From Chryseobacterium indologenes (GTDB taxonomy: Bacteria > Bacteroidota > Bacteroidia > Flavobacteriales > Weeksellaceae): a stretch of 64,000 bases of DNA. Location of the stretch: positions 3,038,001 through 3,102,000 of the forward strand of contig CP065590.1 of NCBI GenBank assembly GCA_016025055.1. The letters are read 5' to 3'. Shown in pieces: positions 1 through 64,000 of this stretch. The translations under genes and the position numbers were made by a program. Numbering within the stretch: position 1 is the first letter of the stretch; the number at the start of each line of letters is the position of its first letter. The notes beneath the pieces were generated by a model. It was given only the letters and a program-made list of their open reading frames with translations. It was not told the origin of the DNA and did no database searches.

Positions 1-1
1 T

Positions 2-790
2 CAGCTTGTGAAAAACGGAATGACAGATGCTGTTATTTTCAATTCACAAGGGAGTAATATGCTTCCGGCAGATGTATTGTATAAGAAAAATATTTTTGCA
101 GTAAGAGGAAGTTTCAGACCCGTAACGAAAGTTAATATCGATATGCTTCAGAACGGGATGGATATGTTTTTTAAAGACGCCATCTGTACCCACGAAGAAA
201 CTGAAGTCCTTATCGAAATTACCATTTCCAATCTTAGAGCAGATGGGGATATTGATGAGAGAGATTTCCTTGACAGGGTAGATATTTTAGGTAAGTTGGG
301 ATATACTGTTATCATTTCAAATTTCTCGGAATACTACAGGCTCATTGACTATTTCGCTTCTTACACGACAGGTGATATAGGGGTGGCGATGGGAGTGAAT
401 AACCTGTTGATGGTATTTGACGAGAAATATTATAAAGATTTATCGGGGGGAATCCTGGAAGCATTCGGGAAATTCTTCAGAAACGGAATGCGGGTATACC
501 TGTATCCGTACAAAGATCCTGAAACCCATGAGTTATTAGACTCATCGAATCTTAAAGTAGAAGAAAATCTTAAAGAATTATATAAATATTTCAAACGAAA
601 CGAGCGTATTGTGGATATTACCAACTATAATCCGGAGTTTCTTGAAATCTATTCCAGAGAAATATTAAGAAAAATTGCATGTTGCGTTAAAGGCTGGGAA
701 ACTCAGGTTCCGGAAGGCGTTGCAGAAATGATTAAAGAACGTGGAATGTTTGGGTATAAAGAAGAGCTTTCCCTAAAACAATTCTCTTAA
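2..790 (+). CDS. Conserved protein of unknown function, 3' part only
   Basis: The reading frame is open from base 2, so the gene starts before the window. The codon at 8 is an internal GTG, not a supported start. About 262 residues are visible, ending in a TAA at 788. The protein looks soluble: no membrane segment, signal peptide or familiar catalytic motif is apparent. It mixes alpha and beta segments and has a Cys-Cys pair in KIACCVKGW near the end. It lies 13 bases upstream of the GAF-domain gene in the same direction, so the two may be co-transcribed. I do not recognise the family with confidence. Similar flavobacterial proteins carry inconsistent names in public annotation, and I would not assign a function. 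Confidence 0.7.
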   Translation, partial: QLVKNGMTDAVIFNSQGSNMLPADVLYKKNIFAVRGSFRPVTKVNIDMLQNGMDMFFKDAICTHEETEVLIEITISNLRADGDIDERDFLDRVDILGKLGYTVIISNFSEYYRLIDYFASYTTGDIGVAMGVNNLLMVFDEKYYKDLSGGILEAFGKFFRNGMRVYLYPYKDPETHELLDSSNLKVEENLKELYKYFKRNERIVDITNYNPEFLEIYSREILRKIACCVKGWETQVPEGVAEMIKERGMFGYKEELSLKQFS

Positions 791-803
791 AAAAATAAAT
801 ATA

Positions 804-1253
804 ATGTCAGAACTAAAGAAAAGACTTTCCTCAATTCTTGAAAGTCCTAAGCATAATACAGAAGAAAAACTTGAAAAAGTTTGCCACCTGCTGGATCAGG
901 AAATTTCTTATTTCAACTGGACAGGTTTTTATTTCAAAAACGGAGATAAGGATGAATTGATCCTTGGTCCTTATGTGGGAGCTCCTACAGACCATACCAT
1001 TATTCCGTATGGAAAAGGTATTTGCGGTCAGGTTGCAGTTTCCAATGAAACATTTGTGGTGCCTGATGTACACGAAGAAAGCAATTATTTAAGTTGCTCC
1101 ATCGATACAAAAGCTGAAATTGTAGTTCCCATCTTTAAAGACGGAAAAAATATCGGCCAGATAGATATTGATTCTCATACGATTGATCCTTTTACAGCAG
1201 AAGATCGTGAGCTTTTGGAATGGCTTTGTAATGAAGTTTCCAGGATTTTATAA
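804..1253 (+). CDS. GAF-domain free methionine-(R)-sulfoxide reductase (fRMsr) family
   Basis: This is a 149-residue protein that is one GAF domain, the normal size of fRMsr (E. coli YebR/MsrC type). Family landmarks are FNWTGFYF (about 37-44), GKGICGQ with Cys74, DVH at 88-90, YLSCS with Cys98, EIVVP at 105-109 and IDIDS at 120-124. fRMsr enzymes reduce free methionine-R-sulfoxide in the cytosol using thiols. Cys74 and Cys98 are 24 residues apart, exactly as the second and third cysteines of characterised members (Cys94/Cys118 in YebR). The first cysteine (Cys84 in YebR), expected ten residues before Cys74, is His64 here. Thiol chemistry may therefore differ. A strong terminator follows directly. 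Confidence 0.8.
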   Translation: MSELKKRLSSILESPKHNTEEKLEKVCHLLDQEISYFNWTGFYFKNGDKDELILGPYVGAPTDHTIIPYGKGICGQVAVSNETFVVPDVHEESNYLSCSIDTKAEIVVPIFKDGKNIGQIDIDSHTIDPFTAEDRELLEWLCNEVSRIL

Positions 1254-1277
1254 TCAGAATCTGACAAAAATATAATA

Positions 1278-1307
1278 AAAACTCCGGCTCAAAAGCCGGA
1301 GTTTTTT
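1278..1307 (+). terminator. Rho-independent terminator after the GAF/fRMsr gene
   Basis: A perfect 9-bp stem ACTCCGGCT/AGCCGGAGT with loop CAAA is followed by six T on the plus strand and preceded by A on the minus side. It can therefore end both the plus-strand fRMsr transcript and the convergent minus-strand cupin transcript. Confidence 0.9.
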
Positions 1308-1328
1308 ATCAATATAGATAAGAACTTT

Positions 1329-1796
1329 TTACGGATTGTTTGTCGTAATCACAAACATGATTAAAGGTTCCTGACCGGTATTTTCAATGGAATGATAGCC
1401 TATCGAATGAATGGCGGTAATATCACCCTTCTGAAGCATTTTTTTGCGTATTGGCCCTTCTTTTCCCATTCTTTCCCGGTATTCTCCGGTTCCGTGTACT
1501 ACGACATATAATTCCTGCTCGTTTCTTTCATTATGAGTATGAAACCCTGATTCATCACCTTTATTCAGTAAAACCATATAGGCAGCGAGACGGTTATTGG
1601 CCAGCTCTTTTTGATCAAACATCTGAATCATATAGACGGTTCCGTGACCACCATACATACTTTCACGTTTATCAATACGTGTAAAGCTTCTTTCGTCCTT
1701 TTCAAATGGCATTACATAGAGGTTGATATACTTTGCAACTTCTTGTATAACGTGGTCAAACTCTGCTCCTTCAGACAATATAATAGTTCCGGACAT
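1329..1796 (-). CDS. Cupin domain protein
   Basis: A 155-residue single-domain protein. The central segment GFHTHNERNEQELYVVVHGTG (about 84-104) is the cupin motif 1 pattern with His-x-His and a following Glu, a metal site. Motif 2 is GDITAIHSIGYHSIENTG near 122-140, with conserved His. Small cupins act as sugar isomerases, dioxygenases or binding proteins, and the sequence does not say which. No signal peptide is seen, so it is probably cytosolic. It is monocistronic, convergent with the fRMsr gene and shares its terminator. Confidence 0.75.
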   Translation of the reverse strand: MSGTIILSEGAEFDHVIQEVAKYINLYVMPFEKDERSFTRIDKRESMYGGHGTVYMIQMFDQKELANNRLAAYMVLLNKGDESGFHTHNERNEQELYVVVHGTGEYRERMGKEGPIRKKMLQKGDITAIHSIGYHSIENTGQEPLIMFVITTNNP

Positions 1797-1986
1797 GTGT
1801 TTTTTTAATATTATTCAGACCAATTTACCAAAAATTACAGAATAAGACAAGCTGCATTTTTATCAGAAATGTTTTCTATTAAATTAAAGATATCTCAACA
1901 GGAATTTCGAATATCTAGCCATTATAAAAATCACATTCTTAGGAATCCAAGTGTATTCCACAACTGTTTGGTATCAGTTGAAATAG

Positions 1987-2745
1987 TTAAGAGGTTTTGC
2001 GGTTAAGATCAATCTGCGCGGAGTCTATCTCTGCCAATAGTTCTTTAAAGTAATTTTCACATTTTGCCATATGCGTTCCGTACCATGAAAAGGCCTCACC
2101 ATCGACAATCATGATTTTTTTATCAGGATAAAAGACTTTCAGCTCTTCAATATGTTTTTCTTTAAAAGGGAAGGGTTCAGAGGAGAGCATAATGACATCG
2201 GCGTCCGCCAGATCTTCTGGGGCAATCACAGGATAACGGGTTTTATCCTTAAAAATATTTTCAAAACCTATTTCGGCTAAAATTTTATGAATAAAAGTAT
2301 CTGCACCTATTGTCATATAAGGATTTTTCCAGATAAGATAGGCTGCCTTTACCTTTGTTTCAAGTTGAGCCTGGTTGAGAATTTCATAAATTTTAAGATT
2401 GAAAAGTTGCGCTCTATCTTCTTTTCCTAAGATTTTTCCAAGGTTTTTAAGCAGGTAATAGTTGTCTTCAATCGTCTCTACGTTAGTCACTATAACCTTA
2501 CAATCTTCCATTAAGGCCTCCACCTGTTCCTTTACATTTTCCTCCTTATTGGCGAGAATAAGATCCGGTTGCAAAGCTTTTATTTTTTCAATATTGATAT
2601 TCTTGGTACCGCCTATAATTGTTACATTTTTTACACATTCATGTGGGTGAATACAGAATTTTGTTCTTCCGATAATTTCGTGTTCGCCCGGTCCCAGATC
2701 AAATAAGGCCTCCGTAATAGAGGGTACAAGAGATACAATTTTCAT
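1987..2745 (-). CDS. BtuF-like helical-backbone metal-receptor protein without signal peptide
   Basis: A 252-residue protein that starts directly with the BtuF-family strand MKIVSLVPSITEALFDLG. Later it has IKALQPDLILAN (about 54-65) and the C-terminal lobe with a long connecting helix, as in class III periplasmic binding proteins for cobalamin or iron chelates. The expected signal peptide or lipobox is absent, so it should be cytosolic; such cytoplasmic BtuF-like proteins are common in flavobacteria and their ligand is not clear. It starts 26 bases after the reconstructed mgtE stop in the same direction, so it is probably the second gene of that operon. A cobalamin role would fit the cobT-cobS-cobC genes at 22 kb but is inference. 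Confidence 0.7.
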   Translation of the reverse strand: MKIVSLVPSITEALFDLGPGEHEIIGRTKFCIHPHECVKNVTIIGGTKNINIEKIKALQPDLILANKEENVKEQVEALMEDCKVIVTNVETIEDNYYLLKNLGKILGKEDRAQLFNLKIYEILNQAQLETKVKAAYLIWKNPYMTIGADTFIHKILAEIGFENIFKDKTRYPVIAPEDLADADVIMLSSEPFPFKEKHIEELKVFYPDKKIMIVDGEAFSWYGTHMAKCENYFKELLAEIDSAQIDLNRKTS

Positions 2746-2771
2746 ATTGGCATGTTAGATGATGCCTAAAA

Positions 2772-4093
2772 TTACAAAAGTTTTCCCGTTAAGAAAAGTC
2801 CGGCTACGGTAAAATAAATGATAAGTCCTGTCACATCCACCAAAGTGGCTACAAATGGAGCTGAAGAAGTAGCAGGGTCAAGTTTTAATTTTTTAAGACA
2901 AACGGAATCATAGATCCCGATAAAGTACCCCAAAGTACAATGGCGATAAGAGAAACGGAAACACTTAATCCAACATATGCCCAGTACTGGCCGTAATCAA
3001 ACAGACCTATTTTTTGCCACAACATGATCCTTACAAAACCAATGATTCCTAAAATAGCACCCAGGCATAATCCCGAAATGATTTCCTTCCTCATGACATA
3101 CCACCAGTCTTTAAGGCTTATTTCCTGAAGAGCCATAGCACGGATAATCAGGGTAGCAGCCTGTGATCCCGAGTTTCCTCCACTGGAAATAATTAAAGGA
3201 ACAAATAAGGCAAGAACAACCGCTTTTTCAATTTCTTTATCAAAATATCCCATAGCGGAAGCGGTCAGCATTTCAGAAACAAAAAGAATAATCAGCCAGG
3301 TGGCTCTTTTCTTAATCATTTCCGTCCATGAAGTTTGGGTATAGGGAAGGTCTAATGCTTCCAACCCCCCGAATTTCTGAATATCCTCGGTGTTTTGTTG
3401 CTCAATTTGGTCAAGGATGTCATCTATTGTTACAATTCCTACCAGGACGCCGGCTTCTGTAATGATGGGAAGAGCGCCGCGGTCATACTTTTCAAAATAT
3501 GTTACCGCATCCTCTTTTGAAGTGGTCGTTGTTATAGCTACGAAATGATTATCTGTAATGTCAGAAACAAGAGTATCCTCTTCTTCCAGCAGTAAAGTTC
3601 CGATAGCAAGGTCATCAATGAGTCGGTTCCTTTCGTCTACCACATAAAGATAGTTCATGGTTTCCACTCTTCTTCCGACCTTTTTGATTTGCTGAAGACA
3701 TCTCTTTACAGTCCATTCCTTACGGATCTGAATATAATAAGGAGTCATCAGACGGGCAATAGAATCTGAGTTGTATCCTAAAAGTTTTAAGGCAATTCTT
3801 CTTTCCTGAGGGTTCAGGTGATTGATGGAATATTTGATCAGTTCATCAGGAAAATCCTCGAAAAGTGCAGTCCTGTCATCAGGAGTCATGGCGTTCAGGA
3901 TTTCCGAAACATCATCACTTCCAATACTTCTGATGGTATCTTCCTGGAAATCAGGGTCAAGATGAGAAAATACTTCCGCTTTATACTCTTTCGGAACTTT
4001 CAGGAACGCGAGCAGCCTCTCATCAGCTGGTAATTCGCTGAGAGTTTCGGCAATATCGGCAGGGTTGAAGATAAGTTCGTCTCTAGAATTCAA
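2772..4093 (-). CDS. mgtE: Magnesium transporter MgtE, interrupted by a 1-base frameshift near the end
   Basis: MgtE is a gated Mg2+ channel of the inner membrane. The order is normal: N-terminal superhelical domain (about 1-130), two CBS domains (about 135-255, with [20 protein letters not shown]), then membrane segments with the [19 protein letters not shown] pore motif. The open frame stops at 2885 after 402 residues, but the next frame encodes the missing last segment with the family signature [16 protein letters not shown] and a final membrane helix, ending at a TAA at 2772. One extra A in the six-A run (T-run near 2889-2894 on the plus strand) restores an MgtE of about 440 residues. This looks like a sequencing error more than gene decay. 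A BtuF-like gene follows 26 bases downstream. Confidence 0.9.
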
Positions 4094-4199
4094 AACGTGA
4101 AATTTTTTAGGATATGCAAAAATAATTCAAATTTTTAAGACTGACGAACAAACTGGGAAAATTAAGGATTAATTAAAGTGCAATGCCATGTAATAATAA

Positions 4200-4226
4200 T
4201 AAAAAACACCCGCCGGAGCGGATGTT
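4200..4226 (-). terminator. Terminator of the Cys-rich peptide gene cluster
   Basis: On the minus strand the stem ACATCCGC-TCCG-GCGGGTGT (one G-U pair) is followed by TTTTTT. It lies 42 bases after the stop of the last peptide gene and before mgtE, so it insulates mgtE from the peptide cluster. Confidence 0.85.
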
Positions 4227-4267
4227 AAAAAAATTAAATTTTAAAAATTTATGTATGTCTATTTATT

Positions 4268-4438
4268 CTAAAAAATAGGCTCACATTCTGTAATAGGAGA
4301 AGGAAGGCAGAATCCTCCGGTACAACATGTACCCGGATCACACTTTGGTTCAGTGCTTCTGCATTTTTGCATCTGAAGGCTTCCTTTGATTTCTTTTTGT
4401 ACCTGCCTGCTCAGTTTTTTAAAATTTGAAGTTTTCAT
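4268..4438 (-). CDS. Cys-rich GG-leader (bacteriocin-like) peptide precursor A
   Basis: This 56-residue ORF begins MKTSNFKKLSRQVQKEIKGS, a leader like those of double-glycine-type precursors, here with a Gly-Ser end. The core has six cysteines in the order C-x6-C-x4-CC-x4-C-x7-C, a looser version of the spacing in its five neighbours. It is the most diverged copy: it has MKTSNF in place of MKNLKK and a longer tail. It starts 34 bases after the stop of copy B and may be co-transcribed with it; the terminator follows. The leader suggests export with proteolytic removal, and the cysteines suggest a disulfide-knotted secreted product. The antimicrobial role implied by the usual 'bacteriocin-like' label is not shown. 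Confidence 0.8.
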   Translation of the reverse strand: MKTSNFKKLSRQVQKEIKGSLQMQKCRSTEPKCDPGTCCTGGFCLPSPITECEPIF

Positions 4439-4472
4439 GGCTATTGATTTTTAACAATTAAGAATATAATTT

Positions 4473-4616
4473 TTAATCCTCAAAACATGCATATTCCATA
4501 CAAACTCCTTTGCAGCACATTCCATAAATACATTGTGAATGTTCTGTACATCTTTTTGGTCCTGCACCTTTAATTTCCTTGGCTGCTTCTCTGCTAAGCT
4601 TCTTTAGATTTTTCAT
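4473..4616 (-). CDS. Cys-rich GG-leader (bacteriocin-like) peptide precursor B
   Basis: A 47-residue peptide whose leader is MKNLKKLSREAAKEIKGAG. The core has six Cys as C-x5-C-x4-CC-x3-C-x4-C (Cys23, 29, 34, 35, 39, 44). The frame is open further upstream, but the ATG at 4616 aligns with the starts of copies C, D and E and lies just after the conserved upstream region, so it is the likely start. An exactly conserved box, AAATATTTTCACC, sits about 60-70 bases before the start, as it does in D and E. It probably heads a B-A transcript. Confidence 0.85.
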   Translation of the reverse strand: MKNLKKLSREAAKEIKGAGPKRCTEHSQCIYGMCCKGVCMEYACFED

Positions 4617-4690
4617 ATGATTTAGTTTTAATGTTTGACTAAAATAATAAATATTTTTCATGTATTCAACGGTGGGTGAAAATATTTGAC
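4617..4690 (-). promoter_or_regulatory. Conserved upstream element of peptide gene B
   Basis: One of three related leader regions (B, D, E). In gene direction it contains AAATATTTTCACC (4675-4687), an AT-rich spacer with TATTTTAG, and the start-proximal string TTAAAACTAAATCATATG. The three copies keep the same order and spacing, while the peptide cores differ. It is probably promoter plus 5' leader; the transcription start is not known. Confidence 0.6.
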
Positions 4691-4771
4691 TGTAAATCAA
4701 ATTATTATGGAGTGTATTGCAATACCTGCCATAAAAGTCACTTGTAATAAACAGGTGTTGTTCTTATGCAT

Positions 4772-4918
4772 TTATTCCAGAGGACAAGGGTATAAAACAC
4801 ATCTGTTTCTGCAACATGATCCACCCGGACATTCAAAATGTTCTGTACATCCTCTGATTATTCCGCTTCCTTTCATCTCTTTTTGCTCTTCTCTGCTGAG
4901 CTTTTTAAGGTTTTTCAT
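4772..4918 (-). CDS. Cys-rich GG-leader (bacteriocin-like) peptide precursor C
   Basis: A 48-residue peptide, leader MKNLKKLSREEQKEMKGSG, core cysteines C-x5-C-x4-CC-x3-C-x4-C (Cys24, 30, 35, 36, 40, 45). The core segment ECPGGSCC is nearly the same as in copy F, so C and F form one sub-type (PGGSCC) and D and E another (VGWCC). It starts only 51 bases after the stop of D and lacks the conserved upstream box, so it is probably read from the D promoter. Confidence 0.8.
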   Translation of the reverse strand: MKNLKKLSREEQKEMKGSGIIRGCTEHFECPGGSCCRNRCVLYPCPLE

Positions 4919-4969
4919 ACGATATGGTTTTTGATGAAATGATAATTTAATAAAATGATAAACTGCATC

Positions 4970-5110
4970 TTACTCTATACAGATAAACTCTTTACACATA
5001 CCATTGCAGCACCATCCTACTGGACAAGGATCTGTATCGCTGCATCTTTGAAATCCTCCGCCTTTAATCTGCTTTGTCATTTCTCTGCTGAGTTTCTTTA
5101 AATTTTTCAT
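4970..5110 (-). CDS. Cys-rich GG-leader (bacteriocin-like) peptide precursor D
   Basis: A 46-residue peptide with leader MKNLKKLSREMTKQIKGGG, which carries a true Gly-Gly. The core follows C-x5-C-x4-CC-x3-C-x4-C (Cys23, 29, 34, 35, 39, 44) and has PVGWCCNGMC, very close to copy E (TVGWCCEGIC). It has its own copy of the upstream box (5171-5183) and probably heads a D-C transcript. A terminator just upstream separates it from E. Confidence 0.85.
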   Translation of the reverse strand: MKNLKKLSREMTKQIKGGGFQRCSDTDPCPVGWCCNGMCKEFICIE

Positions 5111-5185
5111 ATGATTTAGATTTTAATGTTTGTACTAAAATAGTAAATAATTTTTAATTACTCATTGTTTGGTGAAAATATTTAA
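5111..5185 (-). promoter_or_regulatory. Conserved upstream element of peptide gene D
   Basis: This carries the same AAATATTTTCACC box (plus-strand 5171-5183), with its inner edge 61 bases from the start codon, followed by TTACTATTTTAGT and a start-proximal string almost identical to B and E. The position relative to the start matches B and E within 3 bases. Confidence 0.6.
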
Positions 5186-5228
5186 TTGAAAATCAAATTA
5201 TTGTAGTATGTTTTTTAATTTGTATGAC

Positions 5229-5257
5229 AAAAAAGCACCTGTTAAAAACAGATGCTG
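5229..5257 (-). terminator. Terminator between peptide genes E and D
   Basis: In the minus direction AGCATCTGTT-TTT-AACAGGTGCT is followed by a run of T. It lies about 14 bases after the stop of E and separates E from D. Confidence 0.85.
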
Positions 5258-5269
5258 AAATGTATTTTT

Positions 5270-5413
5270 CTAATTGATAGGACACCTTTGTGGACTACAA
5301 ATTCCCTCACAACACCAACCTACGGTACATGGTCTGGTATTGCTACATCTTGCAAGAGCTCCTCCGTTGATCTGTTTTGCCGCTTGTCTGCTAAGCTTCT
5401 TTAAATTTTTCAT
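5270..5413 (-). CDS. Cys-rich GG-leader (bacteriocin-like) peptide precursor E
   Basis: A 47-residue peptide, leader MKNLKKLSRQAAKQINGG, core cysteines C-x5-C-x4-CC-x3-C-x4-C (Cys23, 29, 34, 35, 39, 44). The start at 5413 aligns with the other copies; an upstream in-frame start is possible but would sit inside the conserved leader region. It has its own upstream box and its own terminator and so is probably monocistronic. Confidence 0.85.
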   Translation of the reverse strand: MKNLKKLSRQAAKQINGGALARCSNTRPCTVGWCCEGICSPQRCPIN

Positions 5414-5486
5414 ATGATTTAGTTTTAATATCAGACCAAAATAGTAAAAAATATTCAATTATTCCTTTATTGGTGAAAATATTTAC
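5414..5486 (-). promoter_or_regulatory. Conserved upstream element of peptide gene E
   Basis: Third copy of the element: AAATATTTTCACC (5472-5484), then TTTACTATTTTGG, then TTAAAACTAAATCATATG up to the start. Between the motifs the sequence has drifted, which supports selection on the motifs themselves. Confidence 0.6.
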
Positions 5487-5551
5487 CTGATATACAGTTG
5501 GTTGTATTGTTTTTGAAAAAATACTATTTGGCTAAATCCGGGGAGAAGTGT

Positions 5552-5707
5552 CTATAAATCCGGACACGCAGTAGAAATACAGACTCTGAAACAACATGAT
5601 CCGCCGGGACATTCAAAAGGATATGTACATTTTTGAAGACCTCTTTCCGCTCCTGAAATCTGTTTCTGTTGATTTCTGTTGAGCTTTTTTAAATTTGAAT
5701 TTTTCAT
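5552..5707 (-). CDS. Cys-rich GG-leader (bacteriocin-like) peptide precursor F
   Basis: A 51-residue peptide at the upstream end of the cluster. The leader MKNSNLKKLNRNQQKQISGA is related to copy A (both carry SN before L/FKKL). The core is C-x5-C-x4-CC-x3-C-x4-C (Cys27, 33, 38, 39, 43, 48). The conserved box of B, D and E was not found in the 195 bases upstream. The cluster contains no peptidase-ABC exporter or modification enzyme, so processing must be encoded elsewhere. Confidence 0.8.
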   Translation of the reverse strand: MKNSNLKKLNRNQQKQISGAERGLQKCTYPFECPGGSCCFRVCISTACPDL

Positions 5708-5903
5708 AATGATGACATATTTTGTAAATCAAATCTAAAAAGTGATTCAACGGGCAGGTGTCGGTTGGATATATTCAGCAGGGTAGAGGCTATCAACGGC
5801 AAAAGATGATAACGGGAAGGATGTAAAGTTTAATAGAAAATTGATAGGTAAGGTGAAAACTACTCACAAACCATACGTGATAAATATTATAAATTTTCAG
5901 CTG

Positions 5904-6452
5904 TTAAAGTTCAGTTTCTGCAGGTTTCAGTTTCCTGAGTTTTTTGATGATATCTTTAATGGCTCCATCAGTGCCTATTTTAATCGAATTTACTGTTGAT
6001 CCCAGTAAACGCATATTTTTTCGGTAGGTATCATAGTCAGATTCGGTAATCAGATTTCCGTCAGCACCGAAAAGCTTCATGCTTACAACTACCTGGTTTG
6101 AGAAAACATATTTTCCGATTCCCACTTTGAAATAACGAACTTTGGAAACAATAGCAAAATCAGCATCATTATTGACACAATAATCCGTGATAGTCTGCTT
6201 ATCTATACTATCAAATGCAACCTGAACTTCTGCCCGGAGCATTTTTTTTTTTCTTCCACTGAAATTATCAGAAACAGCACTGAAAAAGGCGTTGTTGGTA
6301 GGCTCTTTTATTTCGTCAATATCAGGCTCTACCTCGGGATTGAAGTATAGAACCTTTCTTATTTTGTCTTCAGCGCTTTTTTGTGCTTTCACCAAAGTAA
6401 AGCCCACTGATAAGAAACTAACAACTGCTGTAAAAAATATAATTTTTCTCAT
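5904..6452 (-). CDS. Exported protein of unknown function
   Basis: A 182-residue protein with a clear Sec signal peptide (MRKIIFFTAVVSFLSVGFTLVKAQ, cleavage after VKAQ or nearby). The mature part is mixed alpha/beta, with a basic C-terminal stretch DIIKKLRKLK. Its middle, VNNDADFAIVSKVRYFKVGIGKY, suggests a small periplasmic fold, possibly of the lipoprotein-assembly (LpoB/CsgG-like) kind, but this is a weak impression. Monocistronic, divergent from rpsO. I do not recognise the family. Confidence 0.65.
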   Translation of the reverse strand: MRKIIFFTAVVSFLSVGFTLVKAQKSAEDKIRKVLYFNPEVEPDIDEIKEPTNNAFFSAVSDNFSGRKKKMLRAEVQVAFDSIDKQTITDYCVNNDADFAIVSKVRYFKVGIGKYVFSNQVVVSMKLFGADGNLITESDYDTYRKNMRLLGSTVNSIKIGTDGAIKDIIKKLRKLKPAETEL

Positions 6453-6570
6453 TTGTAATTCGAATGCAAAATTACTGCCTTTTCGTTAAATTTTGTAAAA
6501 TTTATTAAGAAATTTTTAACATTTTTTTCTATCAAATTTGATTTATGAAATCAATAATGTGAGAAGATGT

Positions 6571-6600
6571 TTGCAGAATCAAAAAATAGTTGTAATTTTG
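6571..6600 (+). promoter_or_regulatory. rpsO promoter
   Basis: TTG at 6571-6573 and TAATTTTG at 6593-6600 are exactly 19 bases apart, a perfect match to the Bacteroidota housekeeping promoter TTG-N19-TAnnTTTG. The start codon is 35 bases further on. Confidence 0.85.
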
Positions 6601-6635
6601 CACCCGTTACATAATAATCATTAAACAATATTGGA

Positions 6636-6905
6636 ATGTACTTAACAACAGACAAAAAGCAGGAAATTTTCGCAAAACACGGAAAATCTGCACAAGACAC
6701 AGGAAGTGCTGAAGGACAAATTGCTCTTTTCACTTTCAGAATCAACCACCTTTCTGCTCACTTAAAGAGTAACCACAAAGATTTCGCAACTGAAAAATCT
6801 TTGGTGAAATTGGTAGGTAAAAGAAAAAGATTACTAGATTACCTTAAGAATAAAGATATCGCAAGATATAGAGCGATCATCGCTGAACTAGGTTTAAGAA
6901 AATAA
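6636..6905 (+). CDS. rpsO: 30S ribosomal protein S15
   Basis: An 89-residue protein of normal S15 length. The family signature is clear: GSAEGQIALFTFRINHLSAHLKSN (about 23-46) and KSLVKLVGKRKRLLDYL (about 54-70). S15 binds 16S rRNA at the central three-way junction and helps assemble the small-subunit platform. It has its own consensus promoter and a terminator. In many bacteria rpsO is directly followed by pnp; here pnp is about 2.6 kb downstream on the same strand, separated by two minus-strand genes. Confidence 0.97.
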   Translation: MYLTTDKKQEIFAKHGKSAQDTGSAEGQIALFTFRINHLSAHLKSNHKDFATEKSLVKLVGKRKRLLDYLKNKDIARYRAIIAELGLRK

Positions 6906-6928
6906 TCTACAAAGATTTTCAAAAACAA

Positions 6929-6957
6929 GGCAACTTCGAAAGAGGTTGCTTTTTTTA
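6929..6957 (+). terminator. rpsO terminator
   Basis: Stem GCAACTT/AGGTTGC (one G-U pair) with loop CGAAAG, then seven T. It lies 24 bases after the rpsO stop. Confidence 0.85.
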
Positions 6958-7016
6958 TTATACCGAAATTATAGCAGTCAACTGTAAATTTACTTCTCTG
7001 GAGAAGAGCCCGTAGT

Positions 7017-7373
7017 TTATATCTTTTTCCCGATCTTCCCTAAATGGGTATTCTGGAAACTATCCGGGTATTTTAAACCATATCCCAATAACCTGTCAAA
7101 AGCCGAGTGTGAAAATAAAATGGCTCCTGCCATTTGTAAATAAGGCAGAGATAAGGCCGCACCGGCAAGATAAACAATAATAGCCACACCGAGATGATGA
7201 AATAAATTGTAGCAAAAAGCACCTACTTTGTTGTTAACCGTATAACCCAACATGGAAATGTCGGGAGCAAGGAAAAATCCGGCAAACCACCACCAGGAAT
7301 ATTCTGTATGGGCAAAAGCTACAATTCCAAGAACTAAAAATGCCACGTATTCAAGATTTAACTGGATTTTCAT
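7017..7373 (-). CDS. DUF4260 family membrane protein
   Basis: A 118-residue hydrophobic protein with four predicted membrane segments. The motifs GFFLAPDISMLGY (about 31-43), YNLFHHLG (about 55-62) and the C-terminal HSAFDRLLGYGLKY are those of the DUF4260 family, which has no known function. The start at 7373 (MKIQLNLEYVAFLVLG) begins directly with the first membrane segment. An upstream in-frame start would add a charged extension and is less likely. Confidence 0.8.
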   Translation of the reverse strand: MKIQLNLEYVAFLVLGIVAFAHTEYSWWWFAGFFLAPDISMLGYTVNNKVGAFCYNLFHHLGVAIIVYLAGAALSLPYLQMAGAILFSHSAFDRLLGYGLKYPDSFQNTHLGKIGKKI

Positions 7374-7562
7374 AAGGATTATGGTATTTAGGTGATCTGT
7401 AGGGTAAGTCGGGATTTTGGGAATAAAGTTACACACTAATGTATACTAAAGGAATTTGAAGCTCTAAAATATTGGAAAATGCAAAGACACAAAGTTTTTT
7501 AAGCTTCATTTTTTAAGCGCAAGGGTTTTATCTTCAATAAAATATGTGATCAGCATATTGGT

Positions 7563-7585
7563 TTGCCACGAATGCACGAATAAAA
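7563..7585 (+). repeat. Dispersed intergenic repeat, copy 1
   Basis: A 23-base string beginning TTGCCACGAATGCACGAA occurs here and, exactly, in inverse orientation at 34267-34289. Both copies are intergenic. An exact 23-base match in 64 kb is not expected by chance, so this is a member of a dispersed flavobacterial intergenic repeat. Confidence 0.7.
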
Positions 7586-7627
7586 AAGCGTTTTTCTATC
7601 CTATTTGCCTGTGTGGTTAAAAACAAC

Positions 7628-7659
7628 AACAGGCCGTTTCCCGGTGGAAACAGCCTGTT
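7628..7659 (-). terminator. Terminator of the FucP-type transporter gene
   Basis: In the minus direction AACAGGCTGTTTCC-ACCG-GGAAACGGCCTGTT forms a long stem with one mismatch, followed by GTTGTTTTT. It lies about 28 bases after the transporter stop. Confidence 0.8.
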
Positions 7660-7686
7660 AATATATTTAGTAAATATTATGTAATA

Positions 7687-9111
7687 TTAATGCCCTGATT
7701 TGGCCTCCGTACTTTCTACATGACTTAGATATTTTGTGCAATAAGCACCGAAGATAAGAATCACCAGATAACAGAATACAGGAATAATAAATGAATGTTG
7801 TACGCCAAACTGATCTGCAAGATACCCCTGGAAAATAGGAACGATAGCCCCTCCCAAAATAGCCATTACCACCAATGAAGAACCCTGACTCGTATATTTT
7901 CCTAAGCCTGAAATGGCCAACGTATAAATGTTAGAGAACATAATGGAGTTGAAAATTCCGATTCCCAGAATACTGTACATAGCCAGCTCACCATGATTCA
8001 CCATGGCTGAAATCAACAATATAACATTGATAGCTGCAAAAATAGATAACGTTCTTGCCGGAGCGGCTTTACCGATGAAAAAGGCAACGAAATTAAGAAC
8101 AATAAAAACCAGGAAAAAGCTGATCTGGGCAAAGGTAAGATTCACAATGCTGAAAATCACAAGAAAAACTGCTGCAGCTGCCCCCAACATATAAACTGCT
8201 TTTTTCCCCTGACTTAATGATTGATTGAGAGAAATAGCTCCCAGGAAACGACCGATCATCGCGCCTCCCCAATATAGGGAAAGATAGTTTTTGCTGATAA
8301 TTTCGTTAAAACCCATAATTTGGGGCTGTTCAAGGAAACTGATGATAAAACTTCCCACTGCAACTTCTCCGCCTACATAGCAGAACATCGCAAATACTCC
8401 GAATTTAAGATGACTGAATTCCAGAGCTCCCCAGCCTTTTACGATTTCTTCTTCTCCTATCTGAAATGACGGAAGCTTTACCCTGGAAATCAATAAAGCA
8501 ACCAATAAAAGAATTCCCGCAAAAATCAGATAAGGAATTCTGGTCGCTACAGCACTGAATGAGCCATCCGGAGATGAGAAAAATTCAAATATCAGATGTC
8601 CTCCCAATACCGGAGCAATTGTTGTTCCGAAGGCATTAAAAGCCTGGGTCATATTTAAACGGCTGGAAGCAGATTCTTCACTACCCAATAAAGAAACATA
8701 AGCATTCGCTGTGATTTGTAAGACGGTAAAACCAAGCCCCAGAATAAACAATGCTCCTAAAAACAAAGGATAGTAGGAGAAAGTAGCGGCCGGATAAAAC
8801 AGGATACAGCCGAAAGCTGCAAGAAAAATTCCAAATAGGATTCCTTTTTTATATCCTAATTTATTGATGGGATCTCCCTTGGAAATAGAGATCAGAAAAT
8901 AAATAAGCGATCCTATAAAGTAAGCCCCGAAAAAACAGAACTGTACCAGCATGGATTCGAAAAAGGTAAGATTGAAAAGTTGTTTCAGATAGGGGATCAG
9001 GATATCATTCATACAGGTAATGAATCCCCACATAAAAAACAGCAGGGTGATGGTAATCAACGGGACCGTGTAATTCCTGCTTTGCGGTTGTACTTCTTTG
9101 TTCATAAACAT
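7687..9111 (-). CDS. Sugar MFS transporter of the FucP / glucose-galactose family
   Basis: A 474-residue inner-membrane carrier with about 12 membrane segments. The start of helix 1, LLFFMWGFITCMNDILIPYLKQ (about 24-45), is the hallmark of FucP-type H+/sugar symporters (fucose, glucose, galactose, N-acetylglucosamine). GYKKGILFGI marks the loop 2-3 motif. The exact sugar cannot be read. It stands alone with its own terminator. The glucokinase at 35 kb would be the natural next enzyme if glucose is carried. The ATG three codons into the ORF (MNKEVQ) is an equally good start. Confidence 0.88.
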   Translation of the reverse strand: MFMNKEVQPQSRNYTVPLITITLLFFMWGFITCMNDILIPYLKQLFNLTFFESMLVQFCFFGAYFIGSLIYFLISISKGDPINKLGYKKGILFGIFLAAFGCILFYPAATFSYYPLFLGALFILGLGFTVLQITANAYVSLLGSEESASSRLNMTQAFNAFGTTIAPVLGGHLIFEFFSSPDGSFSAVATRIPYLIFAGILLLVALLISRVKLPSFQIGEEEIVKGWGALEFSHLKFGVFAMFCYVGGEVAVGSFIISFLEQPQIMGFNEIISKNYLSLYWGGAMIGRFLGAISLNQSLSQGKKAVYMLGAAAAVFLVIFSIVNLTFAQISFFLVFIVLNFVAFFIGKAAPARTLSIFAAINVILLISAMVNHGELAMYSILGIGIFNSIMFSNIYTLAISGLGKYTSQGSSLVVMAILGGAIVPIFQGYLADQFGVQHSFIIPVFCYLVILIFGAYCTKYLSHVESTEAKSGH

Positions 9112-9454
9112 TTATTTATCTGTGGTAAGGATGTATAAGTCCTTATCTTTTTTACTACAGCATTGTATTTTGTGAAGTAGGGCAAATATAGGGATCAACC
9201 CCTGTTTTTGCAATTATTTTAAAGGCTTTTATAATGAAATGTATATTTTTTATCATATAAAAACATTATTTCCATTTTTTGAGACAATAATACAAAAACA
9301 ACATGATTTATCAACAAGATATATTCAAAAAAACGGTTTTTATTTTTATAATAAAGAACCGGTTTTTAAATTAATAATGATAAGTTTTTAAACTTTCATA
9401 AAACTGATAGCCAAAATTTTGTATTTTGACAGCCTATTTATGCAATCGAAAAAT
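9112..9454. other. Intergenic region between transporter and pnp
   Basis: About 340 bases of very AT-rich DNA between two divergent genes. Apart from the pnp promoter at its right end, I see no ORF, RNA fold or repeat that can be supported. The -7/-33 elements of the transporter promoter were not identified. Confidence 0.5.
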
Positions 9455-9535
9455 TTAATATATCATTATTATATAGTACCTTTGCACACGAAATTTAAAG
9501 AGTTTAAATATTAATTCATACTCAATACGGAGTAT
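9454..9535 (+). promoter_or_regulatory. pnp promoter and leader hairpin
   Basis: TTTA at 9454-9457 and TACCTTTG at 9477-9484 are 19 bases apart, near the Bacteroidota consensus. The 5' leader has a hairpin ATACTC-AATACG-GAGTAT at 9518-9535, 15 bases before the start codon. pnp mRNA is autoregulated through a leader stem in enterobacteria; whether this small hairpin does so is inference. Confidence 0.55.
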
Positions 9536-9550
9536 TAAGAAGACAAATTT

Positions 9551-11791
9551 ATGAGTATACCTCAAGCGTTTACAGAGTTGATTACTCTTGCTGATGGCAG
9601 AGAAATCACTATTGAAACAGGTAAATTGGCCAAGCAGGCTGATGGATCTGTGGTAGTAAAAATGGGTGGAACAATGCTTTTAGCAACTGTTGTAGCCAAT
9701 AAAGAAGCAAATCCCGGTGTAGATTTCTTACCATTAACAGTAGATTACAGAGAAAAATTCTACGCAGGCGGAAGAATTCCCGGCAATTTCTTCCGTAGAG
9801 AAGCAAGACCATCTGATCAGGAAATTTTAACAATGCGTTTAGTAGACAGAGTACTGCGTCCGCTTTTCCCTGAAGATTTCCACGCGGAAGTACAGGTGAT
9901 GATTTCCTTAATTTCTTATGACGGAAAAACAATTCCTGATGATTTAGCAGGTTTAGCTGCTTCTGCAGCGATTGCTATTACTGATATTCCTTTCAACGGA
10001 CCAATGTCTGAAGTAAGAGTTGTAAGATTTGACGGAAAACTTTCTATCAATCCTAGCTATGAAGCACTAAAAGATTCTGAATTGGATATTATGGTTGGAG
10101 CTACTAAAGATTCAATCGTAATGGTAGAAGGAGAAATGAAAGAAATTTCTGAGCAGGAAATGTTAGAAGCTATTAATTTCGGTCATGCTGAAATTAAAAA
10201 GCAGATTGAAGCTCAGGAAAGACTGGCAGAAAAAGTTGGTAGAGCTTTCCCTAAAAGAGAATATTCCCACGAAACTCACGACGAAGAAATTCGTGAAAAA
10301 GTTTGGAAAGAAACTTATGATAAAGTATATGAAGTAGCAAGAACTCCATCCGGAAAAGAGGAGAGAGGTGAAAAATTCAAAGCGGTTCGTGAAGAATTCC
10401 TTGCTCAGTATGCTGATAACGAAGAAGAATTGGAAAGAGTAACTCCTTTCGTAAAAGTATATTATCATGATGTAGAGAAAGAAGCGATGCGTCAGATGAT
10501 CCTTGAAGACAATATCCGTCTTGACGGTCGTGATCCTCAGACGATCCGTCCGATCTGGTCAGAAATTGACTATCTTCCGGGAGCTCACGGTTCTGCAGTG
10601 TTTACAAGAGGTGAAACTCAGTCTTTAACGGCAGTAACGTTAGGTTCTGTAAAAGATGCCAACATGGTAGACAGCGTCATCACGCAACACGACGAAAAAT
10701 TCTTCCTGCATTATAACTTCCCTCCATTCTCAACAGGTGAAGCAAGACCTTTAAGAGGAACTTCAAGAAGAGAAGTTGGACACGGTAACCTTGCTCAAAG
10801 AGCATTACAGGCAGTTATTCCTGAAGAAAATCCATATACAATCAGAGTTGTTTCCGATATCCTTGAATCAAACGGTTCGTCTTCAATGGCAACAGTTTGT
10901 GCAGGTACCTTAGCATTGATGGATGCCGGAGTACAAATTACAAAACCTGTTTCAGGTATTGCAATGGGATTGATCACGGATGCAAAATCAGGTAAATTCA
11001 CAGTACTTTCCGATATCTTAGGAGATGAAGATCACCTTGGAGATATGGACTTCAAAGTAACAGGTACTGCAGACGGTATCACAGCTTGTCAGATGGATAT
11101 TAAAATCCAGGGACTTTCTATGGATATCATGGAAAAAGCTTTGATGCAGGCTAGAGACGGAAGATTACACATCTTAAATAAAATTACTGAAACTATTTCT
11201 GAGCCGAGAGCAGATGTGAAGCCTCACGCTCCGAAAATGGTAGTAATGGAGATCTCTAAAGACTTCATCGGTGCGGTAATCGGACCTGGAGGAAAAATCA
11301 TTCAGCAGATGCAGAAAGATACGGATACCGTTATTGCTATTGAAGAAATTGGTGAGATCGGTCGTATCGAGATTGCAGGAACAGACAGAGAGAAAATCAA
11401 TGCTGCTGTTGCCAAAATCAACGAAATTACTTTCGTACCGGTTGTAGGTGAAGTATACAAAGGTAAAGTGGTAAAAGTAATGGACTTCGGAGCTTTCGTA
11501 GCGATTGCTAAGGGAACTGAAGGACTTCTTCACATCTCTGAAATTGAATGGGCTCGTTTAGACAAAGTTCCTTACGCAGAAGGGGATGAAGTAGAAGTTA
11601 AATTTATGGGTTACGATGATCGTAAGAAAATGAAACTTTCCCGTAAAGTTCTTTTACCAAGACCTCCAAGACCAGAAGGAAAACCAAGACCAGAAGGTCA
11701 GGGTAAGCCGGACGGACAAAGAAGACCGGACGGACAAAAACCACAGGGTGAAAAACCTGCGGAAAGCCAAACTCCTTCTACAGAAGCATAA
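9551..11791 (+). CDS. pnp: Polyribonucleotide nucleotidyltransferase (PNPase)
   Basis: A 746-residue 3'-5' phosphorolytic exoribonuclease of the RNA degradation machinery. Domain order is complete: first RNase PH domain (about 10-145), helical linker, second RNase PH domain (about 330-545, with [15 protein letters not shown]), KH domain with [13 protein letters not shown] (about 577-589) and S1 domain with [27 protein letters not shown] (about 640-665). The last 50 residues form a low-complexity tail of repeated RPEG/RPDG/KPDG units. It has its own promoter and terminator. Confidence 0.97.
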
Positions 11792-11808
11792 GATGAATTC
11801 TTAGTATA

Positions 11809-11843
11809 AAGAAATCCCTCAATACGAGGGATTTCTTGTTTTT
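11809..11843 (+). terminator. pnp terminator
   Basis: A perfect 12-bp stem AAGAAATCCCTC/GAGGGATTTCTT with loop AATAC, followed by GTTTTT, 17 bases after the pnp stop. Confidence 0.92.
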
Positions 11844-11941
11844 ATAAGTCATTGCAAACCGAAGGTAAAGCAATCTCAGAAAGTATTTGGCATGACCCAC
11901 ACTGGAATCTTTTTTTTACTATAAAATCTTCTGTACAATGA

Positions 11942-14900
11942 TTAAAAACTGTCGATAGGACTGTTCATTTTTTCTTTTACGGAAACACTTTCAGATGTGC
12001 TGGATGCAGGTGTATCTCTGGTGGTTTTAAATAGAAAATCAATCTGTTTTCTGATATCTGGATCAGGTGAGACTTTATAAAATTCATTAAGTAAATCTAC
12101 TGATGTCGGTTTCTTAGGGTACCGGTTGTTGTTAAGAAAATTTTTGAGAGCCATATTGAGTTTATCTTCACCTAACAGGTCACTCAATCGTACCATAGCA
12201 ACGGCTCCTTTTGAATATGCGATATGTGGAACATCTCCGGTTGCTTTGTAAATAGCCCTGTTTTCAGAAAGGCCCTTTTCATTATTGTAAATTTGTTGAT
12301 GTACCAGTATTCTTTCCATCATTTTTTCCCTGCCATACATTTTTTTATACAGCATCATTTCTGTATACATCGCCAGTGTTTCGGTAAGCATTACTGATCC
12401 TTCTCTTTCATCCGGATCAATCTGGTTGTTACCCCACCAAAGATGAGAAAGTTCGTGTCCTGCAAGCTCATTGATGACATCCTGCTTCTTATCCGCCTGG
12501 ATATTGGCGTGAAAAATCATATCCTCGGGCATAAAGATCGCAGAAGGATAAGCTGTAGCGGCAAAACCTCTTGTAAATGAAGAAATTTCTGCAAAACTGA
12601 TGGTTTTAAAAGGATATTTTGCGAAATTTTGCTGGCAGTAATCTAAAGTAAGCTTTGCATTTTTCAGAAGATGATTTACATTTTCAAAATGTTTTTGGTG
12701 ATAAAAGATATTGATGGTAATTCCTTTATAGCGCTCACTTTTTATTCTGTAGTTAGCTGAAGAGACTGCGAAACGACAGGGAATTTGATCTGCTTTGTAC
12801 TTAAAATAAAGACGCCCTGATTTTGTCCATTTCTTTACCAGATCTCCGGTTCCGATGGCGGTTTGATTTTTCTCTGTAGAAATGGTCATATCCAGATTGA
12901 TGAAGTCTTTTTAAATACCTCAGGATCTTCAGGGCTTTTCATTGGGGTGAGTTTTCCCAGCTGGAAGTGATTTCTCTGTTGTTGATCCTGAACCTCGTTG
13001 TGCTTCTGATAACCGAGGGTCGGATAATACCTGCTGATGCGCATAAAAGAACCGTCACCAATGATCGCATTGAAAGACTGATGACCATTGACTGCATACC
13101 ATTTATAAAATAATTTAAAATTAAGTAGGCCTGTATCATTGGGCTGCATAGGATTTTTTAGCATAATCTCTGCCGTGGCAGCATTGACCTTTATAACTTC
13201 ATTACCCAATATAAACGTAGCATTTTCCACATGTAAATCAGGATGAAAGTTGATGAGAACTTTATGAACAGGCTGGCCGGTTTGGTTACGCACTGTATAT
13301 TTTCCGGTAATCTGATAGGCATTTTCTGAAGGATAAAGCTTAATTTCTGTAGTAACATCGGTAATATCAGGTTGTGGCAGATTTTCATATTTACGGTATT
13401 TTTTCTCGTATTCAACAGATTCCATCACTATTTTATCCTCATCTTTGGGAAGGTAACCTTTCATGAAATACATTCCTGCGAACAATCCGAAAATTAGCAA
13501 AATAGTGATAAGTACAGCATGAAGAAGAATTCGTCTTTTGGAGATAATGAATGTATTGATCGTCCATAAAGAAGCAATTACACCAACTCCAAAGACCAGT
13601 CTTTGAGTGAAAGCCAACATATAAGTTCCGTACCCGTTAAAATCACTGTAACTGCCCTTAAAGTCTGAAAAAATTCTCAAAAGAGGATAAGGAAGGATTT
13701 TGCCCGAAGCAGGACCTGCCAACACTAAAACAGCGAAAACAGATATTCCCAGGGCAACAAACTTATTCCGGAAATTGTCATTGATTAACAGAATAAAGCC
13801 GGAAAATAAGATGAGAGGAAAAGTAGTAAAAAGAAAGACGGGAAGATAAGCGTTCCAGTCAATATAAAAGTACTGATATACCGCCTGAAAAATAATCCCT
13901 TGGGCAATCAGAATTCCTGTCAGGAGGAATAGCAGGATACTGATCGCAATTAAATGCCCGGAAAGTTTGTTCTTACGGAGAAAAGCAGTGTTTTCAATCA
14001 TACAGAATGCTGAAGAATGACTTCTCCAGTACAGATCATTGAGAAAATAAGCGGAAATCAGTAATCCGAATAAAGGAAAATTCTCAGAGATCGTGGTTGC
14101 CATAAGACCCGAGCTTGCATATTTTTGAGGAATACGAATGCCTTTTTCAATTTCCGCATACAGCTCCATTCCAATGCAAAAAAGTAAGAGAATCGATATC
14201 GCAGGTACGGTAATGCTTTTAAACAGGTAAATGAGATCAATTTTTGCATAAGAAAGTATAGAGGCTATATAAGCTTTTAAACCGAAGTCAGGAACAATAG
14301 GTTGATATTTTGAAACCAATGATCTTGATGAAAGATCTGACACTTTCAATATCTTTTTTCCCTTTTTTCCGGCGAAACTGCTGAAAGAAAATAGCCGGAT
14401 AGACAGGGAGATAAAAATTACGGATATGAGTACGAATAGTATTCTGTTTAATAACAGATATCCTGATAAATGAACAAGCTCTGTGTTCTTTTGAAGAACA
14501 GTGGTTGTTCTTGCGTCAAAAAAATAAGAAGAAAGCCCGAACGGATCTACTATTGCAGAAAATTGCTGCGCTTCCAATGATTGTGGAATACTTCCGGTCA
14601 TAAAAGGTGAATTGGAAAATAGTAAAACAATCATATAAAGTATGTATAGCAATAAACCGGATATAACGACGAATAACTTTTTACGAACACTAAGGGCAAT
14701 CAGAAAAAGAAAGCTGCAGACTAAAAGGCTGTTGATAAGGCCGAAAATCAATATCGGATAGAGATAGTAGATGATCCTGAACCCTTCCTGCATTTCACTT
14801 CCCGTGCGAAGGAGCTGACCAATAATAAACCCGCTCATCATGAGACAGAAACTAATGAAGGTCTTTAGAAAATACATGGTAAATCTTCCGGTTAGATATG

Positions 14901-15186
14901 TCAGCTTTGACACAGGAAACGAAAAGAGAATCACTGCAAAACGGGTATCATGATCTTTAAAAAGCAATTGCAAAGCATAGACTGTGGCAAATAAAATAAT
15001 GGAAAGACTCAGCATTCCGGTCATAAAACCGACGGTATAGGGCGAGTTTAAATAAATTCCTTCTCCTACTGAAAGATTGAACCGATTTCCGCAGAAAATA
15101 CCGAGAGCTATCAGAAGTAAGGCCACAAGATAGGTGAGCCAGTGCTTGGAAGAGCGTCCGGCTTCAAATAAAAATATAGTGTTCAT
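11942..15186 (-). CDS. ABC-2 type permease fused to M1-family aminopeptidase, interrupted by a 1-base frameshift
   Basis: Two overlapping frames form one protein of about 1,080 residues. The first part (about 1-560) has two sets of six membrane segments separated by cytoplasmic loops, an ABC-2 permease duplication. The second part is an extracytoplasmic M1 (gluzincin) peptidase: N-terminal beta domain, then the zinc site HELSHLWWG with the downstream Glu in LTETLAMYTE. The break lies at the T-run 12908-12912: adding one base turns FKKTSSIWI* into FKKDFINLDMTIST, joining the parts exactly. Flavobacteria commonly encode this fusion beside an ABC ATPase, which here precedes it by 2 bases. The substrate is unknown. 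Confidence 0.88.
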
Positions 15187-15188
15187 GA

Positions 15189-16060
15189 TTAAGGTTTTAG
15201 GGTGAGTGTATGGAAATAAACGTGTTCCAATAAAGGAGTTACGGAACTGAAATCTTTCGGAGATTCTTCAGAAAATACAGTAATATGAAGTTCTCTTTCG
15301 AGAAGCTGTCTGCTGATGATTTCATAGCTGGAACTATAGGTTTCCAGTTCGGTTTTGTGAATCGGTTTTGTCCAGATTTTATTTTCCAGCTCTGCGATTA
15401 ATTTTCCAGGATTTCCTTTTCTGAGAATTTGTCCGTGATTCATCACCGCCATTTCTGAGCAAAGATTTCTGACATCCTCAACAAGATGAGTGGACAGAAT
15501 AACGATCACATCCTGACTGATATCATTGAGCAATGTATTAAAACGGTTTCGTTCTTCAGGATCCAGTCCTGCAGTAGGTTCATCCACAATAATAATCTTC
15601 GGATCTCCCAATAATGCCTGAGCTACGCCGAAACGCTGTTTCATTCCTCCGGAGAAGGTGTGTGCTTCTTTTTAGCAAAATCAGAAAGATTGACCTTCTC
15701 AAGCAGGCCCAGAATTTGATTTTTACGATTATTTTTGTCGGTAATACCTTTTAATATGGCTATATGTTCCAATAGATCATAAGCTGATACTTTTGGATAC
15801 ACTCCAAAATCCTGAGGAAGAAATCCAAGATTCTGTTTGATATAATCAGGATTTTTGATAATATCTACCTCATTGAAAAGCAGTGTTCCCGATGTAGGTT
15901 TCTGAAGCCCGACAATGGTTTTCATCAGAGAAGACTTTCCGGCTCCGTTGGGACCCAATAAACCGAACATGCCATTGTTGATTTCCAGAGAAATATTTTT
16001 AATAGCTTGAAAGCCATTTTTGTAGGTAAGGCTTAGGTTGTTGATGGTTAATGTATTCAT
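15189..16060 (-). CDS. ABC transporter ATP-binding protein, interrupted by a 1-base frameshift
   Basis: The partner ATPase of the permease-peptidase gene that follows. Walker A is GPNGAGKSS (about 36-44), the Q-loop LGFLPQDFG is near 80, Walker B plus D-loop IIIVDEPTAGLD and the switch His in LSTHLVEDV are present. The signature motif lies across the break: adding one base in the T-run 15669-15673 gives AHTFSGGMKQRFG, a normal ABC signature, so the gene is one frame of about 290 residues. The C-terminal 80 residues form the accessory domain seen in export ATPases of this type. It is the promoter-proximal gene of the operon. Confidence 0.88.
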
Positions 16061-16200
16061 AAGGTTGTGTTTGGGGAATAGAATGACCGGCCACCTTTTG
16101 GCAGCTCATTTTTAATGGATCTCTTGTGATGTCTGAAACTTAAGGCCGGAAGTTAAAAGGTAAGAGAAGATGATTTAATCTCAAGGTCCTTCTGGGTAAA

Positions 16201-16404
16201 TTACTCTTTAAATTCAAGAATATCTCCGGGCTGGCATTCAAGGATTTTACAGATAGCTTCCAGCGTATCAAAACGGACACCTTTGGCTTTTCCGGTTTTA
16301 AGGATAGAAAGGTTTACAGGGGTGATTCCCAGTTTTTCTGCCAATTCTTTACTCTGCATTTTTCGTTTGGCAAGCATCACATCTAAGTTGACTATAATTG
16401 GCAT
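16201..16404 (-). CDS. XRE-family HTH regulator (YozG type)
   Basis: A 67-residue protein that is one helix-turn-helix domain: NLDVMLAKRKMQSKELAEKLGITPVNLSILKTGK, then DTLEAICKILECQPGDILEF. This is the short regulator usually encoded directly after a DUF2975 membrane protein, as here (1 base between them). The start at 16404 is chosen because the upstream extension overlaps the DUF2975 gene. The pair is likely an autoregulated membrane sensor/regulator unit; the inverted repeat in its promoter is the likely binding site. Confidence 0.88.
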   Translation of the reverse strand: MPIIVNLDVMLAKRKMQSKELAEKLGITPVNLSILKTGKAKGVRFDTLEAICKILECQPGDILEFKE

Positions 16405-16405
16405 T

Positions 16406-16921
16406 TTATATAAATAGGTCTTGTTCGTTTTGCAAATGTAGCCCTTGCTTAAAGATATTGGCAAGAAACAGACAGAAAATTCCAAGCATAAAGTGAATAA
16501 ACACCAGGCCCCATATAAAAATTTCCACTTCTACAAAGAAACTCGCGATCATAACTACGGGAACCGGAATGAAAATATTATACAGGTAAAATCTCTTGAG
16601 CTTTTGTATATGTTCTCTGGTAAATAGCTTATTCTGAAAAAATACCCTGAAAACTTTAGCGGAAAGCCAGAAAAAGATGCCATAAGAAGCTAAAACCAGG
16701 AGAAATGAAAAGAAAATATATGGATAATTGTTCTCAATATTCAGAAAAGGACTTTCTGTAAACGGATAATTGATATGAAGGTATTGCCCGCCTTGGTAAG
16801 GGGTAACCGAAAAGTCTGTAGCCAGGCAGAGAATGGAATACACAAATGTTATTAAATATCCAACGGAAAGTAGGGTGCAGATATAAAATAAAATCTTTGA
16901 AATAATTTTGGTCTGGTTCAT
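16406..16921 (-). CDS. DUF2975 family membrane protein
   Basis: A 171-residue protein with four membrane segments: near 9-31, 66-88, 115-135 and 138-160. An extracytoplasmic segment between the first two contains two YP-rich stretches. DUF2975 proteins have no known activity and almost always sit next to a short XRE regulator, which follows here. It is the first gene of the two-gene operon behind a consensus -7 box. Confidence 0.85.
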   Translation of the reverse strand: MNQTKIISKILFYICTLLSVGYLITFVYSILCLATDFSVTPYQGGQYLHINYPFTESPFLNIENNYPYIFFSFLLVLASYGIFFWLSAKVFRVFFQNKLFTREHIQKLKRFYLYNIFIPVPVVMIASFFVEVEIFIWGLVFIHFMLGIFCLFLANIFKQGLHLQNEQDLFI

Positions 16922-16943
16922 GTCATGATCATTATTTATATTG

Positions 16944-16981
16944 CAAATGTATAATTAATTATCGTAAAACAATAATTAATT
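16944..16981 (-). promoter_or_regulatory. Promoter and likely operator of the DUF2975-XRE operon
   Basis: In the minus direction TTG (16970-16972) and TACATTTG (16944-16951) are 18 bases apart, one short of the consensus. Between and over them lies a perfect 10-bp inverted repeat, AATTAATTAT (16953-16962) and ATAATTAATT (16972-16981), with a 9-base spacer. A dimer bound there would block RNA polymerase, which fits autorepression by the XRE protein. Confidence 0.65.
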
Positions 16982-17087
16982 TAAATAAAATATTATTTCA
17001 GAAAGATAGACGTATTAAAAAAATATGGGTAAAAGACAGTGTTGAACGTTGTTTTTAAGTAATTTTAATTGATAAAAAAATAAAACC

Positions 17088-17432
17088 ATGGCTTACAATA
17101 TTGAGTTGGCCGACAGAGTTCGTGAACGGCTGGCGAAAGTTCCTGATATTGAAGTGGAAGAGAAGAAAATGTTCAGTGGTTTATCATTTTTGATTAATGG
17201 TAAAATGTGCATTAATATCAGTCATGAAAATCTTATGTGCCGTTATAACCCTGAACTGGAAGATGTGGTCTCGGAACGAAAAGGTTTTCTGCCTATGATC
17301 ATGAGGGGCAAGCAGCTTCCGGGTTATTGCTACGTAGAGCCTGCCGGATTTCGCCAACCTGATGATTTTGAATATTGGATAAAAATCTGCCTTGATTATA
17401 ATCCGGTTGCAAAAGCTTCGAAGAAGAAGTAA
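17088..17432 (+). CDS. TfoX/Sxy N-terminal domain protein
   Basis: A 114-residue protein covering the TfoX N-terminal domain only: VEEKKMFSGLSFLINGKMCINIS (about 23-45), LMCRYNP, then the Gly/Pro-rich turn and FEYWIKICLDYN near the end. Full-length Sxy controls competence genes in gammaproteobacteria, but single-domain versions like this are widespread and unassigned. A basic KASKKK tail ends the protein. Monocistronic. Confidence 0.85.
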   Translation: MAYNIELADRVRERLAKVPDIEVEEKKMFSGLSFLINGKMCINISHENLMCRYNPELEDVVSERKGFLPMIMRGKQLPGYCYVEPAGFRQPDDFEYWIKICLDYNPVAKASKKK

Positions 17433-17511
17433 GTATGAAAAGTCTTTGGATATCCTAGATTGGAATATGAGAGTGGGAGGCCGTCATGGTGACTCTCCAC
17501 TCTGTTATTCG

Positions 17512-18576
17512 TTATTGATCTCTGTATAGTTTTTCTCTTATTTGAACCAGAATTTGAGTTGATTCTTGTAAATTGGGCGTATCGGGAAGATCGGATGTAG
17601 TATGGTAGGAATCGATGGATTGTATCAGAGCTTCTGCTTTTTGCATCAGCATCTCATACGGAAGATTTCCGGCTTTAATATTGAGCAGTTCTTCACGATT
17701 GTCTACCCGAATACTAAGCGAACCGGTTTTAAAAATTTGCTCACACGATTGCAATAAACGGATGGTGTGCATCATGTTTTTACTGTCGTAATTCTGTCCG
17801 TGTTCCTGATTTACATGATAACGGTCTTCGTTTCGTTCATGCACCCATTTCCAATATTCTCTGTAATCTTTGCAGTATGTAGAGTAGGCATCAAGATTAC
17901 AGAAGAGATAAGCTAAGGGTTTTTCAGTTTTTGGAACAGATGATACGCAAACCTGATTAGCCTCTTCATTTTGAACTATTCCTTTGTAGTTTAATGTTTG
18001 GGAAGCATCATAAAATAAAGCAAATATTCCCTTGGTATGATCGATATTGACCAATCCGCAAAGATCCTGAGTTTTTCCCTGTTCTGAAAGCCAGTTTTTT
18101 AACGGTACGGAGCCTTGTCCCTTAAGAATAAAACAAAAGTCAAGAATAGATTTTCTTTCCTTCTCAATAGGATTTACAATTTTTTTGTTGAGACCTTTCG
18201 CTTTTTTTATCTGAGAAATGGCATATCCGGCAAAAGTATCTTTACATAATTTGGATAAAAAATCTTCAGGTTTTAAAAGATCCATTACAGAATTTTTGTA
18301 TTGAATACAATTCTCAGGGCTCGCCAGAATTTCCAGAATATTGGGATTGTTTTTCTGCAACAGTTCCACAAATCTTCCGATTTCATAATAGATGATATCA
18401 TTGGTCTCGTTAGAAACCTGCGGAATATAGTTCAGTCCGAAGAAATCTTCTTTTGGCAGATAATATACCCCGCGGATATCGGTATCCGAGGTTTCAGTAT
18501 CCAGTCCGAAAGCACGGCTTCCGGAAATAGCTTCAAAGAGAATAAGGTTTTTATTTTTTAAGTCTTGTATTGTCAT
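17512..18576 (-). CDS. Predicted nucleotidyltransferase, YcgL/RlaP-like (PF10127 type)
   Basis: A 354-residue protein with the polymerase-beta nucleotidyltransferase motif near its N-terminus: GSRAFGLDTETSDTDIRGVY (about 19-38), where the two Asp in SDTDIRG are the metal ligands. The long C-terminal part is helical, like the RlaP group. Some members are linked to RNA repair (RlaP with RNA ligase, HEN1 or RtcB); others have no known role. A second, shorter member lies at 21.1 kb, and rtcB is about 10 kb away. A direct link is inference. Confidence 0.75.
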   Translation of the reverse strand: MTIQDLKNKNLILFEAISGSRAFGLDTETSDTDIRGVYYLPKEDFFGLNYIPQVSNETNDIIYYEIGRFVELLQKNNPNILEILASPENCIQYKNSVMDLLKPEDFLSKLCKDTFAGYAISQIKKAKGLNKKIVNPIEKERKSILDFCFILKGQGSVPLKNWLSEQGKTQDLCGLVNIDHTKGIFALFYDASQTLNYKGIVQNEEANQVCVSSVPKTEKPLAYLFCNLDAYSTYCKDYREYWKWVHERNEDRYHVNQEHGQNYDSKNMMHTIRLLQSCEQIFKTGSLSIRVDNREELLNIKAGNLPYEMLMQKAEALIQSIDSYHTTSDLPDTPNLQESTQILVQIREKLYRDQ

Positions 18577-18642
18577 GATTATATCGGAAACAAAATATTA
18601 TTTGTTTCTCCGGCATTGTATTTTAGTTTGGATCTGAATTAC

Positions 18643-20959
18643 TTATACTCCTTCTGTTGATTGTTCCAGTTCCCGGGCTGTCTGCAGGAATTCTTCCACA
18701 TCCATTTCCTTAAAAAAAAGTAATCCGTGGGTAGCCCTTAACCGTGGACTGTCATTGTCGTAGAAGTATGGTTTTCCCAATATCAACTGGGCAGCCTGAA
18801 GCTGTTCTACCCATGTTTGTATAGAAAGGTGACTGAACTTTCCATTATACCGGTAGCTCGGGAAAGAGGCATTCACCTGGCTCAGGTAACTATTGGTAAA
18901 GCTTTCGTCCATTGTGCTCATGGCATTCAGTGATACAGGGAAAATATGAGTGACATCAGCGGCATTGAACTGATACCAGACATTTCGGTACCCCCCATAT
19001 TTTAAGCTGTGACAGGTCTTTTTCTTTACTCCATTCCCGTACTGCCGCCGCAATAGCCTGCAAAACTTTGTAATGGGTATCCGGACCGCTTCCTTCAGGA
19101 TCAAATGCCAGACTGATAACGGTCGGATTGATGGCTCTCAATTCTTCCAGGATGGGATATACATCTCTTTCCCTGTTGGGTTTTTCGGTGAAAATAGCAC
19201 CTGTGTAAAAACCGAGCCTCAGGTGAGATACATTTTTTGTTCTTACCCCAAAATGAGCCCATACCAGTTCTTCCTCATATTCGCGGATCATTCCTTTAAG
19301 GGTCTGGATTTTCGGTTCCGGATTCTGGCCGTCATAGCTTGATCTGACCACAGAAATAATCCCATTGATTCTCTCTTCCAGTTCCTGCTGACTTGTAATA
19401 TTCCAAAGCTCAACAATGTTTCTTACCATTCTGTGAGATACTGCTCTTGACCTCTCTGTTGCATTTTCAGAGGCTATATTGATGAGGTAATGATAGACAT
19501 CTTTATCCCTTTTATTTTTGTATCCCACTTCAAAAAAGTCTGGATAATTAATCATTTCCACGTCTCCTTTTTGAATGAAAGAGAGGGTATTTCTAAGGAT
19601 ATCCGTTAAAAATTTATTCGTTACAGCCGTGAAACCTGAAGTCAGTACAGAATAATGAGAGGTATTGGTTTCGTTACGGGATTGGTAATGGATATAAGGT
19701 AAAAGCCCGAGTGAAATATCATCATGATGCGGCCCTGTGTGATAAAAAACTTCGTGCGTAAGCTGCTCTGTCCCTTTTTTTATTTTATTTTCAATGGAAG
19801 TGATGACAGATTGCACCGTATTCTCATCAAGGCCCGGAATGAGCCGGGTATGGGGATCAGATCGCAGGTCCCCGATGGTAAGATGTTCTGCATATTTGTT
19901 GAGTTTTTGAGTCAGCTGCATGACAGCTTTATCCGTTTTTTCCTGAGACCAGCTTCCGGATTGATAATAATCGTCAATAAAATCATTCAGCATACTCGCT
20001 GCTCCCAACGTGATATAAAACCTGCTGTTGGGCAGTTTGGAAAGAACTGATGCAGGGTATAAATTGGAGGGCGGAAGTTCCAACGCATTTTTTATCATAG
20101 GAGCTTTGGCTTCTCCGGCGGCAAAAATAATGGCAACCGCATCTTTGTTATAAGTAATGGTTTCAAGTCCTATCGTGATGACCAGCCGTTCCCGGGAGAT
20201 TTCAATTCCTCCAAGGTCACCTGCTGCAACGGCTTGTGTTTCAAAATTCGTTGAGGTCAGTCGGGTGGTCGAAAAAGGATCAGAACCTTTGATGTTGAAC
20301 GCTATATGGCCATCAGGACCTATTCCTCCAAGGAAAAAACCGATTCCACCCAGGTTACGGATCTTCTGTTCGTATTCCGAACACCAGTTATCGATGAGAA
20401 AAATAGACTCTTTCTGTAGTTTTTCGAAAGGGGTTTCCGGTTCATAATACCTTAATTCAAGATTGACCTTATGATCAGGAAAAATTTCTTCAAAGCTTTT
20501 ACCTTCAGCCAGAGGAATTTCATCACAATTGATCAGGATCGCATTTTCTCTTTTCAGCCCCAGGCCTTCGATGTAATATTTATTGACATAATGATAAAAA
20601 CTATTAGCCTGAGATGATCTGATAGGGTAGAATTCATCGATCTGCACAAAATGAAGCTCGGAGAGTGAAGGTTTAACATTCCCTAAACGATGCTTTTTTC
20701 TAAGCTCGGCAATCTCTTCTTTTTCCCAGTTTTCAAGGATATGCTTTGTCCAGAAAATGAAATATTCCGGAGTTTTTCCTGTTGGTAAACTGATGACCCC
20801 TTTGGGGTTTAGAGATACCCATTCCAGAAATCTAAGGGCTGTCAGCATCCCCAGATTAGGGAAATTATCGACCGCAATATAAGCGATATGGGTACTGCTG
20901 TTTTTCGAAAGATCTGTTACAAATGATTGTTCTACAGGCGTAAAGTTTTTGTTTTCCAT
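18643..20959 (-). CDS. nagB: Glucosamine-6-phosphate deaminase fused to LmbE/PIG-L-like domain, interrupted by a 1-base frameshift
   Basis: The N-terminal half is a NagB domain that converts glucosamine-6-phosphate to fructose-6-phosphate and ammonia: ISLPTGKTPEYFI (about 56-68), VQIDEFYPI and LGGIGPDGHIAFN carry the phosphate-binding and catalytic residues. The C-terminal half begins HTGPHHDDISLGLLP, the PIG-L/LmbE zinc motif, as in the long NagB proteins of Bacteroidota (about 640-770 residues). The break is in the C-run 18991-18996: removing one base joins KIWG to YRNVWYQFNAADVTHIFP. The LmbE domain's role is not established. Confidence 0.85.
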
Positions 20960-21110
20960 ATTTATGTTCTTTGATAAGGCTACTTAAAGGTATTGATAAA
21001 TTTCTGATCCGCAATGGCTGTTATTACCGGTTTGGAATAAATAATTGTTAAGAAAAAGCGGAGAGAGGGGAAACAAAAAAGCTTTACCGGCCTCCTGATC
21101 TATTGGATAA

Positions 21111-21977
<867 letters not shown>

Positions 21978-22151
21978 CTAAAGTTCCAGGTTTAAGATGT
22001 AAAGCTGCATCGGGTCCAAGTTTTTTGCTGGTTGCTTGTCCCTTATCTCTTCGTCTTTCGTCTATCTGTCTCATACCTTTTTCTTCCCATTACATTGTAT
22101 AAAACGGCCTATTTCACTAATATTGTACTTTCTCTATTTTAATATTACTAA

Positions 22152-23168
<1,017 letters not shown>

Positions 23169-23951
23169 ATGAAGATCCTGAAAAACGAACTGATTTATTT
23201 TGCAACGGCTCTGATGTTTTTCACGAGGATTCCGGTGCCATTTACAATTCCTTATTCCAAGGAGATTATGAATAAATCTCAAAAATATTTTGCGTGGGTG
23301 GGTATGCTGGTGGGCTTGATCAATACAGTAGTCTTGTATTTTTCAGCTCAGCTTTTTAACCTTGAAATTGGAATTGTCCTCATGATGATCATCAGTGTTT
23401 TGCTGACCGGAGCCTTTCACGAAGACGGTTTTACAGATATGTGTGACAGTTTTGGTGGTGGCTACGGAAAAGAAAAGATTCTTACCATTATGAAAGACAG
23501 CAGGGTAGGAGCCTATGGAACCATTGGGATTATTCTGCTCTTTGCCCTGAAATTTTTCAGTATTCAGACTTTGGGAACTGCTGATTTGGGTAAAACTTTA
23601 GCAATTATTATTCTGGCTCATACGACAAGCCGTTTTATTTCTGGCACCATGATCTACACGCATCAGTATGTAACGGATATAGATGTCAGCAAATCCAAAC
23701 CGCTGGCCAATAAGCCTTTGGATGGAGTAGCGTTGGCTGTTGGATTTCTAAGTGTTTTGATTTCCTTTGCCTTAATTCCGGACTGGAGACTGGTTTTTGC
23801 TTTTGCTCTGGCCTATACCGGTAAAATCTATATGGGATGGTATTTTAAAAAACATATCGGTGGCTATACCGGAGATTGTCTGGGTGCTGTACAACAGGTT
23901 TGTGAAGTGTTATTTTATCTGGGAACAATTATCGCATGGAAATTCATCTGA
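23169..23951 (+). CDS. cobS: Adenosylcobinamide-GDP ribazoletransferase (cobalamin synthase)
   Basis: A 260-residue polytopic membrane enzyme that joins alpha-ribazole (phosphate) to adenosylcobinamide-GDP. Family motifs are FFTRIPVP (about 18-25), GAFHEDGFTDMCDSFGGGYGKEKILTIMKDSRVGAYG (about 81-117) and GGYTGDCLGAVQQ near the C-terminus. Six or so membrane segments. It starts at the base after the cobT stop and overlaps cobC by 16 bases, which suggests translational coupling. Confidence 0.95.
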   Translation: MKILKNELIYFATALMFFTRIPVPFTIPYSKEIMNKSQKYFAWVGMLVGLINTVVLYFSAQLFNLEIGIVLMMIISVLLTGAFHEDGFTDMCDSFGGGYGKEKILTIMKDSRVGAYGTIGIILLFALKFFSIQTLGTADLGKTLAIIILAHTTSRFISGTMIYTHQYVTDIDVSKSKPLANKPLDGVALAVGFLSVLISFALIPDWRLVFAFALAYTGKIYMGWYFKKHIGGYTGDCLGAVQQVCEVLFYLGTIIAWKFI

Positions 23952-24490
23952 TTCGTCATACAGCTGTCGACAATCCTGACAACCTATGTTACGGTTTTGC
24001 TGAAATGCCTTTAAAACAAAGCTATGATGAAGACTTTAAAAGCCTTGATCTTGATCATGATTTTGATCTGGTAATTTCAAGTCCGTCACAGCGTTGTTGC
24101 CTTATGGCAGAGCATTTTAAGTTTAATTATAAAACTGATGAAAGAATCCGGGAAATGAATTTCGGAAACTGGGAACTGAAAAAATGGACTGAAATTCCTG
24201 AGCAGGAAATTAATCCCTGGTATAAAGATTTTGTCAGTATAAAAACTCCGGAAGGAGAAAATTTGCTTGAAATGCAGGCCAGGGTACTCAATTTTTGGAG
24301 TGAACTGATAAAAACCCAGAATATTGATAAAATTCTGATCATCACCCATGCCGGAGTTATTCGTCTGGTCATCCAGTCGATACTTCAGTTTCCTCTGGAA
24401 AATATGTTTAATATCCGCATTGATTATGGGAAAAAAGGTATTGTGAAACTGGAAGGAGAGGTATTTTCAATTCACACAATAAATGTTTAG
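23936..24490 (+). CDS. cobC: Alpha-ribazole phosphatase / histidine phosphatase family
   Basis: A 184-residue phosphohistidine-type phosphatase: the N-terminal LIRHTAVDNP carries the RH catalytic motif (Arg/His at 6-7), and the second His lies in LIITHAGVIRLV. SSPSQRC supplies further phosphate-binding residues. In cobalamin assembly CobC removes the 5' phosphate of alpha-ribazole-5'-phosphate. Its position after cobS supports this role over general phosphoglycerate-mutase-like activity. Confidence 0.9.
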   Translation: MEIHLIRHTAVDNPDNLCYGFAEMPLKQSYDEDFKSLDLDHDFDLVISSPSQRCCLMAEHFKFNYKTDERIREMNFGNWELKKWTEIPEQEINPWYKDFVSIKTPEGENLLEMQARVLNFWSELIKTQNIDKILIITHAGVIRLVIQSILQFPLENMFNIRIDYGKKGIVKLEGEVFSIHTINV

Positions 24491-24507
24491 AAACATCTAT
24501 GTTTTAA

Positions 24508-24542
24508 AATAAAAAAACCGCCCATACCGGCGGTTTCATTTT
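24508..24542. terminator. Bidirectional terminator between cobC and the DUF1566-like lipoprotein gene
   Basis: An 8-bp stem AAACCGCC/GGCGGTTT has seven A on its left side, giving a strong T-run for the minus-strand gene, and CATTTTT on its right side for cobC. Confidence 0.85.
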
Positions 24543-24555
24543 TATAGAGTATTTT

Positions 24556-25752
24556 TTAAAACCTTCTGACAGGTCTTACCATCACTTTGTTATAATCTTT
24601 TTCGTAATTTGAAAGGTATCCGTTAAATCCGTCTATCAGGGTCGCTTTGTTCAGGCCCGGTACTTCGGTAGAACTCCAGTAATAGTCATTCCATTGAATG
24701 GTAGCGATCGTGTAAACATTCTTTGAACTTTTATAAAATGCTTTAAGTTCTTCTACAGATGGTAAAAACCAGCCTGTGATGCCATTCACAGTATAATTGG
24801 CACATAGTCTCGCCGCACAGTTGGCTTCGGAACATTGAGAAATAATCCTTGCCGTATTAGCCGGTCCTGATCCCATCACCGACTGTGTCTGATTCACAAC
24901 GTCGAAAGGACATCCCCATTGTACTTTAACCGAGCCGTTATAAGTAAGATTGGCAGGTGCGGCCTCCAGATATCTCCAGCCATCCGTAGCTTCTCCCTTA
25001 TCATAGAAAATATATCCGCCTGAAGCTCCTATCGCTCCGGCTGTGGTAAAGGTTTTTTCAGCTGAATAATATACATTAGACCCTTCTTTTACATAGGATT
25101 TTACATAATAGGTTGTGTTCGGAAGCAATCCTGTCACTTCCAGCTCATACGGTGAATAATTACCGGGATTGTCAACTTTGACAGTCTGGCCGTTGGCAAT
25201 ATCAACTCCGGTACTGGTTCTGTAGCAAAAACCTTTTTCGTTCGGAAAGAAACTTTCAAGATAATTTACAGAAATCTTTTCTGTAACTAAAGTGGCTGAA
25301 GTAGTGTATATCTCTTTAGCCATCTTGAAGGTAATATCCATTTTTGCAGGAGTCATGAACGATACATTATCTCCATAGATGACCTCCCCGTTAAAGGCCT
25401 GAACATAAGCTCTTACATAATAAGTGGTCGATTTATCAAAATCTGTACTATAAGTAGCCATCAGCTGATAATCACCTGTAGTATTGGTAAATTCCTCAAT
25501 GTATTTTGAATTGCCGATCGTCGGATTGATGTTTTTGCTCCAGCAAAACCCACGTTTTGAATAACCAGATCCCGTGGAAGTTACCGTTCCTGCAAATTTG
25601 AACTGGGCGTTCGCGATGATGGGAGTGCCTGTGACAACTTTCGGAGCTGCATTGGCTGTATTGTTAGACCCGTTGTCATTATCCCTGCCTCCGTCTGATC
25701 CGCATGACGCGAGCGTGAGAACGGCTAACATTACGAATACTATTTTCTTCAT
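24556..25752 (-). CDS. Lipoprotein with repeated Ig/Fn3-like domains and a C-terminal DUF1566/fimbrillin-like domain
   Basis: A 398-residue surface lipoprotein. The signal ends at the lipobox TLASC (Cys17), followed by an acidic/Asn-rich tether GSDGGRDNDNGSNN. Two Fn3-like repeats follow, each with a GFCW/GFCY strand and a TTYYVRAYV/TTYYVKSYV strand (about 40-130 and 140-235). The C-terminal domain, GGYIFYDKG..GWRYLEAAP..GWFLPSVEELKAFY..YYWSSTE..VRPVRRF, is the pattern of Fib_succ_major/DUF1566 proteins. It is probably an outer-surface protein of unknown ligand. The charged Asp/Asn tether after Cys is typical of flavobacterial surface export. Confidence 0.8.
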   Translation of the reverse strand: MKKIVFVMLAVLTLASCGSDGGRDNDNGSNNTANAAPKVVTGTPIIANAQFKFAGTVTSTGSGYSKRGFCWSKNINPTIGNSKYIEEFTNTTGDYQLMATYSTDFDKSTTYYVRAYVQAFNGEVIYGDNVSFMTPAKMDITFKMAKEIYTTSATLVTEKISVNYLESFFPNEKGFCYRTSTGVDIANGQTVKVDNPGNYSPYELEVTGLLPNTTYYVKSYVKEGSNVYYSAEKTFTTAGAIGASGGYIFYDKGEATDGWRYLEAAPANLTYNGSVKVQWGCPFDVVNQTQSVMGSGPANTARIISQCSEANCAARLCANYTVNGITGWFLPSVEELKAFYKSSKNVYTIATIQWNDYYWSSTEVPGLNKATLIDGFNGYLSNYEKDYNKVMVRPVRRF

Positions 25753-25904
25753 GATTAAAAGTTTTTTTGTTTATTATTTAAGGTCGGCAAATGTATAAAA
25801 ATATCCCCGGCTGAACAAATGCTGATAGATTGTTTGTGAGTTGGTTATGTCGTTTAAAGGATCAATATAAAAACGCCATCCAATAAAATTAAATGGCGCA
25901 TTTA

Positions 25905-27656
25905 TTATCTGAAAATTTTAGTAAAACTATCTTTTTCAAGATTTTCAAGAGAAAAATCAAAATCGGCTTCTGACTTTTCTGCGGTCACTGTAGCTCCTAA
26001 TTCTCTGATCAGCTCATTGAAAGACAGAGGCTCATACCATTGCTGATACAAAGCTTCTGTTGCCATAGCTGCCACTTTAGAGTTTCCGGAAACCTGAGCC
26101 TGGCCTGAACCGAAATTCAACAGCACAAAGCATTGGTTTTCACCTTTTGGTAGCAGCATTCCTAGAATTGTTTGTCTCTGTACCGACTTACATTTCACTT
26201 CAGCAAACAGATGATCAGGGTTCATCATATAGTCTCTTGAAATATCATCTCCTTTTCCCACAACAATTTTATATCCGCAATCCGATGCTCCCGAATAAAC
26301 ATTGTTCATGATCAGCGTAGGAGTATTCAGCCCTCTGTTGGCGTAGAGATATTCCACAGCACCTTTAGGCGCAGAGGTCATATCTCCCGAGTACATTAAA
26401 CTTCCGTTTCCCTGATTATAGGCGGCATTCCATCCGGTTTTCCCTGAGATATTCAGGCCGGAAAGGTCAAGGTCATAGGCTCCCCATGCATTTTCCCAGT
26501 ATATTCCCACTGCCAGTTTTTCCCCTGTAAATCTTGTTCCTGTCGGGAAATTTCCTACAAACATTTTCTCAGAGGTGGGGAGCCCGTAGTCTATATTTTC
26601 AGGGAAATAGAATTTCTTTCCTGAGAAATCAAATCTGGATTGTAAATAGCGTAGGATAAAGTCATAATTCATCTCATTGACATCCGTGTTTTTTCCGTTT
26701 TTTACCCATGATTTCCCGTTTCTTATCCTATAGACGAAAGTATTCTGACCATACATTCTCTGATAACAAGCCGATAATGCTTTAAACAGTGCAAACGGTG
26801 TTGCATGTTCCAGCCAGTGTCTATCACTTTCTATCAATAAAGTACTTGTTGCATCATTCAATGGGTTTGAAACCAAAGGCTGATGATATATTTTTGACAG
26901 TTTTGAAATCTTATTGACCGTCTTTGACGACCTGTTTTTGTAGGCCAGAAATAAGGGCTTGAATCTATTGAAAATTCCGGCAAGCTTTTCAGTTCCGAAT
27001 GTTTCAAACAGGTCAGATGGATCAAATTTACTTAATTTGATATTTTCAATCAGTTCCTGATTTTTAATCAAAAGACTGGTATCTGTTGTTTTAAAAATAA
27101 CATATCTCAGAAATTCGACAGGATTTTCAGGATAGATCTCAAAAAGATCAGCTATTCTTACCATCGCTTCTTTGTTTCTGATATTTTCTTTTCCAGTAAA
27201 TTCATACTCAAGTTCTTCCGTTAAAATATAGAACAGGTCATCAATGGTTTCTTCAGTTAAAGCTATCCCTGACTGTAATAATGACAGGCATTTTACTGTC
27301 ATTTCATCAGGAGAATAGGCTTTGATTACTTTAAAAATAAGCTTCGTTCCAGGAACGTTCAACACTTCATCAGGAATGTAGATCTCATCCTGAAAATGAC
27401 TTCCGTACGTAGAAGAATAGTGAAGAATCTGTTCCATTAACAGTTCAAATCTTGTACTGTTTTTAATTTTCTCCCACGATTTATGGAAGGTTTTATTCAG
27501 GTCATTTCCATTTAATTTTTCTTTCGAATAATATTTGATGATCTGTTTTTTTGCCCAAAGTGCATCAGGTTCAATTACAAATCCGTCCTGTGAAATGAAA
27601 GGTTTTTCATCAGATTTTTTAGCCAGTACGGCATTAAATAATTTAAGTGTTTTCAT
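25905..27656 (-). CDS. RtcB-linked protein of unknown function (583 aa)
   Basis: A large soluble protein downstream of rtcB in the same direction, separated by 315 bases that hold a tRNA-like RNA candidate. The first 300 residues look all-helical with repeated amphipathic helices, like HEAT/TROVE-type RNA-binding scaffolds. The C-terminal half is beta-rich with GLPTSEKMFVGNFPTG and a SGDMTSAPKGAVEYLY segment. The vWA MIDAS (DxSxS) that Ro60/Rsr proteins carry is not seen, so I cannot call it Ro60. A role in handling RNA together with RtcB is inferred from position. Similar proteins next to rtcB in other flavobacteria are usually labelled hypothetical. Confidence 0.7.
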   Translation of the reverse strand: MKTLKLFNAVLAKKSDEKPFISQDGFVIEPDALWAKKQIIKYYSKEKLNGNDLNKTFHKSWEKIKNSTRFELLMEQILHYSSTYGSHFQDEIYIPDEVLNVPGTKLIFKVIKAYSPDEMTVKCLSLLQSGIALTEETIDDLFYILTEELEYEFTGKENIRNKEAMVRIADLFEIYPENPVEFLRYVIFKTTDTSLLIKNQELIENIKLSKFDPSDLFETFGTEKLAGIFNRFKPLFLAYKNRSSKTVNKISKLSKIYHQPLVSNPLNDATSTLLIESDRHWLEHATPFALFKALSACYQRMYGQNTFVYRIRNGKSWVKNGKNTDVNEMNYDFILRYLQSRFDFSGKKFYFPENIDYGLPTSEKMFVGNFPTGTRFTGEKLAVGIYWENAWGAYDLDLSGLNISGKTGWNAAYNQGNGSLMYSGDMTSAPKGAVEYLYANRGLNTPTLIMNNVYSGASDCGYKIVVGKGDDISRDYMMNPDHLFAEVKCKSVQRQTILGMLLPKGENQCFVLLNFGSGQAQVSGNSKVAAMATEALYQQWYEPLSFNELIRELGATVTAEKSEADFDFSLENLEKDSFTKIFR

Positions 27657-27678
27657 GATATAAAAATTAAATAAGTGA

Positions 27679-27775
27679 GGAGTAGATTTTTTAATAGAAA
27701 AATGATATAGGAACTCCTTTTACCTATAATTTTTGAAAAAGCGGGGAGTAGAATCCAAATTGTATAGGAACTCCC
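27679..27775 (-). repeat. Tandem pair of stem-loops upstream of the 583-aa gene
   Basis: Two successive units share GGAGTTCCTATA at their 5' edge and CTACTCC at their 3' edge in gene direction. Unit 1 (27744-27775) can pair GGGAGT with ACTCCC. Unit 2 (27679-27717) pairs GGAGT with ACTCC. Loops differ in length and sequence. They lie between the tRNA-like element and the start of the 583-aa gene. Confidence 0.6.
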
Positions 27776-27794
27776 TTTGCCTTATTTTTTATTG

Positions 27795-27918
27795 ACAGGA
27801 TACTTTCATTTTGCAAGGAAGACAGGCTTCCAACCTGCGTCCCACGAGTAAGGGAACTTTATATGCCAATGGCGCACAGTGATTGTTGTTCTGCCTGCTG
27901 AGCTCCTGCCCATCCTGT
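27795..27918 (-). ncRNA. Candidate tRNA-like (Y-RNA/YrlA-like) RNA between rtcB and the 583-aa gene
   Basis: In the minus direction a 7-bp closing stem ACAGGAT/ATCCTGT (27912-27918 with 27795-27801) encloses a tRNA-like fold. A D-arm-like GCTCAGCAGGCAGAAC (27888-27903) matches the tRNA consensus GCTCAGnnGGnAGAGC except one stem base. A T-arm-like GCAGG-TTGGAAG-CCTGT (27822-27838) has a 7-base loop. A second inner stem GCAGGAG/CTTCCTTGC (two bulges) sits where a tRNA acceptor would be. It is not a functional tRNA: the T-loop lacks C56 and no proper anticodon arm forms. In enterobacteria YrlA RNAs with a tRNA-like domain lie between rsr (Ro60) and rtcB. Expression and fold are untested. Confidence 0.45.
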
Positions 27919-27928
27919 TTGTTTCCGG

Positions 27929-27960
27929 AAACCTGACAGCTCTCAAAACCTGTCAGGTTT
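27929..27960. repeat. 11-bp inverted repeat after rtcB
   Basis: AAACCTGACAG and CTGTCAGGTTT are separated by 10 bases, 11 bases after the rtcB stop. There is no T-run on the minus side, so it is not a standard terminator; it may process or stabilise the rtcB mRNA end or be a dispersed palindrome. Confidence 0.6.
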
Positions 27961-27971
27961 ATATATTGAGT

Positions 27972-29423
<1,452 letters not shown>

Positions 29424-29517
29424 TTAATTATTTTTACAAAAATTTAAAAAAAGCAGATTCAGCAGTGGGGAAAATTACTGATCTGCTATATACGTTAAGA
29501 AATAAAATCCTACCATT

Positions 29518-29853
29518 ATGATACTATTAGAACAATTAAAACATTTTCCTGAAACCATTCAGTTTAACGATGTGATTGCTTATATTGATGAACATTATCA
29601 CTTTGTTCCGACAGCTTTTAAAAACGGAAATATCATGAATGAAGCAGGGCAGAACAACGGCTCTTGCAAGATCTTCGGTTTTGCTGCATATGAAGGTATT
29701 TCAAAAGAACAGACTCTTTATCTTTTCGGCGATTTTTACAGAGAAGATGTTTTGAAGAACCCGGATGGAACCGATCATCAGAATATCAGAAACTTTATGG
29801 AGTTCGGCTGGGAAGGGATTACTTTTGAAGGGGATGCGGTAGTGAAAAAGTAA
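29518..29853 (+). CDS. HopJ type III effector family protein
   Basis: A 111-residue protein that matches the HopJ family: FNDVIAYIDEHYHFVPTAFKNG (about 18-39), NGSCKIFGFA (about 49-58), EQTLYLFGDFYREDVL and NFMEFGWEGITFEG at the end. Despite the name, these small proteins are found in many bacteria without type III secretion and their function is unknown. It is followed after 36 bases by the WYL regulator gene on the same strand, and is divergent from rtcB. Confidence 0.85.
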   Translation: MILLEQLKHFPETIQFNDVIAYIDEHYHFVPTAFKNGNIMNEAGQNNGSCKIFGFAAYEGISKEQTLYLFGDFYREDVLKNPDGTDHQNIRNFMEFGWEGITFEGDAVVKK

Positions 29854-29886
29854 ATTTCCGCAGAAGATCAATTAAAACTAAACATC

Positions 29887-30930
29887 ATGTCATCCAATAA
29901 AAACGCGCTGATTCGCTATAAAACACTGGACAAGTGTCTTAAAAACAAGTACAGGAAATATACCCTGGAGGATCTTATTGATGAATGCTCCGAAGCCCTT
30001 TTTGAGTTTGAAGGCAAGGAATCCTATGTCAGCAAGAGAACAATTCAGCTTGATCTTCAGAATATGAGGAGTGAAAAATTCGGGTATGAGGCGCCTATTG
30101 AAGTATATGAAAGGAAATATTACCGTTACAGTGATCCGGAATACAGCATTCATAATATTTCTGTGAATGAAAGTGATCTGAAAGCAATGAATAATGCGGT
30201 TCAGATTTTAAAGCAGTTTAAAGATTTTTCAATGTTCAAGGAGATGAACGGGGTTATTCAAAAACTGGAAGATTCCATTCATTCCACAAATCAGAAATCG
30301 ATTATTCACCTGGATAAAAATGAACAGCTGAAAGGATTGGAGCATATTGATATTTTGTATGAAAGTATAGCCAACAAAAAGGTATTACAAATTCTATATA
30401 AAAGTTTTACTGCAAGAGAATCCAGCGTGTATACAGTTCATCCGCAATTGTTGAAGGAATTCAATAACCGTTGGTTTCTGATCTGTCTCTATAAACAGAC
30501 AATGTATAATCTAGCTTTAGACAGAATGGAGACTATCGAAGTAGCGGAAAAACACCAGTATATTGATAAAGAGCTGGATGGGGATGTTTATTTTAAAGAT
30601 ATTATAGGTGTTACTGTTTCCGAATCGCTGGCTCCCAGGAATGTTGTTTTTTGGGTAGATGCCCATAACGCACCTTATGTGAAAACAAAGCCATTGCACA
30701 GAAGCCAGGAAATCGTAAGTGAAAATGAAGAGGGAACTCTTTTTAAAATCTGCGTTCAGATTAATTTCGAGCTGGAGAGATTATTATTAGGCTTTGGGGA
30801 CTCTCTGCTTGTTCATAAGCCCAGAAAATTAAGATTGAGAATGGAAGAAAAATTCAAGACAGCAAGTACAAATTACCAAAATCTCATTGTACCTGAAGAA
30901 ACTGAACCGGGTACAAAAAATGAAGGTTAA
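29887..30930 (+). CDS. WYL-domain transcriptional regulator
   Basis: A 347-residue regulator. The N-terminal winged-helix part (about 1-75) has RYKTLDKCLKNKYRKYTLEDLIDECSEAL and SKRTIQLDLQNMR as recognition helix. The WYL domain follows (about 150-235), with VHPQLLKEFNNRWFLICLYKQ in which WFL replaces WYL, and the C-terminal WCX extension carries FELERLLLGFGDSLLVHKP. WYL domains often sense RNA or nucleotide ligands and are frequently linked to RNA repair and defence loci. Its position next to rtcB suggests that it controls the island, perhaps through the palindrome upstream of rtcB. Confidence 0.88.
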   Translation: MSSNKNALIRYKTLDKCLKNKYRKYTLEDLIDECSEALFEFEGKESYVSKRTIQLDLQNMRSEKFGYEAPIEVYERKYYRYSDPEYSIHNISVNESDLKAMNNAVQILKQFKDFSMFKEMNGVIQKLEDSIHSTNQKSIIHLDKNEQLKGLEHIDILYESIANKKVLQILYKSFTARESSVYTVHPQLLKEFNNRWFLICLYKQTMYNLALDRMETIEVAEKHQYIDKELDGDVYFKDIIGVTVSESLAPRNVVFWVDAHNAPYVKTKPLHRSQEIVSENEEGTLFKICVQINFELERLLLGFGDSLLVHKPRKLRLRMEEKFKTASTNYQNLIVPEETEPGTKNEG

Positions 30931-31017
30931 ACAAAAAAATATTGTCCTTGTGTGGCATTTAAATGATATAGTAAATGTTCCGGATTCCCAAGTTTTTAAG
31001 ATAAGAAAATTAATCAC

Positions 31018-31056
31018 AAAAAAAGAGACTGTACATAAGGTGACAGTCTCTTTTCA
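31018..31056. terminator. Bidirectional terminator after the WYL regulator
   Basis: A 12-bp stem AAAAGAGACTGT/ACAGTCTCTTTT with loop ACATAAGGTG. The A/T flanks allow it to work for the plus-strand WYL gene and the minus-strand small ORF. Confidence 0.8.
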
Positions 31057-31085
31057 ATAATTTTAAATTCTAACTACTTTTACGT

Positions 31086-31223
31086 TTATGCAGTAATCTG
31101 CTTAGGTTCTTTTTCTTTCTTTTCTTCGTTTTTATCTATTTTCTCAGATATTTTTTTTACGATATATTCAATCGCTATTGGGGCTAAAATTGCAATTAAT
31201 GCTTTAAATATTCTTGATTTCAT
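31086..31223 (-). CDS. Small membrane-anchored protein (45 aa)
   Basis: A short ORF with one hydrophobic segment (FKALIAILAPIAIEYIV, residues 6-22) followed by a strongly charged Lys/Glu tail (KKISEKIDKNEEKKEKEPK). The start codon is an ATG at 31223, and it ends just before a clear terminator, which supports expression as a unit. I do not recognise it. It could be a small single-pass protein with a cytoplasmic charged tail. Confidence 0.55.
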   Translation of the reverse strand: MKSRIFKALIAILAPIAIEYIVKKISEKIDKNEEKKEKEPKQITA

Positions 31224-31289
31224 AGTGCTATTTTGTAGAGACTTATGCAATTTCCAAGCCAAGATAAAAATGTGTGGGGGAATTTTTAT

Positions 31290-32474
31290 CTAAACGAAAT
31301 CATAAATCCCGTTTTTCCAGCCCAGAACCTTAGAGGAATCTGCTTTAAGCCAGTTTTTTAGAATAGTGGCATATACTTTTCTGAAATCTTCAGTATAAAT
31401 AAGGTCGCCCTCGTTCAGGTGTTGCAAATCAGGAAGAGCGTTGAGCAGACCTTTTCTTTTGAGATTTCCACTGATAAAAAACATCTGATTGGCAGTGCCA
31501 TGATCAGTGCCATTGCTTGCGTTTTGCGCAACACGGCGCCCGAACTCGGAAAATGTCATCAGCAGAATATTGTTAAACAATCCATTGCTTTTCATATCTG
31601 CAACAAATGATTTTACAGCCTCATCAATATCAGAGAACAACTTCGACTGCCTGTCGCTTTGATTGACATGGGTATCAAAACTTCCGACAGATAAATAGTA
31701 AACCTGGGTATTGATATCGGATTTTATTAATGAAGCTACCGTTTTAAAATCTTTTCCCAGTTGGGAATTGGGGTAGGTTTGTTCCGTTTTTTTAGCTTTA
31801 CTTTTATCAAATATATATCCTGCATTGTTAATGGTTGACTCTAATGTCTGATAAAGGTATGATACCGTTTCATCATCGTGATGATGATCATAAAGGGATT
31901 TGAAATATTTTTCCTGGCTGGTTTGGTACAGTCTTTTGGGATCCTTAAAGGCAAATGCTTTATTGTTTTCCCCTTTTAAGGCAAGACTCAGCATATCATC
32001 TACTTCCAGTGCCTGTGTAGGATGCTCGCAACGATAACATTCTTCGTCCAGAAATCTTCCCAGCCATCCGGTATCCAGAAATTCGTCGCTTCGGCTTGCT
32101 GATTGCCAGATATCCATACTTCTGAAGTGGGATTTGTCCGGATTAGGATAGCCGACATTATTCAGGACAGAGAGTTCACCATTGTCAAAAAGTTCTTTAA
32201 AATAAGAAAGAGAAGGATTGATCCCTGCCTCATCTGTCAGAGGTAACGAATTTTGAACGGCAAGGGTTTTCCGTTCTCTGAAGTAAATATCGTTTTTTGC
32301 AGGAATAATGGTATTTAACCCGTCATTGCCTCCTGTAAACTGCAGAACAACAAGAATGTTCTGGTTGGTTGATAGCGCATCGTCCAGAGCCATTGCTTTT
32401 AAAAAATTAGGCATCATCAATGAAGCCGTTGCCAGTGAACTTATTTTGAGGAATTCTCTTCTTTTGATTAACAT
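31290..32474 (-). CDS. DUF1501 family protein, Tat-exported
   Basis: A 394-residue protein of the DUF1501 (sulfatase-fold) family. The N-terminus, IKRREFLKISSLATASLMMPNFLKA, is a twin-arginine signal. Family motifs: VVLQFTGGNDGLNTIIPA (about 43-60), HFRSMDIWQSAS (about 116-127), GRVAQNASNGTDHGTANQMFF (about 312-332). DUF1501 genes are almost always paired with DUF1800 genes, as here; the DUF1800 gene is upstream in the same direction with a 177-base gap. The pair is exported and its function is unknown. Confidence 0.9.
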   Translation of the reverse strand: MLIKRREFLKISSLATASLMMPNFLKAMALDDALSTNQNILVVLQFTGGNDGLNTIIPAKNDIYFRERKTLAVQNSLPLTDEAGINPSLSYFKELFDNGELSVLNNVGYPNPDKSHFRSMDIWQSASRSDEFLDTGWLGRFLDEECYRCEHPTQALEVDDMLSLALKGENNKAFAFKDPKRLYQTSQEKYFKSLYDHHHDDETVSYLYQTLESTINNAGYIFDKSKAKKTEQTYPNSQLGKDFKTVASLIKSDINTQVYYLSVGSFDTHVNQSDRQSKLFSDIDEAVKSFVADMKSNGLFNNILLMTFSEFGRRVAQNASNGTDHGTANQMFFISGNLKRKGLLNALPDLQHLNEGDLIYTEDFRKVYATILKNWLKADSSKVLGWKNGIYDFV

Positions 32475-32651
32475 AATTTTGTTTTTTTAGGGTAAAGGTG
32501 GCACATGTTAAGTTGTGGGTTGCAGGGCTAGTCTATATTTTTACTATTATTTGTTTTTATAAATTTTTACAGAATTAAATAGTAAATAAAAGGTTGTAAA
32601 GCGAAACTGCGAGTCACTATTACCTGTTGCCTGCAACCTGAAATCTTCTAC

Positions 32652-34032
32652 CTAACATAACTGATATTCCGGAGTTGACATCAGGTTGATGACAGTCATT
32701 TTAATACTCTTGTCGGAAAAATTCTTTACCGTATTAATATCAAGACTTTTAGTTTTTTGAAGTATATAATCTTCACAGTTCTTTTGTGCAAATATTGTAT
32801 CAACCCGATTCCAGTCTATGGTAATATTGGGATTTTTAAAGCTTTTATTGAGAGCCGTTTCACGGGATTTCATTCCCATATCAATATCATCGTCCTGGCG
32901 TGGACTATACTCCAATGGTCGCAGCCCGGACCATATCTGAGGAACCTGAAGCCTCAGCATCAGAGTAGAGCTGTCTATCCATGATTTTCCACTGGGCCAT
33001 CCCGAAACATTCGGTGGATACAACAACATTTGCCCCAATAGCTTCTGGTATACGATGAGGTTTTCCGGATTCTGGATTTGCATGGGAAGAATTCGCATGA
33101 TCCCGACCATCAGTTCGACTGGTGACTTGATCCTGTTTCCGATATTCTTTTCATCATAGAACCAGGAACTTGAAAATATCTCCGTCAGAAGTTTTTTTAT
33201 ATTGTAACCTGAATTGTAGAAATTTGTACTCAGTCTATTGACGATTTCATGATCTACGTTTTCATTGACAAAAAACTTATAGATCTTCGTTGTGATGAAT
33301 TGCGAAGTTGCTTTTTGTTCCAGAATACTATTTAAAATATCTTCACCATTAAAATTTCCCGTTCTGCCTAAAAAATTTTTTACTCCTTCATCATGCAGGT
33401 TTTTTTCTTTCCTTAAAGTTTCCTTCCTTATCATAGCTCCAACCGGTAAATGCGCGTGCACCTTCTCTTACATCTTTCTCCGTGTAATTTCCTCTGCCCA
33501 TGGTGAAAAGTTCCATGACTTCACGGGCAAAGTTTTCATTCGGATGATCTTTCTTATTCTGCTGGTTGTTCAGAAAGTTTAGCATGGCCGGTGACTGGCT
33601 CACTTCAAACAGCAGGTCTTTAAAACTACCTAAAGCGTTTTTACGGATCGTATTCAAAAGCTGTTTGTTGAATTTCGGATTGATGACTCTGGAGGCAAAA
33701 TGCCCGTGCCAGAAAAATGCCATCTTTTCTCTTATTTGTTCCTTACCGTTCACCATCTGATTCAGAAAGTTCAGATTAAGTTCGTTGTTTTGCTCCCTGT
33801 TGATGCGCTGCATTTCCTTTTTCCTTTCTGCAGGAGTATTTGCGTTCATATCATCTGTAGTTGGATCTACATCCGGGGTATCATAGCTGATTTCGGTAAA
33901 TTGATCTTCTTTAAATAATTCGCCAATAAGCGTTTTATTGCTTTTATTTTTCAGCTCCGAAATTTGGTTGATGCCAATCCCGAAACCTGCACGCCAAAGG
34001 AGATGTTTGTTTTTTATTAGTGAATCAGCCAT
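32652..34032 (-). CDS. DUF1800 family protein, interrupted by a 1-base frameshift
   Basis: About 460 residues in two overlapping frames. The N-terminal frame has the DUF1800 signatures KHLLWRAGFGI (about 8-18), FFWHGHFASRVI (about 107-118) and HPNENFAREVMELFTMGRGNYTEKDVREGARAFTGW. The second frame continues NLHDEGVKNFLGRTGNFNGEDIL and ends with the PPNVSGWPSGKSWID motif. Removing one base from the seven-T run at 33400-33406 joins ERK to NLHDEG. Partner of the following DUF1501 gene. No signal peptide is evident. Confidence 0.85.
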
Positions 34033-34646
34033 CGTGAGAAAATTTATTTTTTTGATGTATTTGTAGTAAAAAGGTTAAAATAATAACGGGTTAAGGTTTG
34101 TTAATATTACTGTTGGATGATCAAAATATGGTCTGAAGGAAACATCGGCACTTCAAAAGATCAGTGCAACAGCTACCAACACACCAATGATTATAATGAC
34201 GAGAAAGGTTCTGATATATCTATTTACAGGATTTACTGGATCTGATATTATAATTTGTATCAGTGATTTTATTCGTGCATTCGTGGCAATACTACAGAAG
34301 TACTCATTAAATGAAGCTATTCCTAGTGAGAAGGCATAACAATTACCAACATACTAATGATCATATTATGAAAGGACTTTAGAAACATTCTTATAGACGG
34401 GATAAATAACTGATAGGGTGTATTTTGACAAATCGTATCCGGATTTTACTTTGCATTTTTAGACTTAATTCACTTTTTAATATAAGTTTTTGATAATTTT
34501 GTTAAACAAACATTTAAAATTTGTTAAAATTAACCTGTTGAAATTCATTGTTTTATGGTTTTATTGAGTGTTAAAATCGAAAATACCACGGTGCTTGGCA
34601 CGATTTTTACATCTTACCAGTTTAGTAAAATTTAAAAATTAGAGTT
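34033..34646. other. 614-base intergenic region
   Basis: There is no ORF with a start codon that I can support. On the minus strand around 34160-34240 a frame encodes a hydrophobic run (FLVIIIIGVLVAVALIF) ending at a stop, but it has no ATG; it may be a remnant of a small membrane protein. A copy of the 23-base dispersed repeat lies at 34267-34289. The right 150 bases hold the promoter region of the outer-membrane protein gene; no consensus -7/-33 pair was found. Confidence 0.5.
34267..34289 (-). repeat. Dispersed intergenic repeat, copy 2
   Basis: Exact 23-base inverse match to 7563-7585 (GCCACGAATGCACGAATA core). Both copies are intergenic. Confidence 0.7.
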
Positions 34647-35210
34647 ATGAAAATGTTTAAACAAGCAATATTGCTGGCTGGAATTTTAACAGCAGGTTTA
34701 GCAAGCGCTCAAAGTGCACAAATGAACAATATGCTTAAAGTTGGCGCAAATGTTGGTTTAGCAGTTCCTTCAGATAACCTTTCTGCTGCAGTAGGAGTAG
34801 ATGTGGCTTACCAGAACCTGATCACTCCAGGATTCGGATTGGGTATCGCAACAGGATATTCTCACTATTTTGGAAAAGAAAATAACGGTTATAAAAATAA
34901 TGACGTAGGAGTAGTTCCTGTAGCTGCTTTGATCAGAATTTATCCAAAACAAACCGGTTTCTATTTCGGAACAGACTTAGGATATGGTTTTCTGGTAGGA
35001 GATAAAACAGTAGCTTCCAATACCAATGTAGAAAGAGCTAGCGGAGGTTTCTACCTTAAGCCGGAAATCGGATACCACAACAGAGACTGGAACTTCTTCG
35101 TACAATACCAAAAGGTTTTTGTAGGAACTAAAGGAGATCTTCCGGGTCAGGACTATAATGTGGGGAATATCGGAGTAGGCTTCGGTTATAATATTCCATT
35201 AGGAAAGTAG
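34647..35210 (+). CDS. Outer-membrane beta-barrel protein
   Basis: A 187-residue protein with a signal peptide (MKMFKQAILLAGILTAGLASAQ, cleavage after ASA) and alternating amphipathic strands such as FGLGIATGYSHYF, FYFGTDLGYGFLV and NIGVGFGYNIPL, ending in a near-consensus outer-membrane C-terminal strand. It resembles small OmpW/PorT-type 8-stranded barrels. Monocistronic, with a strong terminator. No ligand can be inferred. Confidence 0.8.
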   Translation: MKMFKQAILLAGILTAGLASAQSAQMNNMLKVGANVGLAVPSDNLSAAVGVDVAYQNLITPGFGLGIATGYSHYFGKENNGYKNNDVGVVPVAALIRIYPKQTGFYFGTDLGYGFLVGDKTVASNTNVERASGGFYLKPEIGYHNRDWNFFVQYQKVFVGTKGDLPGQDYNVGNIGVGFGYNIPLGK

Positions 35211-35238
35211 TTAGATTTAATATAAACAATTATTAACC

Positions 35239-35271
35239 AAACCTTTTCACTTTTGTGAAAAGGTTTTTTTT
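35239..35271 (+). terminator. Terminator after the outer-membrane protein gene
   Basis: An 11-bp stem AACCTTTTCAC/GTGAAAAGGTT, then eight T. Confidence 0.9.
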
Positions 35272-35290
35272 ATCTCTAAAGGATAATTAT

Positions 35291-35298
35291 TATATTTG
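35291..35298 (+). promoter_or_regulatory. glk -7 promoter element
   Basis: TATATTTG fits the TAnnTTTG box, 15 bases before the glucokinase ATG. The matching -33 position has TTT, not TTG. Confidence 0.6.
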
Positions 35299-35313
35299 GT
35301 AAAATTTGAGGTT

Positions 35314-36363
35314 ATGATTCTGAATCCAAAATTTCCACTTTATTTACCAGGAGTAGAGAACAGTAATAATGATAACGTTTCTATCATTGGGGCAAGCCTC
35401 CGTGAAGATATAACAATCTTAGGCTATTTTGTTTCCGGTGACGGAGGTCTTGAGATAAAAAAACAAAATACGTATGTAACCAAAGAATATACTTCTTTTG
35501 CTGATATTTTAAAGAAGTTTATTCAGGATAACCAGCTTGAAAACGTAAAACGTTTGGGAATGGCTGTACCGGGGCCGGTATTTGACGGCAAGAGTACTCC
35601 TCCACGATTAGGCTGGCATTTGGATATCGAAGTCTATAAAAGAGATTTCGGGTTTGAAAAAGCAGATATGCTGAACGACCTTGAAGCTTCCGCATACGGA
35701 ATGGCTCTTCTTGAAGACGACGATCTTGATGCGATCTATACAAGCGGTCATCTCGAAAAAGGCAATGTAGCGATCCTTGCTCCAGGAAACGGACTGGGAG
35801 AAGCCGGATATTTCTTTGACGGGAAATACCTGAGACCATTTGCCACAGAAGGCGGACATTCTGAGTTTTCACCAAGAACCAACGTAGAAGTTGAGTTTTA
35901 TCAGTTCTTAAATAATATCTACGGAATTGTAAGCTGGGAAAATGTATTATCTAAATCCGGTTTATTTAATATCTACAGATTTTTAAGAGATGTGAAAAGA
36001 CATCCTGAGCCTGAATGGCTGGGTGAGCGTCTTGCCAGCGGTAACTTTGTAGACGAACTTTATAAAGCAGCTGTTGAAGAAAATGTAATGATCTGTAGAA
36101 TTGCTTTAGATACGTTCCTGGAGTTTTTAGCAAGGGAAGCAAACAACTTGACGTTAAAGTTAAAAGCGACAGGTGGTTTACTCATCGCCGGAGATATTCC
36201 TCAGATGCTGAGAGAATATATGGATAAAGCCAAGTTCTATGAAAAGTTTAAGATCAGCGATAAAATGGAAGAGATGTTGAAAAACATTCCGATTTATCTG
36301 GTCAAGCAAAATCATACAGCTATAAAAGGAATTGCCCTTTATACAGCTTATTATCAAAATTAA
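35314..36363 (+). CDS. glk: Glucokinase (ROK-independent, Glk family)
   Basis: A 349-residue cytosolic glucokinase that phosphorylates glucose to glucose-6-phosphate. Motifs: LGMAVPGPVFDGKS (about 76-89), MLNDLEASAYGM (about 118-129), GNVAILAPGNGLGEAGYFFDG, TEGGHSEFSPR (about 184-194, with the conserved glucose-binding Glu/His) and KATGGLLIAGDIPQ. The start at 35314 (MILNPKFPLYLPG) is chosen because it lies just after the -7 box; the open frame further upstream overlaps the promoter. It is followed by a terminator. Linked in function to the sugar carrier at 8 kb. Confidence 0.92.
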   Translation: MILNPKFPLYLPGVENSNNDNVSIIGASLREDITILGYFVSGDGGLEIKKQNTYVTKEYTSFADILKKFIQDNQLENVKRLGMAVPGPVFDGKSTPPRLGWHLDIEVYKRDFGFEKADMLNDLEASAYGMALLEDDDLDAIYTSGHLEKGNVAILAPGNGLGEAGYFFDGKYLRPFATEGGHSEFSPRTNVEVEFYQFLNNIYGIVSWENVLSKSGLFNIYRFLRDVKRHPEPEWLGERLASGNFVDELYKAAVEENVMICRIALDTFLEFLAREANNLTLKLKATGGLLIAGDIPQMLREYMDKAKFYEKFKISDKMEEMLKNIPIYLVKQNHTAIKGIALYTAYYQN

Positions 36364-36368
36364 AATAC

Positions 36369-36397
36369 AAACTCCGGATTATTTCCGGAGTTTTTTA
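36369..36397 (+). terminator. glk terminator
   Basis: An 8-bp stem ACTCCGGA/TCCGGAGT and TTTTTT, 6 bases after the stop. Confidence 0.9.
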
Positions 36398-36469
36398 TGA
36401 GATGATATTATTCATAAAAATAATCAATTTTCTTGATATACATCAATGTCATCTATCAAATAAGATGGC

Positions 36470-36477
36470 TACCTTTG
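36470..36477 (+). promoter_or_regulatory. -7 element of first yceI-like gene
   Basis: TACCTTTG fits TAnnTTTG exactly, 26 bases before the ATG at 36504. It supports this start over the longer ORF, which would overlap the promoter. Confidence 0.6.
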
Positions 36478-36503
36478 CTTTGTTAAATAAACAAATCTAT
36501 TCA

Positions 36504-37070
36504 ATGAAAAAAATATTTTTACTGGCAGTATTAGCCGGTGGTTTAGCTTTCGGACAATCAAAAAAAGTGGTAGCTTCTGATATTCACTGGTGGGGATACA
36601 AAGTTGCAAAATCTGAGGCAAGCTCTCATGATGGAACGATTAAAGTGAAATCAGGAGATATGGTGATGAAAGGAAACCAATTGGTAGGAGGAAGCTTTGT
36701 TCTTGATATGACTTCCATCAACGCTACTGACCTTACAGGTGAATATCAGCAGAAATTAAACGGCCATCTTAAGAATGGTGACTTCTTTGAAGTGGAAAAA
36801 CACCCTACAGCCACTTTCAAAATTACAGGAGTAAAGAAAAACAACGATAAGATCTACAACTCTTTAGTAACAGGAAATCTTACCGTGAAAGGAAAAACAA
36901 ATCCGGTTACTTTCCCTGCTAAAATTGCTTACAGCAAAGGAGTAGTGAGTTTAGTATCCAACAAATTCTCTTTCGACAGACAGAAATTTGATGTAGCATA
37001 CAAATCTACAATGCAGGATGTTTTTGTGAAAGATGATATAGATATGGTAGTAAAGGTAACTGCTCAATAA
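36504..37070 (+). CDS. YceI family periplasmic protein
   Basis: A 188-residue lipocalin-like protein that binds polyisoprenoid lipids in its family. It has a Sec signal (MKKIFLLAVLAGGLAFGQ). Motifs: SDIHWWGYKVAKSEASSHDGTIKVKSG (about 25-51), GGSFVLDMTSINATDL, FFEVEKHPTATFKIT and the paired strands NLTVKGKTNPVTFPAKI. The following gene is a paralogue with the same architecture; a terminator separates the two. Confidence 0.9.
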   Translation: MKKIFLLAVLAGGLAFGQSKKVVASDIHWWGYKVAKSEASSHDGTIKVKSGDMVMKGNQLVGGSFVLDMTSINATDLTGEYQQKLNGHLKNGDFFEVEKHPTATFKITGVKKNNDKIYNSLVTGNLTVKGKTNPVTFPAKIAYSKGVVSLVSNKFSFDRQKFDVAYKSTMQDVFVKDDIDMVVKVTAQ

Positions 37071-37090
37071 ATTAATCAAAAAATATTGTT

Positions 37091-37119
37091 AAAAGTGTAG
37101 AAGTTCTACACTTTTTTTT
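37091..37119 (+). terminator. Terminator between the two YceI genes
   Basis: Stem AAAGTGTAG/CTACACTTT and a long T-run, 20 bases after the first stop. Confidence 0.88.
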
Positions 37120-37147
37120 ATTTTTGTTGAATTGTAAATAAAAAAGA

Positions 37148-37774
37148 ATGAAAAGATTACTATTGTTTGCTTTGGTGTGCGCAAGTATATCATTTGTTTC
37201 TGCCCAAAAGAAATTTGATAAAGTGTCTAAAGTGACCTCGTCAGAGATCAGATGGTGGGGATATAAAGTGGTAAAAACTGAAGCTTCATCTCACTCGGGA
37301 ACCGTAAAATTAAAAAGTGGAAAATTTAATTTTGACCACACTGTTTTGGTAGATGGAGAGTTTGTAATAGATATGAGAAGTATGATGGCGGGCGATGTTT
37401 CTGATGAAGATCAGATCAAGCTTACCAATGATCTGAAGAGTACAAACTTCTTTGAAGTAAAGAAATTCCCGATTGCCAAATTCCATTTGACCAAAATTAT
37501 ACCGTTAGCAAACAGTGAGTTTAATTCTACCGTATATGGAGATCTTACCCTAAAAGGAGTAAGAAAGACAATTTCCTTCCCTGCGAATGTATATGTTACA
37601 CAGTTTACCGTAGTAATTGAATCTGCCAAATTCTCCCTGAACAGGAGAGATTTTAAAGTATTCTACCAGTCGTCATTGAAAGATTATTTCATCAAGAACG
37701 AAATGGATATTCAGTTTAAAGTATCTACCGAAAAACTGGATAATGAAAACAGAATCCCTGTAAAAAAGAAATAG
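37148..37774 (+). CDS. YceI family periplasmic protein (second copy)
   Basis: A 208-residue paralogue of the preceding gene. Signal peptide MKRLLLFALVCASISFVSAQ. It keeps SEIRWWGYKVVKTEASSHSGTVKLKSG, FVIDMRSM, FFEVKKFPIAKFHLT and DLTLKGVRKTISFPANV, and adds a short polar C-terminal extension. Tandem duplication is evident, but the copies have diverged strongly, so it is old. A terminator follows. Confidence 0.9.
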   Translation: MKRLLLFALVCASISFVSAQKKFDKVSKVTSSEIRWWGYKVVKTEASSHSGTVKLKSGKFNFDHTVLVDGEFVIDMRSMMAGDVSDEDQIKLTNDLKSTNFFEVKKFPIAKFHLTKIIPLANSEFNSTVYGDLTLKGVRKTISFPANVYVTQFTVVIESAKFSLNRRDFKVFYQSSLKDYFIKNEMDIQFKVSTEKLDNENRIPVKKK

Positions 37775-37797
37775 ATTAAATACGATATTGAGATAAA

Positions 37798-37829
37798 ATG
37801 AGCAGTTTTTTTTAAACTGCTCATTTTTT
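37798..37829 (+). terminator. Terminator after second YceI gene
   Basis: Stem ATGAGCAGTTT/AAACTGCTCAT followed by six T. Confidence 0.9.
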
Positions 37830-37928
37830 ATTGAAAGCTGTAGCTAAAACTAAAGTAGAAATTCCTGTACTACAAATTCTATCCGCTCGGATCTGTTTTC
37901 ATTACAGTATTTTTTATAAATTAGTCCT

Positions 37929-38570
37929 ATGAAAATTTATATGGTAAGTGGCCTTGGCGCAGACTTTAAGGTTCTGGAAAGAATAGAGTTTCCCAAGCAC
38001 TGTGAATTGATTTTTATAGACTGGCTCATTCCCGAAAAAAATGAGTCTTTTCATGCCTATGTGGAGCGGATGGCTGAAAAAGTAGATGATTCTGAGCCGT
38101 TCTATCTTTTGGGCTATTCTTTCGGAGGAATTATAGTACAGGAAATAAACCGCCTTAAACCTGCTGAAAAAGTCGTTATTTTAGGTAGTATAAAATCAGA
38201 TAAAGAAAAATCAAGATTTATAAAAACCGGAGAGATCACAAAAATTCCAAGAATATTACCTGTAGGGCTTTTTAACGAAAGAGCAGCCCATGCATATGCG
38301 GTGGTAAGAAAGCTTTTTGATCCTAAAAATCCCAGACTTCTTCAGTATTTTAGAGTGAGAGACCCTTATTATCTGAAATGGTCTGTGGAGAAGGTTGCCG
38401 AATGGAAATTTGAAGAAACCCCAAACGTTGTACAGATATTGGGAGATAAGGATATTGTTTTTCCAATAAGGTATTCAAAACCTGATTATGTTATCAAAGG
38501 AGGAACTCATCTTTTTCCTGCCACCAAATACAAAGAAGTTTCTAAAATCCTGAATGAAGTTTTTGTGTAA
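37929..38570 (+). CDS. Alpha/beta hydrolase
   Basis: A 213-residue small alpha/beta hydrolase. The nucleophile elbow is LLGYSFGGIIVQE (Ser near residue 65), and the late Asp and His are likely in LGDKDIVFP and KGGTHLFP. No signal peptide, so cytosolic. The substrate cannot be read. Monocistronic, upstream of amt. Confidence 0.8.
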   Translation: MKIYMVSGLGADFKVLERIEFPKHCELIFIDWLIPEKNESFHAYVERMAEKVDDSEPFYLLGYSFGGIIVQEINRLKPAEKVVILGSIKSDKEKSRFIKTGEITKIPRILPVGLFNERAAHAYAVVRKLFDPKNPRLLQYFRVRDPYYLKWSVEKVAEWKFEETPNVVQILGDKDIVFPIRYSKPDYVIKGGTHLFPATKYKEVSKILNEVFV

Positions 38571-38670
38571 TATTATTCTTTGAATATTATTTTAATGGGG
38601 GTGTTGTGTTAAAAAACACTTTTTTTATGAGATTTATATTTAAATTTGATAGGGTTAAATATGAATTATC

Positions 38671-40013
38671 ATGAAAATTGGTTTAAAATGGATCGTTTCA
38701 TTCTCTCTTATTGCTCTTGTGGCAGTGGGAGGATTATTTTGGAATCCGGAAATACCTGTCGTCAATACCGCAGATTTTCTTTCCGAAGATAAAATTGTAG
38801 GTGCAGATGTAGCATGGATTCTTGCCGCCGCCGGGCTGGTGCTTCTCATGACTCCGGGACTATCTTTTTTTTACGGAGGAATGGTAGGTAAGAAAAATGT
38901 CATTTCTACTATGCTGCAGAGCTTTATTGCTCTGGGAGTTATTTCCATAGTCTGGATAGTCGTGGGCTTTTCTCTTTCTTTTGGAGAATCATTAGGATTT
39001 ACTTTTAACGGAAAGCACTATGGAGTTATAGGAAATCCATTAACCTATCTCTTTTTTACTGGAGTAGGAAATCTTCCCCATAAAGCGATGGCCTCCACCA
39101 TTCCTTTTATCTTATTTGCCCTGTTTCAGATGAAATTTGCAGTGATTACTCCTGCCATTATTACCGGATCTTTTGCTGAAAGGGTTCGTTTTATATCCTA
39201 CCTTTTATTTATTGTACTTTTCAGTCTTTTTATTTATACTCCGCTATGCCATATGGTATGGCATTCGGAAGGCCTTCTGAATACCTATTTTGGTGTCAAA
39301 GATTTCGCCGGAGGAACAGTGGTGCATATGAGTGCCGGTTTTGCGGCTCTTGCAGGAGCTCTTGTGGTTGGAAACAGAAAGAATCCGCATCATGAGCCTT
39401 CCAATATTTCGTATGTACTCTTAGGAACAGGCATGTTGTGGTTCGGCTGGTTTGGATTTAATGCAGGATCTGCCTTGAGTGCTTCTGCTTCTGCAGCAAC
39501 GGCATTTGGAACGACGACTATTGCTTCAGCTTCCGCGATGATGACCTGGATTTTTTTGATAGAATCAATGGAAGAAGTGTCTCGGCTTTGGGTGCCTGCA
39601 TCGGAGCAGTGGTTGGATTGGTGGCCATTACTCCCGGATGTGGTTTTGTCAGTATCCAGGAAAGTCTTTTCATAGGGTTTATTACGGCTATTGTTTCCAA
39701 TATAATGGTCAACTGGAAAGCTTTAAAAAAAATAGATGATACGCTGGATGTTTTTGCCTGTCACGGCGTAGGAGGAATTATGGGGATGATCCTGACAGCG
39801 GTCTTTGCCCACGGGGAAAACGCAAGTCTTTTGCATGGAGGAATTGATGTTTTTCTTCACCATATGGCAGCGTTGGTTCTTGTTTCTGTATTTACATTTT
39901 TCGGGTCGCTGGTATTGTATAAGGTTACAGATTCCATTATTACATTACGGGTATCGGAAGAAGCTGAAAATAAAGGGCTTGATCTCTCCCAGCACGAAGA
40001 GAGCCTGACTTGA
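38671..40013 (+). CDS. amt: Ammonium transporter Amt, interrupted by a 1-base frameshift
   Basis: An inner-membrane ammonium channel of about 447 residues with 11 membrane segments. AAGLVLLMTPGLSFFYGGMVGKKNV (about 50-74) and FAGGTVVHMSAGFAALAGALVVG (about 210-232) are Amt hallmarks; the second part has CGFVSIQESLFIGFITAIVSN and VFACHGVGGIMGMI with the pore His. The break is in the seven-T run 39551-39557: adding one base converts TWIFLIES to TWIFFDRINGRSVSALGACIG and joins both frames. No glnK gene follows in the window; sdaA, which releases ammonia, is next. Confidence 0.92.
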
Positions 40014-40113
40014 TTTTCTCTATTTTTATATTATCATTAAACCTCCGTGAAATCCTGGATTTTATTAAGATTTATCATGTATCTTTGCTTTAGAGGAAAA
40101 TGACGAATCATTT

Positions 40114-41532
40114 ATGGAATCAATATCGGTTTTTGAGATTATTAAAGTAGGGATAGGCCCGTCCAGTTCGCATACGATGGGGCCGTGGAATGCTGCATCT
40201 GCATTTATCAGAATTATTAAAAGAGAAAGATCAATCGAAGAAGTGAAAGAGGTTTTTCTTGAGTTTTTCGGCTCACTGGCAAAAACGGGGATCGGACATG
40301 GTACTGATATAGCAGGAATGCTGGGTTTAAATGGAGAAGATTTTAAAACAATCGATACTTCAAAAATTGATGAGAAAATTGACCACATAAAAAATACTCA
40401 AACCATTAACTTAGGTGGTGAGAAGCTGATCCCTTTTGTTTACGGGCATCATTTGATCTTAAACATGCAGAAATCACTTGATTTTCACCCCAACGGAATG
40501 ATCTTCAGAGCTGTTTTTGAAGATGGTACTGAGCTTGTTCAGGATTTTTATTCTGTGGGAGGAGGTTTTATTGCAAGCCAGGAAAAGAACTCCATTGAAA
40601 AACATTGTGTCCGTACATTGTACCCGTGTCACCATGGCTCAGACCTTACAAAATATTGCCAGAAACTGGGATTTGATAAAATTTCGGATTTAATTTTAAT
40701 AAATGAAGAAAGCTGGAGAACCCAGGAAGAAACAAAACAGGAAGCCCTTTATATCTGGCAGCAGATCAAAGAATGTATTTATAAAGGAGTTAATAAGGAA
40801 GGTATTCTTCCCGGAGGCTTAAATGTTTCCCGAAGAGCTGCCGGAATAAACAGAAAGCTTTTAGGGGATAAAATTTATAAAAATATTGACGAATGGTTCC
40901 AGCTGGTAGTAGATGCGGAAGAGAATTTTACCAATATCAATAAATGGATTGCCTGCTTTGCACTGGCAGTAAACGAAGAGAATGCAAGCTTCGGAAGAAT
41001 CATTACCGCGCCTACCAATGGTGCTAGTGGAGTAATCCCGGCTGTATTAATGTATTCACAGGCATTTACACCATTTACAAGCGAAGAGGATATTGTAAGA
41101 TTCCTTCTTGTGGCCGGTGAAATAGGTACATTGTTTAAGAAAAATGCAACAATATCTGCGGCAATGGGAGGTTGCCAGGCAGAAATCGGGGTGTCATCAG
41201 CCATGGCGGCGGCAGGACTTACAGAAATCCTGGGAGGAAGCGTAGGACAGGTGATGATGGCTGCAGAAATTGCAATGGAACATCATCTTGGATTAACATG
41301 TGATCCTATCAAAGGACTTGTGCAGATTCCTTGTATTGAAAGAAATACAATGGGTGCTATGAAAGCAATTACGGCCGCTAATATTGCTCTTGAAAGTGAC
41401 CCGACCAAAGCAAAAGTAACATTAGATGAGGTCATTCAGACGATGTGGGAAACCGCACAATCGATGAGTGATCGCTTCAAAGAAACTTCAGAAGGCGGAT
41501 TAGCTATTGCGGTAAACGTACCGGAGTGTTAA
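40114..41532 (+). CDS. sdaA: L-serine ammonia-lyase (serine dehydratase)
   Basis: A 472-residue iron-sulfur L-serine dehydratase that makes pyruvate and ammonia. The beta domain begins ESISVFEIIKVGIGPSSSHTMGPWNAA (about 2-28). The alpha domain has APTNGASGVIPAVLMY, GGCQAEIGVSSAMAAAG, GLTCDPIKGLVQIPCIERN; the cysteines in GGCQAE, LTCDPI and IPCIERN ligate the [4Fe-4S] cluster. Both domains are fused, as is usual outside Bacillus. A TATCTTTG -7 box lies at 40080-40087 and a strong terminator follows. Confidence 0.95.
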   Translation: MESISVFEIIKVGIGPSSSHTMGPWNAASAFIRIIKRERSIEEVKEVFLEFFGSLAKTGIGHGTDIAGMLGLNGEDFKTIDTSKIDEKIDHIKNTQTINLGGEKLIPFVYGHHLILNMQKSLDFHPNGMIFRAVFEDGTELVQDFYSVGGGFIASQEKNSIEKHCVRTLYPCHHGSDLTKYCQKLGFDKISDLILINEESWRTQEETKQEALYIWQQIKECIYKGVNKEGILPGGLNVSRRAAGINRKLLGDKIYKNIDEWFQLVVDAEENFTNINKWIACFALAVNEENASFGRIITAPTNGASGVIPAVLMYSQAFTPFTSEEDIVRFLLVAGEIGTLFKKNATISAAMGGCQAEIGVSSAMAAAGLTEILGGSVGQVMMAAEIAMEHHLGLTCDPIKGLVQIPCIERNTMGAMKAITAANIALESDPTKAKVTLDEVIQTMWETAQSMSDRFKETSEGGLAIAVNVPEC

Positions 41533-41549
41533 AGATAAAAACGTAATAA

Positions 41550-41586
41550 AAAAGTCCCCGGATACAGGATCCGGGGACTTTTTTAT
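41550..41586 (+). terminator. sdaA terminator
   Basis: An 11-bp stem AAGTCCCCGGA/TCCGGGGACTT followed by TTTT. Confidence 0.92.
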
Positions 41587-41913
41587 TGCCGGAGTTCCAT
41601 AGTTTTTAGGCTATTGCAGAATCAGAATCATGTATAATTTAAGTATTTTTATCTGTAAGAATTGTGTTATTGTTTGCTTGGAATATTTTCTTATCACCTG
41701 TTAGAAAAATTCATCCGAAAGCTATAACGATTCATTTGTGTCTGATATTTATTTTCCAAAATTATCTATATTTATAAAACAGATTCCCTTGTAATAAATT
41801 GATTTTCAAAATGCACTTATATTTATTAAATTATTGATAATGAATATGTTATTTAAAAAAAATGATTGGAAATGAATTGCTTGTCGGTTGATGAAAAAAA
41901 ATTATAGCTAAAA
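41587..41913. other. Intergenic region before the AraC-type regulator
   Basis: About 330 bases, very AT-rich. I see no ORF, structured RNA or consensus promoter that can be defended. Confidence 0.4.
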
Positions 41914-42882
41914 ATGGAAGACCTTAAACATCACTTTATACATCAATACGTAATTCTTACCTGTTGCTTTTTATTGCTGAATATTTTCATTTATCAATTT
42001 TTTATGTCCGGTTCTTTTCTGGTATTGTATTTTAGTATGGCGCTGTTGATTTTATCTTATACCTATTTATTAATAAGAAAAAAATATAATGCCAATAAAA
42101 TTATGCATATCTATATGATCATTGGCCCGTTATATATATCTTATATTTTGGTTGCATTTTGGGGAACTTCGGTGGGGAGTTTTGTAATGTTGCTTCCCCT
42201 GCCACTTGCTGCTTATATTTTTTTTTCAAAGAAAGAGGCTATGGCTTATTCATTCTATTTACTGCTCATTGTCATTGCTTGTTTTCTGGTTCATAAATAT
42301 TCAGGATTTACATTTGAAAGATTTCCTGCAGATAAAATTATGATTACAGATATTCTTCTTTTTTGTTATAACCTTCTTGTCATTGCCGGTTTGCTTGTTT
42401 ACAACAAAAAGCTTAACAGATTGGCTTTTTTATCGGATATTCAGGCTCTAAAGATATCGGCAGACAAAGAAGAACGGAAGAAAATAAAGGTTTCAGAAAA
42501 GGCAGGTGAGAAGGAAAATATTGATGAAGAAATAGTAGATAAACTCACTCACGTTATGGAAACCGAGATGCTGTTTAAAAACCCGAATCTGAATATTGCC
42601 GGTTTAAGCAGCCGCTTTCATGTAAATTACACTTACATTTCGAAGATTATCCGCTATCTGGGGTATACGAACTTTAATCATTACCTGAATGCATACAGAA
42701 TTCGCCATGTGAAAATGCTTATCGGTGAAAGTGACCTGCAGAAAGTGACATTGATGCACATTTATACCGAGGCCGGGTTTTCCAATCAGGCTACTTTTAA
42801 CAGAGTTTTCAAACAAATGGAAGGTATTACGCCAAGTGAATATATAAGTTTGACAAAAGAAGAAAAGACAGAATTGAATTAG
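41914..42882 (+). CDS. Membrane-bound AraC-family transcriptional regulator
   Basis: A 322-residue protein. The first 165 residues hold about six hydrophobic membrane segments, a charged linker follows (KADKEERKKIKVSEKAGEK region), and the last 110 residues are an AraC-type double HTH: LNIAGLSSRFHVNYTYISKIIRYLGYTNFNHYLNAYRI then HIYTEAGFSNQATFNRVFKQMEGITPSEY. It is a one-component sensor that would act from the membrane, a layout common in Flavobacteriia. Ligand and targets are unknown. It converges on tyrA. Confidence 0.88.
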   Translation: MEDLKHHFIHQYVILTCCFLLLNIFIYQFFMSGSFLVLYFSMALLILSYTYLLIRKKYNANKIMHIYMIIGPLYISYILVAFWGTSVGSFVMLLPLPLAAYIFFSKKEAMAYSFYLLLIVIACFLVHKYSGFTFERFPADKIMITDILLFCYNLLVIAGLLVYNKKLNRLAFLSDIQALKISADKEERKKIKVSEKAGEKENIDEEIVDKLTHVMETEMLFKNPNLNIAGLSSRFHVNYTYISKIIRYLGYTNFNHYLNAYRIRHVKMLIGESDLQKVTLMHIYTEAGFSNQATFNRVFKQMEGITPSEYISLTKEEKTELN

Positions 42883-42920
42883 TCCGGGTTTTGATACGAA
42901 ATTCTAAGAGAAAATCCCGG

Positions 42921-43766
42921 TTATTTATCCAGGATTCCTCTTATTTTGTTGGCGTTGGTGATCAATTCTTCCAGGTATTCATAGTTTTCTTTTTCCAGGG
43001 CAGACTTGAACTTTCTGAGTTGAGTGATGTGCTCGTTCAGTACATCAAGCACATTTTCTTTGTTTTGTTTGAAAATGGGAACCCACATTTCAGGATGAGA
43101 TTTGGCAAGACGTACCGTACTGGAAAAACCTGAACTCGCAAGCTGAAAGATAGTCTCCTCTTCACGTTCTTTCTCCAACACAGTATTGGCAAGCGCATAT
43201 GATGTGATGTGGGAAATATGTGATATATAAGCTGTATGAATGTCGTGATCCTCAGCATTCATATAGATCATATGCATATCTAAGGCATTTACAACATCTT
43301 TCACAGTTTTCAGTGCGTCGTCTGCAGATTCTTCCTGATTACAGATTACCCCGGCTTTACCTGAAAAGCTTTCCGCAATGGCAGACTTCGGACCTGAGTT
43401 TTCCGTTCCCCACATCGGGTGAAAGGCCACAAATCTTGAACGATTTGGATGGTTTCTGACAGCACCAACGATTCCCGCTTTAGTAGAACCCGCATCCATA
43501 ACAGTCTGATGGCCGGAAATCAAATTAAGAACTTCAGGTAGTAATTTTCTGGCGGCATCTACCGGAACAGCTATGATAATCAGATCGGCATTTTTAATGC
43601 CTTCCTCAAGGTTTGCCTCTGCGTCAATGATTTTCAGATCAAGAGCATCGGTGATATGTTGTTTGTTGTAATCGATTCCGTAGATAAAACTGGCGATTCC
43701 TTTTTCTCTTAATTTTAATGCCATTGAACCTCCGATTAGTCCAACTCCTATAATACTTATTTTCAT
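42921..43766 (-). CDS. tyrA: Prephenate dehydrogenase
   Basis: A 281-residue NAD(P)-dependent enzyme for tyrosine synthesis. The Rossmann motif is IIGVGLIGGSMALKLREKG (about 4-22), followed by ADLIIIAVPVDA, DAGSTKAGI and the active-site region FVAFHPMWGTENSGP and HDIHTAYISHISHITSYALA with catalytic His. There is no ACT domain at the C-terminus, so feedback control by tyrosine through ACT is not expected; the upstream leader with three Tyr codons may supply regulation. It starts 20 bases after the leader terminator. Confidence 0.93.
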   Translation of the reverse strand: MKISIIGVGLIGGSMALKLREKGIASFIYGIDYNKQHITDALDLKIIDAEANLEEGIKNADLIIIAVPVDAARKLLPEVLNLISGHQTVMDAGSTKAGIVGAVRNHPNRSRFVAFHPMWGTENSGPKSAIAESFSGKAGVICNQEESADDALKTVKDVVNALDMHMIYMNAEDHDIHTAYISHISHITSYALANTVLEKEREEETIFQLASSGFSSTVRLAKSHPEMWVPIFKQNKENVLDVLNEHITQLRKFKSALEKENYEYLEELITNANKIRGILDK

Positions 43767-43785
43767 CTTTACAATTTGTTTAAAA

Positions 43786-43813
43786 TAAAAAAACCTCGTC
43801 CAGGACGAGGTTT
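43786..43813 (-). terminator. Leader terminator (attenuator) in front of tyrA
   Basis: In the minus direction AAACCTCGTC-CTG-GACGAGGTTT is followed by TTTTATTTT. It lies between a short Tyr-rich ORF and the tyrA start, so it would stop transcription before tyrA unless overridden. No independent gene lies upstream that needs it. Confidence 0.85.
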
Positions 43814-43835
43814 TAAATTATGTTCATAAGAATCC

Positions 43836-43892
43836 CTATCCCAGATCTGAGGTAAAAATTCTATAATAATATGTTCCGTTGTTAAAATTCAC
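43836..43892 (-). CDS. Putative tyrosine-rich leader peptide of tyrA
   Basis: An 18-codon ORF (GTG start) reading MNFNNGTYYYRIFTSDLG. It has three consecutive Tyr codons at positions 8-10 and Phe at 3 and 13. It ends 23 bases before the terminator in front of tyrA. The start codon lies 4 bases after a TAACTTCG element (one mismatch to TAnnTTTG). The arrangement is that of an amino-acid attenuator. A clear antiterminator pairing was not found; GGGATAGG just after the ORF pairs only imperfectly with the terminator's 5' arm. Confidence 0.6.
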   Translation of the reverse strand: MNFNNGTYYYRIFTSDLG

Positions 43893-43896
43893 AAGG

Positions 43897-43904
43897 CGAA
43901 GTTA
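43897..43904 (-). promoter_or_regulatory. Possible -7 element of the tyrA leader
   Basis: TAACTTCG in the minus direction is one base off TAnnTTTG. The -33 TTG is not seen at 19 bases. If used, transcription would begin at or next to the leader GTG. Confidence 0.4.
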
Positions 43905-44008
43905 TAAAATATTTTTGAATCCGGAGAAATTTTAATGAAAATTTGTAATTTAATAAGTGAACAGGTTTGAATTTTTCCCCTCTGTACATTGTTTTAAAAA
44001 ATCATCGG

Positions 44009-44572
44009 TTAATTTCTTCTTCTCGGTCCTCCCGGATAATTACAGTGCTTTGACGTATTGCCGGCAAATAATAATATATTTTTTGGAAAATGATAGGGCG
44101 GTTTGGGAGCTTTGATGATCTTCCATTCTAAATAATTCGAATTAATCAGCTGAAGCTCTGCCATCCCTTTATTCTCTTTTGATCCTAAAAAACTGTAAAA
44201 TTCAGCGATGATTTTTCCATTGACGATTCGTCCATGAATATTATACCCGGTGTTGCTGCAGTCCAGTATTTTTCCTTTATCAGCTTTTGCACAGTAGCGT
44301 CCTATTACAGAATCTTTTTCATTTTTCAGGTCTAAGGTAAAATATTCAAACATGCTGTCACTGGAATCCGAATAAGTATCATAGGTCCATTTTTTTGTTA
44401 TTAATGTTTTGAGCCTATAATTTCTTACGCTGATGATGGAATCATTGAGAGAAATGGTATCCTGAAAAGGATTGATCTGGGTTTCCATTGGATTATTGCT
44501 TTTTTTACAGGAGATCAGCCCCAGAACAATAAATAAGAGCAAGAATCGGGTAGTCATTTGTTTTTTTATCAT
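44009..44572 (-). CDS. Lipoprotein of unknown function
   Basis: A 187-residue protein with a lipoprotein signal, TRFLLLFIVLGLISC, Cys at residue 22 followed by KKSNN. The mature part is beta-rich with no motif I recognise. Either ATG (44572 or 44557) could be the start; the second gives a more usual signal length. Monocistronic. Confidence 0.65.
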   Translation of the reverse strand: MIKKQMTTRFLLLFIVLGLISCKKSNNPMETQINPFQDTISLNDSIISVRNYRLKTLITKKWTYDTYSDSSDSMFEYFTLDLKNEKDSVIGRYCAKADKGKILDCSNTGYNIHGRIVNGKIIAEFYSFLGSKENKGMAELQLINSNYLEWKIIKAPKPPYHFPKNILLFAGNTSKHCNYPGGPRRRN

Positions 44573-44714
44573 TTATAATTAGCGAAGCTATGGTTAAGAC
44601 ATAGATACGTCTTTTAACGTAAACTTACAAAAATTACACAGTCATTATTAATGGGTATTCTTTTATCATTTTTTTTGATAATTTTAAACAAATATTTTAC
44701 AGAAATACCAAGTG

Positions 44715-45362
44715 ATGAAAAACAGGTTTTTATATTTTTCTTTTATTTTATTCATTGCCGGTAACACTGCGTTTGCAAAAGGATTTTCTGATCAATCAAT
44801 TGGTATTTCCGCAAGAAAGGATACATTGAAAATGAAAACTGTTGTCAACGGAGAAGTCCCGAAATCCAATGAATACCTGAAAGAACGTCTTAAGCCTATT
44901 CAATCCGGTTATAAAAGAATCAATTCTATCAGACAGTGGACTGCAATCACGAAGAAAAATATTGAAGGCGAGTCGACAGAAGGAGGAGAAGCGGCATTTT
45001 ACTATAAAAATAAACGATTGGAAAAAGTGATTGCCAGACATTACGGGGAAATGGGCCGGAAGCTTATAGAATATTATCTTTTGAACGGACGTTTATCTTT
45101 TGTTTTTGAAAAAGAGTATACCTACAATCGTCCTTTGTTTTACGATCTGAAAGCTATGAAAGAAAACGGTGATACTGAAGCATTTGACCTTAATAAATCA
45201 GATATCATGGAAATCAGGAGTTATTTTGAAAAAGGAAATCTGATATATACGGTCAACAATAAGGATACCGTGGCTTCCTTTGGGAATGATCATACACAGA
45301 AGAAAGAACAAAAAATCTCCGAAGACTTTCAGAGACTTTTAAAACTTTCACAGGAAAAATAA
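44715..45362 (+). CDS. Exported protein of unknown function
   Basis: A 215-residue protein with a Sec signal (MKNRFLYFSFILFIAGNTAFAKG, cleavage after AFA). The mature part is polar, rich in Lys and Glu, with predicted beta strands such as EAAFYYKNKRLEKVIARHYG. No known domain is apparent. The ATG at 44715 is preferred over the GTG one codon upstream. Confidence 0.65.
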   Translation: MKNRFLYFSFILFIAGNTAFAKGFSDQSIGISARKDTLKMKTVVNGEVPKSNEYLKERLKPIQSGYKRINSIRQWTAITKKNIEGESTEGGEAAFYYKNKRLEKVIARHYGEMGRKLIEYYLLNGRLSFVFEKEYTYNRPLFYDLKAMKENGDTEAFDLNKSDIMEIRSYFEKGNLIYTVNNKDTVASFGNDHTQKKEQKISEDFQRLLKLSQEK

Positions 45363-45394
45363 TCGATGCAAAAATATTTTTTTTTACCCTCACA

Positions 45395-45913
45395 TCAAGA
45401 AGCTTTAATGCTGGCAAGTCTTTCTTCTACCTCTTTGATTTTATTTAGCCAGTAATTTATTCCTTCCTGATTGGTTACCGTTTGCTTAAAAGCATTATTA
45501 CTGACTGTCCGCAACTGAGAACCGTTTTTCTGATACTCCAGTTCGCGTTCCTTTTTATTTTCGGGCTCAACACGGTATCTCCAGAAAACAAGGGCATGCA
45601 TGTATTCTGAACGGATTTTTTCCAGGTAAGCAATAATGGCCTTTCTGTCCTGAGGAATATATCCCGGCCCTGAGCATCCGCAGGAATGGAACGTTATTCC
45701 GACAGTATATAAATCTTTGATGTGTGCCCATTTTTTATCATCGTTTTTTGGAGGAGATTCAAAATCCAGCCCCATACTGGCCATCAAATTTCCGCATTCG
45801 GGACATTTGGCTTCTACAGAGATCCGGGCATCCCGGTCCACATCTTTTAAGACGCGGCGTTTGAATGTTTTCCGGCAATTGAAACAGGCATAGTGACGTT
45901 TATAGATCGTCAT
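45395..45913 (-). CDS. Zinc-ribbon protein of unknown function
   Basis: A 172-residue cytosolic protein. Two CxxC pairs near the N-terminus (CFNCRKTFKRR and KCPECGNLMASMG) form a zinc ribbon, and a further Cys-rich turn FHSCGCSGPGY lies near residue 90. The C-terminal 60 residues are charged helix with a coiled-coil look. The start at 45913 (MTIYKRHYACFNC) is preferred to one five codons upstream. Confidence 0.7.
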   Translation of the reverse strand: MTIYKRHYACFNCRKTFKRRVLKDVDRDARISVEAKCPECGNLMASMGLDFESPPKNDDKKWAHIKDLYTVGITFHSCGCSGPGYIPQDRKAIIAYLEKIRSEYMHALVFWRYRVEPENKKERELEYQKNGSQLRTVSNNAFKQTVTNQEGINYWLNKIKEVEERLASIKAS

Positions 45914-46057
45914 GGCGTATCGGCACATTGTGTTTTTTATTAATCGTTAGTGTTTTATTTATATGGGTGTTTATTTTTGTGTAAAATTATGAATTTTTGT
46001 GAATTGTTAGAAATATAATTGTCAGGAATATAATTGTTGGATTTGAACTTTTAATGG

Positions 46058-46267
46058 TTATTTTACCGGATCAGGAACGAGCCGGACCAAATTTTTACCA
46101 GTGATCAGTTCCCTTATTGTATACAGAACACAGGCGATTCCCAGGTCGCCATAGCAGCATGTAAGTCTTGAAGCATATTTTGAATTTTCCTTACAACCTT
46201 CCATATAAACATAGTACGCAAACTCCGTTATCGTATTTCTGACAAAAGAAAATCTCTCCCAGAATTC
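46058..46267 (-). pseudogene. Remnant of a LanC-type lanthipeptide cyclase gene
   Basis: A 69-codon open stretch without a proper start encodes SRLTCCYGDLGIACVLYTIREL. This resembles the LanC zinc-site motif (usually S-R-L-x-WCYGDLGIA), where the Cys binds zinc. The frame is closed by TAA immediately upstream, an internal ATG would give only 48 residues, and the rest of LanC (CHG motif, alpha barrel) is missing. The W in WCYG is replaced by Cys. It therefore looks like a decayed end of a LanC gene. It lies beyond the antiporter terminator with no adjacent LanB or precursor gene. Confidence 0.55.
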
Positions 46268-46278
46268 TTATTGAAAAC

Positions 46279-46312
46279 AAAAATCGACAGCATTTACTTG
46301 AAATACTGTCGA
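46279..46312 (-). terminator. Terminator of the cation:proton antiporter gene
   Basis: In the minus direction TCGACAG...CTGTCGA (7 bp, 15-base loop) is followed by TTTTTG, about 86 bases after the antiporter stop. Confidence 0.7.
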
Positions 46313-46397
46313 CTTGATATGGTCTTTATTTCATGGGGCATAATTGATAATTGGGATCATCAAAAATTGCAGAAATAGTAAGACCGATCGGAACTGT

Positions 46398-48685
46398 TTA
46401 CGGGTTTGAAATGATTAATGTAGAAGGGATGTCAGATAGCCAAAGACTCTTTGTGTCAATCAGGTTTTTCCAGCTTTTGCTGCTGATCAGCATCAGGTCC
46501 TGTGAATTCAGGAATTCTTTCTCAATTTTCTTTTCGTTATATAAAGTGATGTGATTGGGTGCTACCTGTTCAATGCTTCGGATCAGCTCTTTTACTTCGA
46601 TATTGTTGCGGATCTGTCCTGCTGCATCAAGAATGATAACCTGAGAATTGTTATTATTGATAAGCCTTTTCGCATATTCAAGCAGGTAAAAATCACTGAG
46701 GTTAAAGATCGGGACAAATATTTTGTCTGCAGTATTGAATTCTTTATCAACCAGGATACCGACAGGAATGGTTGTTTTATCCAATACCTGGAGGGTGAGG
46801 TCATCAAAAGGAGATGTGTTGAAAATATTTCCTTTTCCTTTTACGGTATTTAATAATTTTTCAGGATTAATTATTTTTGTGGTAAACCCTAATAATCTTC
46901 CCAATAAACTGCCTTCGTACATCGATTTTCCGAGCATGATCAGCAGAAGATCATAGTTTCCTTTATTGGTAATATTGGTCAGATCACTTTCTACATCCGT
47001 AGATGCCTTGAACAACGTCGTCACTGCAAGTTTAAGTTCCTGGGAAGTTTCAATTACATTTTTAAACTGTTCTTTTTCAAAATTTTCGATATCGAAGGCA
47101 TGAAGTTCGTCAACCGGAACAATATTCATTGCGGTCACACTTTTATTGCCATTCATCTTATGAGTGAAGTTGTCTGCCAGTCTTAAAAGTTTGCTTCCTG
47201 ATTTTGCTGTTTCAAATGATAACAGAACTCTGTATTTGGAATCATGATCATCTTCCTGCTCTTCTTCAATCATTGATTTTTTTCCTTTAAAAAGGTAATT
47301 GATCAGATCAAGGCACGGTCCGGTCATAAAAGTGGTAAATAAAGCCATGATGACAAGCATAGCAAACAATTCAGGACCTAAAACTCCAAGATCATAGCCG
47401 ATATTCAGTACGATAAGTTCGGTAAGACCTCTGGTATTCATCAGCGCACCGATCGTGAGACTGTCTTTCCAGCTGATTTTCAGAAATCTGGCGGTAAGGG
47501 CGCTTCCCACAAACTTTCCGGTAACAGCAGTAAGAATGATCAGGCCTCCTATTTTCCATAGATGGATATCATTCAGCAATCCGATCTGCGTTCTTAATCC
47601 GGTAAATACAAAGAAAAGCGGGAGTAGTAAAACCAGCGCAACATCTTCTACTTTTTCGATAAAAAGGTTTCTGAATTTTATATTCTCAGGCATGATAGCC
47701 CCGGCCATAAAGGCTCCAAAAAGGGCATGAATTCCGATAACTTCTGTTGCATATGACGAGATAATCAGAACCAGAAAAAGATTGCTACCAATGATTTACT
47801 GATAAAGCCTTTTCCTTTTTGTGATTCTGCAATTCTGTTCAGGAATGGTCTCACTGCTTTGATCATGATAAAAACATACAAGATAGCCATGATGATCACA
47901 AACAATGATCCCGAAAATGATCCGGCTTTCACAACAGCGATTACAGCGGCTAAAATACACCATGCCGTAATATCATCTGCTGCTGCACAGGTAATAACAA
48001 CTGTTCCTATTTTTGTTTTGTGAAGATTTCTTTCCTGTACAATTCTTGCCAGAACAGGAAAAGCGGTAATACTCATGGCAATAGCAATAAATAAGGCAAA
48101 TGAACTGAATTGAATGCCCTCAGGAGCAAATTCCTTATAAATAAAATAGGATAAACCGACTCCCAGCGCAAAAGGAAAAATAATACTGGCATGGCTGATG
48201 ACTACAGCATCGTGAGCTTTTTTTCTCAAAACACTCAGGTCAAGTTCCATCCCTACAATATACATGAAGAGAATGAGACCTATCTGGCTTAAAAACTGCA
48301 AATTTCCTAATGACTCTTTTGGAAAGATAAAGGCAGAAAGTTCAGGAAAGTATAATCCGAAAAGGGAAGGCCCAAGAACAATACCTGCGATCATTTCGCC
48401 AATTACTGATGGCTGTTTTAGTTTTATACAAATCCATCCGAATAGCTTGGCGACAAGGATAATCGTAACAATCTGTGCGAGAAGAAGCGCCAGAGGATGA
48501 TGGAGGTTTGTTAAGAATGAATCGGCAAAATTTTCCCACATGGTAGAACCTGTAGTTTTAGGAAGCGCAATATTTTCCCCAATTTCCAGTGTTTTTCCTT
48601 CCACAAAAAACCAGTACATCAGGCATGAAAAAAATGCAATTGTACTGATGTAAAAAATAATATTTTTATATTTCCCCAAATTCAT
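46398..48685 (-). CDS. CPA2-type cation:proton antiporter with cytosolic USP-like C-terminus, interrupted by a 1-base frameshift
   Basis: About 760 residues in two frames. The membrane part has some 12-13 segments with GEMIAGIVLGPSLFGL, LSQIGLILFMYIVGMELD and AADDITAWCILAAV (Asp pair in the ion site), as in Na+/H+ exchangers of the KefB/NapA kind. The rest is cytosolic and resembles universal-stress-protein domains. The break is in the A-run 47775-47779: adding one base changes VAIFFWF* into VAIFFLVLIISSYATEVIGIHALFG, which continues into the second frame. The start at 48685 (MNLGKYKN) is the first ATG. Confidence 0.88.
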
Positions 48686-48783
48686 GATTCCTTTATTTTG
48701 ATGCAAAGTTGATAAGAATAAACTTATATTAAAATACCCTGGTTTTTAAAATGTAATGAATGTTCTAAAAAATGTAATAAAAG

Positions 48784-49173
48784 CTATCTGAAAGAATAGC
48801 CTATACCAATTCCTATTTTCCATTTTCCATTCTGATCTGCAGTTTTGGAATTATAATAGACCGGAATCTGCAGCGCAATCTTTTTATAAACTGTAGTAAG
48901 ACCGGCTCCTAAAGTAGGAGTAATAGGACTATTTCTGGTTCCTGAAGAGCGGTCTTCTTTAATCCTCAATGAGGGAAGCATTCCCAGAATAAATTTAATG
49001 TTTTTGTGGGTGAGGCTTACGTTGGGCCCTGTAAAGTTGACGAAAGCACCATGATCTACATATCCGGCTACTGCGATTCCGTCGAAAAAGGAAGCTTTAA
49101 TCCCGGAAGAAGCTTCTTGCGAAAAACACAGTCCGGATATGAGAATTCCTGCTGCATACATGAAGTTTTTCAT
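48784..49173 (-). CDS. Small outer-membrane-type protein of unknown function
   Basis: A 129-residue protein with signal peptide MKNFMYAAGILISGLCFSQ. The mature part is beta-rich with alternating polar/apolar residues and ends KWKIGIGIGYSFR, an outer-membrane C-terminal strand (aromatic near the end). It is probably a small beta-barrel. The start at 49173 is preferred; the longer ORF adds an unlikely hydrophobic prefix. Confidence 0.65.
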   Translation of the reverse strand: MKNFMYAAGILISGLCFSQEASSGIKASFFDGIAVAGYVDHGAFVNFTGPNVSLTHKNIKFILGMLPSLRIKEDRSSGTRNSPITPTLGAGLTTVYKKIALQIPVYYNSKTADQNGKWKIGIGIGYSFR

Positions 49174-49282
49174 TATAAAATCAATTAATTCGCAGTAAAA
49201 GTACATCCGTCGGATGTTTTAAAAAGGGCATGTGTAATAAAGCGAAAGTTTTCTGTAATGAAACCTGAAATGTTTGAAAAGT

Positions 49283-49993
49283 CTATTTTCCAAACAGCTC
49301 CATTAGTGAGTTTTTGTAGGTGTCACCGATCTGTAGTTTAAGGAAATTTTCACCCTCGGTGTGTATGCTGGTTATTATTTCGCTGGTGGTAAATACTTTT
49401 ATCACAGAGAGGGCAATGATCTCTTTCTTATTAACTTGTGCAAAATCCTTGGCAGGAAGCATTTCAAGCAGATTTTTAAAATTGAGGTTTTTCAGTACAA
49501 TCGTCGTTCCGTCGTTCAGGGTGATATCTTTGTCTCTGCTGTCGATTTCCGAGGTTTTGATATATACGATCTGTTCAGTAAGAATAATAGTTTTCCCGAT
49601 ATTGGTATTCCACTCAATGAATGCTTTTTTCTGCGGAATCTCGATCTGTTCTTTGGCCTTTTCAAATGCCTGCATCAGGCGTTCTTTTTTGATGGGCTTC
49701 CTTACATAATCGACAACATTAAGATCAAAAGCTTCTGCAGCATATTCTTTATAGGCAGTGGTGAAAATTATTTTTTTTGAACCGGAGATCAGTTCTGCGA
49801 CCTGAAGGCCTGTCATCCCAGGCATTTCAATATCAAGAATACAAAGATTACAGTCAAGATGATGTATTTCTTTCAGAAAGAGTTTAGGATCGTTGAATGC
49901 TTTTACCACTTCCACATCGTCGATCTGTTCGCACAAAAGCTTTAAATAGCTGATGGCTAGTAATTCATCATCCAGAATAACGCATTTTATCAT
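49283..49993 (-). CDS. LytTR-family response regulator
   Basis: A 236-residue two-component regulator. The receiver domain has DDE near residues 7-9 and the phospho-acceptor Asp in CILDIEMPGMTG (about 51), with Lys in YVRKPIKKERL. The C-terminal LytTR domain (about 135-235) binds DNA as beta strands: IVYIKTSEIDSRDKDITLNDG and FAQVNKKEIIALSVI. It overlaps the end of the sensor gene by 26 bases, so the two are one operon. The ATG at 49993 is preferred to a GTG three codons earlier. Confidence 0.9.
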   Translation of the reverse strand: MIKCVILDDELLAISYLKLLCEQIDDVEVVKAFNDPKLFLKEIHHLDCNLCILDIEMPGMTGLQVAELISGSKKIIFTTAYKEYAAEAFDLNVVDYVRKPIKKERLMQAFEKAKEQIEIPQKKAFIEWNTNIGKTIILTEQIVYIKTSEIDSRDKDITLNDGTTIVLKNLNFKNLLEMLPAKDFAQVNKKEIIALSVIKVFTTSEIITSIHTEGENFLKLQIGDTYKNSLMELFGK

Positions 49994-50740
49994 AGAATTC
50001 ACCTAAATTGATTTTTAATTCTGCTGTGAAGATACCGTTTTTTGAACTCTTTTCGAGTGAATAATAAGAGCTGTAGATCATCTTAAGCCTCTGATCCAAA
50101 GACTGACTTCCAAAGCCACTTTTTTCTTTTTCCAGACTATTTCTTAAGGAAGCTTTGTTGCCCACTTTCATCGTGAAAATCCCGTTTTCAAGCTCCAGAT
50201 GAATGGAAATAAAAGAATCCTGTGCAAGAAAATCAGTATGTTTGAAAGCATTTTCAATAAGATCCACAGATATTAAAGGAGCAAAAACCTTCTCTTCATA
50301 CAGAGAATCAGATTTATTGATCCTGGATTTAATCCTGAAATCAAAAAGAGGATTGATCTTGATCTTATTGATCTCAATCAGATTTAAAGCGAAATTCAGT
50401 TCCTCTTTTGGACTTACATATTTATTATTGCTTTCATATAAAATATAATCCAGCACATTAGCCAGTTTATCCAGAGACATATACGTCTGATACGCATGAG
50501 ACTGCACCGAATTAAGGATGTTTTTAAATAAATGCGGATTCAGTTTCGTACCGATATGTTCCAGGCGTACTTCATTCAGACGCTGTTCAATAATTTTATT
50601 GCTTTCTGATAACTGGGTGTTTTTCTTTTTGGCTTTCTGATGCTCATTAAAAAGGTAAATACTGGTCGTCAGAAAAAGAAAATGGCAAAAACTCCGATGA
50701 ATATCAGATAATCATGGATCATGTAGTAATTGCCTCCCAT
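49968..50740 (-). CDS. LytS-type sensor histidine kinase, interrupted by a 1-base frameshift
   Basis: About 257 residues. It starts MGGNYYMIHDYLIFIGVFAIFFF, one membrane helix, followed by a charged coiled coil and the phospho-His box LNPHLFKNILNSVQSH, then the ATPase part with LIENAFKHT (N box) and GFGSQSLDQRLKMIY (G box). Without correction only the last 180 residues are open. Adding one base in the A-run 50673-50677 joins the helix to LTTSIYLFNEHQKAKKK. The partner regulator overlaps its end. There is no large periplasmic sensor domain. Confidence 0.82.
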
Positions 50741-50759
50741 ATATCAGTAGTTATAAAGA

Positions 50760-51131
50760 CTATTTAAGTTTTTTTAGCCCGTTTATGGTTACACTTTCTT
50801 CACATTTTTCAAAAGTGATCTCATAGATAGGCTTTTTTTCAGGGTAGACGATCGTATATCCCGGACATGGTTTTTTTTGTGCCTGGCTTCGGTCAAAATC
50901 TACTTTTCCTTCTGTGATGATGCTGTCTTTTACAAATTTTTCATCAATTCTGTAAGTGCTCATAGCGGCTTTAGCCTGTTCAGAATATTTAAATTCTTTG
51001 GAAAGGGTTTCTGCAATGACACGGCTATTCGGTAAATATCCGCTGCAGCTGGCTCCCTTCTTGTTTAAAATAAAAAATACGAGTAAAAGCCCCGGAACGA
51101 AGCCTATGGCATAAAATTTCAGTTTTTTCAT
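50760..51131 (-). CDS. Small membrane-anchored protein of unknown function (possibly DUF4258)
   Basis: A 123-residue protein with one N-terminal membrane segment (KFYAIGFVPGLLLVFFILNKKG, about 4-25) and a soluble part with four Cys and the segment TIVYPEKKPIYEITFEKC. It overlaps the ald stop by one base in the same direction. The family assignment is a low-confidence impression. Confidence 0.55.
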   Translation of the reverse strand: MKKLKFYAIGFVPGLLLVFFILNKKGASCSGYLPNSRVIAETLSKEFKYSEQAKAAMSTYRIDEKFVKDSIITEGKVDFDRSQAQKKPCPGYTIVYPEKKPIYEITFEKCEESVTINGLKKLK

Positions 51132-52321
51132 TAGAAAATTAAAAGATTGATATCGTGGTACGTAAGTCCGAAACGGTCACAGATGATCTTTTTAGTATGT
51201 CTTCCCTTGTACATATATAAACTCTGCTTCATTTCATTTTTGCGGATCAGCATGTTTTCAAAACCGCCTTCTTCATCATAATTTAATATATAGGAAAGGA
51301 AGAAATTCGAAATGGCCTTTGTGGTAGTTCTAGGCATTCTAGACGTAAGGTTGGGAAGTCCGCAATGAATCACCCCGTGTTTGATCACATAAGGATTTTC
51401 CATGGTAGTCAGTTCAGAGGTTTCAATCACCTTACCGTTGTCTATGGTAATATCAATGATGACACTGCCTTTTTTCATTTTCATCACCATATCTTCAGTG
51501 ACGATCGGGGTCATATTCAATCTCGGAAGAGCTCCTATTACTACATCTGCTCGTCTTAAACTTTTGCTCAGCTCTTTAGGATCAATGATTGAAGTCGGAA
51601 CACGGCTGTCTACCATGGTATGAAGTCTTCTTAATTTTGATAAAGAATTATCGAAAACCTTTACACTGGCACCCAGGCCAATGGCTGCTTTTGTAGCAAA
51701 TTCACCTACGATTCCGGCTCCCAGAATAACTACTTCTGCAGGTCTTACTCCTGTAATTCCTCCCAGCATTAAACCGTTGGAAAGAGCCAGTAGTTCTGAT
51801 GCATATAAAATAGAAACAGTTCCCGCAATCTCGCCGATGAGTCGTACCAAGGCAAGTTGTTTGTATTCGTCAACGATAAATTCAAAAGCAATGGCATTGA
51901 TTTTCTTCTCTGCAAGCTTTAAGAAATAGGATTTTTCTCTAAGGTTGATCTGAAGCGCTGAAACCAGATAGGTATTAGGTTTCATAAAATCAATCTCGTC
52001 TTCTGTAGGAGGATTGACCTTTAGGATAAGGTCCTGCCCGAAGGCTTCCTTAGGATCATTCGTGATCTTTGCCCCGGATTCAGAATACTGTAAGTCTGTA
52101 AAAAATGAACCCTGACCGGCTCCTGATTCTACAATGATCTCATGGCCGTGCTCTACCAACACCTGTACGGCGTCAGGAGTAATGCAGGTTCTCCTTTCGT
52201 TAAGACAGGTTTCCTTAGGTATTCCAATACTGAATTGTTTTCCTTTTTTTATCACCTCCAATTTTTCCTCTTTCGGCATCAATTCTTCTTCTGTGAAAGG
52301 AGTAAAAATGTTTGTACTCAT
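51131..52321 (-). CDS. ald: Alanine dehydrogenase
   Basis: A 396-residue NAD-dependent dehydrogenase interconverting alanine and pyruvate plus ammonia. Motifs: GIPKETCLNERRTCITPDAV (about 33-52), EFIVDEYKQLALVRLIGEIAG, and the Rossmann VVILGAGIVGEFATKAAIGLGASVKVFD (about 196-223). The N-terminal 25-residue extension before the conserved core is common in Bacteroidota. The gene is followed by a 1-base overlap with a small membrane protein gene. Confidence 0.88.
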   Translation of the reverse strand: MSTNIFTPFTEEELMPKEEKLEVIKKGKQFSIGIPKETCLNERRTCITPDAVQVLVEHGHEIIVESGAGQGSFFTDLQYSESGAKITNDPKEAFGQDLILKVNPPTEDEIDFMKPNTYLVSALQINLREKSYFLKLAEKKINAIAFEFIVDEYKQLALVRLIGEIAGTVSILYASELLALSNGLMLGGITGVRPAEVVILGAGIVGEFATKAAIGLGASVKVFDNSLSKLRRLHTMVDSRVPTSIIDPKELSKSLRRADVVIGALPRLNMTPIVTEDMVMKMKKGSVIIDITIDNGKVIETSELTTMENPYVIKHGVIHCGLPNLTSRMPRTTTKAISNFFLSYILNYDEEGGFENMLIRKNEMKQSLYMYKGRHTKKIICDRFGLTYHDINLLIF

Positions 52322-52389
52322 CCTTAAATTAAATTATGTCTTACAGATTGTTATTTACTGTTGAATTAATAAGCAAAGATACATAATAT

Positions 52390-52797
52390 TTAATCGAATA
52401 AGATTTCTCTGCTTTCACCGGTATTCACAATACTCATTGTGTGGTACTTGAGACCGTAAAGTTCTTCTTCGTATACTTCCGGCCACTCAATAATACATAG
52501 AAAAGAGTTGTCCAGGTACTCTTCGATACCGATATCATAAACTTCTTCAATATTTTTCAGACGATACAAATCGAAATGGTAGATTTTTCCTTTTGATGTA
52601 TTGTATTCATTGACAATCGAATAGGTAGGAGAGTTTACTTCATCTTCACTTCCTAGGTTGTTAAGTAAAAACTGGGTAAACGTGGTTTTTCCTGCTCCCA
52701 GATTTCCTTTTAATAAAAGGATGTTATGTTGCAGCTGAGGAAGGATACTGTCTACTACTTCCTGCCAGTCTTCTATTGTATGTATTGTAAATTGCAT
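52390..52797 (-). CDS. tsaE: tRNA t6A biosynthesis ATPase TsaE
   Basis: A 135-residue P-loop ATPase needed with TsaB and TsaD for N6-threonylcarbamoyladenosine at tRNA position 37. Walker A is GNLGAGKTTF (about 31-40), followed by TYSIVNEYNTSKGKIYHFDLYRL with the conserved HFDLYR motif, and LCIIEWPEV near 100. Divergent from dnaG, 94 bases apart. Confidence 0.95.
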   Translation of the reverse strand: MQFTIHTIEDWQEVVDSILPQLQHNILLLKGNLGAGKTTFTQFLLNNLGSEDEVNSPTYSIVNEYNTSKGKIYHFDLYRLKNIEEVYDIGIEEYLDNSFLCIIEWPEVYEEELYGLKYHTMSIVNTGESREILFD

Positions 52798-52857
52798 AGG
52801 CTAATTTGTTGCAAAAATAATCATAAAACACATCAAATATATACTACACTTATATAA

Positions 52858-52887
52858 TTGCCGTGTTTTTTTTAATGTGTATTTTTG
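52858..52887 (+). promoter_or_regulatory. dnaG promoter
   Basis: TTG at 52858-52860 and TATTTTTG at 52880-52887 are exactly 19 bases apart. Only four bases separate the -7 box from the dnaG ATG at 52892, so transcription would start at or next to the start codon (leaderless mRNA). Confidence 0.75.
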
Positions 52888-52891
52888 CAGT

Positions 52892-54877
52892 ATGATTTCT
52901 AAGCAGACCATTGATAAAATATTTTCTACAATCCGTGTTGAAGAGATTGTGGGCGAATATGTGCAGTTGAAAAGAGCGGGGTCTAATTATAAAGGACTCA
53001 GCCCGTTTCATGAGGAAAAATCTCCAAGTTTTGTTGTTTCGCCAAGTAAACAGATCTGGAAAGATTTCTCTACAGGAAAAGGAGGAACGGCGATCTCTTT
53101 CCTGATGGAAATTGAAAACTTTACCTATCCTGAAGCATTGCGCCATGCAGCCAAAAAGTATGGAATTGAAATCGAAGAAGATCAAAGAGAGATCTCCGAA
53201 GAAGCCAAAAATGCCCAGACAGAGAAAGATCTCTTATATAAAATCCACGAAGTTGCCAATACCTATTTTCAGGAAGTGCTTTGGGATGATGCTGATGGAA
53301 GAAGTATAGGACTGTCGTATTTTAAGGAAAGAGAACTTAAAGATGACATCATCAGGAAATTTCAGTTGGGATATTCTCCGGAAAAGAAAAATGCCTTTAC
53401 CCAATATGCCCTGGAAAAAGGGTACACCAAAGAGATTCTGGAGAAATCGGGACTTTCCATTTTTCCTGAAAATACACCTGCCGGAGTTGACCGTTTCCGC
53501 GAAAGGGTGATTTTCCCTATTCATAGTTTTTCAGGAAGGGTGTTGGGCTTTGGGGCCAGAATTCTTAAAAGTAATGTTAAAACAGCCAAATATCTCAACT
53601 CACCGGAAACTGAGATTTATCATAAATCTAATGTCCTTTACGGATTAAATCAAAGTAAACAGTCTATTTCAAGGAAAAATGCCTGTCTATTGGTTGAGGG
53701 ATATATGGATGTGATCTCACTTCATATGTCGGGAATTGAAAATGTGGTGGCAAGTTCCGGAACTTCCCTGACAACAGAGCAGATCAAGCTGATAAAAAGG
53801 CTTACAGAAAATGTGACGATTCTTTTCGATGGTGATAACGCCGGTATTAAAGCGAGTTTCCGAAGTATCGACATGTTGCTGACAGAAGGGATGAACATCC
53901 GTGTACTTTTATTCCCGGATGGTGATGACCCGGATTCTTTCGCCCGAAAACATCCGCAGGATTATGTAGAGAAATACATCGAAAATGAAGCGATGGACTT
54001 CATTGATTTTAAGGCGGAAATCCTGCTGAAAGATATCGGAAATGACCCGATAAAAAAGGCTGAAGCGATCCGTGATATTGTAAAATCTGTTTCCTTTGTA
54101 CAGAATGCCCTGAAAAGGGAAGTATACCTTAAGGAAGTTTCCAATAAATTTGGACTTTCAGAGCAAAGTCTTTTCAATGAGCTGGATGTTCAGAAACAGA
54201 TTACTCAGAACCAGACCCATCATGTTCAGCAGCAGCAAAAAGAAAAGGAAGCTCCGAAAATGGAGATTGTTCCCTTGGATCAGGAAAAAGAAGATCCTTT
54301 CTTATTTGAGGTATTGTTTATGGAAAATAAGCTTGTTGAGCACATGCTTGCGTTCGGAGATATTGTTCTGAAACGCAGGACTGAAAATAATGAAGAATAT
54401 CAGATCACGGTTATCGAAGAAATTCTGCATCATTTTGAAGAAGAGCAATATGCATTTTTAGTTAAAGGAAATGAGATTATTATCAATCAGGTAAAAGAGG
54501 GAATTCAGAAAGAGGAGTTGAGGAGTGGAAACTTTTTCGTATCTTTTATGGATGAAGAAATTACCTCAAAAGTTGTAGATGCCCTGATCCCTTTAGACGA
54601 GCTTGAAAATTGGGCTTCCCGGAATATTTATCCCCCAAACTACGGAGATAAAGTAGCAGATCAGATTACAGGCGATGTTTTGCTGCATAAATACAGGTAC
54701 ATTGACTATCTGATCAAAGAAACTGCAAAAGAACTGGATCAATACAGCAATACCGATGAAGGAAAATACTATGAGCTGATCAAAAAAATCACCCTACTGA
54801 AACAGGCTTCCATGCGATTGAGCAATATCATCGAGTATTCGCCTATCAAAGGAATCTATGTGGATAGAAAAAGATAG
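52892..54877 (+). CDS. dnaG: DNA primase, zinc-ligand-free type
   Basis: A 661-residue primase. The N-terminal domain keeps the CHC2 fold outline (LKRAGSNYKGLSPFHEEKSPSFVVSPSKQIWKDFSTGKGG, about 26-65), but the zinc ligands are lost: Ser replaces Cys before PFH and the CFGC turn reads DFST. Flavobacterial primases appear to share this feature. The TOPRIM core has LLVEGYMDVISLH and LFDGDNAG (catalytic Glu and Asp). The last 200 residues are the helicase-binding region. The ATG at 52892 is fixed by its perfect promoter just upstream; a longer frame from 52877 would overlap the promoter. Confidence 0.93.
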   Translation: MISKQTIDKIFSTIRVEEIVGEYVQLKRAGSNYKGLSPFHEEKSPSFVVSPSKQIWKDFSTGKGGTAISFLMEIENFTYPEALRHAAKKYGIEIEEDQREISEEAKNAQTEKDLLYKIHEVANTYFQEVLWDDADGRSIGLSYFKERELKDDIIRKFQLGYSPEKKNAFTQYALEKGYTKEILEKSGLSIFPENTPAGVDRFRERVIFPIHSFSGRVLGFGARILKSNVKTAKYLNSPETEIYHKSNVLYGLNQSKQSISRKNACLLVEGYMDVISLHMSGIENVVASSGTSLTTEQIKLIKRLTENVTILFDGDNAGIKASFRSIDMLLTEGMNIRVLLFPDGDDPDSFARKHPQDYVEKYIENEAMDFIDFKAEILLKDIGNDPIKKAEAIRDIVKSVSFVQNALKREVYLKEVSNKFGLSEQSLFNELDVQKQITQNQTHHVQQQQKEKEAPKMEIVPLDQEKEDPFLFEVLFMENKLVEHMLAFGDIVLKRRTENNEEYQITVIEEILHHFEEEQYAFLVKGNEIIINQVKEGIQKEELRSGNFFVSFMDEEITSKVVDALIPLDELENWASRNIYPPNYGDKVADQITGDVLLHKYRYIDYLIKETAKELDQYSNTDEGKYYELIKKITLLKQASMRLSNIIEYSPIKGIYVDRKR

Positions 54878-54987
54878 ATCAGCAAAACGTTGAAGGATAT
54901 TGTGACAAAAAGTCCTATTAAATTTTAGGAATAAATATTGTAATTTAACCTTCACGAATATTTGTTAAAATAATACATAATAGAAAT

Positions 54988-55674
54988 ATGGACATTAAAA
55001 AGGAATTCAGAGATTTCTCTGTAAAACATTTAGGAAACAACGGTTTGGTTACCGATCAGTATATGGGCATGTATGGCCCGACGAATCTTACTCCGTACAT
55101 CATGGAAGAAAGAAGATTAAACGTTGCTCAGATGGACGTTTTCTCCCGTCTGATGATGGACAGGATTATCTTCCTGGGAACAGGAATTGATGATCAGGTA
55201 GCAAATATCGTTACAGCGCAGCTTTTATTCTTGGAAAGTGCAGACCCTTCAAAAGATATTCAGATTTATATTAATTCTCCCGGAGGAAGTGTATACGCAG
55301 GACTTGGAATTTATGACACAATGCAGATCATTAAACCAGACGTAGCGACAATCTGTACAGGTATGGCTGCTTCAATGGGAGCCGTATTACTGGTTGCCGG
55401 AGAAAAAGGAAAACGTTCTGCTCTTAAGCACTCAAGAGTAATGATCCACCAACCTTCAGGAGGGGCACAAGGTGTGGCTTCTGATATGGAAATCAACTTA
55501 AGAGAAATGCTGAAATTGAAGCAGGAGTTGTACGAAATTATCGGTCACCACTCAGGACAGACGTATGAGTGGGTGGAGAAATCTTCTGACAGAGATTACT
55601 GGATGACTTCTGAAGAAGCTAAAGGCTACGGAATGGTAGATGAGGTTTTACAGAGATCTACAGAGAAAAAATAA
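54988..55674 (+). CDS. clpP: ATP-dependent Clp protease proteolytic subunit
   Basis: A 228-residue serine peptidase that forms the tetradecameric ClpP chamber. The catalytic Ser is in GMAASMGAVLL (about 125-135), His in IHQPSGGAQG (about 150-159) and Asp near 200. YINSPGGSVYAGLGIYDTMQ is the oxyanion strand. A roughly 25-residue N-terminal extension precedes the family core. Monocistronic with a strong terminator; clpX is not adjacent. Confidence 0.95.
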   Translation: MDIKKEFRDFSVKHLGNNGLVTDQYMGMYGPTNLTPYIMEERRLNVAQMDVFSRLMMDRIIFLGTGIDDQVANIVTAQLLFLESADPSKDIQIYINSPGGSVYAGLGIYDTMQIIKPDVATICTGMAASMGAVLLVAGEKGKRSALKHSRVMIHQPSGGAQGVASDMEINLREMLKLKQELYEIIGHHSGQTYEWVEKSSDRDYWMTSEEAKGYGMVDEVLQRSTEKK

Positions 55675-55692
55675 GTGATGGTCACATCATGA

Positions 55693-55722
55693 AAAAACGC
55701 ACCAATTTGGTGCGTTTTTTTT
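55693..55722 (+). terminator. clpP terminator
   Basis: A 10-bp stem AAACGCACCA/TGGTGCGTTT with loop ATT, then T-run. Confidence 0.92.
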
Positions 55723-55810
55723 GTCAAATTTTGATTTTTTATACATAAAATCCTTCTGACTGATTAGCCTTATCCTGTTATCTACATGGATCAAATTGAA
55801 GACGTGATAA

Positions 55811-55852
55811 TTCCCCTCCGGCGGGGTGTCAAATCGTAGATTTGACGGGGTG
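55811..55852. repeat. Compound palindromic intergenic repeat
   Basis: Two adjacent palindromes, CCCCTCCGGCGGGG (55813-55826) and TCAAATC-GTA-GATTTGA (55829-55845), followed by CGGGGTGG. The GC-rich motif stands out in this AT-rich region and resembles the dispersed palindromes found between genes in flavobacterial genomes. It lies about 90 bases after the clpP terminator and has no T-run of its own. Confidence 0.6.
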
Positions 55853-56055
55853 GTCAGTAACTCCCAAAATGACTAAATTATGAATTTAGCTGATTCATGG
55901 TAAATTAAAGCAAAGTCATTAATTTATTACGTTAATTTTTATTTTTTGTTGTTTATCTTTAATTTATTGTAGAAATTTCATTGTTAAAATACAATTATCA
56001 TTGTGTTCAAGATCAGTTTACAATCAATTTATACTTTCGCGCCATAAAAAGTATT

Positions 56056-57321
56056 ATGAAAAAACTATTATTATCAGTGCTGGTAGTAACGGTAGGAATA
56101 TCGTGCAGCAAAGATGATGACCATTCCAATAACCAGGATATTAATTACTCAAAACTTCCTCAGGAATTTCCTTTTTCCACGTTGGCAACAATCAATGGAG
56201 TAGATGTGATCAATGGCGGATTCGGCTCCGGAGCCGCAGCTCACCCTTCCAGAAAGGGAGAATTTTATGTGATTACCGATAGAGGACCCAATACAGATTA
56301 TTTAAACGGAAAGAAATTTCTGACTCCTAATTTTACCCCAACCATTATGCATTTTAAGATCAATGCAGAAGGAAAAGTAGAAGTCATTCAATATATAAAA
56401 CTTAAGAATCCATCCGGTCAACCGATCACCGGATTACCCAACCCGGTAGGAATGGGAAGTACGGGTGAAGTAGCTTACGATGCATCCGGAAACGTTCTGG
56501 GAACTGATAAATATGGGTTGGACAGTGAAAGTATTGTCGCAGCTCCGGACGGTACATTCTGGGTTTCCGATGAATACGGACCTCATATCGTACATTACAG
56601 TGCAGAGGGAGTTGAAATGGAAAGAATAAGCCCGGTCGGCGTGAATACAGGCACCAGAAAACTTCCTGCTGTATTGGCCAAAAGAAGAGCCAACAGAGGA
56701 ATGGAAGGACTTTGCCTTACACCGGATGGTAGAACCTTAGTTGGTACAATCCAGTCTATGATGTATGTCCCGAGCAAAGCTGCCGCAAAAAATACAACGT
56801 TAACCAGAATTGTAACTTTTGACACGGTTACAGGTCAGACCAAACAGTTTTTATATAAACAGGAGGGCGGTGGCTCAGATTCTGTTTGTGATATTACAGC
56901 ATTAAGCAACACCGAATTCCTGGTAATCGAAAGAGATGGAAACTTCGGATCACAAGGAGGAATTAAAAAAGTATACAGAATCAATATCAGCGCAGCTACA
57001 GATGTTACAGGAACCGATATAAATGCTGTTGACGGAATGAAAGTGAATAATAAAGCACTGGAAGAATGCACCTGGGACGAATTAAATACAGCGGGAATAA
57101 AAACTGTAACTAAAACGTTAGCGGTAGATCTTGTGGCAAAACTGGGATATGAACATGATAAGTTTGAAGGAATAGTTTATCTGGGAAATAATAAACTGGC
57201 CGTTTTCAATGATGATGATTTCGGAGTGGTAGATGATGGAAACGGAAACCCGAAAGCAAAAATATTACCTAAAACAGGTAAAGTAGACAAAGGAACTATG
57301 TACATAGTCGATATTCAGTAA
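56056..57321 (+). CDS. Esterase-like activity of phytase family lipoprotein
   Basis: A 421-residue lipoprotein: signal MKKLLLSVLVVTVGISC with Cys17 followed by SKDDD. The mature protein is a beta-propeller-like fold of the 'esterase-like activity of phytase' family, with SGAAAHPSRKGEFYVITDRGPNTDYL (about 57-82), DSESIVAAPDGTFWVSDEYGPHIVHYS and KFEGIVYLGNNKLAVFNDDDFGV. These are exported hydrolases whose substrates are usually unknown. A TACTTTCG box lies at 56032-56039. Start at 56056 is chosen because the longer frame overlaps it. Confidence 0.85.
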   Translation: MKKLLLSVLVVTVGISCSKDDDHSNNQDINYSKLPQEFPFSTLATINGVDVINGGFGSGAAAHPSRKGEFYVITDRGPNTDYLNGKKFLTPNFTPTIMHFKINAEGKVEVIQYIKLKNPSGQPITGLPNPVGMGSTGEVAYDASGNVLGTDKYGLDSESIVAAPDGTFWVSDEYGPHIVHYSAEGVEMERISPVGVNTGTRKLPAVLAKRRANRGMEGLCLTPDGRTLVGTIQSMMYVPSKAAAKNTTLTRIVTFDTVTGQTKQFLYKQEGGGSDSVCDITALSNTEFLVIERDGNFGSQGGIKKVYRINISAATDVTGTDINAVDGMKVNNKALEECTWDELNTAGIKTVTKTLAVDLVAKLGYEHDKFEGIVYLGNNKLAVFNDDDFGVVDDGNGNPKAKILPKTGKVDKGTMYIVDIQ

Positions 57322-57336
57322 TTAGATTTTTTTAAA

Positions 57337-57368
57337 GAAAACGGCGAACATTTTGTTCGCCGTTTTTA
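57337..57368 (+). terminator. Terminator after the phytase-like gene
   Basis: Stem AAAACGGCGAAC/GTTCGCCGTTTT with loop ATTTT, then T-run. Confidence 0.9.
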
Positions 57369-57398
57369 TTTGGAGTTGGGAATAACATTTTCCATCAT

Positions 57399-57452
57399 AG
57401 CGGGCTTTAGCCCGTTTTCAAAAATACAATATTCCATCGGCTTCAGCCAAAA
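57399..57452. repeat. Pair of short intergenic palindromes
   Basis: CGGGCTTTAGCCCG followed 30 bases later by the related TCGGCTTCAGCCAA. Both have the form GGCTTnAGCC. They sit between two convergent genes and beyond the plus-strand terminator, so they may serve the minus-strand tpiA end or be dispersed repeats. Confidence 0.45.
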
Positions 57453-57467
57453 CTTACCATGACAGGA

Positions 57468-58226
57468 TTAGTTAAAAGCTTCAATAATCTTAGAGAAATC
57501 TTCCAGTTTTAAGGCAGCTCCACCGATAAGACCACCGTCAATATCCGGTTGTGAAAAAATTTCTTTAGCATTATCCGGTTTTACAGAACCTCCGTAAAGG
57601 ATAGAAACTTCGTCAGCAACTTCCTGTCCGTATTTCGCAGCAATAATGCTTCTGATGTGAGCGTGGATTTCCTGAGCTTGCTCAGGACTCGCTGTTTCTC
57701 CTGTTCCGATAGCCCATACAGGCTCGTAGGCGATAACCACTTTCTTAATTTCTTCAGCAGAAAGGGTAAATAGAGCAACTTCAGTCTGGTTTTTTACCAC
57801 TTCAAAGTGCTCTCCTGCTTTTCTTTGCTCAAGAGTTTCCCCGTTGCAATACACAGGAATAAGACCTTTGTCAAGAGCCAGTTTAATCTTTCTGTTGCAG
57901 TGAGAATCTGTTTCACCGTGGTATTGTCTTCTTTCAGAATGTCCGATTAATGAGCCGGTTGCATCGATAGATTCAAGCATATCTGCAGAGATTTCTCCGG
58001 TATAGGCACCGCTCTCATGCTCGCTCATGTCCTGGGAAAATACCCCGATTTCATCCTTTTCAAAGATGTCTTTGGCCATCATCAGGTATAATGAAGGGGG
58101 AGCAATCCAAACCTCACAGTTGGTAGTATTGTTATTTTTATAGCTTAGTAACTGAATCATCAATTGTTGTGCATCAATTACATTTTTGTTCATTTTCCAG
58201 TTGCCTGCAACTATTTTTCTTCTCAT
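57468..58226 (-). CDS. tpiA: Triosephosphate isomerase
   Basis: A 252-residue TIM-barrel enzyme of glycolysis. GNWKMNK at residues 7-13 holds the catalytic Lys; His is in LIGHSERRQYHGE (about 93-105), Glu in VVIAYEPVWAIGTG (about 164-177), and the phosphate-binding GGSVKPDNAKEI and GGLIGGAALK follow. Length and motifs are normal. Confidence 0.97.
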   Translation of the reverse strand: MRRKIVAGNWKMNKNVIDAQQLMIQLLSYKNNNTTNCEVWIAPPSLYLMMAKDIFEKDEIGVFSQDMSEHESGAYTGEISADMLESIDATGSLIGHSERRQYHGETDSHCNRKIKLALDKGLIPVYCNGETLEQRKAGEHFEVVKNQTEVALFTLSAEEIKKVVIAYEPVWAIGTGETASPEQAQEIHAHIRSIIAAKYGQEVADEVSILYGGSVKPDNAKEIFSQPDIDGGLIGGAALKLEDFSKIIEAFN

Positions 58227-58343
58227 AAGATTTATTATATTGATTTATTTACTTTTTATTCTTTCTCACCAGATAATCTGAGGGCTTTTTTATCTCTCGC
58301 TGATTAGATTGATTGAGCAGATTATTGGAGTCATAATACACAT

Positions 58344-58721
58344 TTATAGATTGTTTACAACTCTTTTTATACTGTCTAATATATTTGCCGTATTGAAGTT
58401 AATCAATAATCCTAATTTTTTATCAGATAACTTTAAATAAGTATTCAATTGTTTATAGTGAACGTTATCTAATTCTTTTACCGATTTCAATTCCAGAATG
58501 ACCTTATCTTCAATTAAAATGTCAATTTTAAAATTGATATCAAACTTTTTGTCATCATAATAAACAGGAAGTATAACTTCGGATTTAACATTCAGATCAT
58601 TTTTTTCTAATTCATAAATCAGTATTTTTTGATATACAGATTCCAATAAACCAGGTCCTAACTGGTTATATACATTGAAAACAGATTTTCGTACGATATA
58701 TGAAATTTCGTTTTCTGTCAT
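58344..58721 (-). CDS. GxxExxY family protein
   Basis: A 125-residue protein with the family motif GPGLLESVYQKIL (about 21-33), a downstream KIDILIEDKVILELKSVKEL (Asp and ELK, the PD-(D/E)XK-like triad) and YLKLSDKKLGLLINF. The fold suggests a nuclease-like domain, but no activity is established for the family. Such genes are often scattered and vary between strains. A tandem-like string of CTGCGNNATCTGCG lies just upstream. It stands in the middle of an otherwise conserved tpiA to folP block. Confidence 0.85.
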   Translation of the reverse strand: MTENEISYIVRKSVFNVYNQLGPGLLESVYQKILIYELEKNDLNVKSEVILPVYYDDKKFDINFKIDILIEDKVILELKSVKELDNVHYKQLNTYLKLSDKKLGLLINFNTANILDSIKRVVNNL

Positions 58722-58728
58722 AATAAAT

Positions 58729-58760
58729 AATCTGCGTGATCTGCGAAATCTGCGAGCAAA
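58729..58760. repeat. Short CTGCG-type repeat beside the GxxExxY gene
   Basis: CTGCG occurs three times (CTGCGTGAT, CTGCGAAAT, CTGCGAGCA) in 30 bases just upstream of the gene. A related TCTCGCTGATTAGATTGA string lies on its other side near 58295. Confidence 0.45.
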
Positions 58761-58763
58761 ATA

Positions 58764-59114
58764 TTACGCAATCCCCCAAAGATTCTTCAGCAGAATATAG
58801 AATGTATGCTCCTCTTCAGTTACTTTATTATCTGCTTTGATAAGTGATTTGGCAAACTGAACAAACTTTACACGCTCATCTTCTGTAGAATCATCCAGGA
58901 AGCATCTTGCATGAAATTCAAAATGATCTTTCCATTCCTCAGGCTGTAAAAGAGCAAGGGTTTCAAGTTCATTGTCAAGATTCATTCTGAAAGGAAATTC
59001 GTCAGCAAGATATTGTTGTACAAGCATCCCTTCTTCCGGAGCAAACTCTCCGTCTACAGAAGAAAGGATCATTAATAAGTGGTATCCTGCAATTGATTTA
59101 TTTGATTTTTGCAT
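58764..59114 (-). CDS. TerB-like protein
   Basis: A 116-residue all-helical protein resembling the TerB family: YHLLMILSSVDGEFAPEEGMLVQQYL (about 11-36) with an Asp-Gly-Glu turn, then AKSLIKADNKVTEEEHTFY with a second DNKVTEEE turn that could bind metal. Function is unknown. It follows the BT_3928 gene by 47 bases in the same direction. Confidence 0.8.
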   Translation of the reverse strand: MQKSNKSIAGYHLLMILSSVDGEFAPEEGMLVQQYLADEFPFRMNLDNELETLALLQPEEWKDHFEFHARCFLDDSTEDERVKFVQFAKSLIKADNKVTEEEHTFYILLKNLWGIA

Positions 59115-59161
59115 TGTTTTTTTGAATTTATAGTTTAGTGTTTACGTCTCCCGATTATTTC

Positions 59162-60269
59162 TTACTTTATATAATCCTTTGCAGGCTGTTTATCTACAAT
59201 TTTTCCATTTTGAAGAATCAGAACAAACGGGTTGCTTCTTGCAATGGTTTTAATAGCAGTACCGTCCATCATGGCATTTTTAATCGTTTTAAAAGTATTC
59301 TGATCTGTTGAAACGCCATATATAACTGCTCCTTTCTGAGTATTGACTTTGGTTTCTACCTTTTGAAGAAGATCGGCAGAAAACTCTTTCGGATGATAAG
59401 AAAATACTAAAACAGCTTTCGGAGCTTTGATGATCTCATCCGTAAGTTCCATTCCCGCAGGATCTTCAATCTTGAATTTTACAATCTCAGATTTATATCC
59501 TTCTTTTACAAGAACAGATTCATTTTTTCCTTCTTCAATCTTCCATGGAGAACCTTCTGCCCAGTATTTCGTTTCTTTGATGTAATCATCCTGGTTTACC
59601 TTTAAAATTTCTCCTGTTTTTTGATTTTTCAGAGAATAAAAGGTCTTATATTCAGAAGGATTTTTATTGATTTTTTCTTTTTCTCCTTTAATATCTGTTC
59701 CAACTTTATAATCACGGAAATCGATGATAGGTTCATGCATAATTCCTTGAGCCATAATGTAAATCATTCCCAAAGAAAATACAGCGAAAAGAGCATATTT
59801 GAACTTGCCTGTAGATTCTTTTTACTGCTTCCGTACTCATCCGTTTTACGGAAATCTTTTTATACAGAGCAAACAGAAGGATAAGTCCCACCAAAAGAGC
59901 AACATCTTTAAAGAAACTCTGCCAAGGCGTAAATTTAATAGCGTCTCCGAAGCATCCGCAATCTGTAACCACATTGAAATAGGCAGAATAGAATGTAAGG
60001 AATCCAAAGAACACACAAAGCGCTATCAATGCTGATAAGGTCAATTTTAGCTTCAGTTTAAGCAACAACATAAATCCGAGGAAAAGCTCGAGTACAACAA
60101 CAATAATTGAAAACAGCAACGCAAATTTTTCAAAAAACGGCATGTTGAATACAGCAGGTGAAAAATATTCCTCCATTTTGAAAGAGAATCCCACAAGATC
60201 CACAGCTTTCACAAAGCCGGACAGGATAAAAATAACTGCGATAATAAAGCGTAATAAACCTTTGATCAT
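59162..60269 (-). CDS. BT_3928 family protein (DoxX-like membrane part plus thioredoxin-like domain), interrupted by a 1-base frameshift
   Basis: About 368 residues. Four membrane helices form a DoxX/MauE-like unit (about 1-140), with FYSAYFNVVTDCGCFGDAIKFTPWQSFFKD holding the CGC motif. A linker with one more helix leads to an extracytoplasmic alpha/beta domain that ends RSNPFVLILQNGKIVDK, a thioredoxin-like end. One base too many in the T-run 59819-59823 splits it; removing it joins VKE-STGKFKYALFAVFSLGMIYIMAQG. It starts 1 base after the DUF1599 stop. Confidence 0.85.
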
Positions 60270-60270
60270 A

Positions 60271-60837
60271 TTAAATAGTTTTGGGTTCGAATTGATTTTC
60301 TTTTTCCGAGAACTTAATCAGACAGAAAACAGCATAGTTCAGCATGTCGAAATAATTGGCATCAAGACCTTCAGAAACAATCGTTTTGCCCTGGTTATCC
60401 TCAATCTGCTTCGTTCTCAGTACTTTCTGATAAATAAGATCTGTGATGGAAGAAATTCTCATATCTCTCCACGCCTCACCGTAATCATGATTTTTTCGCT
60501 CCATTAAAGCCTGGGCTTCATGAGCATATTTGTCATACAGACTTATGATCTCTTCTTTATTTTCGTTGAAATCATTGGAAAACCCTTTTTCAAGCTGAAT
60601 AAGACCAATGATAGAGTAGTTGACAATTGCAATAAATTCATCCTCCTCACTTTCATCTACCATCTTTTTATCGGTCATTTGCAATGTACGGATTCTGTTG
60701 ACTTTAATATAAATCTGATCCGTAATGGAACTCGGTCGCAAAACCCTCCATGCTGCCCCGTAATCCTGTAGCTTTTTACTGAAAAGGTCACGACACTGAC
60801 TGATAACTTTCTCGAACTGTACTGATGTTTTTAGCAT
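60271..60837 (-). CDS. DUF1599 protein, internally duplicated
   Basis: A 188-residue protein of two DUF1599 copies: CRDLFSKKLQDYGAAWRVLR...SSITDQIYIKVNRIR (about 15-55) and AQALMERKNHDYGEAWRDMR...SSITDLIYQKVLRTK (about 110-150). DYGxAWR and SITDxIYxKV are repeated in each. The fold is helical and has been compared with nucleotide pyrophosphohydrolases. It heads the minus-strand operon and is divergent from folP, as in other flavobacteria. Confidence 0.88.
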   Translation of the reverse strand: MLKTSVQFEKVISQCRDLFSKKLQDYGAAWRVLRPSSITDQIYIKVNRIRTLQMTDKKMVDESEEDEFIAIVNYSIIGLIQLEKGFSNDFNENKEEIISLYDKYAHEAQALMERKNHDYGEAWRDMRISSITDLIYQKVLRTKQIEDNQGKTIVSEGLDANYFDMLNYAVFCLIKFSEKENQFEPKTI

Positions 60838-61049
60838 AAATTTTCTTAATCTTCCAAATATACGAATTGTTTTAGATTGGTAGCAAAGTACGGAGGTGAG
60901 AGGGAAGGTGGGAGTATTTGAGAGTCTGAGAATAGGAACGTTAAGCTGTAAGGGTTTGCAGCCACCGGTAAAAAGGATCCGATTCTTTACACTGATCTTC
61001 GTGTTTCAGGTACAATTTATTAATTTTGCAGCAGATAAATCTTGCTCTT

Positions 61050-61916
61050 ATGCTCTCCAATCCTCCAATTCTCCAACCCTCCGACAACCCAACTTACTCA
61101 ATCAACTGCAACGGCCGTTTGGTACAGCTTGATACTCCAAAAATCATGGGAATTCTCAATCTGACTCCTGATTCCTTTTCGGACGGTGGAAAGTTTAACA
61201 CAGAAAAAAGGGCATTGGAACATGCGGAAAAGCTATTGAGTGAAGGCGCCGAAATTCTGGATATTGGACCACAATCCACACGCCCGAATGCAGAGTTTTT
61301 GACCAGTCAGGAAGAAATACAAAGAATCGGGAATACCATTTCCCAGATCAAAAAAGAATTTCCTCACACATTGATCTCTCTGGATACATTTTATGCAGAG
61401 ACCGTACGCTTTGGCTTTAATGAAGGCATAGATATTATTAACGATATTTCCGGTGGACAATATGATGCACAGATGTTTGATGCGGCCGCGGAAACTGGTC
61501 TTCCCTATATTTTAATGCATGTAAATCCGTCTTACGAATCAATGCATGACAAAATTAAATTTACAGATATTACCTTTGAAGTCAACAGGTATTTCTCTCA
61601 AAAAACAGCAGAACTTTTGCAAAAGGGAGTAAAAGATATAATTCTTGATCCTGGTTTTGGTTTTGGAAAAACAGTAGAAGATCAGATGAAAATGATCCAT
61701 GAAGTGAAGTATCTTGGATTTGAAAATTTCCCTTTATTAATCGGGATTTCGAGAAAATCATTTATTTATAAACCCCTAGGGAAGTCACCAATGGATATCA
61801 ATGAAGAAACTCAGAAACTCCATCAGACAGTCCTTGAACAGGGAGCCAAAATTTTGAGAGTGCATGATGTCGCTCAGGCAAAGGAAACTTTAGTGCACTT
61901 TTTACAAAAAAAATAA
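61050..61916 (+). CDS. folP: Dihydropteroate synthase
   Basis: A 288-residue TIM-barrel enzyme of folate synthesis and the target of sulfonamides. Motifs: MGILNLTPDSFSDGGKF (about 33-49), ILDIGPQSTRPNA, NDISGGQYD, ILMHVNPS, ILDPGFGFGKTVEDQ and GISRKSFI. The start at 61050 is the first ATG; a TTG upstream overlaps the -7 box TAATTTTG (61021-61028). The first 15 residues (LSNPPILQPSDNPTY) have no counterpart in the family and are encoded by a low-complexity CT-rich stretch. Confidence 0.93.
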   Translation: MLSNPPILQPSDNPTYSINCNGRLVQLDTPKIMGILNLTPDSFSDGGKFNTEKRALEHAEKLLSEGAEILDIGPQSTRPNAEFLTSQEEIQRIGNTISQIKKEFPHTLISLDTFYAETVRFGFNEGIDIINDISGGQYDAQMFDAAAETGLPYILMHVNPSYESMHDKIKFTDITFEVNRYFSQKTAELLQKGVKDIILDPGFGFGKTVEDQMKMIHEVKYLGFENFPLLIGISRKSFIYKPLGKSPMDINEETQKLHQTVLEQGAKILRVHDVAQAKETLVHFLQKK

Positions 61917-61932
61917 AAAGTGTTAAAAAAAC

Positions 61933-61962
61933 TTGTGAGTAATTAAAAAGTTTATACATTTG
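61933..61962 (+). promoter_or_regulatory. Promoter of the ilv leader
   Basis: TTG at 61933-61935, then 19 bases, then TACATTTG at 61955-61962: a perfect Bacteroidota promoter. Four bases separate it from the ATG of the first leader peptide, so transcription should start at or beside that ATG. Confidence 0.85.
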
Positions 61963-61966
61963 CAAC

Positions 61967-62050
61967 ATGAATTTTACGAATCAGAAAAATATCATCGTCA
62001 TTTCTATTATTGCTGTTGTCATTAACAACAGTAAGGAAACGGCATTTTAA
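61967..62050 (+). CDS. Ile/Val-rich leader peptide 1 of the ilv operon
   Basis: A 27-codon ORF starting MNFTNQKN and then IIVISIIAVVI (codons 61991-62023), followed by NNSKETAF. Nine of these eleven codons are Ile or Val. The antiterminator segment GAAACGGC (62036-62043) lies 12 bases beyond the Ile/Val codons and within the ORF, so a ribosome that finishes the peptide would cover it and one that stalls would leave it free. Probably translated from a leaderless or nearly leaderless mRNA. Confidence 0.75.
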   Translation: MNFTNQKNIIVISIIAVVINNSKETAF

Positions 62051-62106
62051 ATAGATTTTAAATTTAAATTATATACAGGCCGTTTCAATTTGAAACGGCT
62101 TTTTTT
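62036..62106 (+). promoter_or_regulatory. Attenuator 1 (terminator plus competing antiterminator) of the ilv leader
   Basis: The terminator is GCCGTTTCA (62079-62087), loop ATT, TGAAACGGC (62091-62099), then seven T. The antiterminator is GAAACGGC at 62036-62043, which pairs over 8 bp with GCCGTTTC at 62079-62086 and so excludes the terminator stem. The geometry is that of classical amino-acid attenuation. Confidence 0.8.
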
Positions 62107-62131
62107 ATTTTAATTTTTTATTGTACAAAGT

Positions 62132-62188
62132 ATGTATCAGTTATTAAGCGTAGTTATTATCGTCATTATTATTCCCTTGCGTCTGTGA
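62132..62188 (+). CDS. Leu/Val/Ile-rich leader peptide 2 of the ilv operon
   Basis: An 18-codon ORF reading MYQLLSVVIIVIIIPLRL and TGA. Ten of residues 4-14 are Leu, Val or Ile, and the pattern recalls the enterobacterial ilvG leader. It lies after terminator 1 and can be made only if attenuator 1 is read through. It ends inside the second antiterminator segment. Confidence 0.75.
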   Translation: MYQLLSVVIIVIIIPLRL

Positions 62189-62250
62189 GAAGGAAAGTGT
62201 ATGACTTTACATATATCGGGCCCTCTCACAGCGTGAGAGGGCTTTTTTTT
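62183..62250 (+). promoter_or_regulatory. Attenuator 2 of the ilv leader
   Basis: The terminator is GCCCTCTCAC (62220-62229), loop AGC, GTGAGAGGGC (62233-62242), then eight T. CTGTGAGA at 62183-62190 pairs over 8 bp with TCTCACAG at 62224-62231 as antiterminator. The ilvE start is 34 bases after the T-run. Confidence 0.8.
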
Positions 62251-62283
62251 ATTCCATTTGTTAATTTTTTAAACCAGTACAGC

Positions 62284-63147
62284 ATGTATTACAACGACGA
62301 CACGGTCATCTATTTTAACGGTAACTTCAGAAAAGCAAAAGAAGCCGGAACCGATCTTTACGGGCAATCTCTTCACTACGGATACTCCGTTTTCGAAGGA
62401 ATTAAATCTTACAGTACCGATAACGGAACGAAAATTTTTAAAGCAAAAGAACATTACGAAAGGTTAAAAAGATCCGCCGACCTGATGCATATTCCGTTTG
62501 AATATTCTGTAGAGCAGCTTACAGATCTTACCTATGAACTTTTGGAGAAAAATGGATTTTCAGATGCTTATATCCGTCCGTTGGTGACCTGCTCACCCAA
62601 TATGTCACTTTCAAAAGGGAAAGAATCTTACCTCTCCCTGTTAGCATGGGAATGGAATAACGGTTATCTGGCAGATAAAATGAAGATCGTGACTTCAGAA
62701 TTTCAACGCCCGAATCCCAAAGCTTTTAAAGTGGAAGCCAAAGTAGGAGGGCATTATGTGAATTCGATCCTTGCTTGTCAGGATGCCAAAGACAAAGGCT
62801 ACGATGAAGCTTTGGTTCTGGATGAAAACGGAAATGTTGCCGAAAGTTCAGGAGCCAATGTTTTCTATGAAAAAGACGGTACATTATTCACTCCCGCCAA
62901 AGGAAGTATCCTTCCCGGAATTACCAGACAAACAGTGATGGAAATCTGTCATGAACTTCAGATCCCCGTGAAAGAAACATTCTTTAAACCCGAAGAAATG
63001 CGTGGTGCTGATGCAGGCTTTTTCTGTGGTACCGCAGCAGAAATTGTTGCTCTTGATTCATTGGATGATGTTTCCTTTACCAAAAATTGGGAAGATACGC
63101 TAAGTCATAAAGTACAGGAGGCTTATTTAAAATTAGTAAGATTTTAG
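62284..63147 (+). CDS. ilvE: Branched-chain amino acid aminotransferase
   Basis: A 287-residue PLP enzyme of fold type IV that makes Val, Leu and Ile from their keto acids. Motifs: LYGQSLHYGYSVFEGIKSY (about 20-38), KVGGHYVNSILACQDAKDKGYDEALVLDENGNVAESSGANVFY (about 151-195, with the PLP Lys at its start) and SILPGITRQTVMEI (about 206-219). The ATG at 62284 is preferred; a longer frame from a GTG at 62185 would run through attenuator 2. ilvD follows after 329 bases on the same strand. Confidence 0.95.
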   Translation: MYYNDDTVIYFNGNFRKAKEAGTDLYGQSLHYGYSVFEGIKSYSTDNGTKIFKAKEHYERLKRSADLMHIPFEYSVEQLTDLTYELLEKNGFSDAYIRPLVTCSPNMSLSKGKESYLSLLAWEWNNGYLADKMKIVTSEFQRPNPKAFKVEAKVGGHYVNSILACQDAKDKGYDEALVLDENGNVAESSGANVFYEKDGTLFTPAKGSILPGITRQTVMEICHELQIPVKETFFKPEEMRGADAGFFCGTAAEIVALDSLDDVSFTKNWEDTLSHKVQEAYLKLVRF

Positions 63148-63476
63148 TCATTGTAGATTTTTAAAGTATAAGTATTTGATTGTTAATTTTTTATGTGTTA
63201 TTTATAAACGATTGAATATTGTAGTTTTCAATAAAATCGAAATTAAGGAAAATATGACAAGCTGTAGTTTTGAACCAAAATTTAGGAAAAAGCTTCATTG
63301 ATACGTTATGAAAATCTAAAACTTTCAAAATTTTACTGAGAAATAGACAACGCATGTAAGGAAACTCGGGGAATAGTAAAAAGAACCGGATTATAACGAA
63401 CGGATATAGATAGCTAGGGATTTGTTTAACGCTAACAGAACCTTATTTAGAGGAAGAAATAAAAAAAAGGATAAAT
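63148..63476 (+). other. ilvE-ilvD intergenic region
   Basis: About 330 bases, AT-rich, without an ORF or a clear terminator, so ilvD may be read from the ilv leader. A weak promoter candidate is TTG at 63422-63424, 19 bases, then TATTTAGA at 63444-63451, 25 bases before the ilvD ATG; the -7 match is poor. No leader-peptide-like ORF was found here. Confidence 0.4.
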
Positions 63477-64000
63477 ATGTTGAATAAATATTCAAAAACA
63501 TTCACCCAAAATAATGAGCAGCCTGCTGCAAAAGCGATGTTGTATGGAATAGGCTTTTCAGAGGAAGATATGCAGAAGGCCCAGGTTGGCATTGCAAGTA
63601 TGGGATATGACGGAAATACCTGCAATATGCATTTAAATGATCTGGCAAAAGTAGTCAAAAAAGGAACCTGGAATCATGGTCTTGCTGGATTGATTTTTAA
63701 TACAATCGGCGTAAGTGACGGAATGAGTAACGGCACAGACGGAATGCGCTACTCACTGGTCAGCAGAGATGTCATTGCAGACAGTATAGAAGCAATTTGT
63801 GGAGCCCAGTATTATGATGGCGTCATTGCCTTACCGGGATGTGACAAAAATATGCCGGGCACGCTCATAGCGATGGGAAGACTCAACAGACCTTCGATCA
63901 TGGTCTATGGAGGAACAATCGCTCCGGGCTGTTATAAAGGAGAATCATTGAATATAGTTTCAGCATTTGAAGCGCTGGGAAAAAAAATTGCAGGGGAGAT
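63477..64000 (+). CDS. ilvD: Dihydroxy-acid dehydratase, 5' part (runs off the window)
   Basis: The first 174 residues of a [Fe-S] dehydratase of valine and isoleucine synthesis. [27 protein letters not shown] is the normal N-terminus. The segments [21 protein letters not shown] (Cys cluster ligand), [20 protein letters not shown] and [31 protein letters not shown] (second Cys) are characteristic. It follows ilvE and would be under the same tandem attenuators if co-transcribed. Confidence 0.95.

Follow-up and report, generated by a model that had tools for sequence, protein, structure and literature searches.

Putative leader-peptide attenuators in series upstream of the ilv operon of Chryseobacterium indologenes

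Leader-peptide attenuation is familiar from textbooks as a regulatory mechanism of Proteobacteria, in which attenuation was reportedly surveyed comparatively by Vitreschak and colleagues in 2004. In the enterobacterial ilvGMEDA, trp and his attenuators, the leader RNA can form 1:2, 2:3 and 3:4 pairings, the control codons are placed at the end of the leader, segment 2 is masked once a ribosome reaches the stop codon, and each operon has a single unit. The leader region described here, which precedes the ilv genes of C. indologenes, is predicted to form the same pairings but has two units (three in relatives), a first leader that is predicted to be leaderless and a promoter of the Bacteroidota type.

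Several described systems share parts of this arrangement and are compared here from excerpts of the papers cited. The ilvBNC attenuator of C. glutamicum similarly places a leader with Ile, Val and Leu codons before ilv genes and has a terminator and an anti-terminator; its +1 lies one nucleotide from the leader start codon, which is needed for full expression, but it is a single unit, in Actinobacteria, with another gene order (PMC11857589). The leader of Salmonella mgtCBR contains two short ORFs and two attenuators, but its signals differ (ATP and proline) and are additive, and its stem-loops are unlike intrinsic terminators (PMC3641672), whereas our locus has two intrinsic terminators and, as read from the codons, one shared signal. 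The mefA/msrD macrolide operon also has two leader-peptide transcription attenuators, of which the second relies on an intrinsic terminator; however, this second attenuator governs msrD only, and arrest depends on macrolides rather than on amino-acid starvation (PMC10314930). The tandem riboswitches of Bacillus clausii metE (as described in PMC3641672) likewise place two sites anticipated to be intrinsic terminators in one leader, but respond to two different signals that are sensed directly by the RNA. Finally, two synthetic pT181 attenuators in series improved dynamic range, although these are engineered and controlled by antisense RNA (PMC3753616).

In the titles and abstract openings of the open-licence PubMed Central matches listed, no description was found of leader-peptide attenuators arranged in series ahead of an amino-acid operon, mgtCBR and mefA/msrD being the closest. 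The original prediction for this locus had called a serial arrangement unusual, which holds for the literature searched but not for this lineage, where the arrangement is common. It had also described attenuation as little described in Bacteroidota, which is about right, although attenuation is not unprecedented there: the regions ahead of amino-acid operons in Flavobacterium psychrophilum, a member of the same class of bacteria, are reported to show strong clues for this mechanism, in a paper whose excerpts mention no serial units and whose main text does not contain 'ilv' (PMC9723704).

The ilv locus and its leader region

The stretch of DNA analyzed (the window) comprises 64,000 nt (G000:C1:3038001-3102000) of a 4.92-Mb genome in a single contig. 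The first gene of the operon that we propose to be controlled is ilvE, encoding a branched-chain aminotransferase (62284-63147, plus strand; above the cut-off of NCBIfam TIGR01122, ilvE_I), and the closest named ilvE found, that of Chryseobacterium phosphatilyticum, is 96% identical to it. The same strand continues with ilvD (63477-64000, by NCBIfam), which runs off the window, and then with ilvB, a short ilvN-like ORF, ilvC and ilvA (locus L070; ilvD, ilvB, ilvC and ilvA by NCBIfam), placing the Ile-specific step, ilvA, within the operon. The ORF between ilvB and ilvC (101 amino acids) presumably encodes the acetolactate synthase small subunit (ilvN), judging by resemblance. A dihydropteroate synthase gene (61026-61916; TIGR01496) lies upstream of the attenuators. 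Separately, the first 153 nt of the gap between ilvE and ilvD (63150-63302) are 75% identical to a stretch directly upstream of leuA (L273, G000:C1:4048399-4048550), and no third copy of this element was listed in the genome; the likeness is unexplained and may represent a shared regulatory element or a duplication.

Between the upstream gene and leader 1, a promoter can be read at 61933-61962 on the plus strand, consisting of TTG at 61933-61935, which we take to be the Bacteroidota -33 element, a 19-nt spacer and the Bacteroidota -7 box TAnnTTTG at 61955-61962. A sigma-70 promoter scan listed no promoter here; the site instead fits the TAnnTTTG box, which occupies -12 to -5 in Bacteroidota (PMC9723704). 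Since this box ends 4 nt ahead of the ATG of leader 1, the +1 is predicted to be the A of that ATG (61967), and leader 1 is thus predicted to be leaderless, with the AUG as the first base of the transcript. Of 52 tandem relatives, 51 keep this 4-nt gap between box and ATG, while 35 of the 36 leaders of the single-unit clade described below have a gap of 16-21 nt. Within the same genome the gap is 4 nt for the trp leader, which on this basis is predicted to be another leaderless leader, and 17 nt for the his leader. Leaderless or near-leaderless attenuator peptides are known from S. meliloti (trpL; PMC7298713) and C. glutamicum (ilvL; PMC11857589), and Shine-Dalgarno sequences are reported to be absent in flavobacteria (PMC9723704). 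A search for a second TAnnTTTG box, the only promoter type sought, found none between the units in any of 52 tandem sequences.

Leader ORF 1 (NIIVISIIAVVIN / MNFTNQKNIIVISIIAVVINNSKETAF; 61967-62050, plus strand) has 27 codons. Folding indicates a protector pairing (segments 1:2; 61997-62043) of 61997-61999 and 62001-62005 with 62035-62039 and 62041-62043, which would sequester the anti-terminator when the control codons carry no ribosome. Inside the leader-1 codons for Ala-Val-Val-Ile-Asn-Asn, alignment of 52 relatives places a hairpin of 6 bp (62013-62031). Anti-terminator segment 1, GAAACGGC (62036-62043), is complementary to 62079-62086 in intrinsic terminator 1 (62079-62106), whose stem at 62079-62099 is followed by seven T. 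Unit 2, also on the plus strand, repeats this order: leader ORF 2 (MYQLLSVVIIVIIIPLRL; 62132-62188) has 18 codons and holds LLSVVIIVIII; protector pairing 2 (62172-62195) joins 62172-62180 with 62185-62189 and 62192-62195; anti-terminator segment 2, CTGTGAGA-A-GG (62183-62193), pairs through 62183-62190 with 62224-62231 and through GG at 62192-62193 with 62221-62222; and intrinsic terminator 2 (62220-62250) has its stem at 62220-62242, followed by eight T. Reading the sequence confirmed all coordinates of the original prediction, to which the protector pairings are added here. A CCTT/AAGG stem considered in unit 2 was dropped, as its column varies in the alignment.

As read from the sequence, each unit thus contains a short ORF rich in codons for the end products, an intrinsic terminator before the first gene, a mutually exclusive anti-terminator and the geometry appropriate to a ribosome. 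Two complete leader-peptide (ribosome-mediated) transcription attenuators in series very probably control the ilv operon. From the one promoter, RNA polymerase would first transcribe leader 1. With Ile-tRNA and Val-tRNA charged, the ribosome would reach the leader stop codon and cover the anti-terminator, and terminator 1 would form; a ribosome stalled on the Ile/Val run would take away the protector strand, the anti-terminator would capture the 5' arm of the terminator, and the polymerase would pass. The polymerase would then meet unit 2 and the same test through leader 2. Because no second -7 box lies between the units, expression should require that both be passed, and the probabilities of read-through should multiply. 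Such a series would most likely raise fold-induction and lower leak, the signal, as judged by the codons, being essentially Ile, then Val, in both leaders.

Conservation, pairing and ribosome spacing

A strict scan of both strands of the 64-kb window (ATG leader with at least 7 Ile, Leu or Val in 10 codons; terminator of at least 8 bp with at least 5 G-C pairs; anti-terminator of at least 7 nt) identified 20 terminators, two of which had a leader; both of these had an anti-terminator and they are the two units described above. By comparison, 100 dinucleotide shuffles of the window contained a mean of 0.42 terminators each and, in total, two with a leader and one full unit. The observation is exact to the base and far above chance.

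An alignment of 52 distinct tandem sequences (L074 was dropped as a duplicate of L032) supports two complete attenuators before the ilv genes, in agreement with the original prediction. That prediction was to be given up if close relatives lacked the Ile/Val codons or the complementary segments; both are kept in the 52 tandem relatives, beside which 18 loci of the genus carry only one unit. The terminator stems are paired in 99.8% (unit 1) and 99.6% (unit 2) of cells, with compensatory changes. Taken together with the leader-1 hairpin, the two terminators are paired in 99.8% of cells, compared with 39-58% for slid controls, and show two-sided changes in 5 pairs where 2.1 are expected, a value reached by 0 of 500 shuffles; further pair types were not above shuffles (126 of 500 reached the value). 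The hairpin at 62013-62031 is paired in 100% of cells and has compensatory changes in three of its six pairs, the best covariation of the region, and is perhaps a pause hairpin. For the anti-terminator helices, pairing is preserved in 94.6% of cells (93-96% per helix; 96.4% for unit 1); these helices are nearly invariant and show no covariation beyond shuffles within the genus. Likewise, the protector helices are paired jointly in 98.1% of cells (99.0% for protector 1 and 97.2% for protector 2), with a two-sided change in one pair of one sequence and no excess covariation over shuffles for protector 1, and no two-sided changes for protector 2. In the single-unit clade (36 sequences after duplicates L087, L093 and L096 were dropped), 98.1% of terminator cells and 96.7% of anti-terminator cells are paired.

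Both leader ORFs are open in the 52 tandem sequences, leader 1 of L036 and L049 stopping just short of the anti-terminator; terminator 1 is shortened in Chryseobacterium culicis (L196). The codons are weakly constrained overall, with pN/pS values of 0.71 for leader 1 (19 distinct sequences, from the 23 whose slice is exactly 84 nt) and 0.63 for leader 2 (33 distinct sequences), which gives little support for a constrained leader peptide.

The anti-terminator was assessed over units that had been picked by leader and terminator alone (331 redundant units from 204 loci, reduced to 62 representatives). Pairing between the end of the leader and the 5' arm of its own terminator exceeds that of shuffled segments at p<0.05 in 48 of the 62 and at p<0.01 in 34, with p=0.003 and 0.013 for the window's units, and a median of only 5% of the arms of other representative units fit equally well. 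Protector pairing, assessed over 50 representative units, reached p<0.05 in 12 and p<0.25 in 34. A significant anti-terminator was missing in 14 of the 62 representatives, 10 of which lie upstream of ilvD in other genera.

The position of the anti-terminator relative to the last control codon is also informative. Its start falls 10-14 nt past the first base of that codon in 39 of 62 representatives (null, 7.9%), with a median of 12 nt where the null is broad with a median of 2. The leading edge of the ribosome lies 12-15 nt from the P site (PMC3641672); the anti-terminator begins at about the leading edge of a ribosome whose A site holds the last control codon, just clear of the stalled ribosome. 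In 50 units with strong pairing, the segment falls in a span that reaches from 35 nt ahead of the stop codon's end to 16 nt beyond it, so that a ribosome finishing the leader should mask the anti-terminator; the force of this point is limited by a search region that was itself bounded near the stop codon.

Folding of the window's units gave states that, in the model, are those of a classical attenuator. With the control codons occupied and the 3' arm of the terminator not yet made, the anti-terminator forms at -12.0 kcal/mol in unit 1 and -17.1 kcal/mol in unit 2; the terminator wins in both as soon as the 3' arm exists or the ribosome has reached the stop codon. With no ribosome on leader 1, 61997-62005 pairs with 62035-62043 and the terminator still forms. 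Since the complete RNA of either unit folds at equilibrium into the terminator and not the anti-terminator, kinetics must decide the outcome, just as they do for classical attenuators.

Unit number across Bacteroidota and leaders of other operons

The genus sample comprised 98 genomes, part of a larger group, of which 67 have an ilvE of the same kind and the other 31 gave distant matches only. Upstream DNA was read for these 67 genomes (68 loci) over 420 nt from ilvE, a span that misses units further out. By our reading of the resulting table, 48 loci have two units and 18 have one (66 assessable); one locus (L048) is cut by a contig end and another (L068) is a second ilvE copy. This copy (G081:C13) carries a two-unit leader of another genus, with the same leader peptides as L107, and may represent horizontal transfer or contamination. 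At another locus (L065, G003) the ilvE match holds one in-frame TAG, yet a leader and terminator are present upstream. A looser detector applied to 80 loci of named genomes found two units in 57, a single unit in 17 and three units in 3, and detected no unit in the remaining 3 (one of these, L212, is truncated); C. culicis was scored here as one unit because of its shortened terminator 1, and 35 of the 80 have upstream DNA identical to loci already read, making the named set not independent of the genus set.

Bacteroidota loci were thus found with one to three units each. Two units occur also in Pontibacter indicus, Gelidibacter and other lineages, and three were found at L112 (on the same contig as L253), at L255 and in Aequorivita xiaoshiensis (L251). 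Units 2 and 3 of these three-unit loci are 92-93% identical over 116 nt, which from the sequence is a clear sign of recent whole-unit duplication. The two units of the window were also considered as old duplicates, for which blastn gives matches of only 16-19 nt, leaving this unproven. At ilvD-first loci of other genera (40 hand-chosen from 157 matched genomes, with 30 loci, L118-L147, left out), one detectable unit was present in 19 of 40 and two in none.

In a tree of ilvE (12 loci dropped beforehand and 135 rows thinned to 108), the tandem Chryseobacterium rows form one clade (38 rows, one of them not assessable; SH-aLRT 99) and the single-unit rows of the genus and its relatives form another (30 rows; SH-aLRT 98). 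The number of units needs at least 12 changes on this tree, which was made by a quick method, has 47 of 105 inner branches below 80 and carries some hand-set labels (two units for L196, L103, L104 and L115, one for L063, blank for L048). The tree leaves open the fork that joins the tandem clade, the single-unit clade and a two-unit row labelled Flavobacterium beibuense. The contig so labelled (L236) carries two attenuators and an ilvE 76% identical to that of the window. Of the 68 distinct last units found at multi-unit loci, 61 have a TCTCA core in the terminator arm, as do 31 of 65 single units, compared with 2 of 85 first units (for this comparison and that of duplications, the single class excludes L103, L104, L113 and L196). 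The sharing of this core among ilvE-proximal units suggests a common proximal unit, with distal units that come and go.

Candidate attenuators were also found upstream of other amino-acid genes in the same genome, by a scan for hand-picked residues (H; W or F; T or I) that ran without a shuffled control. The region upstream of the hisG match (L268) contains the His-rich leader MKPIFLALHHYYHHLC at 1157, with a terminator and a complementary segment (unit 1157-1279) ahead of a candidate hisG start at 1351, and that upstream of trpE (L274, reverse strand, 710-847) contains the Trp-rich leader MLKINNNNWWWLSNSSSGLEVLSCC (WWW), again with a terminator and a complementary segment; one unit was found at each locus. 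Because the leader residues match the pathway in all three cases (ilv, his and trp), the pattern is hard to explain other than by attenuation. By eye, no leader attenuator was seen at leuA of this genome, nor was a candidate leader found at two homoserine dehydrogenase loci within 1.5-kb flanks that may fall short of the gene starts. As a separate observation, the HisG domain matches in two overlapping pieces (G000:C1:4004737-4005202), as expected if the gene has a frame break or the genome sequence contains an error.

Signals read by the leaders and alternative explanations

The original prediction held that the two leaders combine responses to different amino acids (Ile/Val, then Leu/Val/Ile); unit 1 would then read Ile/Val and unit 2 also Leu, giving an AND gate over the branched-chain amino acids. 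By codon content, both tandem leaders point to Ile/Val (5-7 Ile and 2-4 Val in leader 1; 5-8 Ile and 2-4 Val in leader 2 of tandem relatives), and the gate draws on the near confinement of Leu to leader 2 (median of 4 Leu codons, versus 0 in leader 1) and on the two Leu codons (TTA TTA) that precede the Ile/Val run of leader 2 in the window. However, Leu is absent from the first 22 residues in 49 of 51 first leaders (L017, whose ORF reaches further upstream, was missed by this count), and because leader 1 is almost without Leu, Leu starvation alone should not open terminator 1. In addition, positions 4-5 of leader 2, where its Leu residues lie, vary (LL, LF, LV, FF, IL) whereas the Ile/Val run hardly does, in other lineages Ile makes up 35% and Leu 4% of the last leaders (18 distinct peptides), and three-unit loci hold near-identical, duplicated units that would share one signal. 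Since leader 1 is nearly without Leu, both leaders are rich in Ile and ilvA is in the operon, we favor as likely, from the codons, one Ile (and Val) signal common to both leaders, its gain being multiplied; a combination of different amino acids is not supported by codon content, and an AND gate is unlikely.

It is quite unlikely, too, that sensing falls to the ilvE-proximal unit alone, with the distal one serving chiefly to stop transcription that arrives from the gene upstream, or being a copy in decay. Terminator 1 is the weaker one (mean of -14.5 versus -20.5 kcal/mol for terminator 2) and is shortened in C. culicis, and the single-unit clade lives without a second unit. Yet terminator 1 is as strong as the terminator of the single-unit clade (-13.9 kcal/mol), unit 1 keeps its anti-terminator and its terminator at the levels given above for the 52 tandem sequences, and no loss of unit 1 was found in the assessable rows of the tandem clade (with C. 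culicis set to two by hand); in addition, the promoter is placed between the neighboring upstream gene and leader 1. The small type I toxins are hydrophobic and about as short as leader 2, itself hydrophobic at 18 amino acids, and the ORFs might be such toxins or small membrane proteins with terminators of their own, placed before ilvE by accident. This is very improbable, since the place before ilv genes is kept across Bacteroidota by leaders that share little beyond Ile/Val runs, the spacing between the last control codon and the complementary segment is fixed, His and Trp leaders precede the his and trp genes of the same genome, and the second ORF has no TAnnTTTG box of its own. Least credible is membership of a known RNA family, be it a riboswitch, a T-box or an attenuator bound by a protein: a terminator/anti-terminator architecture is common to these classes, but no Rfam family reached its gathering score in 57000-64000, and the 12 sub-threshold hits in 61900-62300 belong to unrelated families, the best (E 0.0074) being far below the cut-off of its family.

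Under the shared-signal reading that we favor, the occurrence of one, two or three units in related bacteria suggests that unit number sets the strength of the response. It is quite possible, if short of probable, that Bacteroidota set gain by the number of serial attenuators for the same signal, gained by whole-unit duplication and lost again, with a leaderless AUG letting the first ribosome sense.

The comparative evidence is strong that leader-peptide attenuation governs the ilv operons, and probably the his and trp operons, of Bacteroidota, stacked two or three deep. The mechanism needs, and hence implies, close coupling between the leading ribosome and RNA polymerase in these bacteria. 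Because unit number differs between close clades, they offer a natural series for asking whether serial attenuators multiply fold-induction. If the proposal is true, the ilv leader would represent a naturally occurring cascade in which intrinsic attenuators multiply signals rather than integrating them.
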